From Planctomycetota bacterium (GTDB lineage: Bacteria > Planctomycetota > Planctomycetia > Pirellulales > UBA1268), in NCBI GenBank assembly GCA_003671185.1, contig QWPN01000143.1:1-37879 (forward strand): a DNA stretch of 37,879 bases, read 5' to 3'. Each line of letters opens with the position of its first letter. Position 1 is the stretch's first letter. Positions 1-37,879 of this stretch are shown here, one piece after another. The position numbers were made by a program, and so were the translations under genes. Below the pieces are notes generated by a model that ran no database searches, was not told the origin of the DNA, and saw nothing but the letters and a program-made list of their open reading frames with translations.

Positions 1-294
1 ATCGCCGCCACCCGTCCGCCACCGGCGCGCTGGAGCATCATCGGCACGCTGGCCATCCTCACCCTGCTGGGCGTGGGCCTGATCCACGCCGAAAGCTACC
101 GCGCCCGGCGCATCGCCCTGTCGATGGTGGCGGTGGGGATCACCTGCTGTTTCGTGATCCTGATGGCCTACACCCGGCCCTACATCGGCCAGTTCTCCGT
201 CAAGCCGGACGACCTCGTGGAACTGGTCGACGACATGCGCGGCGGCGCGGCAGCGGTCACGGCCCGCACGGACGGCCCGTCGCGGCGGTTGTGA
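1..294 (+). CDS. C-terminal part of a membrane protein, DUF4239-like
   Basis: The frame is open from the first base, so the start lies outside the window and only the last 97 residues are visible. There are two hydrophobic segments, one around residues 10-27 and one around residues 38-53, separated by a short basic loop. After them comes the sequence RPYIGQFSVKPDDL, followed by a short soluble tail. A conserved Arg-Pro, an aromatic or Gly step and a 'V-x-P' turn right after the last helix recall the end of DUF4239 (bestrophin-like) membrane proteins. The match rests on this short motif only. No partner gene is visible upstream, and the next gene follows after 130 bp. Confidence 0.5.
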   Translation: MAATRPPPARWSIIGTLAILTLLGVGLIHAESYRARRIALSMVAVGITCCFVILMAYTRPYIGQFSVKPDDLVELVDDMRGGAAAVTARTDGPSRRL

Positions 295-424
295 ACGTGG
301 GCTTTTAGGCTCGGAGGCTGCCCCGCGGCAAGGCACGGCCTGCGCGCAGGCAAGCCCGCCGGCCAGCAGTAGAATGCCGGAAGTGGCGGGGTGCGCTTGA
401 GCCGCCACGCGCGGAGGTTCTCCC

Positions 425-988
425 ATGCGGTCGGAAACCCGAGTCTCGCGCTGCCATGCCCGCGCGTGCCGGGGGTTCGTGGTGGTCGTGCTCGCCATGG
501 CGGCCGCCTTGCAGGCCGGCGCCGCCCTGGCCGGGCCTCCGCCCGTGTCTCTGGCCGTTTTGCGGGAGCGAGTGGCCGCTGCCGTCAAGGAAGAAGGCCG
601 TGCGCGCACGCCCGATGAACGTGCCACAGCCGTGCGGCAACTGCTCGGCCTGCACCAGGAGATCGGCGGCCATCCGCGCTTCACCGCCAGCAACGCCTTG
701 CAGGGCATGCAACGGCACCTGGCGATCCGGCTGGGAGCCAGCCGGCAGGCCCTGCTGCGGGACTATGGGGAGGGGCAGAAGGCGGCGTCGGGCGGCGGCG
801 CGAACCAGGCACTGGCACTCGTGGACATCATCCAGCAGACGATCCATCCCGACTTCTGGGACGTGCACGGCGGCCCCGGCAAGGTGGCCTACTTCGCGCA
901 GGGTCGCAGCCTCGTGGTGCTGGGCTCGGAGCAGGTGCACGACGACGTGGGCAACCTGCTCGACCAACTCCGCCGCGCCGGACCCTGA
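425..988 (+). CDS. Small secreted protein of unknown function
   Basis: A 187-residue protein starting at an ATG preceded by GGAGGT about 7 bases upstream. The first 35 residues form a signal peptide: basic start, hydrophobic core VVVVLAMAAALQAGAA, then a cleavage site near ALAG. The mature part is mostly helical and charged, and ends in a stretch with a single Trp (FWDVHG). I do not recognise a family and see no metal-binding or catalytic motif. The gene stands alone, with 163 bp to the next start, which also encodes an exported protein. Export to the periplasm or cell surface is inferred from the signal peptide. Confidence 0.7.
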   Translation: MRSETRVSRCHARACRGFVVVVLAMAAALQAGAALAGPPPVSLAVLRERVAAAVKEEGRARTPDERATAVRQLLGLHQEIGGHPRFTASNALQGMQRHLAIRLGASRQALLRDYGEGQKAASGGGANQALALVDIIQQTIHPDFWDVHGGPGKVAYFAQGRSLVVLGSEQVHDDVGNLLDQLRRAGP

Positions 989-1151
989 GCCGCCGCAAAG
1001 CCGGGCTTTCCCGGCGCGGCTCACGATCTTCTCACGATCGGCGGGCCAGCACATGGGGTACCGTGCGAGACTCTGGCTGCTAGGCCCGCGCCCCCGACCG
1101 CCCCGGTGGCCACGGACCGGTGCGACGGTGAACGTCCTGGGAAGGTCCGGC

Positions 1152-2384
1152 ATGCGACGTGAAGAAATGACCGCTGAACGGCAGGCAGCCTTGCGCCGCC
1201 TGCCGATGATTCTGGCCGTGTGCGCTGCCGCCTGGGGCGGTCCCGCAGTCGCCTCCCCGGGCTTCATCGATCTGGGGGGCGCGGACGAAGTCGCGTTCGC
1301 GCAGCCCACCGTGCAGGTCGCTGTCACAGTCCGCGGGCAAGTGCTCGATCTGGCGCCCAACAACGAGTTTCTGCTCGACACCGGAGCCAGCGGCATCCTG
1401 CTCGCCAAGTCGGCCAGCGCTGATCTGACGGCGGCCGGCCTACAGACCGTGGCCACGTACACCGATTTCGGCATCGCCGGCCCCGCCGCCACCCGCGTCT
1501 CGGAACCCTGCACATTCTCCTTCGCCGGCGCCAGCGGAGTGCCACTGTCGCTGTCAGCCGTGCGATTGCAGGCATCGCAGCAGGAGTTGGGCTTCTATCC
1601 TGGCATCGGCGGGATGCCGCTGATGCTGGGCCGCACCGTGAGCCTCGATCTGTCCCAGCAGGCCAACATGAATGCACCGGCAATGACAGTGGCGTTCAAC
1701 ACCCCCATCGCCTCGAGCGCCGTCCATCGCTACGCCGTGCCGCTCACCATGGTCACGTTCCCGCAGACCGGCCAGCAGAACCCCACCGATCCGCTGCCCG
1801 AGAACGCCCCGCTGCCCTTCGCGGCGGTATCTGTGCGCTCGGGGGCGGTGGTCCGGCAGGGCAGCTTTCTGCTGGACACGGGCGCCCAGCAGTGCATCCT
1901 CTCCAGCAGCATGGCGTTCGCGCTCGGCCTCGACCGTGACGGCGACGGCACGTTCGACAACGAGGCCACGTCCATTCAGACCGTCGCCGGCGTGGGTGGG
2001 CAGACGCAGATTCCGGTGCTGACGATCGACGCACTGTCCCTGCCCACGGCCGACGGTGGCGTGGATGTCGTGCAGCGGGACGTCTCGGTCGGCATCATCG
2101 ACATAGACCCGTCGATCGCCGGCGTGCTGGGATTCAACTTCCTCAACAAGGGATGGGAGATGTATGCCGTGAACATGTTTCTCGGCCTCACTCCCGTCGG
2201 CCCGCCCGGGGCCTTTCAGAGGATCGACCTCGACTTTCGTGCGGCGGCAGCCACCGGGCAGGGCGAGATGCTCCTCACCGTCACACCGCAGTTCGACGTG
2301 GTCATCGTTCCGGAACCGGCGGGGGCGGCGGGGGTGGCCGTCGCGCTGGTGGCGATGCTGGCACGCCTCCGGTGCCGCCGCTGA
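1152..2384 (+). CDS. PEP-CTERM protein with two retropepsin-like aspartic protease motifs
   Basis: 410 residues from ATG 1152; an in-frame ATG at 1167 is an alternative start. The signal peptide core is LPMILAVCAAAWGGPAVA. Two copies of the retropepsin active-site signature follow, FLLDTGAS with Asp76 and FLLDTGAQ with Asp242, each followed by an Ile-Leu strand (GILL, CILS). The protein therefore carries both catalytic half-sites in one chain, whereas retroviral-type proteases use a homodimer. The second half also contains a D-x-D-x-D acidic loop (DRDGDGTF). The C-terminus is VPEPAG, a hydrophobic helix and an Arg cluster, the classic PEP-CTERM sorting signal cut by exosortase. The frame is open far upstream, but that part has the composition of an overlapping shadow, so I chose the start just before the signal peptide. 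A surface-displayed protease is inferred; substrates are unknown. Confidence 0.8.
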   Translation: MRREEMTAERQAALRRLPMILAVCAAAWGGPAVASPGFIDLGGADEVAFAQPTVQVAVTVRGQVLDLAPNNEFLLDTGASGILLAKSASADLTAAGLQTVATYTDFGIAGPAATRVSEPCTFSFAGASGVPLSLSAVRLQASQQELGFYPGIGGMPLMLGRTVSLDLSQQANMNAPAMTVAFNTPIASSAVHRYAVPLTMVTFPQTGQQNPTDPLPENAPLPFAAVSVRSGAVVRQGSFLLDTGAQQCILSSSMAFALGLDRDGDGTFDNEATSIQTVAGVGGQTQIPVLTIDALSLPTADGGVDVVQRDVSVGIIDIDPSIAGVLGFNFLNKGWEMYAVNMFLGLTPVGPPGAFQRIDLDFRAAAATGQGEMLLTVTPQFDVVIVPEPAGAAGVAVALVAMLARLRCRR

Positions 2385-2448
2385 CGATGCCGGGCACGCG
2401 CGGTACAGTGACCCGATCACTCGATCACTTCTCCCTGGAGTTTCCACC

Positions 2449-3138
2449 ATGTCCAGTCGCTGGATTCGGTCCGTGGTCGCGCTCGCCGCCTTCTGCCAAG
2501 CCTGCTGGCAGCCCGTCTGTGTGGCGGAGGTTCCGTTCGAAAAGGCCCGGGCCGTCCTCGAAGCGGGCAACCGCCGGTTTCTCGACGGCAAGGCGATCGC
2601 CCACACCTGGCAGCAGGAGAAGGTGGCCAAGACGGGTGCCGACGGGCAGTCCCCGTCGATCGGGGTGCTGACCTGCGCCGACTCGCGGGTGCCCGTGGAG
2701 ATGATCTTCGACATGGGCGTGGGCGACATGTTCGTGTGCCGCAACGCCGGCGGGTTCGACACGCCGGAGGTGAATGCCACGTTCGAATACGGCGTTGCCG
2801 CGCTTGGCGTGCACACGATCCTCGTGCTGGGGCACACGAAATGCGGCGCCGTCACGGCGACGGTCGAGGGCAAGCCGCTGCCCGGCAACATGTCGCGGCT
2901 CACCGCCGCGCTGGGGCCAGGGATCGCGTCCATTCAGACGAATCTCCCCAAGGACGCCAAGGTGGACGCGGCCGTGGAGGCTGTCGTCCGCTTCCAGATG
3001 CGGATGCTCCTCGAAAACAGCGAGCTCCTCGCCGCGGCCCGCAAGCAGGGAAAGCTGCGCCTGATCGGCGCCATCTATGACGTCGACAGCGGCCGGGTCG
3101 AGTTCCTCGACGACGACGGAGCGCCGCGCGCGCCATGA
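2449..3138 (+). CDS. Exported beta-class carbonic anhydrase
   Basis: 229 residues from an ATG with GGAG about 8 bases upstream. An N-terminal signal peptide (hydrophobic segment, then CVAEVP) places it in the periplasm or outside the cytoplasm. The beta-carbonic anhydrase core is intact: zinc ligands Cys76 (TCADSRVP), His129 and Cys132 (GHTKCGAV), with the Asp78-Arg80 catalytic dyad. The segment VGDMFVCRNAGG matches the family. It interconverts CO2 and bicarbonate. The end is 19 bp from the end of the convergent sulfotransferase gene. The frame continues upstream of the chosen start but overlaps the previous gene, so that part is rejected. Confidence 0.92.
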   Translation: MSSRWIRSVVALAAFCQACWQPVCVAEVPFEKARAVLEAGNRRFLDGKAIAHTWQQEKVAKTGADGQSPSIGVLTCADSRVPVEMIFDMGVGDMFVCRNAGGFDTPEVNATFEYGVAALGVHTILVLGHTKCGAVTATVEGKPLPGNMSRLTAALGPGIASIQTNLPKDAKVDAAVEAVVRFQMRMLLENSELLAAARKQGKLRLIGAIYDVDSGRVEFLDDDGAPRAP

Positions 3139-3157
3139 GCCACCGTCCGGCGCGCGG

Positions 3158-3925
3158 TCAGTCGTCGGCCGCGCCTGGTCCGCTGGCGTAGCGGGACAGA
3201 AACGCGAACCGGTCGATGCCGGCGCGGATCGCCGTCACGTCGGCCTCCTGCCAGTGGACCGTGCTGCGCGTGCGGCGCGGTCGGTCGAAGAGCCTGGCCT
3301 GCACCGCCGCGACGTGCGCGGGATCGACCGGCAGCTGCAGGAATCCGCACAGCCGCTCGATCGCCGCCGGCGGATCGGCGAGCAGATCCTCGTGGTGGCT
3401 GTCGAGAAAGCGGTCGGCGGGCAACCGGTCGCGGATCGCGGCCGCCGCCTCGCAGTGCATGAAATACCAGCGGATCCGGTCGGCCACCGGGGCGCCGCTG
3501 CGGGCGTGCATGGTGGCGATCACGTCGAACGGGTCGCGGATGGCGTGGATGATCATCAGCGGCACGTCGAGTCGCGACTCGAGCGACGGGATCAGGGCGT
3601 GGTTGCCGTGGAGGATGAGCGTGGCCGGATTCCACACCTTGTCGCCCGCCACGCGCAGCGTCGGCTTGGCGGCCGGCGGCGGGCCGATCTGATAGCGATA
3701 GCCCTCGGAAGGTCGACCCGCGGCCGCGTTTCGCGTGGCGTTGTCGAGCACGTCGGAGAGGATCTGCGCGGCGGACAGGTCCCGCCACAGGGCCATCGAG
3801 GAGGCCGATTCATTGGCGATCACCGCCTCGGGGTGGCCGTCGAGGACCGCGCCCAGGAGCGTGGAGCCGCTGCGCGCGTTTCCCACGATGAGCGCGAAGC
3901 GGCTCAGGTGGTCGAGGCTGCTCAT
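3158..3925 (-). CDS. Sulfotransferase family protein
   Basis: 255 residues starting at an ATG that overlaps the stop of the upstream fusion gene in an ATGA arrangement (3922-3925), which implies translational coupling. Near the N-terminus is the PAPS-binding 5'-phosphosulfate loop (IVGNARSGSTLLGAVLDGHP). A downstream Arg-Asp-Pro motif (AIRDPFDVIATMHAR) matches the 3'-phosphate-binding part of the family. It is expected to move sulfate from PAPS to a hydroxyl group, here probably on a sugar since it is the last gene of a glycosyltransferase operon. The acceptor cannot be read from the sequence. Confidence 0.82.
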   Translation of the reverse strand: MSSLDHLSRFALIVGNARSGSTLLGAVLDGHPEAVIANESASSMALWRDLSAAQILSDVLDNATRNAAAGRPSEGYRYQIGPPPAAKPTLRVAGDKVWNPATLILHGNHALIPSLESRLDVPLMIIHAIRDPFDVIATMHARSGAPVADRIRWYFMHCEAAAAIRDRLPADRFLDSHHEDLLADPPAAIERLCGFLQLPVDPAHVAAVQARLFDRPRRTRSTVHWQEADVTAIRAGIDRFAFLSRYASGPGAADD

Positions 3926-5988
3926 GCGCGGCCCTCCGCCGGCAGTGGGGCGTCGGCAAGCGTGGCGAAGGTGCGCTCCGCCAGATCGGCGTAGGTCTCC
4001 GGGCCGAACCGGGCACGGGCGTGGATGCGCGCCGCCGCGGCCATGCTGAGGCGGCCGGCGTCGTCGTCCACCAAACGCTCGAGCGCCTGCTCCCAGGCCC
4101 CGGCGTCGGCGGCGAGCAGGCCCGTCGATCCGGGCAGGATGGCGTCGCACAGCGGCACCGTCGGCGATGCCACGCTGGGCACGCCCACGGCCGCCGCCGC
4201 CAGGCAGCGGACAGCGCTCTTGGCCTCGCAGAACGGGTTGCCCAGCTCCAGCGGCGCCAGGTTGACGTCGAATCTCGCCACTTCGCCGAACAGGTCGTGC
4301 AGCGGCACGCCCGGCCGGGCCTCGATGCGCGGTGCGTGCCGTGCCAATTCAGGATAGGCGGCCAGGTCGAGGGCACCGACGACCACGAGCAGCGGTTCCG
4401 ACCGGCGGTCGAAGAGGCGAGCCAGGGCCGTGGCGGCGACGGCGAAGTCGCGCCGGTGGGTGGGGGTGCCGCTGGCGAAGCCGAGTCTCGGGCGGCCGTC
4501 GGCGGCCGACGGCTTGACGGCCGCGCATGCGGCATCGGCCAGGCCCGTGAGCGTCGCATCGAGGCAGTTTGGCAGCACGGCCAGGCGCGTGCAGTGGCGG
4601 CCTGCGGCCGCGGCCAGCGGCGCGGTGGTGAGCACGGCGGCATCGCAGGCAGCGAGCGCGTCGCGGTAGGACGCCGCATCGGCCAGCCAGCGCAGCCGGT
4701 CGGCCTCCGGCAGGTCGTCGAGATAGGCGAAGAACCCCGCCGCCATCAACTCGGGATCGAAGACGAGGTCGTCGACGTCATAGACGAGCGGCACACCGCG
4801 GGCCCGGCAGCGGTCCCGCACGGAGTCGAAGGCCTCAGTCCGGCGCGCCCGAAACACGACCACGATGTCGGCATCGTCGAGGCGAGCCGACACGCCGCCG
4901 TCGTCGAGCGGCAGCCAGGAGGCCTGCCAGCCCCGCGCCGTCAGCGCGGCCACCGGATGGCCGACGCGGTAGACGTGTCCAATCGAAGCCGGCGCGGCCG
5001 AGAGGAAGAGGATGCGTCGTGACCGCGTGGCGGGAGGCTGTGCCTCACCTTCCGCCACATGCGCGAGGATCGCCTGCGACCAGTCGTCGCGTTCGGCGAG
5101 CGGGTCGGCGTTCCGACGCAGCGGGGCGTAAAGGGCGACGAGGCGATCGAACGTGGATGCCAGGGCGTCTGCTTCAGCCGCCGTGCTGGGCCGGGCCAGA
5201 CCGCCGACGGCAACAAGCGAGGCATGGAGCGTGCGCAGCCGGCCCAGCCCCCTGGCAACACCGCCCTCGCCCTGTTCCTTCTCGGCACGGTTGCGGTGCA
5301 GTCGCGCATCGGACAGTGTCGCCAGGGCAGCGGCGGCGGCGGAGCCGGGGGTGGGGAGGGCGATGGGCAGGGCGTCCAGCAACGGCTCCACCGCGGCCCG
5401 CCAGTCGGACACGAGGCGGGCGTAGTCGACGGCCACCCGGGGCAGGTCACGGGAGTGCCGCTCGGCGTCGAGCACGTAGCGCAGCCAGAGCAGCAGCGCA
5501 CGGCTCGGAGCCGCCACGGCCGCCGGGCGAAACTCGGGCACGTCCTTTCGTGCCGCCAGCGACCGGGCCACTTCCAGCGGATCGCGAAGCACGAGCACGG
5601 CCGAGTGGTCGATGCCGGCCGCGGAGAGCACCTGGCGCCAGAACGGCAGCAGGCGACAAAGCCGGGGATCCTTGAGCGCGAACAGCGTCTCAGCGGCGAA
5701 GGCGTCATCGAGCAACCGCCGGGCCTCGTCCCGGTCGCGCTCCCGCGCTGGATCCGCGAACCATTTCGCCGGGATGGCGGCATCGTCGTTCCAGCGGGTG
5801 CCGGCTGATTCGAGCAGGCGGTTGTTGAGCCGCGCTATGCCGCGCGATTCCCAATAGCCGGTCGGGTTGTCGGCCGTGGCCGGCATCGGATCGCCGGGCA
5901 GCGCCGCCCCCATGGCACCCAGCATTCCGGTCAGTGCCGACGTGCCGCTGCGGTGCATGCCCAGCACGAGGATCGCGTGACGGCTCAC
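3922..5988 (-). CDS. Two-domain fusion: sulfotransferase (N) and GT4-like glycosyltransferase (C)
   Basis: 688 residues from a GTG at 5988 that overlaps the TGA of the upstream GT2 gene (GTGA), giving the start VSRHAILVLG. Residues 1 to about 300 are a sulfotransferase: phosphate loop GMHRSGTSALTG at residues 10-21, then LFALKDPRLCRLLPFW and LVLRDPLEVARSLA. Residues from about 320 to the end resemble a GT-B glycosyltransferase: a Rossmann start (RRILFLSAAPASIGHVYRVG), VYDVDDLVFDP, GFASGTPTHRRD and a donor-binding ELGNPFCEAKSA segment. One chain could thus add both a sugar and a sulfate. A longer upstream reading of this frame overlaps the GT2 gene and has shadow composition. Middle member of a three-gene coupled operon (GT2, this gene, sulfotransferase). 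Confidence 0.82.
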   Translation of the reverse strand: MSRHAILVLGMHRSGTSALTGMLGAMGAALPGDPMPATADNPTGYWESRGIARLNNRLLESAGTRWNDDAAIPAKWFADPARERDRDEARRLLDDAFAAETLFALKDPRLCRLLPFWRQVLSAAGIDHSAVLVLRDPLEVARSLAARKDVPEFRPAAVAAPSRALLLWLRYVLDAERHSRDLPRVAVDYARLVSDWRAAVEPLLDALPIALPTPGSAAAAALATLSDARLHRNRAEKEQGEGGVARGLGRLRTLHASLVAVGGLARPSTAAEADALASTFDRLVALYAPLRRNADPLAERDDWSQAILAHVAEGEAQPPATRSRRILFLSAAPASIGHVYRVGHPVAALTARGWQASWLPLDDGGVSARLDDADIVVVFRARRTEAFDSVRDRCRARGVPLVYDVDDLVFDPELMAAGFFAYLDDLPEADRLRWLADAASYRDALAACDAAVLTTAPLAAAAGRHCTRLAVLPNCLDATLTGLADAACAAVKPSAADGRPRLGFASGTPTHRRDFAVAATALARLFDRRSEPLLVVVGALDLAAYPELARHAPRIEARPGVPLHDLFGEVARFDVNLAPLELGNPFCEAKSAVRCLAAAAVGVPSVASPTVPLCDAILPGSTGLLAADAGAWEQALERLVDDDAGRLSMAAAARIHARARFGPETYADLAERTFATLADAPLPAEGRA

Positions 5989-6899
5989 GGGGCCACCCCG
6001 CGGAGCCGGTCCAGGGAGTGGGCCAGGAAGGGCAGCGCCTGCGGGGGCACAGTGCCCATGAACTCGGCCTCCGTCTCCGGTGACGCGTAGTCGATGCCGC
6101 GGATCGACACGTATTCCTCGTGGAACCTGGCCCAGGGGTGCCGGTCGGGCGGCACGTTCGTGGCCACGCCGCCGTGGAACTGGTGGAACGTGCCCTCGCC
6201 GAGCAGCATCACGAGCGGTCCCAGGGTCGTGCATGCCCGCCGATAGAAGTCGAGATTCACGAGGCCGCCACCAGGAGCGATGAAACGCTCCTCGAGCCCG
6301 CCCAGACGGTCCCAACTCGTGCGCCGCACCGTCAGGCAGTTGCTCTCGCTCAGCGGGCGGAACCAGCCCCCGGCAGAGGAGCCGCCGAGGCTGGCGATGC
6401 GAAACAACTCGTAGCCATCGCGGCCCCAGTCGACGGAGTCGAGCAGCCGATCCTCGACCTGCTGGCAGTAGCCCTCCAGCAGCGACTCGTTCTGCGGCTT
6501 CGGCCCCAGGTGCCAGGCCAGGGTGGCGACGACCGGGTCGGGAAACGCCCGCAGCGCGGCCAGCGTGAGTCGCACGATCCCCGGCGTGAGCATCCGGGCC
6601 CCGTCGATGCAGAGCATCACGGCGTCGCCCCGCGATGCGCGGACGGCGGCGTTGATCGCCGCCGCGGGTGACGCCGCGGGCTCCATGCGCAGGAGCCGGA
6701 AGCCCGGGCCGCAGCCGCTGACGACCGGTTCGGGAAGCGGCCGGGCCGATCCGCAGTCAACGGCCAGCACCTCGTAGTCGCCGGCGTCAACGCCCCGCTG
6801 GTAGGCCGGAGAGAGCGTGTGCAGCGTCCGCGGGGCCTCGCGGGCCATGTCGTGGAAGGCGACGATCACCGACAGCAGAGGACGTACGGAGGCTGGCAT
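5985..6899 (-). CDS. GT2-like family glycosyltransferase
   Basis: 304 residues from ATG 6899 (MPASVRPLLSVIVAFHDM). The frame is open to 6986, so starts at 6962 or 6986 are possible, but the added residues are Pro/Arg-rich and precede the first strand of the fold. LLSVIVAFHDM is the usual first beta strand of GT-A family 2 enzymes. EVLAVDCGS follows, then MLCIDGARML in the place of the DxD-like metal/nucleotide loop, and an acceptor region with FIAPGGGLVNLDFYRR. It should transfer a sugar from a nucleotide donor. It is the first gene of the minus-strand operon and its stop overlaps the start of the next gene by four bases. It diverges from the FkbM methyltransferase gene. Confidence 0.8.
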   Translation of the reverse strand: MPASVRPLLSVIVAFHDMAREAPRTLHTLSPAYQRGVDAGDYEVLAVDCGSARPLPEPVVSGCGPGFRLLRMEPAASPAAAINAAVRASRGDAVMLCIDGARMLTPGIVRLTLAALRAFPDPVVATLAWHLGPKPQNESLLEGYCQQVEDRLLDSVDWGRDGYELFRIASLGGSSAGGWFRPLSESNCLTVRRTSWDRLGGLEERFIAPGGGLVNLDFYRRACTTLGPLVMLLGEGTFHQFHGGVATNVPPDRHPWARFHEEYVSIRGIDYASPETEAEFMGTVPPQALPFLAHSLDRLRGVAP

Positions 6900-7072
6900 G
6901 GCATGCGAGGGGCGAGGGAACACGGGGCCGGCCGGTGGTCGCGCCACGTGCCGGCGAACCATCAAGTGTGGCCGGCCCCCGGCCATTCATGCAATGGAGG
7001 CACGAGGCCGGCGCCAGGTATGATCGACGCTGGATTTCCGGCCCCGGATCGATTCCCTCGCGCGGACGCACC

Positions 7073-7822
7073 ATGTCGCACGGTCCCACCGAGCACCGCC
7101 ACGAGTTGTCGAGCGAACTGCTGGACCGACGGGACCGGGAGGCGGTGCTCGCACGGTTGTTCGACGGCCGGCCGCCGACCACGATCTTCGACGTGGGCGC
7201 GGCGGTGGGACGGCTCAGCGCCGCCTACCTGGCGTTGTTCCCGGCCGCCACGCTCCACGCCTTCGAGCCTCATCCCGAGTCGTTCGCGCACCTCACGCAG
7301 CGGCTGGGGGCGGATCCGCGCGTGCGACTGGAGAACGTGGCCGTGGCCGACCGGACGGGCACCCTGGCGTTCCAGGTGAACCGGCTGCCGTACACGTCGT
7401 CGTTGCTGGCCCGGCCGTCCGCGGCGCGGCGCTACTATCCCGGCCGCGACGGCCCGCAGCAGCGGATCGACGTTCCCGTGGTCACGCTCGACGACTACTG
7501 CCGCCGGCACGGGATCCCACGGATCGACATCGTGAAGCTCGACATCCAGGGGGGAGAAATGGCGGCGCTGCGCGGCATGGAGGGGCTGCTGCGGGAGTCG
7601 CGGGTCGACGCCATCTTCACCGAAACGTTCTTCGTGCCGCACTATGAAGGCGCGCCGCTCCTCCACGACCTGTGGGCCCACCTCCAGGCCCGCGGCTACG
7701 GGCTGTTCACCTTGTTTCCCACCAGGGAAGGCCGCAACGGCCAGTTGCGCCTCGGTGACGCGATCTTCATCTCCGCAGCGCTGCGCGAGGCCGTCGTCGA
7801 CGCCTGTCCCGATGAGCCGTGA
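7073..7822 (+). CDS. FkbM family SAM-dependent methyltransferase
   Basis: 249 residues starting MSHGPTEHRHE at ATG 7073. The Rossmann SAM site is TIFDVGAAVGRLSAAYL, followed by the acidic LHAFEPHPES loop, ENVAVADRTGTLAF and the family hallmark IDIVKLDIQGGEMAALRGM. FkbM-type enzymes usually O-methylate hydroxyls of sugars or secondary metabolites. This gene is the only plus-strand member of the glycan cluster and diverges from the GT2 gene; the shared promoter region is at 6900-7072. The frame is open upstream to 6935 but without an obvious ribosome binding site. A second FkbM gene lies at 24709-25740. Confidence 0.85.
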   Translation: MSHGPTEHRHELSSELLDRRDREAVLARLFDGRPPTTIFDVGAAVGRLSAAYLALFPAATLHAFEPHPESFAHLTQRLGADPRVRLENVAVADRTGTLAFQVNRLPYTSSLLARPSAARRYYPGRDGPQQRIDVPVVTLDDYCRRHGIPRIDIVKLDIQGGEMAALRGMEGLLRESRVDAIFTETFFVPHYEGAPLLHDLWAHLQARGYGLFTLFPTREGRNGQLRLGDAIFISAALREAVVDACPDEP

Positions 7823-7841
7823 CGCTCGGACGCGGGGCCGC

Positions 7842-8828
7842 TCAGGAATCGAGCCGTGGGAAGGAGCCCTGCGATCCTGGGGCCCGCGACAGCCGGATGC
7901 CCTGTGCGGCATCCCGTTCCACCCGCACGCGGTCGGGCAGGGCGGCGCAGAAGGCGGCGAAGCGGTCCGGGTTGGCGGCCGCCACGAGCCGCAGCACGGC
8001 GATCGCCTCCTGCCAGTTGTGGTCGATGTAATCCCGTAGTTCGGGCCGCGTCCAGGTCTTGTCGTCGCCGAGGTGGCAGGTGAGGTGCGCGTCGGTGAGG
8101 ATCAGCAGCCGCGAGGCCACGGCCACCATGTCGTAGATCAGGCCGCGCATCACGCCACCGGCCCCCACGCAGGCATCGTTGCGAACGAAGCGTCTGGCTG
8201 CCGAGGCGGAGAACACGAAGCAGTCGTAGCCCTCGTGGATTCGTCCCGGGTCGGCGCACCACAGCGGCAGCCACGACGGATCCGCGGCCCCGTCGGCCAG
8301 CGTCCGCCGGTTGATGATCAGGGCGTCGAAGCCGAGGTCGAGGAGCCGGGCCACGGCGCGATAGAAGTGGGGCAGCGGGCAGATGTCGACGTTGGTGAGG
8401 ATGACGTGGTCGCAGCCGTCGTCGACCGCCGCTTCGATCACGTCGAACACGAGCGGCAGCGGCCGCGGCACCTGGAAGGCTCGCAGGTCAGCGGCGGAAC
8501 GGGCCAGCGGCACGGTGTCGGTGAAAAAGCGCTGCGCGAAGGAGACATCGCCGGCCAGAACGGCGGCCCGAAAGCCGATGTGGAGTGGGACCTGACCGGC
8601 GTTTGCGTCGGCGGCAAAGGTGGCCGCCTCCCGCATGGCGGTGAACGTCAGTGACTGGATCCGCTCCGCTTGGCTGCCGGGGGCGGCGGCGAACGGGCTG
8701 ACCACGTGTCGCATCCGGCGTGGCAGTGCGGGCACCGGGGCTTCCAGGTCGAGGCCGTGGGCCAGCAGCACGTCACGCAGCGGTTCGCCCGCTGACTGCT
8801 GATACGCGTTGTCGCACAACCGTGGCAT
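7842..8828 (-). CDS. Putative GT-A-like glycosyltransferase of unassigned family
   Basis: 328 residues. I do not recognise a named family. The central part is consistent with a nucleotide-diphospho-sugar transferase fold: a strand with DHVILTNVDICPLPHFY, where TNVDI sits like a DxD loop, followed by a helix and FDALIINRRTL. Later come GYDCFVFSASAARRFV and an HLTCHLGDDKTWTRPEL stretch with His and Asp suited to metal or acceptor binding. It lies 22 bp downstream of a sulfotransferase gene on the same strand, so the two are probably co-transcribed. The enzymatic role is inferred from fold-like motifs and context. Confidence 0.55.
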   Translation of the reverse strand: MPRLCDNAYQQSAGEPLRDVLLAHGLDLEAPVPALPRRMRHVVSPFAAAPGSQAERIQSLTFTAMREAATFAADANAGQVPLHIGFRAAVLAGDVSFAQRFFTDTVPLARSAADLRAFQVPRPLPLVFDVIEAAVDDGCDHVILTNVDICPLPHFYRAVARLLDLGFDALIINRRTLADGAADPSWLPLWCADPGRIHEGYDCFVFSASAARRFVRNDACVGAGGVMRGLIYDMVAVASRLLILTDAHLTCHLGDDKTWTRPELRDYIDHNWQEAIAVLRLVAAANPDRFAAFCAALPDRVRVERDAAQGIRLSRAPGSQGSFPRLDS

Positions 8829-8850
8829 GTGGGTGGGGTTCTTCTCGATA

Positions 8851-9522
8851 TCAGGCGATGTAGCCGAGCCGTCGCAGCCAGGGTCCGTGTCGCGACTCGA
8901 AGAGCGTTTGGCAGGCGGCGTTCATTTCGGCGAGATTCGCGGTGTCGGAACCGGCCCGGAAGAAGCCGGGGAATAGGTCCTGCAGGCGCTCAAGGTCGTT
9001 GCGCCACTCGGCCACCGGCCTGCGGTCGAGGAACCCGGCGATGGCGGCGATGGCCTGCTGTGGCCGGTCGGTCAGGTCCTCGAACCGCAGGAGCAGCGTG
9101 CGCGGACGGTCGAGCGGCTGCCAGGCATCGAGATGGCTGCCCCAGGATCCAAACGGCGTCTGTCCCTCGATCACCTGTTCGAGAGTCACGTTCTCGCGGC
9201 CGCGGACGTCGCGCAGCAGGTGGAAAAAGGAGACCGCCGCCGAGCGGCCGTCGCGGACGAGGTAGATCGCCGGCGCGTCATCCTGCGGGGCATGGTGCGT
9301 CTTGACGAGCTGGAGCTCTGCCGACGTGCGGGCCTCCTCCAGGAACGCCTGCCAGGGGCCCGCGTAGGAGCGGTGCCCGACGGCCGCGGCTACCTCGGGC
9401 CGGCCGCCGATGTCGAGCGGGTCGTTGTATTGCGAATAGCTCTCGCAGTCGAAGGCCTGGCGGAGCATCTGCCGGGCGAGCGTGTTGCCGGAACGGGGGT
9501 AAGAAGCCAGCCAGACGATCAT
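8851..9522 (-). CDS. Sulfotransferase domain protein (PF00685-type)
   Basis: 223 residues from ATG 9522 (MIVWLASYPRSGNTLARQML). The phosphosulfate loop SYPRSGNT lies at residues 8-15, the usual position in short cytosolic-type sulfotransferases. VKTHHAPQ matches the catalytic Lys-Thr-His region, and IYLVRDGRSAAVSFFH is the 3'-phosphate-binding Arg-Asp motif. A frame open to 9615 adds a Trp/Pro-rich stretch before the first strand and is not preferred. It precedes the GT-A-like gene on the same strand. This is the clearest single-domain sulfotransferase of the four sulfotransferase domains in the cluster. Confidence 0.85.
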   Translation of the reverse strand: MIVWLASYPRSGNTLARQMLRQAFDCESYSQYNDPLDIGGRPEVAAAVGHRSYAGPWQAFLEEARTSAELQLVKTHHAPQDDAPAIYLVRDGRSAAVSFFHLLRDVRGRENVTLEQVIEGQTPFGSWGSHLDAWQPLDRPRTLLLRFEDLTDRPQQAIAAIAGFLDRRPVAEWRNDLERLQDLFPGFFRAGSDTANLAEMNAACQTLFESRHGPWLRRLGYIA

Positions 9523-9718
9523 GGAACATGTGGCGGCGAGTGGCAGTGCATGGCGGGATCCCCGAATCCACAGCGGGAAACCGAGTGACCAGCCCGGCCA
9601 CTCGACTGCGGCCAAAGTCTAGTCGGCCCCACCACGCCCTACTACACGGACGCGCCTCGAGCCGGCCAGTCCGAACAGGTTCCGGCGGCGCGACAAGGGG
9701 ACGCCGTGGAGCGCGGGA

Positions 9719-11485
9719 TCAGGCCGCGTCGATGGCGGTTGGCAGGGGCGGTTCCGCGTCGAGGTCGTAGCCCAGGGCGCGGCCCAGATCGCCGCAGGTG
9801 GAGCGGATTGCCGCCACGTCGGCCGGCGTCAGGCCGACCCGTCTGGCGACGCGGGGCGGCGAGGGACGCAGATGGCCGAGATCGCTGGTGAAGGAGAGGC
9901 GCGGCAACGCTCCCAGGATGCGGGCCATGGTGCCGGTCGGGTCGGCGGCCAGGTCCTCGTAGCGGACGAGCAGCACGTGGTGCCTGTTGACGAGCAATGT
10001 CTCGGCGAGGTGCCGCCAGAGCAGGGCCCGGCGCAGGGGCGGGTCGTCGCAGGCGCCGATGGCGGCGATCTGCTCCCGCTGTCGGGCATCCAGGAACCGG
10101 TCGGCCGGGGAGCCGACGGGAAACCGCTCCACCGCGGCATCCCGGAGGTGCGGAAACGTGGAGATCCAGGAGGCGATGGTGTCGAACGGGTTTCGCACGC
10201 AGGCCACGATGGCCGCTTCCGGCATCACGTCGCGGATCTGCGGCAGCCGCATGGCGTAGGACATCGTGTTCTTGGTCCAGAGCGCAAAATCCTCGCGGCT
10301 CACCGTGGGCACGTAGGTCTCGTACGCATCGACCAGTGTCGTGTCTTCGATGACCCGGCCACCCACGACCTTGTTCTCGATCGGCTCGCCGTCGACGATC
10401 TGGCAGCGCAGCGCGGCGTAGAACAGCGGCAGCCGCCAGGGACGGTGGGTGTGGTTGAGAGCCGGGGCCACGCCCCGCGGTTCGTTGATCGCCACGTGAT
10501 CGGCGAGGCCGTGGAGCAGTCCGCACAGGCGGCTGGTGCCGCTGCGGGGGAATCCCGTGATGATCCCCTCCGGCCCACGGGCTGGATGTCGGCGTGAAGG
10601 GGCCGATCGGCACCGGGCCAGCACCTGCCGCCAGGCCGGTGCCGTGGCCATCACGTCGGCGATGGCCGGATGTTGGTCGAGCAGGCCCGCGACCAACTCG
10701 AGCAGACGCGGCTCGCGGCGGATCACGTCGGGACGGTGATAGTGGCAGAGGATCGGCCCGCCCTCCCCTGCAGCCAGGGGCTTGAGGTTGGCCGGAAAAT
10801 TGAGCCGCTCGTCGAGGAGCGAGACCTCGAGCCCGGCGCGCGTCACGGCGACCGGCAGGGAGATCTGGTCGAGGAATGGCCACTTCGCCGGCAGCGAGCG
10901 GTTGTCCCAGAGGGAGTCGGCCGCCGCCAGGGTGCGGCAGCAGTCGGCCCACAGCGCCCCCAGTCCCGAGCGGGCGGGCGCGCCGATCACGCCGGCATTG
11001 AAGTACGGACAGATTACCTGCCCCGCCACGGACGTGACCACGCGGCGGTCGGGCCCTGCCAGGCCGAACATCCCATACACCGCCCGCCAGTCCTGGGGAT
11101 TGTCCGCGAACCCGACCGCATCGGCCGGCTTGGCGTTGAACCCGTGGGCGAACCAGCGGCCTGGGTCGAAGGCCTCCATGCAGAGGATGTCTGTGTCGAG
11201 GAACACCATGCGCTCGGCGTTCGTGGCCGCGTCGAGGCACGTCACCTTGTTGCCGATGGGATAGGCATCGTCGATCACGTTGCGGATCGGGACGGTGCGC
11301 ACGCCAAGGGACGCGAGCAACCGTCGCGTTTGCGGAGAGACGGCGCCCCACTGCGACTCCGGCTCGGGCAGGCAGGCGACCAGGTCGGCGGCGGCCGTCA
11401 GGTAGCGACGCAGGGACGCCGCCAGAAGCAGGGCCTTCACTTCGAGGTCACCCTGCTGGCACACGAACGAGATGGCGAACCGCAT
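9719..11485 (-). CDS. Two-domain fusion: GT-A glycosyltransferase (N) and sulfotransferase (C)
   Basis: 588 residues from ATG 11485 (MRFAISFVCQQGDLEVKALL). Residues 1 to about 290 look like a GT-A enzyme: NKVTCLDAA, the metal-binding DTD of ERMVFLDTDILCM (near residue 95), an internal FNAGVIGAP and a late PFLDQISLPVAV. From about residue 305 there is a sulfotransferase: phosphate loop ITGFPRSGTSRLCG, then KNTMSYAMRLPQIRD, VACVRNPFDTIASW and VRYEDLAADP. The domain order is the reverse of the 3922-5988 fusion. The frame is open to 11947, but the extra N-terminus is low-complexity shadow. The gene is followed by 196 bp without a gene before the next sulfotransferase. A glycosylating and sulfating polypeptide is inferred. 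Confidence 0.83.
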   Translation of the reverse strand: MRFAISFVCQQGDLEVKALLLAASLRRYLTAAADLVACLPEPESQWGAVSPQTRRLLASLGVRTVPIRNVIDDAYPIGNKVTCLDAATNAERMVFLDTDILCMEAFDPGRWFAHGFNAKPADAVGFADNPQDWRAVYGMFGLAGPDRRVVTSVAGQVICPYFNAGVIGAPARSGLGALWADCCRTLAAADSLWDNRSLPAKWPFLDQISLPVAVTRAGLEVSLLDERLNFPANLKPLAAGEGGPILCHYHRPDVIRREPRLLELVAGLLDQHPAIADVMATAPAWRQVLARCRSAPSRRHPARGPEGIITGFPRSGTSRLCGLLHGLADHVAINEPRGVAPALNHTHRPWRLPLFYAALRCQIVDGEPIENKVVGGRVIEDTTLVDAYETYVPTVSREDFALWTKNTMSYAMRLPQIRDVMPEAAIVACVRNPFDTIASWISTFPHLRDAAVERFPVGSPADRFLDARQREQIAAIGACDDPPLRRALLWRHLAETLLVNRHHVLLVRYEDLAADPTGTMARILGALPRLSFTSDLGHLRPSPPRVARRVGLTPADVAAIRSTCGDLGRALGYDLDAEPPLPTAIDAA

Positions 11486-11995
11486 GGCTGTCTTTCTGGT
11501 GGCCACGTCGTCAGCGCGGTGCCGGTGGCTTGTCGTAGAACTCAGCCGCACCGTAACGAGCCGCGGGGCGGAACCGCAAGCCAACGAGAAGCGGGCCGCG
11601 GCCGCACCATTCCGGTGAGCCGCCCACCAATCCGGTGATGTGTGCGAATGGCCCTGGAAAACCAGGCTTTTTTGCACGTGAGGCCTGGCGAGCCCGGCTT
11701 TCGTCGCACCATCTTGGTGAAGCGACGCTGTCGTGCGTCCGGGCCCGCAGGAATTTTTTTGCGCGTCATCTGCCGCGGGTTTTGCGGGTCGTGCGCGTCG
11801 TGACGAAACGCTCGGCGCCGTTTGGCACGGCGCGTGCATCTCCTTCCCTGTGCCGCGAAGACCGCGAGCACATCCGGGCCAGCGTGATCCGGAGTGCTGC
11901 GGTTGACGACGTGGCGGTCGCCCTCGAGGCGGCCGTCGAGTCGGCACGCGGTGCGCGGATCACTGGTGGGCGTTCCACCACAAAGGAGGTGCGAG
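11486..11995. other. 510-bp divergent intergenic region
   Basis: No protein-coding frame is convincing here. It separates the minus-strand fusion gene from the plus-strand receiver-like gene. It holds a short hairpin, CCTGG-AAAA-CCAGG at 11653-11666, followed by a run of six T (plus strand), another T7 run near 11755, and the candidate sigma-54 promoter at 11823-11839. The T-rich runs stand out in an otherwise very GC-rich stretch and could belong to a long leader or to a terminator of a transcript not seen here. Confidence 0.5.
11823..11839 (+). promoter_or_regulatory. Candidate sigma-54 promoter
   Basis: The segment TTGGCACGGCGCGTGCAT has the GG and GC dinucleotides separated by exactly ten bases and the TGGCACG half in full. 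Only the -12 half differs from the consensus (GTGCA instead of TTGCA). It points towards the receiver-like gene, whose start is about 155 bases downstream. Seen by motif only; no activator site was identified. Confidence 0.4.
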
Positions 11996-12484
11996 ATGAT
12001 GGTCGTGGCCGTGGGCATCACGTCCGAAGAAGTGCGTTCGCTGGCCGGTCAGGCTCCAGCGTCACGCATGGCACGTGCGCCCGGTTTGTTGAAGTGCCTG
12101 GTGGTGTCGGGCAACGACGGTTTTCGCAACCGTCTCGACGCCATTTCGGAGTTGAGCGGCTGGTCGGCGTGCGAAACGCCGGCGGACGCCGCGGAGCTCA
12201 GGTCGGTCGTCGATGGCGACTACCAACTCGTGATCGCCGACATCGCCCAGCCGTTGGGCGACCGCGTCAGTGACACGGTGGAGATCGCCGAGGAGTACGC
12301 CAGCCGGCCGGGCACGTTGCTGGTGGTGTGCGGCTCCGAGGACAGCGTCGACGAGGAGATGTGGGCCCGTCAACTCGGAGCCTGGGTGTACCTGCCCGGC
12401 GTGTCCGGTGCCGACGCGCTGATGTCGCTGTTCGCCGAGGCCCGTCGGGTCGGCGAACGTCGCGGTGCTTGGCAGTTTGTCTAG
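11996..12484 (+). CDS. Receiver-like (CheY-fold) protein without output domain
   Basis: 162 residues from ATG 11996, preceded by a near-perfect Shine-Dalgarno AAAGGAGGTG; a second ATG follows directly. Residues 32-155 can be read as a response-regulator receiver: LLKCLVVSGNDGF (first strand with an Asn-Asp pair instead of two acids), YQLVIADIAQP (likely phospho-acceptor Asp), LLVVCGSED (Ser at the Thr/Ser position) and WVYLPGVSGAD. The conserved Lys of the fifth strand (usually K-P) is replaced, so normal phosphorylation signalling is uncertain. No DNA-binding or enzymatic domain follows and no histidine kinase lies nearby. It may act by protein interaction. It is preceded by a possible sigma-54 promoter. 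Confidence 0.65.
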   Translation: MMVVAVGITSEEVRSLAGQAPASRMARAPGLLKCLVVSGNDGFRNRLDAISELSGWSACETPADAAELRSVVDGDYQLVIADIAQPLGDRVSDTVEIAEEYASRPGTLLVVCGSEDSVDEEMWARQLGAWVYLPGVSGADALMSLFAEARRVGERRGAWQFV

Positions 12485-12651
12485 GAGCAGTGGCGGCGGA
12501 GGCCGCGAGCCGTTCCGCAGGATCGAGGTTGGGTGGTGAAGGTTCGGTGGTCGGTGCCCGTTTTTTGGCCGCTTGGCCGGCGGGTGGCAGATCGAGGATT
12601 TGGACAGATGAAACCGTCCCCACGTGGGACTCTTTTCAAAGGAGCAGTGTC

Positions 12652-13839
12652 ATGAGCGCAGCCGTGGAAGTCTATCGTGACGATCTCGATGCGAGCTACG
12701 CGGTCGACTTCGGTCGTGATCGCGAGCCCACGCAGAAGCGGAGCCGGTTCCCCGAATACCGCCGCCAGGGCAATCCGCCCTCGCGAGTGAGCGGCATGCA
12801 CTGCCGGCGCCAGAAGCGCTGGACCTGGGGCAGCGGCCGCGGCGCCCGGATGCTCAACGCCCGGGCCTTTGCCGGCAGCCTGGCCTTCGCCGTGGCCAGC
12901 CTGGCAGCGACGGCGTTCGGTGTGGTGATCGACTACCGGACTGTCGGAAACCCCGGCAACGCCAACAACCCGGTGAACAGTCTCGGTGCCGTGTCGAGCG
13001 CGTACCGTATCGGCACGTACGAGGTGACCAATACCCAGTACGCCGAATTTCTCAACGCGGTGGGACGTTCGAACACGAATTCGATCTACAACGCCAATCA
13101 GGGCACGAACGCGAATGGCGGCATCACCCAGTCGGGTTCTTCCGGCTCATTCACGTATGCCGTGAAGTCCGGCTTCGCGAACCGGCCGGTCAACTTCGTC
13201 TCGTGGTATAGTGCGGCCCGGTTCATCAATTGGCTGCAGAACGGCCAGACGACGAACGTGTCGTCGATGGAGAGCGGTGCGTACACGATCCCGAGCAACG
13301 CCACTACGGGCTCCGTGATCGCCCGAAGTGCGGCTGCCACGGTCTTCCTGCCCACTGTGAACCAGCAGCAGAAGGCCGCTTACTACAATCCGGCCACGAC
13401 TGCCTACTTCGCCTACGGGACGTCGAGCAACACGGCTCCCACCGGTGGTTCTGGATCGTCCACGGCCATCACCAACTTCACGATCGCGAATTCGGCGAAC
13501 TACAACTCGTCCGGCACGACAGCAGTTGGGGCCTTCACCAACGCCTCGTTCTCTCCCTACGGAGCGTTCGATCTGACGGGCAACGTGGGCGAATTCAGCG
13601 AGACGGCGAATCCGACTTTGGCCACGCAGGTGTACTCCGTCGGTGGTGCCTTTAATTCAGCCACCGGCAGTCCGGCCCTGACGGGTGCTTCCTTCATCGC
13701 CATGAACGGTTCGGCCGCCATCGGCTTCCGCGTCGCCGCGGTGCCGGAGCCCTCCACGCTGGGCCTCGCCGGCGTGGGCTTCCTGGCCCTGGTCGGACTG
13801 CAGGTGATGAAGCACCGCCGGCGGAAGATGTCCGCCTGA
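12652..13839 (+). CDS. PEP-CTERM SUMF1/FGE-type protein with basic N-terminal extension
   Basis: 395 residues from ATG 12652, which has AAAGGAG about 8 bases upstream. Residues 1-66 are unusual: charged, then a basic block (CRRQKRWTWGSGRGARML). A second ATG at 12850 begins an ordinary signal peptide (LNARAFAGSLAFAVASLAATAFG). The mature region has the formylglycine-generating-enzyme-like (SUMF1) signature: YRIGTYEVTNTQYAEFLNAV, PVNFVSWYSAARFINWL, FLPTVNQQQKAAYYNP, PYGAFDLTGNVGEF and a closing AIGFRVAAV. The C-terminus is a PEP-CTERM signal (VPEPSTLGLAGVGFLALVGL plus a basic tail). Catalytic Cys residues of true FGE are absent, so a non-enzymatic or lectin-like surface role is possible. Either start may be used. 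Confidence 0.8.
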   Translation: MSAAVEVYRDDLDASYAVDFGRDREPTQKRSRFPEYRRQGNPPSRVSGMHCRRQKRWTWGSGRGARMLNARAFAGSLAFAVASLAATAFGVVIDYRTVGNPGNANNPVNSLGAVSSAYRIGTYEVTNTQYAEFLNAVGRSNTNSIYNANQGTNANGGITQSGSSGSFTYAVKSGFANRPVNFVSWYSAARFINWLQNGQTTNVSSMESGAYTIPSNATTGSVIARSAAATVFLPTVNQQQKAAYYNPATTAYFAYGTSSNTAPTGGSGSSTAITNFTIANSANYNSSGTTAVGAFTNASFSPYGAFDLTGNVGEFSETANPTLATQVYSVGGAFNSATGSPALTGASFIAMNGSAAIGFRVAAVPEPSTLGLAGVGFLALVGLQVMKHRRRKMSA

Positions 13840-13868
13840 CGACAGGCTTCGACTTCTGACACGAACAG

Positions 13869-13904
13869 CCCCGCCCCTCGGGTCACCGAGGGGCGGGGTT
13901 TTTT
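13869..13904 (+). terminator. Rho-independent terminator
   Basis: A perfect 13-bp GC-rich stem (13869-13881 with 13886-13898), a four-base loop GTCA and a run of six T. It lies 30 bp after the stop of the PEP-CTERM SUMF1 gene and is the best terminator in the window. Confidence 0.9.
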
Positions 13905-13959
13905 CTTGCGCGCGGCTGTCGCATTGACCGGCCGCGCGCGGCGGTGTTAGGGTCGGAGC

Positions 13960-15291
13960 ATGTCCGTTCACGAGCGTCCTTCCGAGTCGTGGCCCCGCGG
14001 CGGAAGTTCGCGGGCCCGGGCCGCCCTGCCGCCCGACGACGCCACCGTGATTTCGCCGCAAGGTACGGAGCCGGGTCGCGGCGACTCCGCGAGTTGGCCC
14101 CGGCCCATGCCGGGTGCGCCTCCGGCCTCGAGCGCCGAAATCGGCCGCACGCTGGAAGGAACGATGCTCGGGCCGTACCGGCTCGACAGCTTCATCGGCG
14201 GCGGCGGCATGGGGGCCGTGTTCCGGGCCCTCGACACCACGCTCGACCGCACGGTGGCGGTGAAGGTGCTGGCCCGCCAGCAGTCCGACGACGAGGAACT
14301 GCTGAAGCGGTTTCGCAACGAGGCCCAGTCGGCCGCCCGACTGGACCACGAGAACATCGGCCGGGTGCACGCGGTCGGCAGCGAGGAGGGCTGGCACTAC
14401 ATCGTCTTCGAGTTCATCGAAGGCACGAATCTGCGGGACCTGGTCCGCGAGGGCGGGCCTTTCGATCTGGGCCGCACGATCGACGTGGCGATCCAGATCG
14501 CCGACGCGCTCGAGCATGCGGCCGAGCGCGACGTCGTGCACCGCGACATCAAGCCCTCCAATATCGTCATCACCCCGGCCGGGCGGGCCCGGATCGTCGA
14601 CATGGGTCTGGCCCGGCTGCATCACGTGTCGGGAGACCACGACCTGACCGTGAGTGGCATGACGCTGGGGACGTTCGACTACATCTCCCCGGAGCAGGCC
14701 CGCGACCCGCGGGCGGCCGACGTGCGCAGCGACCTCTATTCGCTGGGCTGCACGATGTTCTTCATGCTCGTGGGACGGCCGCCGTTCGGCGACGGCACGA
14801 TGGTGCAAAAGCTCCTTCAGCACCAGCAGGCGATGCCACCCGCGATCGAGGACCTGCGGCCCGACGTGCCGCGGCGGTTGGGCGCCATCCTGATGCGGCT
14901 CATGGCCAAGGATCCCGCCGACCGCTATCAGCGGCCGGCCGAACTGGCCGCCGACCTGGCGGCCTGTGCCGCCGAGGAGGGGATCGCGGTCTCGGTGCCG
15001 CGCACCGCGGCGGTGGCTGCCATCCCGGTATCCCGCCCTGTGGCCCCGAGGCTGCCCTGGCTGGTGCCGCTCCTGGGATTGATCGTGGTCGTGGCCGCGC
15101 TGTGGTGGCGGGCGGCATCCGAACGGCGGCCGGTGGACGTGCCCCCAGCCGCGGCGCCGGAGTCTGAAGCCGGCGCCGGCGGCGGCGCCCGACGCGTGCT
15201 TGACGCTGACGACAGGGATTTGTCTAGTGAAGGGGACGTACGGCCCATGTCGGCCGGCCCCAGGAACGATTCCTCCGGAGTACTCCGATGA
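13960..15291 (+). CDS. Ser/Thr protein kinase with one C-terminal transmembrane helix
   Basis: 443 residues. After a Pro/Ser-rich leader of about 65 residues comes a Hanks-type kinase domain: glycine loop IGGGGMGAVF, ATP-binding Lys102 in VAVKVLA, catalytic Asp196 in VHRDIKPSN, and metal-binding Asp214 in a DMG instead of DFG. TLGTFDYISPEQA forms the activation/P+1 region, and SDLYSLGCTMFFMLVGRPPF follows. A transmembrane helix (LPWLVPLLGLIVVVAALWW) starts near residue 365, leaving about 60 residues outside. This is the PknB-like layout with a short extracytoplasmic tail and no PASTA repeats. The stop overlaps the start of the cytochrome gene (ATGA, 15288-15291), so the two are translationally coupled. 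Confidence 0.92.
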   Translation: MSVHERPSESWPRGGSSRARAALPPDDATVISPQGTEPGRGDSASWPRPMPGAPPASSAEIGRTLEGTMLGPYRLDSFIGGGGMGAVFRALDTTLDRTVAVKVLARQQSDDEELLKRFRNEAQSAARLDHENIGRVHAVGSEEGWHYIVFEFIEGTNLRDLVREGGPFDLGRTIDVAIQIADALEHAAERDVVHRDIKPSNIVITPAGRARIVDMGLARLHHVSGDHDLTVSGMTLGTFDYISPEQARDPRAADVRSDLYSLGCTMFFMLVGRPPFGDGTMVQKLLQHQQAMPPAIEDLRPDVPRRLGAILMRLMAKDPADRYQRPAELAADLAACAAEEGIAVSVPRTAAVAAIPVSRPVAPRLPWLVPLLGLIVVVAALWWRAASERRPVDVPPAAAPESEAGAGGGARRVLDADDRDLSSEGDVRPMSAGPRNDSSGVLR

Positions 15292-15671
15292 TTCGCAGCA
15301 GCAGGCTGGCGTGCATGGTGGGCGTGGGTGTGGCGCTGGTGGCCTTCTCGGCGCGCGATGCCTTTGCGATCAAGCAGTTCTTCGACGAGTTCAAGGCCGT
15401 GTACGTCAAGGACGGCTCGCCCCTGGCCGCGGCCGTGGAGGCGGAGAAGTGCAACGTCTGCCACATGGGCAAGAGCAAGAAAGACCGCAACGCCTACGGC
15501 CACGCGTTGGCCGAGCGGCTCGACAAGAAGGAAGACAAGGAAAACACGGCCAAGATTCGCAAGGCGCTGGAGGAGGTGGCGGCGCTGCCCAGCGACCCCG
15601 CCAAGCCGGGCAGCCCCACGTTCGGGGCGCTGCTGAAGGAAGGCAAGCTTCCGGGCGGCACGGCGAAGTGA
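15288..15671 (+). CDS. Secreted monoheme c-type cytochrome-like protein
   Basis: 127 residues. A signal peptide (LACMVGVGVALVAFSARDAFA) is followed by a short protein with a single heme c motif, CNVCH at Cys55, Cys58 and His59. A Met directly follows the His, but the axial Met of class I cytochromes cannot be assigned with confidence. The rest is charged and helical (Lys/Asp/Glu-rich). The start sits in an ATGA overlap with the kinase stop, with GGAG about 8 bases upstream. Similar short 'CxxCH' proteins in planctomycetes are often annotated as heme-binding, but no redox partner is seen here. Confidence 0.8.
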   Translation: MIRSSRLACMVGVGVALVAFSARDAFAIKQFFDEFKAVYVKDGSPLAAAVEAEKCNVCHMGKSKKDRNAYGHALAERLDKKEDKENTAKIRKALEEVAALPSDPAKPGSPTFGALLKEGKLPGGTAK

Positions 15672-15733
15672 GCCGCCGACAGGCCAGGGCATCGCGGGCC
15701 ATGTCGTGGTGAAGCGGTCGGTGGCGCTGCCGA

Positions 15734-17077
15734 TCAGTCGGCCACGGCCTCGAGGATGATCTCCTCGAGATCTGCGCAGCGGGCGATGGCGGCCGCCGCC
15801 TCGGGGGCGGCGAAAATCCGCACCCGTTTCACGAGGTCGTCGAACTGTTCGTGGGCCAGGCTGCGCACCACGGGCGACACGTCCTCCAGCCTCCGCCACC
15901 GGTGTGGACCGTCCGCGGCGTGCCGCGCCGGACGCTCCCGCACCTGGAGGCGGAATTCGACCTCGCGTTCGGCAGGTGGAGCGTCGACGAGCAGGGTGTG
16001 TGGATCGACGGGCATGGCGAGCCGGGCCGAGAGCCGCACCGCCAACCGGGCCGAGAGCGCGGTGGTGTCGGCGTAGCTGCGGCCGGCGATGGCGCGGTGC
16101 ACCTCCGGGTGGTGCAGGGCGTCGAAAGAGGCGGCCCGCTTGAAGAGCCGTCGGGTCGGTCCGAAGAGCCCCGCCACGAGCGGCGCGGCGGGCGTGCCCG
16201 CGGCGGCCCGGGTGAGCCAGTCGGCGAACGAGGCGTCGTCGCTGCGCATGAGGCCGGCGGGATCGATGGCGGGCCGCACGATCCACACCGCACGTTGCAG
16301 CATGGCCGTGGCGGCACGCACGGCGTGGTGCCAGTAGACCTCGCTGAACATCACGTAGCGGGCGAAGACCAGCAACTCCGCGGCGGTGCGGCCCTTCTCG
16401 GTGATGGCCAGGGCCTCGCCGCGTTCGTCGAGGCAGAGACTGGCGAGCAGCCGGTCCTGGTCGAAGTGGCGGCCGTAGGGCACGCCGGCGTGCAGGCTGT
16501 CGCGGGCCAGGTAGTCCATCTTGTCGACGTCGATGGGGCCGGAGAGCAGCGAGCGGAGCACGAGGCCCGCCGGGTCGGATGCCGTGCCGTCCACGAGGTC
16601 GGCGACGCGGGCCGGGTCGAGGCCCCAGTCGGTGGTCAGGATGCCGGCAGCCTCACTCTCGAGAAGCAGGCCGCGCAGCAGCGACTCGTGGCGGGGCAGT
16701 TCCGGCAGCCCCATGTCCTCCAGCGGGTGGCAGTAGGCCCAGTGCCCCACGTCGTGGAGCAGGGCCGCGGCCAGGAAGGCGGAGGCGTCCTGCGCGCCGA
16801 CGAGGGCCGCGAACCGCTCGTCGCCCGCGAGCCGCACCAGGAACTCGAGCGCCAGACGGTACACGCCCAGCGAATGTTCCAGCCGCGAGTGCACGGCGCC
16901 CGGATAGACGAGCGCCACCAGACCCAGTTGCGAGACGCGGGCCAGCCGGCGGACGATCGCCGTGTCGACGAGGGCCCGGACGCGGGGCGTGAACGGGACG
17001 GACGCGTCGGGCGGGATGCGCACGCCGTCGGCGTGCGAACGCAGGGCCGCCAGTTCCGGGAGCGAGGCGAGAGACAT
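15734..17077 (-). CDS. HD-domain phosphohydrolase (dGTPase/SAMHD1-like)
   Basis: 447 residues. The metal-binding HD-superfamily motifs are in order: His68 in VHSRLEHSLGVYRL, His108-Asp109 in LLHDVGHWAYCHPLE, and the late Asp in IDVDKMDYLARDSLHAGV (around residues 183-188). The spacing and the 'H...HD...D' pattern with DKMDYLxRD match the family of SAMHD1 and bacterial YdhJ/dNTP triphosphohydrolase-like proteins. The expected reaction is hydrolysis of phosphate from nucleotides; the substrate is not readable. It is downstream of the zinc-ribbon membrane protein gene with 18 bp between them, so probably in one operon. Confidence 0.88.
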   Translation of the reverse strand: MSLASLPELAALRSHADGVRIPPDASVPFTPRVRALVDTAIVRRLARVSQLGLVALVYPGAVHSRLEHSLGVYRLALEFLVRLAGDERFAALVGAQDASAFLAAALLHDVGHWAYCHPLEDMGLPELPRHESLLRGLLLESEAAGILTTDWGLDPARVADLVDGTASDPAGLVLRSLLSGPIDVDKMDYLARDSLHAGVPYGRHFDQDRLLASLCLDERGEALAITEKGRTAAELLVFARYVMFSEVYWHHAVRAATAMLQRAVWIVRPAIDPAGLMRSDDASFADWLTRAAAGTPAAPLVAGLFGPTRRLFKRAASFDALHHPEVHRAIAGRSYADTTALSARLAVRLSARLAMPVDPHTLLVDAPPAEREVEFRLQVRERPARHAADGPHRWRRLEDVSPVVRSLAHEQFDDLVKRVRIFAAPEAAAAIARCADLEEIILEAVAD

Positions 17078-17095
17078 GGTCGCGGCCCCGTGTCG

Positions 17096-17779
17096 TCAGA
17101 GGGGCGGCAGGCCGGCCAACCAGCGCAGCAGCGAGGTGAACATGGCATACAGCGAGTAGTGGGCCAGCGCCGAGGTCGGATCGAGGTCGAGGGAGGCGAG
17201 TGCCGCCACCGCGCCGGCGCCGAGGAACAGGGGCGCCAGGTAGAGCCACTGCCACATCTCGGCCGTGGCCTCCGCAGGCAGCATGCCCTTGGCCGCCCAG
17301 AGCACGGCGTACACGGTGGCGCAGGCCAGCGTCCGCAGCAGCAGCGGCGTGCTGCGGTAGGGTTCGAGCTCGCGATCGCGCACGGCGACGTAGCCCAGCA
17401 TCACGCAGGGCACGGCGATCACGAAGCCGCAGAACCAGAGCAGGGCGGCGATCGACAGCGGCGCGTCAGCCAGGGGGCCGAACATTTTCCCGAACACGTA
17501 GGCGAGCAGCAGGCAGGCCAGCGCCCCGACGCCGACGAGCACGAAGGTCATGATCGGGATGCGGGTCTCGATCCGGCGGATGGGGGCCGTGGGGGCGCGG
17601 CCGGTGCCCGCCGAACTGGCCGCTGGCGCCTCCGGCTCGTGGATCGTCACCGCCTTCACGGCCACGGCCGGGATCGTGATCGGCTTTTTGCACTTGGGGC
17701 AGGGCCCGGTCCGGCCCGCGAACTGGTCGCTGACGGAAAAACGGGCTTTGCAGCCGGGACAGACGACGGAGATGGCCAT
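17096..17779 (-). CDS. Zinc-ribbon multi-pass membrane protein
   Basis: 227 residues. The N-terminus is a zinc ribbon with two CxxC knuckles (VVCPGCKARF and GPCPKCKKPI), of the MJ0042 type widespread in planctomycetes. After a Pro/Ala-rich linker there are four or five hydrophobic helices (MTFVLVGVGALACLLLAYVF, LSIAALLWFCGFVIAVPCVMLGYVAV, then two or three more near the end). Nothing enzymatic is visible. It precedes the HD hydrolase gene and diverges from another zinc-ribbon gene at 17938, so the two ribbons may share regulation through the 158-bp gap. Confidence 0.75.
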   Translation of the reverse strand: MAISVVCPGCKARFSVSDQFAGRTGPCPKCKKPITIPAVAVKAVTIHEPEAPAASSAGTGRAPTAPIRRIETRIPIMTFVLVGVGALACLLLAYVFGKMFGPLADAPLSIAALLWFCGFVIAVPCVMLGYVAVRDRELEPYRSTPLLLRTLACATVYAVLWAAKGMLPAEATAEMWQWLYLAPLFLGAGAVAALASLDLDPTSALAHYSLYAMFTSLLRWLAGLPPL

Positions 17780-17937
17780 GCTGGATTCCGGACTGCCGGA
17801 GCGGCGTCGGCGGGCCGCCCGTGGGGCGATCGCGGCAGTGTCAGAGGATGAACCGCCGGCGTCAAGTGACCATGCCGCAGGTACACTGTGGACGGGTGCA
17901 GGCCGCCCTTCTCCCTCCCCGAAACACGGAATGCAGC

Positions 17938-18633
17938 ATGGCCGACGAGGACAAGACCCGGATCCTCTCCTGGCAGGATGTCGGCGGTACGCCGCCGGAG
18001 GTCGAGCCGCGGATCGTGGACGGGAAGATCATGTTCACGTGCCCGAACGGGCACACGCTGCGGGTGCCGCTCGAACTGGGCGGCAAGCGGGGGAAGTGCA
18101 GCAAGTGTGGCGTGCCGCTGCAGATTCCGGCCGTGCAGGTGGAGGAGTCGCTGCCCGTGATCGACACCGGCAGCAACGAGCCGGTCGTGGAACACATGCC
18201 ACCCTTCATCGACGTGTCGGCGACGACGAATTCGCCCCCCCCGGCGCCGTCCCCGGCCGGCCCCGCCAGCGCCCCGCCCCCCGACGATACCGGTCCCGAG
18301 GACTGGAACTTCGATGTGGCGGGGCCCGCGGCGCCGGCATTCCAGTCAGGTGCACCGGCGCCAGCCGACGACGGCCACGCGAACCCCACGGCGCGGCTCG
18401 TGGCCCGGCTCTGGGCCGAGCGCGACCACGGCGGCATCGTGGAGCTTCACCTCGCGGGTGGCAGCGTGATCCTGCCGGAGTTCTACGAGCCGAACTGGTC
18501 GCGGGGCACGCACGGCCTGTTCGCCAGCCAGGCTGCCGACGGCACCGTGACGCTTACGGCGGTGGCCTGGGAGACCGTTCTCAAGATCGTCGTCCGCCAG
18601 TTGACGGCGGTGCCGGACGACATGTTCACCTGA
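17938..18633 (+). CDS. Zinc-ribbon protein with Pro-rich linker and C-terminal domain
   Basis: 231 residues from ATG 17938 (MADEDKTRILSW); an upstream in-frame ATG gives a shadow-like leader and is rejected. Near residue 40 lies a treble ribbon: FTCPNGHTLRV, then GKCSKCGVPLQIPA (Cys, His and two Cys ligands). A Pro/Ala linker of about 60 residues separates it from a compact C-terminal domain (TARLVARLWAERDHGGIVELHLAGG... WSRGTHGLFASQ). I do not recognise that domain. It ends 15 bp from the end of the convergent ACT-domain gene. Confidence 0.7.
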   Translation: MADEDKTRILSWQDVGGTPPEVEPRIVDGKIMFTCPNGHTLRVPLELGGKRGKCSKCGVPLQIPAVQVEESLPVIDTGSNEPVVEHMPPFIDVSATTNSPPPAPSPAGPASAPPPDDTGPEDWNFDVAGPAAPAFQSGAPAPADDGHANPTARLVARLWAERDHGGIVELHLAGGSVILPEFYEPNWSRGTHGLFASQAADGTVTLTAVAWETVLKIVVRQLTAVPDDMFT

Positions 18634-18648
18634 CCGACGCCGGGAGCG

Positions 18649-19149
18649 TCACTCGCCCTCGCCGAGGTCACCCTCGGTGACCATGCTGAACCCCTTGCTG
18701 GCCAGCGTCTCCATGCCCATCTCGGTGTTGTCGACCATCAGGGCCACCGCGGGGCGGCCGCGCGGCCGGACCAGGATGGGATAGGCCTGGATGATGTTCA
18801 CCTCGGCTTGGAGCAGGGCCGTGCAGATGCGCAGCAGGGGTTGCTGATCGTCGGGCAGCTCCACCCCCAGCAGGTCGCTCTCGATGATCGCCAGGCCGGC
18901 TCGTTCGAGGATTTCACGTCCCTGCTCGGGGTGGCTGAGCAGGAACCTCACGAAGGCGCACTCGCCCGAGTCGCTGATCGACAGGGCCACGATGCGCACC
19001 CGCGATCCCTCGAAGCGGCGCACCAGTTCCAGCAGCTGTCCCACCTTGTTCTCCAGGAACACGGTGAACTGCCGGAGCGTAGGCCAGTTGCGGCCCCGCG
19101 CCGTCGCGAAACCGACACGCGCGCCTTCGTCGCTGTCGCCCAGGCTCAC
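18649..19149 (-). CDS. Tandem ACT-domain protein
   Basis: 166 residues from GTG 19149 (VSLGDSDEGARVGF), chosen because GGAG lies 8 bases upstream. The frame is open to a TTG at 19239, but that TTG is the -35 box of a promoter-like sequence. The protein holds two ACT-like units: RQFTVFLENKVGQLLELVRRFEG... IVALSISDSGECAFVRFLL, then LLGVELPDDQQPLLRICTALLQAEVNIIQAYPI. ACT domains bind amino acids and regulate enzymes, yet no enzyme is fused here. Stand-alone tandem ACT proteins of this type occur in planctomycetes. It is convergent with the zinc-ribbon gene and divergent from the thioesterase gene. Confidence 0.8.
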   Translation of the reverse strand: MSLGDSDEGARVGFATARGRNWPTLRQFTVFLENKVGQLLELVRRFEGSRVRIVALSISDSGECAFVRFLLSHPEQGREILERAGLAIIESDLLGVELPDDQQPLLRICTALLQAEVNIIQAYPILVRPRGRPAVALMVDNTEMGMETLASKGFSMVTEGDLGEGE

Positions 19150-19209
19150 GGTTGAGGCTCCGCTGCACGTCGGGACGCGGCCGGCCTCTTTGCCGACCGA
19201 CGGGATGAA

Positions 19210-19239
19210 AGGATAGAGTCTGTCCTTCTCCCCGGTCAA
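19210..19239 (-). promoter_or_regulatory. Candidate sigma-70-type promoter of the ACT gene
   Basis: On the minus strand TTGACC (19239-19234), an 18-base spacer and TATCCT (19215-19210). It lies 60 bases before the chosen GTG start. Confidence 0.45.
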
Positions 19240-19284
19240 CGAACCGCGGCCGCCGGGCCCGGACCCGCCCTCCTTCCCGCAGCC

Positions 19285-19668
19285 ATGTCAGCCGTCCACG
19301 AAATCGAGATTCGCGTCCGCTACCAGGAGACGGACGGCCAACGCCGCGTCCACCACGCCAACTTCCTCACCTACTTCGAGATGGGGCGGACCGAGATGCT
19401 GCGGTCGTTCGGACCCACCTACCGCCAGTTCGAGGACGAAGGGCTGTTCATGGTGGTCTCAGAGGCCTGCTGCAAATACCACGCGCCCGCGGAGTACGAC
19501 GACCTGCTCCTGTTGCGGACCCGGGTGGAGAAGGTGGGGGCGGCCCACATCAAGCACGCCTACGAGGTGATCCGGGAAGGGCGCATCATCGTCACGGGTG
19601 AGACCACGGTGGTGTGCGTCGACCGGGAGGGCCGGGTGCGGCGATTGCCCGACTGGATGCTGGGCTGA
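19285..19668 (+). CDS. 4HBT-family acyl-CoA thioesterase (YbgC/FadM-like)
   Basis: 127 residues, the usual length of a hot-dog thioesterase. The signature RVRYQETDGQRRVHHANFLTYFE carries the catalytic Asp17, with EMGRTEMLRSFG on the central helix. Later strands include FMVVSEACCKYHAPAEYDD, the beta hairpin AAHIKHAYEVIREG and TGETTVVCVDREGR. The expected reaction is hydrolysis of an acyl-CoA thioester; chain length is not readable. It diverges from the ACT-domain gene. Confidence 0.88.
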   Translation: MSAVHEIEIRVRYQETDGQRRVHHANFLTYFEMGRTEMLRSFGPTYRQFEDEGLFMVVSEACCKYHAPAEYDDLLLLRTRVEKVGAAHIKHAYEVIREGRIIVTGETTVVCVDREGRVRRLPDWMLG

Positions 19669-19862
19669 GCGTCTCCGGTGTGCGACCACGTGTCCCCGGG
19701 CTGCATAGCGGGCGAGACGGCCCGCGTTTGCCCGGCCCACCCGCGCGGCCGATCGTTCGCCGGGCGTCCCGCATGGCCGGCGACCCGTTCTCCAGGGAGG
19801 GAACGCCCAGCCGCTTGCCCGCCGCCCTGTCGGCGGGCCGTCACACCCGGGAGAACGCACCG

Positions 19863-20114
19863 ATGTCATTTGCCGCGGAGAGGGAATTTGCCCACATGGG
19901 CGAGACGGCCGGATGCTCCGACCACGACCATGACCTGGTCCACGAGTTGAGCCGCAGGCTCGACGCCCTGTGGCGCTACGACCAATACATCGCCAACGCC
20001 GAGTGGCGGGACGGGCTGCGGCAGTTCTGGTGCGACGCCAAGGCCATGGAGCAGCAGGCGATCCAGCGGCTCAAGGAGCTGATCGCCCAGGAAGTCCGCA
20101 ACGGCTGCTTCTGA
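19863..20114 (+). CDS. Small hypothetical protein (83 residues)
   Basis: From ATG 19863 with GGGAGAA about 6 bases upstream. The protein is soluble, with a His-Asp cluster (CSDHDHDLVHEL) near the N-terminus, one long amphipathic helix (LSRRLDALWRYDQYIANAEW) and a helical C-terminus (AKAMEQQAIQRLKELIAQEVRNGCF). No known domain is recognised. The composition and third-position GC fit a real gene. It is followed by a strong GC hairpin at 20141-20169. Confidence 0.7.
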   Translation: MSFAAEREFAHMGETAGCSDHDHDLVHELSRRLDALWRYDQYIANAEWRDGLRQFWCDAKAMEQQAIQRLKELIAQEVRNGCF

Positions 20115-20140
20115 TCGCCCCGCACTCGGCGGTCTGCCCC

Positions 20141-20169
20141 GCCCGGGGAACGCCCACGGTTCCCCGGGC
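20141..20169 (+). repeat. GGGAAC-type GC hairpin, possible terminator
   Basis: Perfect 11-bp stem GCCCGGGGAAC with GTTCCCCGGGC and a loop GCCCACG, 26 bp after the small gene. There is no T-tract. The core resembles the hairpin at 37819-37841. Confidence 0.5.
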
Positions 20170-20371
20170 CCGCGGCCGCTTCCCACGCGGTGATTGAGAG
20201 CGGGCGCCTGGCGTCCGCGGGATAACGCATCCGTGCGGCTCGGCGGGAGTGGCGTTCCCGTCTAGGAGCCCGCCGCCGGGATTGCTATCTTTTTGCTCGC
20301 ATTGCCAGAGGGGGAATTCCGGGCGCCGCCGCACCCGAACTCCAGCGATGCGAAGCGGCATGGGGGTACGC

Positions 20372-21463
20372 ATGAAGTCAGGACGCTTCAGGCCCGCGTT
20401 CACGCTCGTGGAACTGCTGGTGGTGATCGCCATCATCACGGTGCTCGTGTCGATGTTGACGTGGGGCATCTCAAAGGCGCGGGACTCGGCCCGCGCGACC
20501 CAGTGCGGCAACAATCTCAAGCAGATCGGCACCGCCTTCCAGCAGTACGTGGCCGCCAACGACAAGGCCCCCGATGCCGCCACCGTGCTGGGCGGTTTCG
20601 ACATCTACCTGTCGAACAACCGCAGCGTCTACAGCTGCCCGATCGTCGTCACCAGCGCCGCCGCCGAGGTCGTGTCCTACGGCGTGAATCCCTGCGTGCA
20701 CCGCATGATGACGGATGCGGGCAAGGTGCTGATGGTCGACGCCAATGCCGACATGATCGACTACGAGTCGCTCGACACGCCCACCTTTCAGCGGGACGTC
20801 GCGGGGCGGCACTACGACATGGCGAACGTCCTCCACATCGACGGCCGCGTGGAGCGGATGAGTCCCGACGACATCAATCCCTACCGCACGCCGGACGGAG
20901 AGCAGATCCGCACCACGCTGTGGAAGCCGCGCATCGGCGGCTGCAGTTGCGCCGGTTCCGGCTCCAACGGCCTGCTGGGCGAATATTGGGCGAACCCTGA
21001 TGAATGGACGGGCACGTCCTGGAAGCGGCTGGAAAAGACGATCGACCTGCCGTTCGGGAATTCCGCGTTTTTTGGCGTTCCCTACAGCATCCCCATTCCC
21101 GGCACGACGGCGGACAACCCAAATCCACTCAAGACGGCCCGCTTCAGCGGCTTCATCCGCCCCGACGCCTCGGAGCCCCACACGTTCCACGTCTGCTGCG
21201 ACAACGCGGCCTGGGTGTACGTCAACGGCGCGCTGGTGTTGAGCCGCTCGACCGGCGGCCCGGGGCCGGTGCAGGAGTGGCAGGCCGCGCCAACGCCGAT
21301 CGATCTCCTGGCTGGCCGCTGGTACGACTTCGAGGTGCGCTGGTTCGAGGAGGGGCCCGGGTCACCGAGCCACGTGAAGGTGTACTGGTCCCGGCCCTCG
21401 TCCCCGGGACGCACGCCGATTCCGATCACGAACCTGCGGCCGCCACGGGGGATCATCCAGTGA
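20372..21463 (+). CDS. Prepilin-like protein with C-terminal PA14-type module, copy 1
   Basis: 363 residues from ATG 20372; ATG 20360 or 20348 in frame are possible alternatives. The N-terminus is a class III-like prepilin signal: MKSGRFRPA then [20 protein letters not shown], with Glu at position +5 and cleavage after Ala9 (a Gly is usual there). The following segment ([24 protein letters not shown]) matches the type II secretion G/DUF1559-type pseudopilins of planctomycetes. [25 protein letters not shown] is a family-like C-terminal motif. Residues from about 190 on form a PA14-like beta module ([32 protein letters not shown]), likely carbohydrate binding. It overlaps the next gene (GTGA, 21460-21463). 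Confidence 0.8.
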
Positions 21464-22089
21464 CCGCCAAGCCGGCCATGGCACGCGCGGCGGCACGCGC
21501 TGGCGTCACCGTGTGGTGGCCGGCCCGCGTCGCGTTGCTGGTCGTGATGCTCGCGCCACTCACCGGCTGCACCAGGCCGGTCGCTCCACCGCGGTCGCGG
21601 GACGAGATCTTCCAGGATCGCCTCCGCGTGCCCACGCTCTACATTTCCGAGAAGTCGGGCAAGCGGATCGTGACCGAGGGCGGACGGATGAATTTCGTCG
21701 ACCAGGAGAGCGGCGAAGTGTGCTGGGTGGCCTGGGCGTGCCGGGCCCCGAACTGCCCGGGCCGGGGGCCGAACGGGGAGCCGTTCCTGTGCATCGAGGC
21801 CGACGCGGGCTACTTCGCCAAGCCCGACGGCACGGTCGGCTACGATCCCAAGCTCAGCGCGATGACGCCAAAGCGGGTGGGCATGTGCCCCCAGTGCAGC
21901 GTCATCCGCAAGCCGGAGTCAGAGACGCCCGAGCAGGCCATCGAGTATTCACGATACGTGCAACTTCACCAACTCCCCGAGGCGGCCGCCCGCCTCAAGC
22001 AACTCGACGAGGAGATGGCGCGGCGGGTGGAGTGGGATCGGCAGCACGCCATCGTCGGCAGGCCGAAGCCCGGGAGCGGCACGCCCTGA
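21460..22089 (+). CDS. Cys-rich lipoprotein, copy 1
   Basis: 209 residues from GTG 21460, which overlaps the TGA of the prepilin gene; GGGGGA lies 9 bases upstream. ATG 21478 is a possible alternative. A lipobox LTGC with Cys37 follows a hydrophobic segment, so it is probably an outer-membrane or periplasmic lipoprotein. It has pairs of cysteines: [16 protein letters not shown] and [11 protein letters not shown]. The C-terminus is charged and helical ([24 protein letters not shown]). Its layout (lipobox, Cys clusters, helix end) is shared with the lipoprotein at 24098, and both sit directly after a prepilin-PA14 gene, so it is one half of a duplicated pair. Confidence 0.75.
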
Positions 22090-22096
22090 CCGCCGG

Positions 22097-22816
22097 CTAC
22101 GGTCGGGCTTGGGTGACGCCGTCCCAGCCGCGCAGTGTCGCATGCAGGACGGCGACACGGCCCATGAAGTGATCCATCGCGAATGGCCCCGCCGCCAGCT
22201 CGATGTGCCTCCGTGCACCGGCGGCGTCGCCCAGGGCCTCGGCGTGGAGGCCGAGGTAGAGGTGGGCGAAGCAGAGTTGGTCGCGGCGGGTCTCGCCGTC
22301 TCCGGCCTGGGCGGCGGCGAGCACGGCCGCTGCGGTGCCGCGGCCCGCGTAGAGGTCGAGAATCTCCCGCATCGGCACCCGCCGATCCGCGCCGACGGGC
22401 AGCAACGCCGCGCGGGCGGCGTCGGCCCCCTGATCGCGGGCCACGCAGGCGAAGTGCCAGGTCGCATTCTCCACGTCGTTCGGGTTGACCGTGCGGTGGA
22501 GTTCGAATTGCCGTCGTCCGTCGGCGAACCTGCCGGCGTAGAAGAGCGCCAGCCCGCGCTGCCAGAGGTGAGGTTCGGCGGCGGGCCGGGCGGCCACGAG
22601 CGCGTCGAACGTCTTCGCTGACTCGGCTGGGCGGCCCGCGAAGAACGCCGCCAGCGCCTCGTCGAACAGGTTCTGCGGGTCTTTCTCGCGTAGCGCAGCA
22701 CCCGCCCAGCCGCCCGCCGGCAGGAGCGCGAGACGGAACAGCCACCGGCAGACCTGGCGCCGGGACGCCGCGCCATGGGCGGCTGACCGGGCGGCGTCGC
22801 GACGTGCATCGTGCAT
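22097..22816 (-). CDS. TPR-type protein, likely exported
   Basis: 239 residues. A signal-like stretch ([19 protein letters not shown]) is near the N-terminus, followed by helical repeats of TPR type: [63 protein letters not shown], and [33 protein letters not shown]. It lies between the two prepilin/lipoprotein pairs but on the other strand, diverging from copy 2. A role as scaffold or sensor for the same surface system is inferred from location. Confidence 0.75.
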
Positions 22817-22907
22817 CGTGGTGGCTCCCTGATGTCGCCGGGTGGTTGAACGGCCGGCCGACCGAGGCGGCTGCGGTTCCCACCTTTCTAAAAATGGATC
22901 GCATAAA

Positions 22908-22913
22908 TATAGT
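22908..22913 (+). promoter_or_regulatory. Candidate -10 element (TATAGT)
   Basis: TATAGT stands in a short AT-rich pocket 47 bases before the copy 2 start. A weak -35 (TTTCTA) is 17 bases upstream. Confidence 0.3.
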
Positions 22914-22959
22914 ACTCCGCGGGGGTGGCTCTCGACTGCAGGTCTCCGGGGAAAAGCCC

Positions 22960-24081
22960 ATGCGAAATCGTCTCTGTCGCCACCCGCGATCGTGTCCGTG
23001 TGTGTGGCCGTCGCACGGCGGCTTCACGCTCGTGGAGATACTGGCCGTGATCTCCATCCTGGCCCTGCTCATCGCCCTGCTGCTGCCGGGAGTGCAGTCG
23101 TTCCGGGCGTCGACTCGCACCGTGCAATGCGCGAACAACCTGCACCAGTTGGGGCGGGCGCTGGCGCATTTCGTGTCCAAGAACGGTCGCTCCCCCTCGT
23201 CGATCGAGATGCTCGATCAGATGGGGACGCTGATCGACGGGCAGACGTCCATGTATGCCTGCCCCGATGTCGAGGGGGCGGGCCTGCAGTCGTACGGCGT
23301 GAACGCCTGCCTGCACCGCGTCATGACCGAAGCGCAACTGATCGCCATGACCGACTCGACGGCCAAGATCCTGCGCTACAAGGGCGCCAACCAGGACGCC
23401 TGGGACGCCATCGTCGCGCCGCGGCACGCGGGCATGGTCAACACCCTGTCGTGCGACGGGGCGGTGACGCTGCGCAGCCCGGCCGACATCAACCCCTACG
23501 ATGCCCAGGAGGGGGCACAAATCTGCAAAACCCTGTGGGAGCCGCGGCTCCCCTGCCAGGTGCTGGGTTCGACGTGCGGATGCTTCACGCGGGGCCTGCG
23601 GGCCGTCTACACGCCGCTGCCCTACGACACCACGACCGACCCCGTCACCATGACCATCACCACGCTCTATCTGCCCTTCGGCGTAAACGTGGGCTGGGGT
23701 GATGTGAAGCAGGAACTGAAGGGCATCCATCCCTTTTGGGACAACAAGCCCTATCGCCCGTTCACGGCCAAGATCACCGGCTACCTGTCGATCCCCAAGG
23801 CGGGCAATTACCGGTTCCTGGTCAGTCACGACGACGCGATGAGCATGCGCGTCGACGGCAATCTCGTGCACAACAACGGCGGCTGGACGGGCGGACCCGG
23901 CAGCCAGATGTGGAACACGGCCGGGCCGATCCGACTGGAGGCGGGAGCGTGCGTGCCCATCGAGGTCAGCCTGACGCAGAATCCGCCCACCGACAACCAC
24001 CTCTGGATCCAGTGGGAGTCGGACTCCGGGATCACGCTGGGGCCGATCCCGCTCGACAGCATGTGCGCCGACCCCAACTGA
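22960..24081 (+). CDS. Prepilin-like protein with PA14-type module, copy 2
   Basis: 373 residues from ATG 22960 (GGGGAAAA just upstream). The N-terminal signal is long, [21 protein letters not shown], then [23 protein letters not shown], cleaved after Gly21 with the canonical Glu at +5. The same pattern as copy 1 follows ([22 protein letters not shown], then [22 protein letters not shown]). The C-terminal half holds a PA14-like module ([31 protein letters not shown]). An alternative start at 22894 would give a longer leader. Copy 2 clearly diverged from copy 1 in its middle part. It is followed 16 bp later by the lipoprotein gene. Confidence 0.8.
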
Positions 24082-24097
24082 CCCCGTGAGATCGAGC

Positions 24098-24658
24098 ATG
24101 TCCGTTCCCGCCAGCCATCGCGTCGTCTGGTCCCTGCTGGCGTTGCTGGCCGGTTGCCGGGGGCGCGTGCCGGCCACGCTCGAGCAGATCGAGGCCGACC
24201 AGCTGGCGCTGCCCGCGGTGTACCTCACGACCGACGGCCGCGAGCTGATCGTGCCGGCGAATCGCGGCGACGTGATCGTGGCGCCGGGGGCGCGAGAACT
24301 CGCCTTCCGGGCCTACACGTGCACCAATCCCGACTGCCCCAACCGCGAGCGGGGCAGCGCCGGCCGACCGTTCCTGTTCACCTGGCCCGACCCCCTGTGG
24401 AAGGTCGACGAACAGGGGCAACTGCAGTTCGACGTCGTCCCCGACCGGGCCGCCGAAACCGTGCGGCGCGGGGGGCTGCCGGAGCCCACCTGTCCCGGGT
24501 GCCTCGAACGCCGTGCGAAGGAGGGCGAATCGGCCGAGACCAGGCAGCGCTACCGCAACTGGGTGGTGTATTACGAATTGCCCGAGTCTGCCGCCCGCCG
24601 CAAGGAACTCGACGCCGAGCACCGCAACCAACTCCAGAAGCAGGGGCGGCGGCGCTGA
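24098..24658 (+). CDS. Cys-rich lipoprotein, copy 2
   Basis: 186 residues from ATG 24098; GTG 24086 is in frame and possible. Lipobox LAGC at Cys20 after a short hydrophobic segment. As in copy 1, a tandem Cys motif occurs in the middle (YTCTNPDCPNRERG) and a CPGC knuckle late (EPTCPGCLERR), and the protein ends with a charged helix (ESAARRKELDAEHRNQLQKQ). The two lipoproteins align in order of motifs but not closely. Pairing with a prepilin gene suggests they act on, or with, the pseudopilus-like protein at the outer surface. Confidence 0.75.
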   Translation: MSVPASHRVVWSLLALLAGCRGRVPATLEQIEADQLALPAVYLTTDGRELIVPANRGDVIVAPGARELAFRAYTCTNPDCPNRERGSAGRPFLFTWPDPLWKVDEQGQLQFDVVPDRAAETVRRGGLPEPTCPGCLERRAKEGESAETRQRYRNWVVYYELPESAARRKELDAEHRNQLQKQGRRR

Positions 24659-24708
24659 AATCGGCGGTCTCATCCTTGTGATTTTGGCAGAGGTCGGCAC
24701 GGTGGCGT

Positions 24709-25740
24709 GTGATCTACTTGTGGCGACGGTCAGGGAGGGCCGCCGCTATCAAGCCGCTGAAGAAGTTGGCCCGTTCGGTCGCCAAGCGGCTTCTCGCCTA
24801 CGGCGAGCCACCGCCCGCCCCCCTGCCGCCTGAGATTCTCAGGCTCCGGGCTGCGAATGCAGTCGTGTTGCGGGCCCGCTTCCGCTGCGTCAAGGCGAAC
24901 GATCTGAAGTTGTACATCGACACACGTGACGCGCTGGTCGGCGCGCCGATCGCCCTCGGGACCTACGAGCCGCATCTGATCGCGGCGCTGCGCCGCACGG
25001 TGCGACCTGGCGACACGGTGCTCGACATCGGCGCCACCATCGGCCTGTTCAGCATGTTGTGCGGCGAAATCGTCGGTCCCCGGGGGCGTGTCCACGCTTT
25101 TGAGCCGCGTGCCGACAACGTCGCCATGCTGCAGTTGAGCCTGCGGGAGAATGGCCTCGACAACGTGCTGGTTCACGAGGTGGCCGTCGCCGACCACGAC
25201 AGGTCTCTCGCCTACAAGCCGATCGAGTCCACGAGCCCGACCCTGATGGTCGAGGAATCGTCCGCCGCGCGGGACGGTGGATTCGTGCCCGTGCGCACCG
25301 TGGCCATCGACGACGTGCTGGCCGAGGTCACGCGGGTGGACGTCGTGAAGATCGACATCGACGGCTACGAACTCGGCGCGATCCGCGGCATGCGGCAGCT
25401 GCTCGGACGCTGCCGGCCGATCGTGTTTTTCGGGTACTGCCCGGAGTGCCTGCGCTCCACGGGCCGCCACCGGGCCGAGGATCTGCTCGAGGAGTTCAGG
25501 ATGCACGGCTACAGCCTGCACATCCTCAGGCCGGACGGAACATGGGACGGCGCGGAAACCAACGCGGCGATTGGCGTTGCGGACCAAACTTCGGGCAGCA
25601 CCCACATCGACCTGGTGGCCTGTCCGCCGCCGTGCTGCCGCAACGAATCCTCGATCAGAGGCCGGTGCGGAGCACGTTCCAGCGGCCGTTGGCCGAGACA
25701 CCAGACAGATCGAGATACGTCCAGGTGCCGGATCCGGTGA
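24709..25740 (+). CDS. FkbM family SAM-dependent methyltransferase 2
   Basis: 343 residues as read from GTG 24709. SAM motif TVLDIGATIGLFSML, acidic VHAFEPRADNVAML, and the family end motif VDVVKIDIDGYELGAIRGM; the segment VLVHEVAVADHDR is also conserved. A basic N-terminal stretch (KPLKKLARSVAKRLL) may mark membrane association. The last 29 residues are Arg/Ser/Cys-rich and are read from the antisense of the 25655-27103 gene: the two genes overlap tail to tail by 86 bp. The domain probably ends near residue 310. A transferred start could lie elsewhere, since no good ribosome binding site is close to the GTG. Confidence 0.75.
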   Translation: MIYLWRRSGRAAAIKPLKKLARSVAKRLLAYGEPPPAPLPPEILRLRAANAVVLRARFRCVKANDLKLYIDTRDALVGAPIALGTYEPHLIAALRRTVRPGDTVLDIGATIGLFSMLCGEIVGPRGRVHAFEPRADNVAMLQLSLRENGLDNVLVHEVAVADHDRSLAYKPIESTSPTLMVEESSAARDGGFVPVRTVAIDDVLAEVTRVDVVKIDIDGYELGAIRGMRQLLGRCRPIVFFGYCPECLRSTGRHRAEDLLEEFRMHGYSLHILRPDGTWDGAETNAAIGVADQTSGSTHIDLVACPPPCCRNESSIRGRCGARSSGRWPRHQTDRDTSRCRIR

Positions 25741-27103
25741 CCGTCGTGGTGCCGGCCTTGCTCACCAGCCGGCCCACGAACACGGCCCCCTGCACGCTGC
25801 CGCTGCTCACGCTGAAGTCGACGCCGCCGCCCGTCGACAGCGTGCCGTCGCCGGTGCCCGGCAGGGTGACGGTGATCACGCCGCCGCGGATTTCGGCCCG
25901 CACCGGTCCGTTGATCGGCCCGCTGCCGCTGACCGTGCCGCTGTACGTGCCGGTGTACACGCCGTCGTAACGCCCCACGTCAGTGCGGCGGATGTTGAGG
26001 ATGCTCACGTCCGCTGCGTTCCGCCCCGAATAGAGCGGATCGCCGCTGATGGCGGGGCCGGTGACGATCCGGTAGAGGACGTTGCCGTTGAACAGGCCGT
26101 CATCCTGCCCGGTCACGGAGACCATGCGCGGAATATTCCACGTGGCCGGCGTGAACGTCACGGAACCCACGCCCGGCAAGCCCGCCGAGGGATTGCTGCT
26201 CGACAGTGGCACCGTGACGTCAGAGGTCGGCCGGTAGCGGAGCACCATGCCGAATGCCGTGGCGGCCCCCAGTTCGCTGGTCTTGAGGCCGGTGGTGGGC
26301 GTGACCGTGATGCCCGCCACGAGGATCCTTGAATCGAGGTTTCTGACGGTCACATTGCTCACGCCGAGTCCCAGGTAGAGCGGATCGGTACTGATCGTGT
26401 TGCCGGTGACGATGTGGTAGGTCCGCGTGCCGTCCCGCACCCCGTCCGGCTGACCCGTGACGGTCACGGTCTGTGGAACGCTGTAGTTGTCGGGCGTGAA
26501 CACGAGCTGCCCGACGCCCGGGATGCCCTCGCCCGGGTTGTCGCTCGTGATCAGGATCGACACGTCGGCGACGGGGCGGTAGTTGAGCTTTACGGTGAAC
26601 ACGTCGGTGCCCCCATCCTCCGACGTCTTCAGTCCGTTGGTTCTCTTCACGGTGGCCCCGGCGACGAGCATCCTGGAATCCCTGTTCGTGATGGTGGCGT
26701 CCTTGACCATCAGCCCGCTGTAGGCCGGATCGGTGCTGACGCAGTCGCCGGTGATCAGTTGGTAGACCTTGTTGCCGTCACGAACGCCGTCGGGCTGGCC
26801 GGTCACCCGCACCTGCTGGACGACGTTCCAGTTGGCCGGTGTGAACACGAGCTGCGACCTGTCGGCCTGCCCCTCCAGCGGGTTGCTCGACGCCAGCGGG
26901 ATCGTCACGTCCGCGCTGGGCTGCTGGGTGAGGGCCATTCTCACGATCGCGGAACCCCCGTCTTCGCTCGTATTCAGGCCGCGGGTGGGCGTGACCGTCA
27001 CGCCGGCGGTGAGGAGGCGGCGCACTTCCATCGATTCGAGGCCGAGCCTGTGAATCGACGCGGCGGGCCGACACTGGCGGTGGTGGAACGTGGAGGTAAA
27101 CAT
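25655..27103 (-). CDS. Exported three-repeat protein with LEPR-XLL-type N-terminus
   Basis: 482 residues from ATG 27103, with AGGAG 7 bases upstream. Near the N-terminus, LGLESMEVRRLLTAG matches the planctomycete LEPR-XLL-type export motif, so surface or extracellular delivery is inferred. Three repeats of about 115 residues follow (starting near residues 35, 148 and 262): each has GxTVTPTxGLxTSE, then ADVTIPLxSSNPxEG, xLVFTPxNW, VTVTGQPDGVRDG, and ends at a TDPLYSG. This pattern is like Calx-beta/cadherin-like surface repeats, with Asp-rich loops suited to calcium. The C-terminal segment (IRRTDVGRYDGVYTGTYSG...) is a separate beta domain. It diverges from the subtilase gene. Confidence 0.78.
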   Translation of the reverse strand: MFTSTFHHRQCRPAASIHRLGLESMEVRRLLTAGVTVTPTRGLNTSEDGGSAIVRMALTQQPSADVTIPLASSNPLEGQADRSQLVFTPANWNVVQQVRVTGQPDGVRDGNKVYQLITGDCVSTDPAYSGLMVKDATITNRDSRMLVAGATVKRTNGLKTSEDGGTDVFTVKLNYRPVADVSILITSDNPGEGIPGVGQLVFTPDNYSVPQTVTVTGQPDGVRDGTRTYHIVTGNTISTDPLYLGLGVSNVTVRNLDSRILVAGITVTPTTGLKTSELGAATAFGMVLRYRPTSDVTVPLSSSNPSAGLPGVGSVTFTPATWNIPRMVSVTGQDDGLFNGNVLYRIVTGPAISGDPLYSGRNAADVSILNIRRTDVGRYDGVYTGTYSGTVSGSGPINGPVRAEIRGGVITVTLPGTGDGTLSTGGGVDFSVSSGSVQGAVFVGRLVSKAGTTTVTGSGTWTYLDLSGVSANGRWNVLRTGL

Positions 27104-27568
27104 GTCGATACTCCTGCGAGCCAGTCGCGATGGTGTGTGGTGTGCGGAGTGCGGAACGCCCGCACGGTGCCGCCGGCTGATGCCCGATCATGCGGGTGAC
27201 GAATGAACCCTAAGGGGCGCGGGACGTCACGGGCAACGAATCGCGTCGGTGGCAGGGCGATCGCTTTTCAGGGGCAGTCGTGACCGGGCGGTGTGCAGGC
27301 GACACTTGCTCCGACATCGTGCGGCGCAGTGCGCGTGGCTGACTGAAGTCGCTGCGCCCCACGCGATCTGTCGCATATGGCCAGTGCGTGAAACTCCCGC
27401 TTTCTCCCGCCGTCGCCGGCCACGGGGGGTTTGTCGCCTCGGCGCCGCGTAGCATCCATCGGACGGGCACGGGGATGCACGTCCGTAGGCTCGTTCAGGG
27501 ACGAATATTCCTTCCGAGTGCGGCACCGGTGACGGTCGCTGCGATCGGCAACAGGAGGTGTGCGTCCC
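27104..27568. other. 465-bp divergent intergenic region
   Basis: It lies between the three-repeat protein and the subtilase, both with LEPR-XLL-type motifs. Apart from the Shine-Dalgarno sequences of both genes (AGGAG at the left end, AGGAGGTG at 27553-27560) I see no clear gene, promoter or repeat. Confidence 0.4.
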
Positions 27569-30500
27569 ATGAACCGGAAGTCGCGGCGTCGTAGGTGTCG
27601 CTGTGCAGCAAATCCGCTCGGCATCGAGCCGCTGGAAATGCGCTGCCTGCTCTCCGGCAGCGCAGCGGCGCTTTCCGCGCAGTCGATCGACCAGATCGTC
27701 TGGCAGGGGCAGCCGATCGACGTGCGGCCCGGCTATTGGAACGGCCGGTTCGAATCGGCTGTTCCCTACGGGCAGCCGGCGATCCCGCAGGCCCTCCTGC
27801 CGCTGCCCACGTGGACGACGTTCTCGCTGGGCGGCGGATTTTTCTCGCTTTCGGCACCCGGGGCCGACGAGCAACTTGTGGTGGACTGGGCAGCGGCCAC
27901 GCCCGGTGTGCTGGAGATCGAGCCCGACTTCATCATCGACGCGCCACCGGCGGCCGGTGCGACGGGCTCCATCGCGGCGGCCGACTCCACGGACCCGTCG
28001 GCGGTCCCCAACGACCCGTATTATCCACTGCAGTATGCCCCGCCGCTCATCCAGGCCCCCGCGGCTTGGGGCGTCTCCACCGGCAATCGCACCGTGGTGG
28101 TGGCGGTGCTCGACTCGGGCATCGATCTCGCGCACCCTGACCTGGCCGCCAACGTCTGGATCAACCCGCGGGAGTTGCCCGTCAACGGCATCGACGACGA
28201 ACTGAACGGGTTCGTCGACGACGTGAACGGCTGGAACTTCATCGACGGCACAAACAACGTGCAGGACGGCTTCGGCCACGGCACGCACGTTGCCGGGATC
28301 ATCGGCGCAGTGGGCAACAATGCCGTGGGTGTGGCCGGCCTGGGCTGGCAGGTGGCGCTGATGCCCCTCAAGATCCTCAACAACAGCGGCGTGGGCACGG
28401 CCTCCGCGGCGGTCGCCGCCATCAACTACGTGACGATGCTGCGCCGGGACTTCGAGACCAACATCGTGGTCTCGAACAACTCCTGGGGCGCGGGCGGAAT
28501 CGCCTCGACGGTGATGCGGGATGCCATCCGTGCCATGGGGGACGTGGGCATCACCTTCGTGGCTGCCGCCGGCAACAGCGGCAGCAACAACGACATCATC
28601 CCCAACTACCCCAGCAGCTACGACGTCTCCAACGTGATCTCGGTCGCCGCCAGCACCCCTGACGACTCCCTGGCCGGCTTTTCCAACTACGGGGCGACCA
28701 CGGTCGACCTCGCCGCCCCCGGCACCGTGATCTACTCGACCGTGCTCGGCGGGGCCTACAACTACCTGTCGGGCACGTCGATGGCGGCCCCGCAGGTGGC
28801 CGGCTCCATCGCGCTCCTGGCGGCCGCGAAACCCAGCCTCGCCGTCGCCCAGATCCGCGCGGCGATCCTCGGCTCCACCGACACGATCCCGGGGATGGTG
28901 GGCAAAACCGTCACCGGGGGCCGGCTCAACGTGACTGGAGCGATGAAATCGCTCGGCTTGACGCCGGTGGTGCCGCCCACGCCGCCGCCACCCCCTCCCC
29001 CGCCGACACCCGCCGTCCAGCCGTTCCTCGACGACTTCAACCAGCCCAACAGCCCGACGCTGTCGGGCTTCTGGCGAACTCGGATCGGCTCGATCGGCAT
29101 CGTCAATCAGACGGCACAATCCCGGGTCGCGGGAGCATCGATCTCAACGCTCAACGGCGTGTCGATCGTGGATTCGTTGAGCCAGGCCTTCTTCAACCTG
29201 CGCACGGGCACGAACGTGGGCCTCGTGGCCCGTTACAGCGGCGGCGGCGACACCCGCATGTACCTGGCGGGCGTGGCTCGCTCCGGCACCGGGTTCGCGG
29301 GCACGATCTGGCGGAACACGGGCGCTGGCTGGACGGTGATCGGCAGCGGCATCGTGACCGCCAGTTCAGGCGTCATGCAGTTCGGCGTGGCGGGCTCCTC
29401 GCTGACGCTGTTCGTGAACGGCATCCGCGTCGCCGGCGCCTACGACACCGCCATCAGCGGCCCGGGCGGCGTGGGCATCCGGTTCGTGGGGGCGGGAGCG
29501 TCGATCGACAACTACTCGCAGAGCACCCTCACGGCCCCCGTGCGGACCAATGTCACGCTGCCGTTCACGGAAACCTTCAGCGGAACCGACAGCCCCTACG
29601 TGCCCGCTTCGTGGACCAAGCGCATCGGCAACCTCGCCGTGTCGAGCAACGTGGTCGTCTCCCGACTCAACAACGCGTCGATCATGGCGCTCAACGGCGC
29701 GACCGCGAGGGACTCGAGCCAGGTGGCGTTCGTCAACGTCGTTGGCGGCACCGTGGCGGGGCTGGTGGCCCGTTACACCGGGACCGGCGACGCCCGCATG
29801 TATCTGGGTGGACTGCAGCGGGCGGGGACGAGTTACGTGGGCCGGATCTGGGTGAACACGGGCCTGGGGTGGAGAATCCTCAACAGCGGGCCGGCACTGG
29901 GCGGCTCGGGCGTGCTCCAGTTCGACGTCGCCGGCTCCGCGCTGACGCTGTATCTCAACGGCAAGAAGGTTGCCGCGGCCTACAGCACGGCCATCCCCGG
30001 ACCGGGCGCGCTGGGCATCCGCTTCGTGGGGCCGGGGGTCGTCGCCGACAATTACACGGCGGCTGCCCTCACGCCCCCCGTGCCGGCCGCGGTGACGTCG
30101 CCCTTCGGCGACTCGTTCATTCGCGCGAACAGCAACTACATCTCGGGCAACTGGATCCAGGGGATCGGCAACGTGGCGATCAGCGACGACACCGTGCTGT
30201 CGCGGATTGGCGGCGTGTCGCTCGTCACCCTGCGCGGCCCCGCACCGCGGGATTCGAGCACGAGTGCGCAGGCCGTGGTGAACATCGGCGACGGCCAGTC
30301 GGCGTGGCTCTTCGCCCGCCATTCCGGGACCGCCGACAACCGCATGTACATCGCCGGCCTGGTGCGGGACGGCGACCGATATTTTGGCCGCATCTGGCGC
30401 AACACCGGCTGCAGCCACTGGACGCAGCTCGCCTCCGTCGCCGTTCCCGGCGGTTCGGGGCGGATTCGCTTCGACTGCATCGGCCCGTCGCTGACGCTGT

Positions 30501-30622
30501 TTCTCAACGGCGTGAAGATTGCCGCGGTGCGGGACTACACCATTCCCGGTCCGGGCACCGTGGGGCTGCGGCTGGTGGGGGACGGCACGACGATCGACAG
30601 CTACTCGTACGTCCGCCGCTGA
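27569..30622 (+). CDS. Subtilisin-like (S8) protease with three C-terminal repeats
   Basis: 1017 residues from ATG 27569 with AGGAGGTG 8 bases upstream. The N-terminus is basic, then GIEPLEMRCLLSG, the LEPR-XLL-type motif. The catalytic triad is complete: Asp182 (AVLDSGIDLAHPDLA), His237 (GFGHGTHVAGIIG) and Ser404 (LSGTSMAAPQVAG). Around residue 467 a Pro-rich linker (PPTPPPPPPPPTP) leads to three repeats of about 180 residues, starting near 485, 665 and 845. They share the order DxFxxxNS, WxxRIGxxxI, VARYxGxGDxRMYLxG, IWxNTGxGW and GPGxxGIRFVG. They resemble LamG/jelly-roll adhesion modules. A secreted protease that binds sugars or cell wall is inferred. Confidence 0.9.
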   Translation: MNRKSRRRRCRCAANPLGIEPLEMRCLLSGSAAALSAQSIDQIVWQGQPIDVRPGYWNGRFESAVPYGQPAIPQALLPLPTWTTFSLGGGFFSLSAPGADEQLVVDWAAATPGVLEIEPDFIIDAPPAAGATGSIAAADSTDPSAVPNDPYYPLQYAPPLIQAPAAWGVSTGNRTVVVAVLDSGIDLAHPDLAANVWINPRELPVNGIDDELNGFVDDVNGWNFIDGTNNVQDGFGHGTHVAGIIGAVGNNAVGVAGLGWQVALMPLKILNNSGVGTASAAVAAINYVTMLRRDFETNIVVSNNSWGAGGIASTVMRDAIRAMGDVGITFVAAAGNSGSNNDIIPNYPSSYDVSNVISVAASTPDDSLAGFSNYGATTVDLAAPGTVIYSTVLGGAYNYLSGTSMAAPQVAGSIALLAAAKPSLAVAQIRAAILGSTDTIPGMVGKTVTGGRLNVTGAMKSLGLTPVVPPTPPPPPPPPTPAVQPFLDDFNQPNSPTLSGFWRTRIGSIGIVNQTAQSRVAGASISTLNGVSIVDSLSQAFFNLRTGTNVGLVARYSGGGDTRMYLAGVARSGTGFAGTIWRNTGAGWTVIGSGIVTASSGVMQFGVAGSSLTLFVNGIRVAGAYDTAISGPGGVGIRFVGAGASIDNYSQSTLTAPVRTNVTLPFTETFSGTDSPYVPASWTKRIGNLAVSSNVVVSRLNNASIMALNGATARDSSQVAFVNVVGGTVAGLVARYTGTGDARMYLGGLQRAGTSYVGRIWVNTGLGWRILNSGPALGGSGVLQFDVAGSALTLYLNGKKVAAAYSTAIPGPGALGIRFVGPGVVADNYTAAALTPPVPAAVTSPFGDSFIRANSNYISGNWIQGIGNVAISDDTVLSRIGGVSLVTLRGPAPRDSSTSAQAVVNIGDGQSAWLFARHSGTADNRMYIAGLVRDGDRYFGRIWRNTGCSHWTQLASVAVPGGSGRIRFDCIGPSLTLFLNGVKIAAVRDYTIPGPGTVGLRLVGDGTTIDSYSYVRR

Positions 30623-30721
30623 GCCGCCGCGGGCGGTTGGCTGAAGGGCTTCCGCGAGCCGCGGGTCAAACCCGCCGTCACGCGCGTGTGCGACGTGTTG
30701 CGGCGGTGCGTGGGCATTCCT

Positions 30722-30744
30722 AGTGGGCGACGAGGGACTCGAAC
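30722..30744 (+). other. Left attachment core (remnant of tRNA-Val 3' end)
   Basis: A 23-bp sequence identical to the right core, starting AGTGGGCGAC. It corresponds to the T-arm and acceptor 3' strand of the tRNA on the minus strand. No tRNA 5' part is present here, so it is a truncated duplicate. Confidence 0.9.
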
Positions 30745-30923
30745 GGCCCACGTCTGGCCCGAGAAAAACGCGACATCCGCGAGCAGGCGACGCGCAATCC
30801 GACGCGCGCACTCAACTCCAGGCCATGGCGGTTGCCTGGAGCCGGCTGCCACCGGCAGGCCGGCGGCGGATCGTGGAGGTGATCCGCCACGAGTTCGAGC
30901 GGACGATCCGCCCTGGCTCGTGA
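30723..30923 (+). other. Frame at the left end, possible integrase tail in the circular form
   Basis: This 66-codon frame begins inside the att core and continues the same reading phase as the integrase at the right end (both read VGDEGLE across the core). It then reads GDAQSDAR, which also occurs inside the integrase tail, and a helix-like end (AVAWSRLPPAGRRRIVEVIRHEFERTIRPGS). No good ribosome binding site precedes it in the integrated form. In a circular element it would be fused to the integrase. It could also be a remnant of an older integrase end. Confidence 0.4.
30785..30809 (+). repeat. 25-bp direct repeat, left copy (arm-type site candidate)
   Basis: Identical over 25 bp to 37536-37560; both start AGGCGACGCG. 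It lies 40 bp inside the left core. Confidence 0.8.
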
Positions 30924-30956
30924 TCTGCCACCGCCGATCTGCATGGCTTGCGGTGT

Positions 30957-30971
30957 CCACCTGTACGGTGG
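30957..30971 (+). promoter_or_regulatory. Inverted repeat before the LexA-like gene (operator candidate)
   Basis: CCACC-TGTAC-GGTGG, perfect 5-bp arms, ending four bases before the start codon of the regulator. Its position suggests autoregulation. The octamer CTGTACGG recurs at 32754-32761. Confidence 0.4.
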
Positions 30972-30975
30972 AACC

Positions 30976-31236
30976 ATGGTCACGCAAAAGCCCGCCACGC
31001 AGCGTCCACTGACGCGCCGCCAAAACGAGGTGGTTTGCTTCGTTCGTCGCTTTGTGCGGTCGCGTGGCTTTCCGCCGACGCTCCGTGAGATTGCCGACGA
31101 ACTCGGAGTGAACCATACCGCTGTCGCCGGTCACCTGTTGGCCGCTGAACGTAAAGGCGTTTTACGGCGGTCCGGCCGAACCGCTCGTGGACTCACTCTC
31201 ACCCCAGATGGAGGCAAGAATGGCTGCTCAGGTTGA
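30976..31236 (+). CDS. LexA-like winged-helix DNA-binding protein without peptidase domain
   Basis: 86 residues from ATG 30976 (MVTQKPATQRPLTRRQ). The protein matches the N-terminal DNA-binding domain of LexA: LTRRQNEVVCFVRRFVRSRGFPPTLREIADELGVNHTAVAGHLLAAERKGVLRR, with the helix-turn-helix at TLREIADELG and HTAVAGHLLAAERKG. The C-terminal Ser-Lys auto-peptidase domain of true LexA is absent, so RecA-induced self-cleavage is not expected. It is the first full gene after the left core and overlaps the next gene by 17 bases. It likely controls element genes. Confidence 0.75.
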   Translation: MVTQKPATQRPLTRRQNEVVCFVRRFVRSRGFPPTLREIADELGVNHTAVAGHLLAAERKGVLRRSGRTARGLTLTPDGGKNGCSG

Positions 31237-31747
31237 ACCCGCAGTTGTGGAGAAGAAATCCCGCAGCAGGAACGCGACGCCACCGACGTTCGCCGACATC
31301 GCTGCCAGAAAAATGCGGGACCGCATCGAAGCGTACCGAAAGTATGTTCGCCGAGCGGCTGACGGCGAACAGTTGGATGACGCCGACCTGTCTGATGTCG
31401 CCGACCTGCTGGCGGTTATGTCGCTTCCGGATTATGCGTGGCCGCTGCACGTTGAAGCGACCAAACGTTACGACGTTGTCGCGGCGAAACTGAGGGCGGC
31501 GGTGGACGCCGCTCCAGCGAATCGGGAGCGGAGCCTGCAACTAGGTAAGGAAATTGAAGCCCTCCAGGCAAAGCTGCGGACGCTGTTGGAAGAACGCCGC
31601 AAGGCAGAGGCGGGAGTGAACAAGGGGACTTCGTACAGCCACTCGCTGTCACAAATGGCGGTGGAACATGCTGTGGTTCTCGCCGACATAGACATTGCCG
31701 TGTCGCTGCGGCTGGAGGAACTGAACAAGCGGAGGGCAGCATCGTGA
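31220..31747 (+). CDS. Coiled-coil hypothetical protein
   Basis: 175 residues from ATG 31220, with GGAGG 5 bases upstream; the start overlaps the end of the LexA-like gene. Residues 15-75 are charged and helical (FADIAARKMRDRIEAYRKYVRR, DDADLSDVADLLAVMSLP). Residues about 100-140 form a heptad-like coiled coil (RSLQLGKEIEALQAKLRTLLEERRK). I recognise no family. Coiled-coil proteins of this kind serve scaffolding or phage tail and head functions, but that is a guess. Its stop overlaps the next start (GTGA). Confidence 0.65.
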   Translation: MAAQVEPAVVEKKSRSRNATPPTFADIAARKMRDRIEAYRKYVRRAADGEQLDDADLSDVADLLAVMSLPDYAWPLHVEATKRYDVVAAKLRAAVDAAPANRERSLQLGKEIEALQAKLRTLLEERRKAEAGVNKGTSYSHSLSQMAVEHAVVLADIDIAVSLRLEELNKRRAAS

Positions 31748-32448
31748 TTATTGAAAGAGCCGCATATCACCTGGACGCTACCGCCGTCGCTCACAAACTC
31801 CGCAACGCGCCGGCGTGGGTCAGGAGTTCAAAACCTGCCAAGCGACTTCCAGCGACATCTGCCGCGACGCTGCGGCCCTCGGCGAACACTCCAAGCGTCG
31901 CAGGCTGGCTCGTGGGCTCAGTGGCCCCAGGCGTGTCTGCTCCCGCGTATTCGCCGCAGGATGGGCTGACGATGCCCGAGACGTTCGCCGGCTCCGCCTG
32001 GGCCGGCGTGATGGAGCAGGTTCGCCATGGCGCGAAGCCTGTCATGTTGTGGACGCGACACGCTGGGAAGATGCTGGCCGCCACGAGCATGGGAACGCTG
32101 CGGCTCGAACTCCATCCCGTTATCGGCGTCATGTTTGAGGCGACGATCGAAGCCGGCCCCACGGAGCGGATGCTGCTCGAGGAGTTTGGGCCGGCAGGTG
32201 TAGGAACCTCGGTTGCCTACCACACTCCCACGTTCGCATACGAACAGCGTGAAGGCAGGAGAATCCGAATCGTGACATCCTGCACGGTGGAGCACATTGC
32301 CCTCGTGCGGAAGGATAGCGGTGAACGAGCGTTATTCGCTGCGGCTCGCTGCTTCGCCGTCACGGCCGACAATCGCGGGAGACTGCCGCAGGCGTGGAGC
32401 GACGCGCGGACGAGTTCGTGGAAGTTGATGCGGACCGCTCGCGGCTGA
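31744..32448 (+). CDS. Possible HK97 prohead-protease-like protein
   Basis: 234 residues from GTG 31744, overlapping the stop of the coiled-coil gene. The first 70 residues are Ala/Ser/Pro-rich and look unstructured. The core resembles U35/HK97 prohead proteases: RHAGKMLAATSMGTLRLELHPVIGVMFEATI, then LLEEFGPAGVGTSVAYHTPTF and IVTSCTVEHIALVRKDSG, with a His, Ser and Glu in roughly the order of that family. The resemblance is motif level only. No capsid, portal or terminase gene accompanies it, so it could serve a satellite that remodels a helper capsid, or have been repurposed. Confidence 0.45.
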   Translation: MIIERAAYHLDATAVAHKLRNAPAWVRSSKPAKRLPATSAATLRPSANTPSVAGWLVGSVAPGVSAPAYSPQDGLTMPETFAGSAWAGVMEQVRHGAKPVMLWTRHAGKMLAATSMGTLRLELHPVIGVMFEATIEAGPTERMLLEEFGPAGVGTSVAYHTPTFAYEQREGRRIRIVTSCTVEHIALVRKDSGERALFAAARCFAVTADNRGRLPQAWSDARTSSWKLMRTARG

Positions 32449-32888
32449 GCGTTCGCGTGGTGTCGATGTTGCAACGCCACAGGATCCCGCAGGTACGGTG
32501 CAGGGTGGTCGCAGACACGGGCTGTGCCGACACGAAAAACCACGGTCGCCCGCTCTGCGTAGATTCCGTTGAAATTGGAAGTTTCGACTTCTCGAACGAT
32601 TGACGCCAGCCGCCGGCGATAGCCAAAAGTTGCAATTTCGGCCACGCATACGCGTGATGGAACCGTGGGGTTTAGCTGGCGTTTTTAGCCTATTCGGCGA
32701 CCCGCCCTTCCCGGTGGCTGTTTGTGCCGCTGAATATGCACGCCCGTACACGTCTGTACGGCCGTGACCCTTAAAAGGCCGTAAGGTTCGCTCGGGGAAC
32801 TGCAAGGGTCGTGGGGTGGTTTTGTCTGTTCGGTAGGTAGCGATTCATGCGTGATCGTGAACCGCCGTTACCTCCAGGAGAACAGACA
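32449..32888. other. 440-bp gap inside the element with hairpins
   Basis: A weak frame from 32394 to 32603 overlaps the previous gene and lacks a good start. The gap holds a UUCG-type hairpin (32578-32591, GAAGT-TTCG-ACTTC) and two overlapping inverted repeats at 32745-32783. It is the likely control region of the downstream HTH and replication genes. Confidence 0.5.
32745..32783 (+). repeat. Two overlapping inverted repeats
   Basis: CGTACA-CGTC-TGTACG (32745-32760) is a perfect 6-bp stem with a 4-base loop. TACGGCC and GGCCGTA (32757-32763, 32777-32783) form a second 7-bp stem across 13 bases. They share bases, so only one can form at a time. They precede the first HTH gene. Confidence 0.5.
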
Positions 32889-33101
32889 GTGGTTGAACGA
32901 CATCTCACGGCGCGCGAACTCGCCGCGCTCACTGGCATCCGCGAAGGCACTCTCGCCGCGTGGCGGTCGCGCGAAAACAAGCGACCGGATTCCAAGCCCA
33001 TCGGCCCCAGGTGGAAGCGATTCGGCCGCGCCGTTCGCTATCCAGAATCCGGCGTTTCCGAGTGGATGGGCCAGCGTGAATTGCGGCCATTCGTGAAGTG
33101 A
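32889..33101 (+). CDS. Excisionase-like HTH protein 1
   Basis: 70 residues from GTG 32889 (VVERHLTARELAALTG), chosen because AGGAG lies 8 bases upstream. An earlier in-frame ATG at 32847 gives 84 residues but has a weaker ribosome binding site. The helix-turn-helix is LTARELAALTGIREGTLAAWRSREN, followed by RFGRAVRYPESGVSEWMG, the typical wing and end helix of MerR/excisionase (Xis)-type proteins. Such proteins bend DNA at att sites or act as repressors. A second similar gene lies 79 bp downstream. Confidence 0.7.
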   Translation: MVERHLTARELAALTGIREGTLAAWRSRENKRPDSKPIGPRWKRFGRAVRYPESGVSEWMGQRELRPFVK

Positions 33102-33180
33102 TTCCCAAAAGCGAACGAGCCGCCGGTCGTGACCCGGCGGCCCTGAGTTCGCACAACACCACCACGTCATGGAGCGACGC

Positions 33181-33417
33181 ATGGTTCCCTCAGAATACAA
33201 CACCTCGGCAACGGCGCGAGACGCCGATCCGCTCGCGTTGCGACCACGCGAGGCTGCCCAAGCCCTGGGAATCAGTGAACGAACCTTGTGGTCGCTCACG
33301 AAGGCCGGGAAGGTCCCGTTCGTGCGGTTCGGCAAGGCCGTCCGCTATCCCGTTCACCTGCTGCGTCGGTCGCTGGAAGAACAATCCCGCGTCGCGGAGG
33401 TGGCCTCCCATGAGTGA
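33181..33417 (+). CDS. Excisionase-like HTH protein 2
   Basis: 78 residues from ATG 33181, with GGAG 6 bases upstream; ATG 33169 in frame is an alternative. The domain LRPREAAQALGISERTLWSLTKAGKVPFVRFGKAVRYPVHLLRRSLEEQ matches HTH_17-type (PF12728) DNA-binding proteins: helix 2 and 3 at AAQALGISERTLW, wing at VRFGKAVRYP. It shares FGxAVRYP with protein 1, so the two could form a related pair with different targets. The next gene overlaps its end. Confidence 0.75.
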   Translation: MVPSEYNTSATARDADPLALRPREAAQALGISERTLWSLTKAGKVPFVRFGKAVRYPVHLLRRSLEEQSRVAEVASHE

Positions 33418-33814
33418 CCACCGCGACATCTTCACCGAGTCTCGAACGCTCACGCTCCAGGCCATCGTGTTCCGAGCCCTGCGGGATCGTGGCCTGGAAC
33501 CTGAGTTGAGCGACACCTCGGCAACGCGCGTCCAGCCGGCTGAGGACATCCAGGAACAGTGGTTCCGCATCCTTGTGAGCACCGACATCGTGGCCCACCT
33601 GCGGTCCACGATCGGTCTGGAGGAGTTCGAGCGTCGCTGGGTTCACGGCGTGGTGGATGCCGTCTGTCGCCGCCACGAGCGGCGGCAGCGGCAGATTGTG
33701 AACCGTCGCTCCATGGCCGTCGCTCACGAGCCGGCCCTCGTCTCCACGAGCACCGCGACAGTGACCGCCACCACCGTGGTGTTCCGCCGCAGGACCGGAG
33801 GCGCGCATGGCTGA
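33410..33814 (+). CDS. Small hypothetical protein of the replication module
   Basis: 134 residues from ATG 33410 (GGAGG 9 bases upstream), overlapping the HTH gene. It starts MSDHRDIFTESRTLTLQAIVFRALRD; the central part is helical, with EFERRWVHGVVDAVCRRHERRQRQIVNRR being strongly basic, so nucleic acid binding is possible. The C-terminus is Thr/Val-rich. I do not recognise a family. A longer reading of the frame from 33098 overlaps the HTH gene and is rejected. Its stop overlaps the start of the ATPase gene, so it is probably made together with it. Confidence 0.6.
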   Translation: MSDHRDIFTESRTLTLQAIVFRALRDRGLEPELSDTSATRVQPAEDIQEQWFRILVSTDIVAHLRSTIGLEEFERRWVHGVVDAVCRRHERRQRQIVNRRSMAVAHEPALVSTSTATVTATTVVFRRRTGGAHG

Positions 33815-34922
33815 TAACTCCACCATGGCGATCGACTGGGAGCCCATCGGCACGGGCGGCCGGGCGCGGCTCATCGTCACCGACGCGACCGGCGCGACGG
33901 TGGACATCGACACGGCCGACTTGTCGCGGGCTGCGGACCGCGAGGCCGTGGCCCGCAGGCTGGCCTCCAGGCTGACGAACACGCCCGTGGCCGACATCCA
34001 GGCCCACCTGCTGGCAATCGCCCAGGAGCGTTGTGGGCTGGCTGCCGAACCGCCGGCCCGCATCCCCACGCTCCGCGATGCCGTGGAGGCGTGGCGGGCC
34101 ACGGAGGCCACGCCAGTGGTGGAGACAGGGTTTGGCCCCCTGGATGCCCTCGGAGGCGGCGGGCTGGCCCTGGGCAGCGTCACGGTGATCGCGGCACCGC
34201 CCAGCGTGGGCAAGAGCGCGTTAGGGCTCCAGGCCGCCCTGGGCGCGGTGTCGCTGGACGCGAACCTGCGTGTGGCCTGGGCGGCCGGCGAGATGTCGAT
34301 GGAAGCAATCGCCCGCCGTGCGATCTGCCGGTGGTCCGCAGATCGGCAGCCTGTGTCGATGTCGCGGGCTGCTGCTCGAACTCCAGGTTCACAGGCGACG
34401 GCGGACGAGCTCGTGGAGGCTGTCGGCGACAGGTTCCATATTCTCCAGCCGCCGCTCACGGCGGATCGCCTGGAGGCCGCGATCGACACCACGCGGGCAT
34501 CGCTCGTGGTGATCGACTACATCCAACTCGTCTCGCTGGCGGGGGCAATCGACAGGCGGGCCGAGGTGGACGGGCTCGTGAAACGAGTTCGAGCGTTCAC
34601 CCTGGAGAAGAACTGCGCCACCATTGTCGTGTCGAACGTGGCGAAGAACGTGTCGGGCGAGACGCGGATCGGAGCCATTGGGAAAGAGAGCAGCGAACTC
34701 GACTTCATGGCGGATCTGTTCCTGCTGGGCATCGCAGACGAGCACGAGGACGAACGTGGCCTCCGTGCCGTCCGCTGGAAAGTGGCGAAAAATCGCCACG
34801 GGCCATGCCATGACCTGGAGACGCTGTTCGATGGCAGCCTCCAGACCTTCACCCCATCTGGGCCGCAACCGCTCGAGGAGTTCGCAGACTTCGCGCCCAA
34901 GCCTCCGAGGACGCGCAAGTGA
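33807..34922 (+). CDS. DnaB-type replicative helicase-like ATPase
   Basis: 371 residues from ATG 33807, with GGAGG 6 bases upstream. After an N-terminal part of about 85 residues and a linker, a RecA-fold ATPase of the DnaB C-terminal type: TGFGPLDALGGGGLALGSVTVIAAPPSVGKSAL (Walker A Lys136), VAWAAGEMSMEAIARRAI, Walker B LVVIDYIQLVS (Asp237), and a motif like GAIGKESSELDFMADLFLLG, followed by VRWKVAKNRHGP. It lacks the DnaB N-terminal helical domain in full, so it could be a phage-type or plasmid-type helicase (RepA-like). It precedes a winged-helix gene and the iterons; role: replication of the element. Confidence 0.8.
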   Translation: MADNSTMAIDWEPIGTGGRARLIVTDATGATVDIDTADLSRAADREAVARRLASRLTNTPVADIQAHLLAIAQERCGLAAEPPARIPTLRDAVEAWRATEATPVVETGFGPLDALGGGGLALGSVTVIAAPPSVGKSALGLQAALGAVSLDANLRVAWAAGEMSMEAIARRAICRWSADRQPVSMSRAAARTPGSQATADELVEAVGDRFHILQPPLTADRLEAAIDTTRASLVVIDYIQLVSLAGAIDRRAEVDGLVKRVRAFTLEKNCATIVVSNVAKNVSGETRIGAIGKESSELDFMADLFLLGIADEHEDERGLRAVRWKVAKNRHGPCHDLETLFDGSLQTFTPSGPQPLEEFADFAPKPPRTRK

Positions 34923-35284
34923 GCAGGCCCGCGAAGCAGCCGCACAAGCGTGGGGAACTCCACCGCCGCGTCTCCGCCATCATCCAGGCGGGCGTGTTCG
35001 CAGCGATGCCACGGCCTGGACTCGTGGTGTTCCTCCAGGCCCGCCAGTGGGCCGACTTCGCCACCTGCCGCCTCACGGTGTCGCTGCGACGGTTGGCCTC
35101 CGAGTGTGGAATCGGGCTGAGTACCGCCAAACGTGGAGTGGATGCTCTCGTGGCCGCAGGTGTTCTCACTGAGCGGCCCAACAAACGAACAGACTTCCGC
35201 GTGTTCGAGGTGACGAGGCCCAGGCGACGCAAGCAGCGGCAGCCGTCAACGCGCGACGATCGCGGAGGCGACAGGCCATGGTGA
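34919..35284 (+). CDS. Winged-helix protein, candidate replication initiator
   Basis: 121 residues from GTG 34919, overlapping the ATPase stop (GTGA). Residues about 15-75 carry a helix-turn-helix: RLTVSLRRLASECGIGLSTAKRGVDALVAAGVLTERP, with a wing RTDFRVFEVT. Such HTH domains occur in replication initiators and in DnaD/phage replication proteins. The basic C-terminus (RPRRRKQRQPS) suits DNA contact. The three iteron-like repeats lie immediately downstream of its stop, where an initiator or regulator would bind. No nicking or primase motif is visible. Confidence 0.65.
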   Translation: MSRPAKQPHKRGELHRRVSAIIQAGVFAAMPRPGLVVFLQARQWADFATCRLTVSLRRLASECGIGLSTAKRGVDALVAAGVLTERPNKRTDFRVFEVTRPRRRKQRQPSTRDDRGGDRPW

Positions 35285-35309
35285 ACGCCACGAGGCATCC
35301 GCTGCGGGT

Positions 35310-35371
35310 GTTCCACCTGGGGGAACAGGGTGTTCCACCTGGGGGAACAGCGCGTTCCACCTGGGGGAACA
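35310..35371 (+). repeat. Three iteron-like dyad repeats, 22-bp period
   Basis: GTTCCACCTGGGGGAACA occurs at 35310-35327, 35332-35349 and 35354-35371, identical over 18 bases with 4-base spacers that differ. Each unit is itself a dyad (GTTCC ... GGAAC). A 22-bp period is two helical turns, so all sites face one side of the helix. This is the form of plasmid iterons or operators. Confidence 0.9.
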
Positions 35372-35380
35372 TAGATCATG

Positions 35381-35411
35381 GATTCCTCCATGGATTCACC
35401 ATGGAGGAATC
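35381..35411 (+). repeat. Perfect 13-bp palindrome with 5-base loop
   Basis: GATTCCTCCATGG-ATTCA-CCATGGAGGAATC, ten bases after the iterons. There is no T-tract, so it is more likely part of a replication origin or a recognition site than a terminator. Confidence 0.85.
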
Positions 35412-35527
35412 GGAATCCACGGCGCGGACATCGACTTCGCCCCTATGGGGGCTTGTCGCTGCCGCTCTAGGAAGTGGGGGCCGCTGGGGATCCCACGAGT
35501 TCGAGGAACGGCACGGAGGCTAATGCC

Positions 35528-36301
35528 ATGGGCGAGTTGACGTTGACGGGCGAGACGTTGGTGGTGGCGATCCGCACGGAGCACGAGGCCGCATCTGCGG
35601 CGGCGCGTTCGGCCCTGGAACACGCGCTAGAGTGCGGCCGGCTGCTGGCCCAGGCGAGGGCCGAGGTTCCGCATGGCTCGTGGGAGAACTACCTCACCGA
35701 CAGCTGCGGCATCGCTCCACGGACGGGCCGCCTGTACCTGCGGCTCCACGCTCACCGCGACCGGCTTGGAAATCGGCAACGCGTTGCCGGTTTGACGGTC
35801 CGTGAGGCGGCGAAGTTGGTCGCGGAGCCCAGGCCAAAGGTGGTGATGGTTGAGCCGGCCTGCGAACTGAGGTTGCGAACGCCCGAGTGGTATCGGCCTG
35901 GACACCGCCACTACGGAGAGCATCCATCGGGATGGTTTTTCGAGGTATGGCCGCATCCGGCTGGCGAACAGTGGGCCCACTTCTACATCTGCTCACCGAC
36001 AAGCGGCTATCCAGGTGACGAGGGCGGAGGAACACTCACCGGTCCGAAACGAGGTATTCGTGTCGATGCGCTCGAGTGGGCGATGGGTATGCAGGCCGCT
36101 AACGGCATGCCTTCGTTGGACCATGCTGAATGGTCGATCAGCGATTCGCTGTGCGACACGGATGATGCGAGCGACGCGATCGCAAGCCGGTTTAAGCACT
36201 ACAACACGCTACTGTTCGCAGGTGACGAGGACTACCGCCGGCGTGGCCTGGGTATTGAACTCTGCGGCAGTCGTGCCGCGTCTCGTGCGACCACTGCGTA
36301 G
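35528..36301 (+). CDS. DUF3102-like protein of the element
   Basis: 257 residues from ATG 35528 with GGAGG 8 bases upstream. The N-terminal half (EHEAASAAARSALEHALECGRLLAQARAEVPHGSWENYLTDSCGIAPRTGRLYLRLH) fits DUF3102, a domain common in plasmid and phage accessory proteins. The C-terminal half has many aromatic and acidic residues (EWYRPGHRHYGEHPSGWFFEVWPHP and SDSLCDTDDASDAIASRFKHYNTLLFAGDED) and is not recognised. It lies between the origin-like repeats and the integrase and may serve replication or partition. Confidence 0.6.
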   Translation: MGELTLTGETLVVAIRTEHEAASAAARSALEHALECGRLLAQARAEVPHGSWENYLTDSCGIAPRTGRLYLRLHAHRDRLGNRQRVAGLTVREAAKLVAEPRPKVVMVEPACELRLRTPEWYRPGHRHYGEHPSGWFFEVWPHPAGEQWAHFYICSPTSGYPGDEGGGTLTGPKRGIRVDALEWAMGMQAANGMPSLDHAEWSISDSLCDTDDASDAIASRFKHYNTLLFAGDEDYRRRGLGIELCGSRAASRATTA

Positions 36302-36378
36302 TCGCTCCATCTGGCCTTGAACCATTCGGCAGGATCGCGGATCTTCAACCGTCACCACTTCTGGAGGAGAACACCACC

Positions 36379-37734
36379 ATGGCAAGCCTGAGCACGAACT
36401 CAAATGGTCTGCGTCGTGTCCTGTTTGTGGATGGAGCCGGCGAGCGTCGCGGCGTCCATCTGGGCCGGCTGCCGCAAAAAGCGGCGGAGGCGTTCCTGCG
36501 CCGCGTGGAGGAGTTGAACGCGAACCGCATCGCGGGCGTGTCGAACTCCACCGAGTTGGCCTCGTGGGTGCGTGGGCTGCCAGATTCCATCCACGCGAAA
36601 CTGGAACGAGTGGCCCTCGTGGAACCACGAGCCGCCGCCACCGTGCGGACGGTGGGCGAACTGCTGGACACGTTCGAGCAGCGGGCCGTGGTGAAGCCCT
36701 CCACGCGGAAGGCGTACAAGCAGACGCTGGACAGCCTCCGAGCGTTCCTGGGAGCCGAGACGGCCCTCCAGGCCGTCACGGCGGAGACGGCCGACGCATG
36801 GCGGAAGTGGATCGCCACCGACACCACCTCCGTGGGCCGCAAGCGGGCGACGGCCGACAATCGCCTGTCGCCGGCCACCTGTGCGAAGCGGACGTTTGTG
36901 GCTCGCACGGTGTTCCGCAAGGCCGTCCGCTGGAAGTGGATCGCCACGAGCCCGTTCGAGGGCGTCCAGGCGGGCTCGCAGGCGAACCCGTCGCGGGCGT
37001 TCTACGTCTCGGCCGAGGCCACCACGGCGATCCTAGGCCGCTGCCCAGATGTCGAATGGCGGTCCATTGTGGGGCTCACGAGGTACGCGGGCCTGCGCTG
37101 CCCCAGCGAACTCGCCACGCTCACCTGGGCCGACATCGACTGGGAGGCGGGCCGGCTCACCGTGCGGGCCAGTAAGACCGAACACCACGGTGGAGGCCAT
37201 GCCGTCCGCCACGTTCCGATCTGCCCTGCCCTGCGGGCGATCCTGGAGGAAGCGTTCGAGCAGGCCGCTGAGGGCTCCACGCTCGTTGTGCCACGGACTG
37301 GTTGTGGCAACGTGAACCTGCGGACCACGTTCGAGAAAATCATCACGAGGGCCGGGCTCGTGCCGTGGCCCAGGCTGTTCCAGAATCTACGCGCCTCGTG
37401 CGAGACGGACTGGGTGGAGGCGTACCCTGCCCACGAGGTTGCGGCGTGGATGGGCCACTCGCCTGCGGTCGCTGCGGCCCACTACCTCCAGCGACGCGAC
37501 CACCACTTCCAGGATGTTGTGGCGAACGGCCTGAGAGGCGACGCGCAATCCGACGCGCGCGGCGCACAAAATCGAGCGCAGCAGGTTCCCGCAAGAAATC
37601 GCAAGGAACCGCAGCCGTCGCCGGAAGATGATGCCCTGCTTCGGTTTATGCGAACCTTTGCGGCATCATGCGGCGAACTGAACAAGTATTCAGTGGGCGA
37701 CGAGGGACTCGAACCCCCAACCCCCTCGGTGTAA
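36379..37734 (+). CDS. Tyrosine integrase of the tRNA-Val element
   Basis: 451 residues from ATG 36379, with GGAGGAG about 8 bases upstream. The N-terminal part (to about residue 200) contains a SAM-like core-binding domain (TVGELLDTFEQRAVVKPSTRKAYKQTLDSLRAFLG). Catalytic residues: Arg240 (YAGLRCPSELATLTW), Lys266 (RASKTEHHGG), Arg338 (FQNLRASCETDW; the usual His is Asn336), His360 (AAWMGHSPAV) and the nucleophile Tyr369 (AAHYLQRRD). The last 80 residues are poorly conserved and cross a 25-bp repeat and the att core, ending inside the tRNA gene on the other strand (SVGDEGLEPPTPSV). The exact functional C-terminus is uncertain. Confidence 0.92.
   Translation: MASLSTNSNGLRRVLFVDGAGERRGVHLGRLPQKAAEAFLRRVEELNANRIAGVSNSTELASWVRGLPDSIHAKLERVALVEPRAAATVRTVGELLDTFEQRAVVKPSTRKAYKQTLDSLRAFLGAETALQAVTAETADAWRKWIATDTTSVGRKRATADNRLSPATCAKRTFVARTVFRKAVRWKWIATSPFEGVQAGSQANPSRAFYVSAEATTAILGRCPDVEWRSIVGLTRYAGLRCPSELATLTWADIDWEAGRLTVRASKTEHHGGGHAVRHVPICPALRAILEEAFEQAAEGSTLVVPRTGCGNVNLRTTFEKIITRAGLVPWPRLFQNLRASCETDWVEAYPAHEVAAWMGHSPAVAAAHYLQRRDHHFQDVVANGLRGDAQSDARGAQNRAQQVPARNRKEPQPSPEDDALLRFMRTFAASCGELNKYSVGDEGLEPPTPSV
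37536..37560 (+). repeat. 25-bp direct repeat, right copy (arm-type site candidate)
   Basis: Identical to 30785-30809. It lies inside the integrase gene, 131 bp before the right core. Confidence 0.8.
37692..37714 (+). other. Right attachment core (3' end of tRNA-Val)
   Basis: 23 bases identical to the left core; they form the acceptor 3' strand and part of the T-arm of the intact tRNA on the minus strand. Confidence 0.9.
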
Positions 37735-37767
37735 ACGAGGTGCTCTGACCAATTGAGCTAGTCGCCC
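37694..37767 (-). tRNA. tRNA-Val (anticodon TAC)
   Basis: 74 bases on the minus strand: acceptor GGGCGAC paired with GTCGCCC, D-arm GCTC...GAGC, anticodon stem CCTCG/CGAGG with loop TTTACAC (anticodon TAC), a 5-base variable loop and T-arm with TTCGAGT. The discriminator is A and no CCA is encoded. The integrase gene ends within it on the opposite strand. Its 3' end is the integration target of the 7-kb element. Confidence 0.95.
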
Positions 37768-37776
37768 TGATTACAC

Positions 37777-37807
37777 GCGGCAAAAGCCATCCCTGGCCTT
37801 TTGCCGC
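37777..37807. repeat. Hairpin upstream of tRNA-Val
   Basis: GCGGCAAAAG and CTTTTGCCGC form a perfect 10-bp stem (37777-37786, 37798-37807), just upstream of the tRNA 5' end. It may end a transcript from either side. Confidence 0.5.
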
Positions 37808-37818
37808 TTGGTCGACCG

Positions 37819-37841
37819 GAGGGAACGCCAAGGGTTCCCTC
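37819..37841. repeat. GGGAAC-type hairpin
   Basis: GAGGGAAC and GTTCCCTC with a 7-base loop (GCCAAGG). It resembles the hairpin at 20141-20169. Confidence 0.5.
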
Positions 37842-37879
37842 GGTCTCCGGCATCGCGTCCGGCGATGCCTGCGGTCGCC

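Follow-up and report, generated by a model that had tools for sequence, protein, structure and literature searches.

Satellite systems and the planctomycete element

The closest described systems are the phage-inducible chromosomal islands (PICIs, SaPIs), which the element analysed here resembles in having an integrase, an excisionase-type HTH protein, its own replication genes, a small terminase (TerS, found in its relatives) and no coat-protein gene. It differs from them in its planctomycete host and in combining a helical protein and an S78 protease. The replication genes of PICIs differ from the DnaB-like helicase and small winged-helix protein of this element, and no PICI with the pair of S78 protease and helical protein was found in the literature searched, with a limited sampling of passages. 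The gene list of capsid-forming PICIs (cfPICIs) includes HNH, TerS and a head maturation protease (PMC10690885), and these are points of likeness; however, the cfPICI criterion of an own capsid, portal and large terminase is not fulfilled, none of the three having been found here. P4, PLE and cos SaPIs redirect capsid assembly by means of the external scaffolds Sid and TcaP and the capsid homologue Ccm. The outcome may be the same, a remodelled helper head, as we infer, but the element has a protease and a helical protein instead. P4-like satellites carry alpha primase, sid and psu; no such family was among the matches of the ten proteins, so the P4-like criterion is not met. PICMIs combine int, alpA and a DUF3987/DUF5906 primase, at fis (PMC10803314). 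This criterion is also not met, given that no such primase was among the matches and the insertion is at tRNA-Val; the likeness is partial, with int and a PF12728 protein present; two models for AlpA are given in that paper, and PF12728 is among them (PMC10803314).

Our analysis of the window, i.e., the whole stretch of 37,879 nucleotides of planctomycete DNA, indicated that it likely contains an integrated, capsid-less, helper-dependent phage satellite (probability about 0.74, based on sequence only, without read, virion or excision data). The element fulfils the general criterion for a satellite, namely that it encodes an integrase and replicates with genes of its own but lacks a complete set of structural genes. 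The genes that could redirect a helper are TerS and S78 in the relatives and an S78 homologue, without TerS, in the window, and their action on a helper is inferred. Since the element has no coat-protein gene, it probably travels in the coat of another virus; the helper, packaging and excision of the window copy are all inferences from sequence alone. No report of planctomycete phage satellites was found in the literature searched.

Element boundaries and insertion site

The element measures 6,970 bp from core start to core start and is flanked by exact 23-bp repeats at 30722-30744 and 37692-37714. The boundary features are:

30722..30744, + strand: attL core, a 23-bp copy of the tRNA-Val 3' end (repeat search and assembly search)
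30785..30809, + strand: P'-side copy of the 25-bp direct repeat, inferred to be a candidate arm site for the integrase (repeat search)
37536..37560, + strand: 25-bp direct repeat on the P side, inside int (repeat search)
37692..37714, + strand: attR core, within the intact tRNA gene (tRNA call and repeat search)
37693..37767, - strand: tRNA-Val(TAC), the target gene (tRNA call)

The original prediction of identical 23-bp cores, one of them the intact tRNA-Val 3' end, with an integrase beside the tRNA and all genes on one strand with overlapping starts and stops, held for the ten assigned genes. Two outcomes had been named as refuting it. The repeat was not common elsewhere in the genome: with up to two mismatches the 23-mer core occurred only at these two places in the own assembly (2,751,881 bp, 85% complete, used for both core and helper searches), and a reversed control gave 0. 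Concerning a lack of tRNA linkage in relatives, the integrase family was mostly tRNA-linked (25 of 40 loci). The empty tRNA-Val site expected in relatives was not found with the window's own left flank; S8 orthologues of the left neighbour (L145-L148) had no tRNA within 1.5 kb, and an empty insertion site is therefore not demonstrated. On the aspS side, 23 loci contained tRNA-Val(TAC), of which 14 were without such an integrase over at least 660 bp, 2 were occupied and 7 were too short. Integrase-like end sequence was seen by eye in G020, G001 and G002, unscored by tblastn.

GC content in 1-kb windows was ~0.68-0.70 in the flank immediately to the left; within the element it was 0.62-0.65 over the left third, 0.65-0.71 in the central part and 0.64-0.69 towards the right end. 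Base composition by itself is therefore not a marker of the element.

Gene content

Ten genes were assigned, all on the + strand, and five neighbouring pairs overlap (end/start 31236/31187, 31747/31744, 33417/33410, 33814/33807 and 34922/34919):

30976..31236, + strand: gene A, 86-aa protein with a winged-helix DNA-binding domain of LexA type but without the LexA protease part, candidate regulator (PF01726 1.2e-18)
31187..31747, + strand: gene B, helical protein of at most 186 aa, putative capsid-assembly factor by inference (homology, profile match, AlphaFold)
31744..32448, + strand: gene C, divergent S78 prohead protease (homologues and profile comparison)
32847..33101, + strand: gene D, HTH_17-like protein, weak (PF12728 7.5e-5, below cut-off; phrog_66 8.6e-5)
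33169..33417, + strand: gene E, excisionase-type HTH, candidate Xis (PF12728 4.8e-10; TIGR01764 1.7e-7)
33410..33814, + strand: gene F, no function assigned; homologues precede the helicase in L034, L091 and L092 (47-54%)
33807..34922, + strand: gene G, DnaB_C-type helicase/ATPase, 371 aa (PF03796 2.5e-21)
34919..35284, + strand: gene H, winged-helix protein, candidate origin-binding initiator (phrog_270 replication initiation 3.3e-4)
35528..36301, + strand: gene I, DUF3102 protein, accessory (PF11300 5.9e-6)
36379..37734, + strand: gene J, tyrosine integrase (PF00589 3.3e-10; phrog_1 4.1e-32)

Gene B may alternatively start at an ATG at 31220, and gene I was not found in L092 and is represented by a 30-aa piece in L034. 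The predicted content (LexA-like regulator, HTH pair, DnaB-type ATPase, winged-helix protein, iterons and protease-like protein) held. It had also been stated that capsid, terminase and portal genes are absent; this held for the window element, the need for a helper being inferred. Large terminase, portal, capsid and tail genes are absent among the ten assigned genes. In L160, a related HK97-type phage, HNH, TerS, TerL, portal, S78 and capsid genes lie in a row, and tblastn of the element with the TerS, TerL, portal, S78 and capsid of this phage gave no match, even to its divergent S78. The Terminase_4 model did not match any of the element's proteins, so no TerS was seen in the window copy. 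As regards the PICI criterion, diversion of packaging by TerS or cos, the evidence is thus limited to this absence of Terminase_4, which extends to the own assembly. A defence island was considered and rejected, PADLOC giving three weak HTH-type matches only.

Packaging genes in relatives

Two IMG/VR contigs with direct terminal repeats, L091 and L092 (7,314 and 7,286 bp), contain the helicase, initiator, iterons, integrase and attP spacing as in the window. A third terminal-repeat contig, L156 (7,300 bp), has only the packaging genes in common and carries other integration and replication genes. Based on their direct terminal repeats, L091 and L092 are probably circles; repeats of 69-123 bp are compatible with circles but also with concatemers, and presence in IMG/VR is merely suggestive of carriage in helper particles and no proof of packaging. 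The shared length of ~7.3 kb rests on three contigs only, two of them closely related, and the window element is shorter (6,970 bp). All three encode a small terminase (Terminase_4-type TerS in L091 and L092), a helical coil protein and an S78 prohead protease, and tblastn with the TerL, portal and capsid of L160 found none of these in them. As these relatives carry TerS and protease without TerL, portal or capsid, a satellite is now preferred over an integrative plasmid. The original prediction had left these two possibilities side by side, with replication after excision; it is supported, the satellite being the better of the two and replication and excision being inferred.

A TerS or a protease match was present on a further 54 IMG/VR contigs, L156 among them, and on 44 of these both were present. 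The TerS and protease matches started 2,988-4,138 bp apart in 43 of these 44, and all eight contigs tested among the 43 contain TerL, portal and capsid; the corresponding distance is 1,459 bp in L156 and ~1.3 kb in L091 and L092. TerS elements at tRNA genes were also identified in the same genus (L046, 46-bp repeat, Terminase_4 8.8e-16) and in the same order (L053, 19-bp repeat, TerS 30% identical). The own assembly gave 0 matches to TerS, S78, HK97 capsid and TerL models (including PF05065 and PF03354), thus no resident helper was seen. If the satellite reading is true, HK97-type phages like L160 would be the candidate helper class, inferred because HNH, TerS and protease are shared, and the head would be remodelled by a protease.

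A helical protein and a protease paired without a capsid gene are a notable trait of the element. Gene B has a homologue on L107 (40%), its profile matched the coil protein of L091, L092 and L156 at 96.4%, and its AlphaFold model is predicted to be all-helical (pLDDT 71); a fold search of BFVD and PDB gave none at E 0.001. When gene C (P0003) was scanned directly, Pfam, PHROGs, NCBIfam and PADLOC returned 0 families, and the Pfam S78 model itself did not detect it. Its L107 homologue matched Peptidase_S78 at 1.3e-7, and its family profile aligned with canonical proteases at 97% probability. The assignment as a prohead protease, predicted earlier as protease-like, therefore held by homologues and profile comparison and not by a direct library match. 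H106 and S156, which we take to be the catalytic residues, are invariant. The AlphaFold model of gene C was unusable (pLDDT 46), hence no fold search was performed. Searching IMG/VR with gene C (P0003) and with the gene B profile A6 gave no relative, and in one IMG/VR search the coil profile was present only on L091, L092 and L156. On L156, L108 and L110, homologues of B and C are combined with different replication genes. L099 was rejected as a B-C element: helical and protease-like proteins follow its integrase tail by eye, with profiles of only 0.8% and 2.3%.

Alternative explanations

The replication module and the absence of TerS from the window copy would also fit an integrative plasmid with B and C as accidental cargo, one that excises, relies on helicase, initiator and iterons to replicate, and reaches new hosts by transformation or by chance transduction. 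We consider such a plasmid unlikely. TerS lies beside the same replication genes in L091 and L092, and the recurrence of B-C homologues with other replication genes (L156, L108 and L110) also speaks against cargo. Furthermore, family scans of the ten proteins revealed no relaxase or partition family, and tblastn of gene G against 72,556 plasmid records gave 6 distant helicases and nothing else.

A decayed prophage, reduced by loss of its late genes to those for integration and early functions, would account for protease, TerS and HNH as late-region phage genes; moreover, contig ends of L108 and L110 lie near the B-C genes, which leaves room for larger prophages that contain B and C. This explanation is very unlikely in view of the three unit-length terminal-repeat contigs, among which two different sets of integration and replication genes occur, and of dN/dS values of 0.11-0.49 in all eleven compared gene pairs, although for some pairs dS approaches or exceeds 1. 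Also very unlikely is a satellite no longer able to be packaged, which would now depend on vertical inheritance or on transfer by other elements: gene A precedes B in the window at the position that TerS occupies in L091 and L092, but dN/dS against L034 (0.20-0.24; gene G 0.20) indicates purifying selection on genes G, H and J, H106 and S156 are retained in gene C, and satellites without TerS are known, some SaPIs using helper cos sites (PMC10690885, PMC5052747).

For the preferred helper-dependent satellite, we propose that entry of a tailed phage or prophage induction would lead Xis and Int to excise the 6,970-bp circle. The gene H protein would bind the iterons and then load helicase G, and the DNA would enter the helper capsid via the helper's large terminase and portal. 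In the relatives, their own TerS would redirect the helper terminase. Because the window copy is without TerS, we propose that the TerS of the helper may act on it at a pac or cos site resembling that of the helper, or that packaging may have been lost. The B-C pair would act on helper HK97-type head assembly as an alternative scaffold and protease, or may alter the timing of scaffold-domain removal from the coat protein.

An integrase with attP inside its own gene

The int frame enters the tRNA 3' end, its last 13 codons consisting of core and tRNA gene, and the remainder of the gene lies at the other end of the element:

30723..30923, + strand: severed C-terminal tail of the integrase, ends AWSRLPPAGRRRIVEVIRHEFERTIRPGS (homology to the L092 Int tail)

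In the circular form the severed tail is predicted to join int in frame across the core, by arithmetic, since 30722 and 37692 each fall on the third base of a codon. The tail shares 35 of 61 residues with the L092 Int tail (E 2e-19). As attP lies within the integrase gene, integration removes ~60 residues from the C terminus and puts a short end encoded by the tRNA gene in their place. The HYL motif, whose Y we take to be the nucleophile, is at residues 368-370, well ahead of the core at residue 439; the catalytic domain is uninterrupted by integration, and the exchange is confined to the part that starts at residue 439. Statistically supported tails were found in the window element, L091 and L092. 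In L053, L099 and L112 the tail frame was read by eye only, and tblastn with tails gave L053 at only E 0.82 and none listed for the L099 or L112 tails.

Two exact 25-bp repeat copies flank the core in attP, one per side, and their spacing predicted from the window, 219 bp (156 + 63), is the same in L091 and L092. The best 24-base match of the arm repeats was 24 in the window element, 22 in L091, 23 in L092 and 21 in L112, against highest shuffles of 19, 18, 18 and 18; the repeats are unsupported in L053 (19 vs 18) and L099 (20 vs 20). This control (single-base shuffles, n=100, only placements with three anchor matches scanned) is lenient because of the single-base shuffling and the restriction to three-anchor placements.

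Archaeal suicidal SSV-type integrases similarly have attP within the integrase gene and a protein changed by integration, and a review states that gene-disrupting recombinases are exclusively archaeal (PMC8371274). The window integrase meets the criterion of an att site inside an integrase gene that is altered by integration. It does not meet that of an enzyme split with the catalytic domain in the C part: SSV-type integration leaves the gene as separate N and C parts, whereas the catalytic domain here is whole. In mycobacteriophage integration-dependent immunity, attP lies inside the repressor gene and the repressor is trimmed by integration; in the window element it is the integrase. Integrated Int, without its C-terminal tail, may be biased against further integration. 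If true, this would be a bacterial counterpart of the self-gene-editing integrases called exclusively archaeal in that review.

A bolder joint reading, which we hold only tentatively and consider less likely than not, is that a lineage of planctomycete satellites hijacks HK97-type heads by a prohead protease and its helical partner instead of a capsid gene, with a packaging limit of ~7.3 kb, and that the integrase is a bacterial switch. As part of the same reading, the free circle would encode full-length Int, and integration would strip a conserved C-terminal helix, leaving a different enzyme.

Replication module

Relative to the window, identity in L091 and L092 was 73% and 69% for the helicase (gene G), 82% and 73% for the initiator (gene H) and 83% and 78% for the integrase (gene J), respectively. 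Two features follow gene H:

35306..35371, + strand: three 22-bp iterons, core GTTCCACCTGGGGGAAC (repeat search and shuffle test)
35381..35411, no strand given: hairpin adjacent to the iterons, stem of 13 bp (folding vs shuffles)

With up to three mismatches, the 17-bp iteron core gave 6 matches vs 0.14 expected, and 0 of 100 shuffles reached 6; the count takes in both strands, the core being a near-palindrome. Iterons lie after the gene H homologue in four relatives. The hairpin had a folding z of -4.4, with 0 of 200 shuffles equally stable. The original prediction had been silent on this hairpin and on the 25-bp direct repeats. At the hairpin position, an inverted repeat of varying length was observed by eye in five aligned sequences.

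Element boundaries and gene content

The element is real and tRNA-borne, and we consider it likely (about 0.74) that it represents a capsid-less phage satellite. The original prediction of identical 23-bp cores, one at the 3' end of a tRNA-Val gene, was upheld by ARAGORN and an exact-repeat comparison:

30722-30744, first copy of the exact 23-bp repeat
37692-37714, second copy of the exact 23-bp repeat
37693-37767, minus strand, tRNA-Val(TAC)

With up to two mismatches allowed, no further copies were found in the genome's own assembly (2.75 Mb, 85% complete); a repeat common elsewhere in the genome would have refuted the prediction. HMM scans of the ten plus-strand genes, A to J, identified a LexA DNA-binding domain in A, HTH_17 in D (weak) and E (additionally of excisionase type), DnaB_C in G, a weak match to a replication-initiation winged helix in H, DUF3102 in I and a tyrosine integrase in J, with no trustworthy family for B, C and F. 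The predicted LexA-like regulator, HTH pair, DnaB-type ATPase, integrase and winged-helix protein thus held, weakly for D and H; the predicted prohead-protease-like protein (gene C) held via a homologue and family comparison, not by direct HMM match. Approximately 400 bp between C and D (32449-32846) have no gene assigned and could possibly accommodate a regulatory or packaging site.

Chromosomal relatives and integration locus

A search of 146 genomes with gene G revealed a single close element (82%; G006:C103, the public contig CAMCPF010000103, here L034), the remaining matches being at most 53%. Identity to the window's genes is 83% for both G and H and 84% for J, and dN/dS is 0.20-0.24 for all three. 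J of L034 likewise extends into tRNA-Val(TAC), followed by aspS. Assignment of the host to the planctomycetes is based on relatives of the integrase locus that carry a name. A search for aspS across 72 genomes of the bacterial family located it in 60, and tRNA-Val(TAC) adjoins it in 23 of the 30 loci provided. A J-type integrase lies within reach in two of these 23 and is absent within at least 660 bp in 14; the other seven were too short for judging. Orthologues of the S8 peptidase, the window's left neighbour, had no tRNA within 1.5 kb, so the empty site itself was not demonstrated.

In the window's own genome, aspS is close to the start of a separate contig (G000:C40). A repeat is common to the window end and the first bases of that contig, consistent with the same tRNA-Val/aspS order. 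The repeated stretch, 37779 to approximately 37874 (extent judged by eye), recurs beside aspS and probably caused the assembly break. Another contig of this genome (G000:C64; loci L042 and L111) carries a second, distant relative, with a DnaB-like protein 39% identical and a LexA-type HTH 36% identical. A tandem repeat lies behind its winged-helix-like frame, and the contig also has a tRNA-Pro.

Probable free forms and replication module

Two IMG/VR contigs found with gene G, L091 (7,437 bp) and L092 (7,355 bp), carry terminal repeats of 123 bp (exact) and 69 bp, respectively. Identities to the window are 73% and 69% for G, 82% and 73% for H, and 83% and 78% for J; both encode E and F, and gene I is in L091, not in L092. 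A third contig, L156 (7,388 bp, terminal repeat 88 bp), found with the protease, has a different integrase; it also encodes a protein of 619 aa that matches no Pfam family. Without the repeat, the units measure 7,314 (L091), 7,286 (L092) and 7,300 bp (L156). Only these three of 58 IMG/VR loci tested had a terminal repeat; 16 were excerpts (counted from tables), so 42 whole contigs were truly tested. The repeats probably reflect circles or concatemers, and prove neither.

The window element and four relatives (L034, L091, L092 and L045) contain 3-4 iterons behind gene H, spaced by 22 or 23 bp, followed by an inverted repeat and another conserved block, the latter clear in four of the five (both by eye). 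The window hairpin has -15.1 kcal/mol versus -6.8 for shuffles (z -4.4). L043 and L044 have tandem repeats of different sequence that either lie behind the winged-helix gene or overlap it; by eye, the same holds for L042 and L046. That H would act as initiator, the iteron region as origin, and that the helicase would be loaded is inferred.

Integrase J and its C-terminal tail

Among 40 loci with J relatives, which we chose from genome and database search results, 25 have an integrase frame that overlaps a tRNA on the opposite strand. By the cut-off used, the other 15 showed no such overlap, including L053, short by 8 bp, and L058, which stops at the contig end. The L092 integrase (505 aa) crosses the core and continues into AWRRLSPSGRRRIIQIIRDELER, and that of L091 continues as AWARLSPAARRRIVQVIRDELER. 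Window positions 30723-30923 code for AWSRLPPAGRRRIVEVIRHEFER, with 35 of 61 residues identical to L092, while J in the integrated state ends in GDEGLEPPTPSV. In L091 and L092, the starts of the core-flanking repeats are 219 bp apart; the window equivalent is 156 + 63, so the predicted circle matches the natural forms. By eye only, a similar split was seen in L053 (tRNA-Ser) and L099 (tRNA-Val CAC), and a complete tail in L112. Three tail pairs of 58-59 codons gave dN < dS (ratios approximately 0.43-0.59). The role of the tail is inferred, and an integrase switch remains a possible hypothesis, compatible with the anatomy.

Packaging genes

L092 encodes an HNH protein (PF01844), small terminase (TerS; PF05119, 6.7e-23), a helical coil protein and an S78 protease (PF04586, 2.9e-39), with homologues of the last three in L091 and L156. 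We collected 54 IMG/VR contigs in which TerS or the protease had a match, excluding L091 and L092; L156 came from the protease search, and the TerS search supplied almost all the rest. Both genes occurred in 44, with match starts 2,988-4,138 bp apart in 43 and 1,459 bp apart in L156. Large terminase (TerL), portal and capsid were found in all eight tested of the 43 wide-spaced contigs; in one of the 43, the phage L160, Pfam named all three. In tblastn, L160 TerS and S78 matched L091, L092 and L156, and its TerL, portal and capsid had no match there. None of these five proteins matched the window, for S78 because gene C is too divergent.

The gene C homologue P0018 matched S78 at 1.3e-7, the gene C family matched canonical S78 families (hhalign 97.2%, E 3e-11), and all six sequences compared retain H106 and S156. 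Gene B gave a profile match of 96.4% to the coil family. There is no TerS in the window; gene A precedes B. Model searches of the 72 genomes detected TerS in 13, S78 in six and HK97 capsid in six, with none of these in the own genome; the S78 counts are too low because the Pfam model misses gene C. TerL matched in 4 of 13 genomes searched and not in the own genome. Head theft by the protease is a possible hypothesis that the anatomy permits.

No description of a capsid-less satellite of this kind was found in the literature searched (background: PMC8371274, PMC11389934, PMC10803314, PMC10690885, PMC5052747, PMC10945586, PMC10872708). No paper there reported phage satellites of planctomycetes or a PICI with a prohead protease, and a search for Planctomycetota, prophage and satellite returned none on topic, judged by title and abstract start. 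Such absence is weak evidence because most subscription papers were not covered.

One genome (G022, 94% complete) has Terminase_4 at three places, one partial, with no match to the HK97 capsid, S78 or TerL models. The IMG/VR phages L160 and L176 are 97-99% identical in TerL, portal, protease and capsid, and just 42% in TerS. L160 TerS is approximately 51% identical to satellite TerS, and one L160 HNH protein is 76% identical to that of L092. The pattern resembles TerS swapping.
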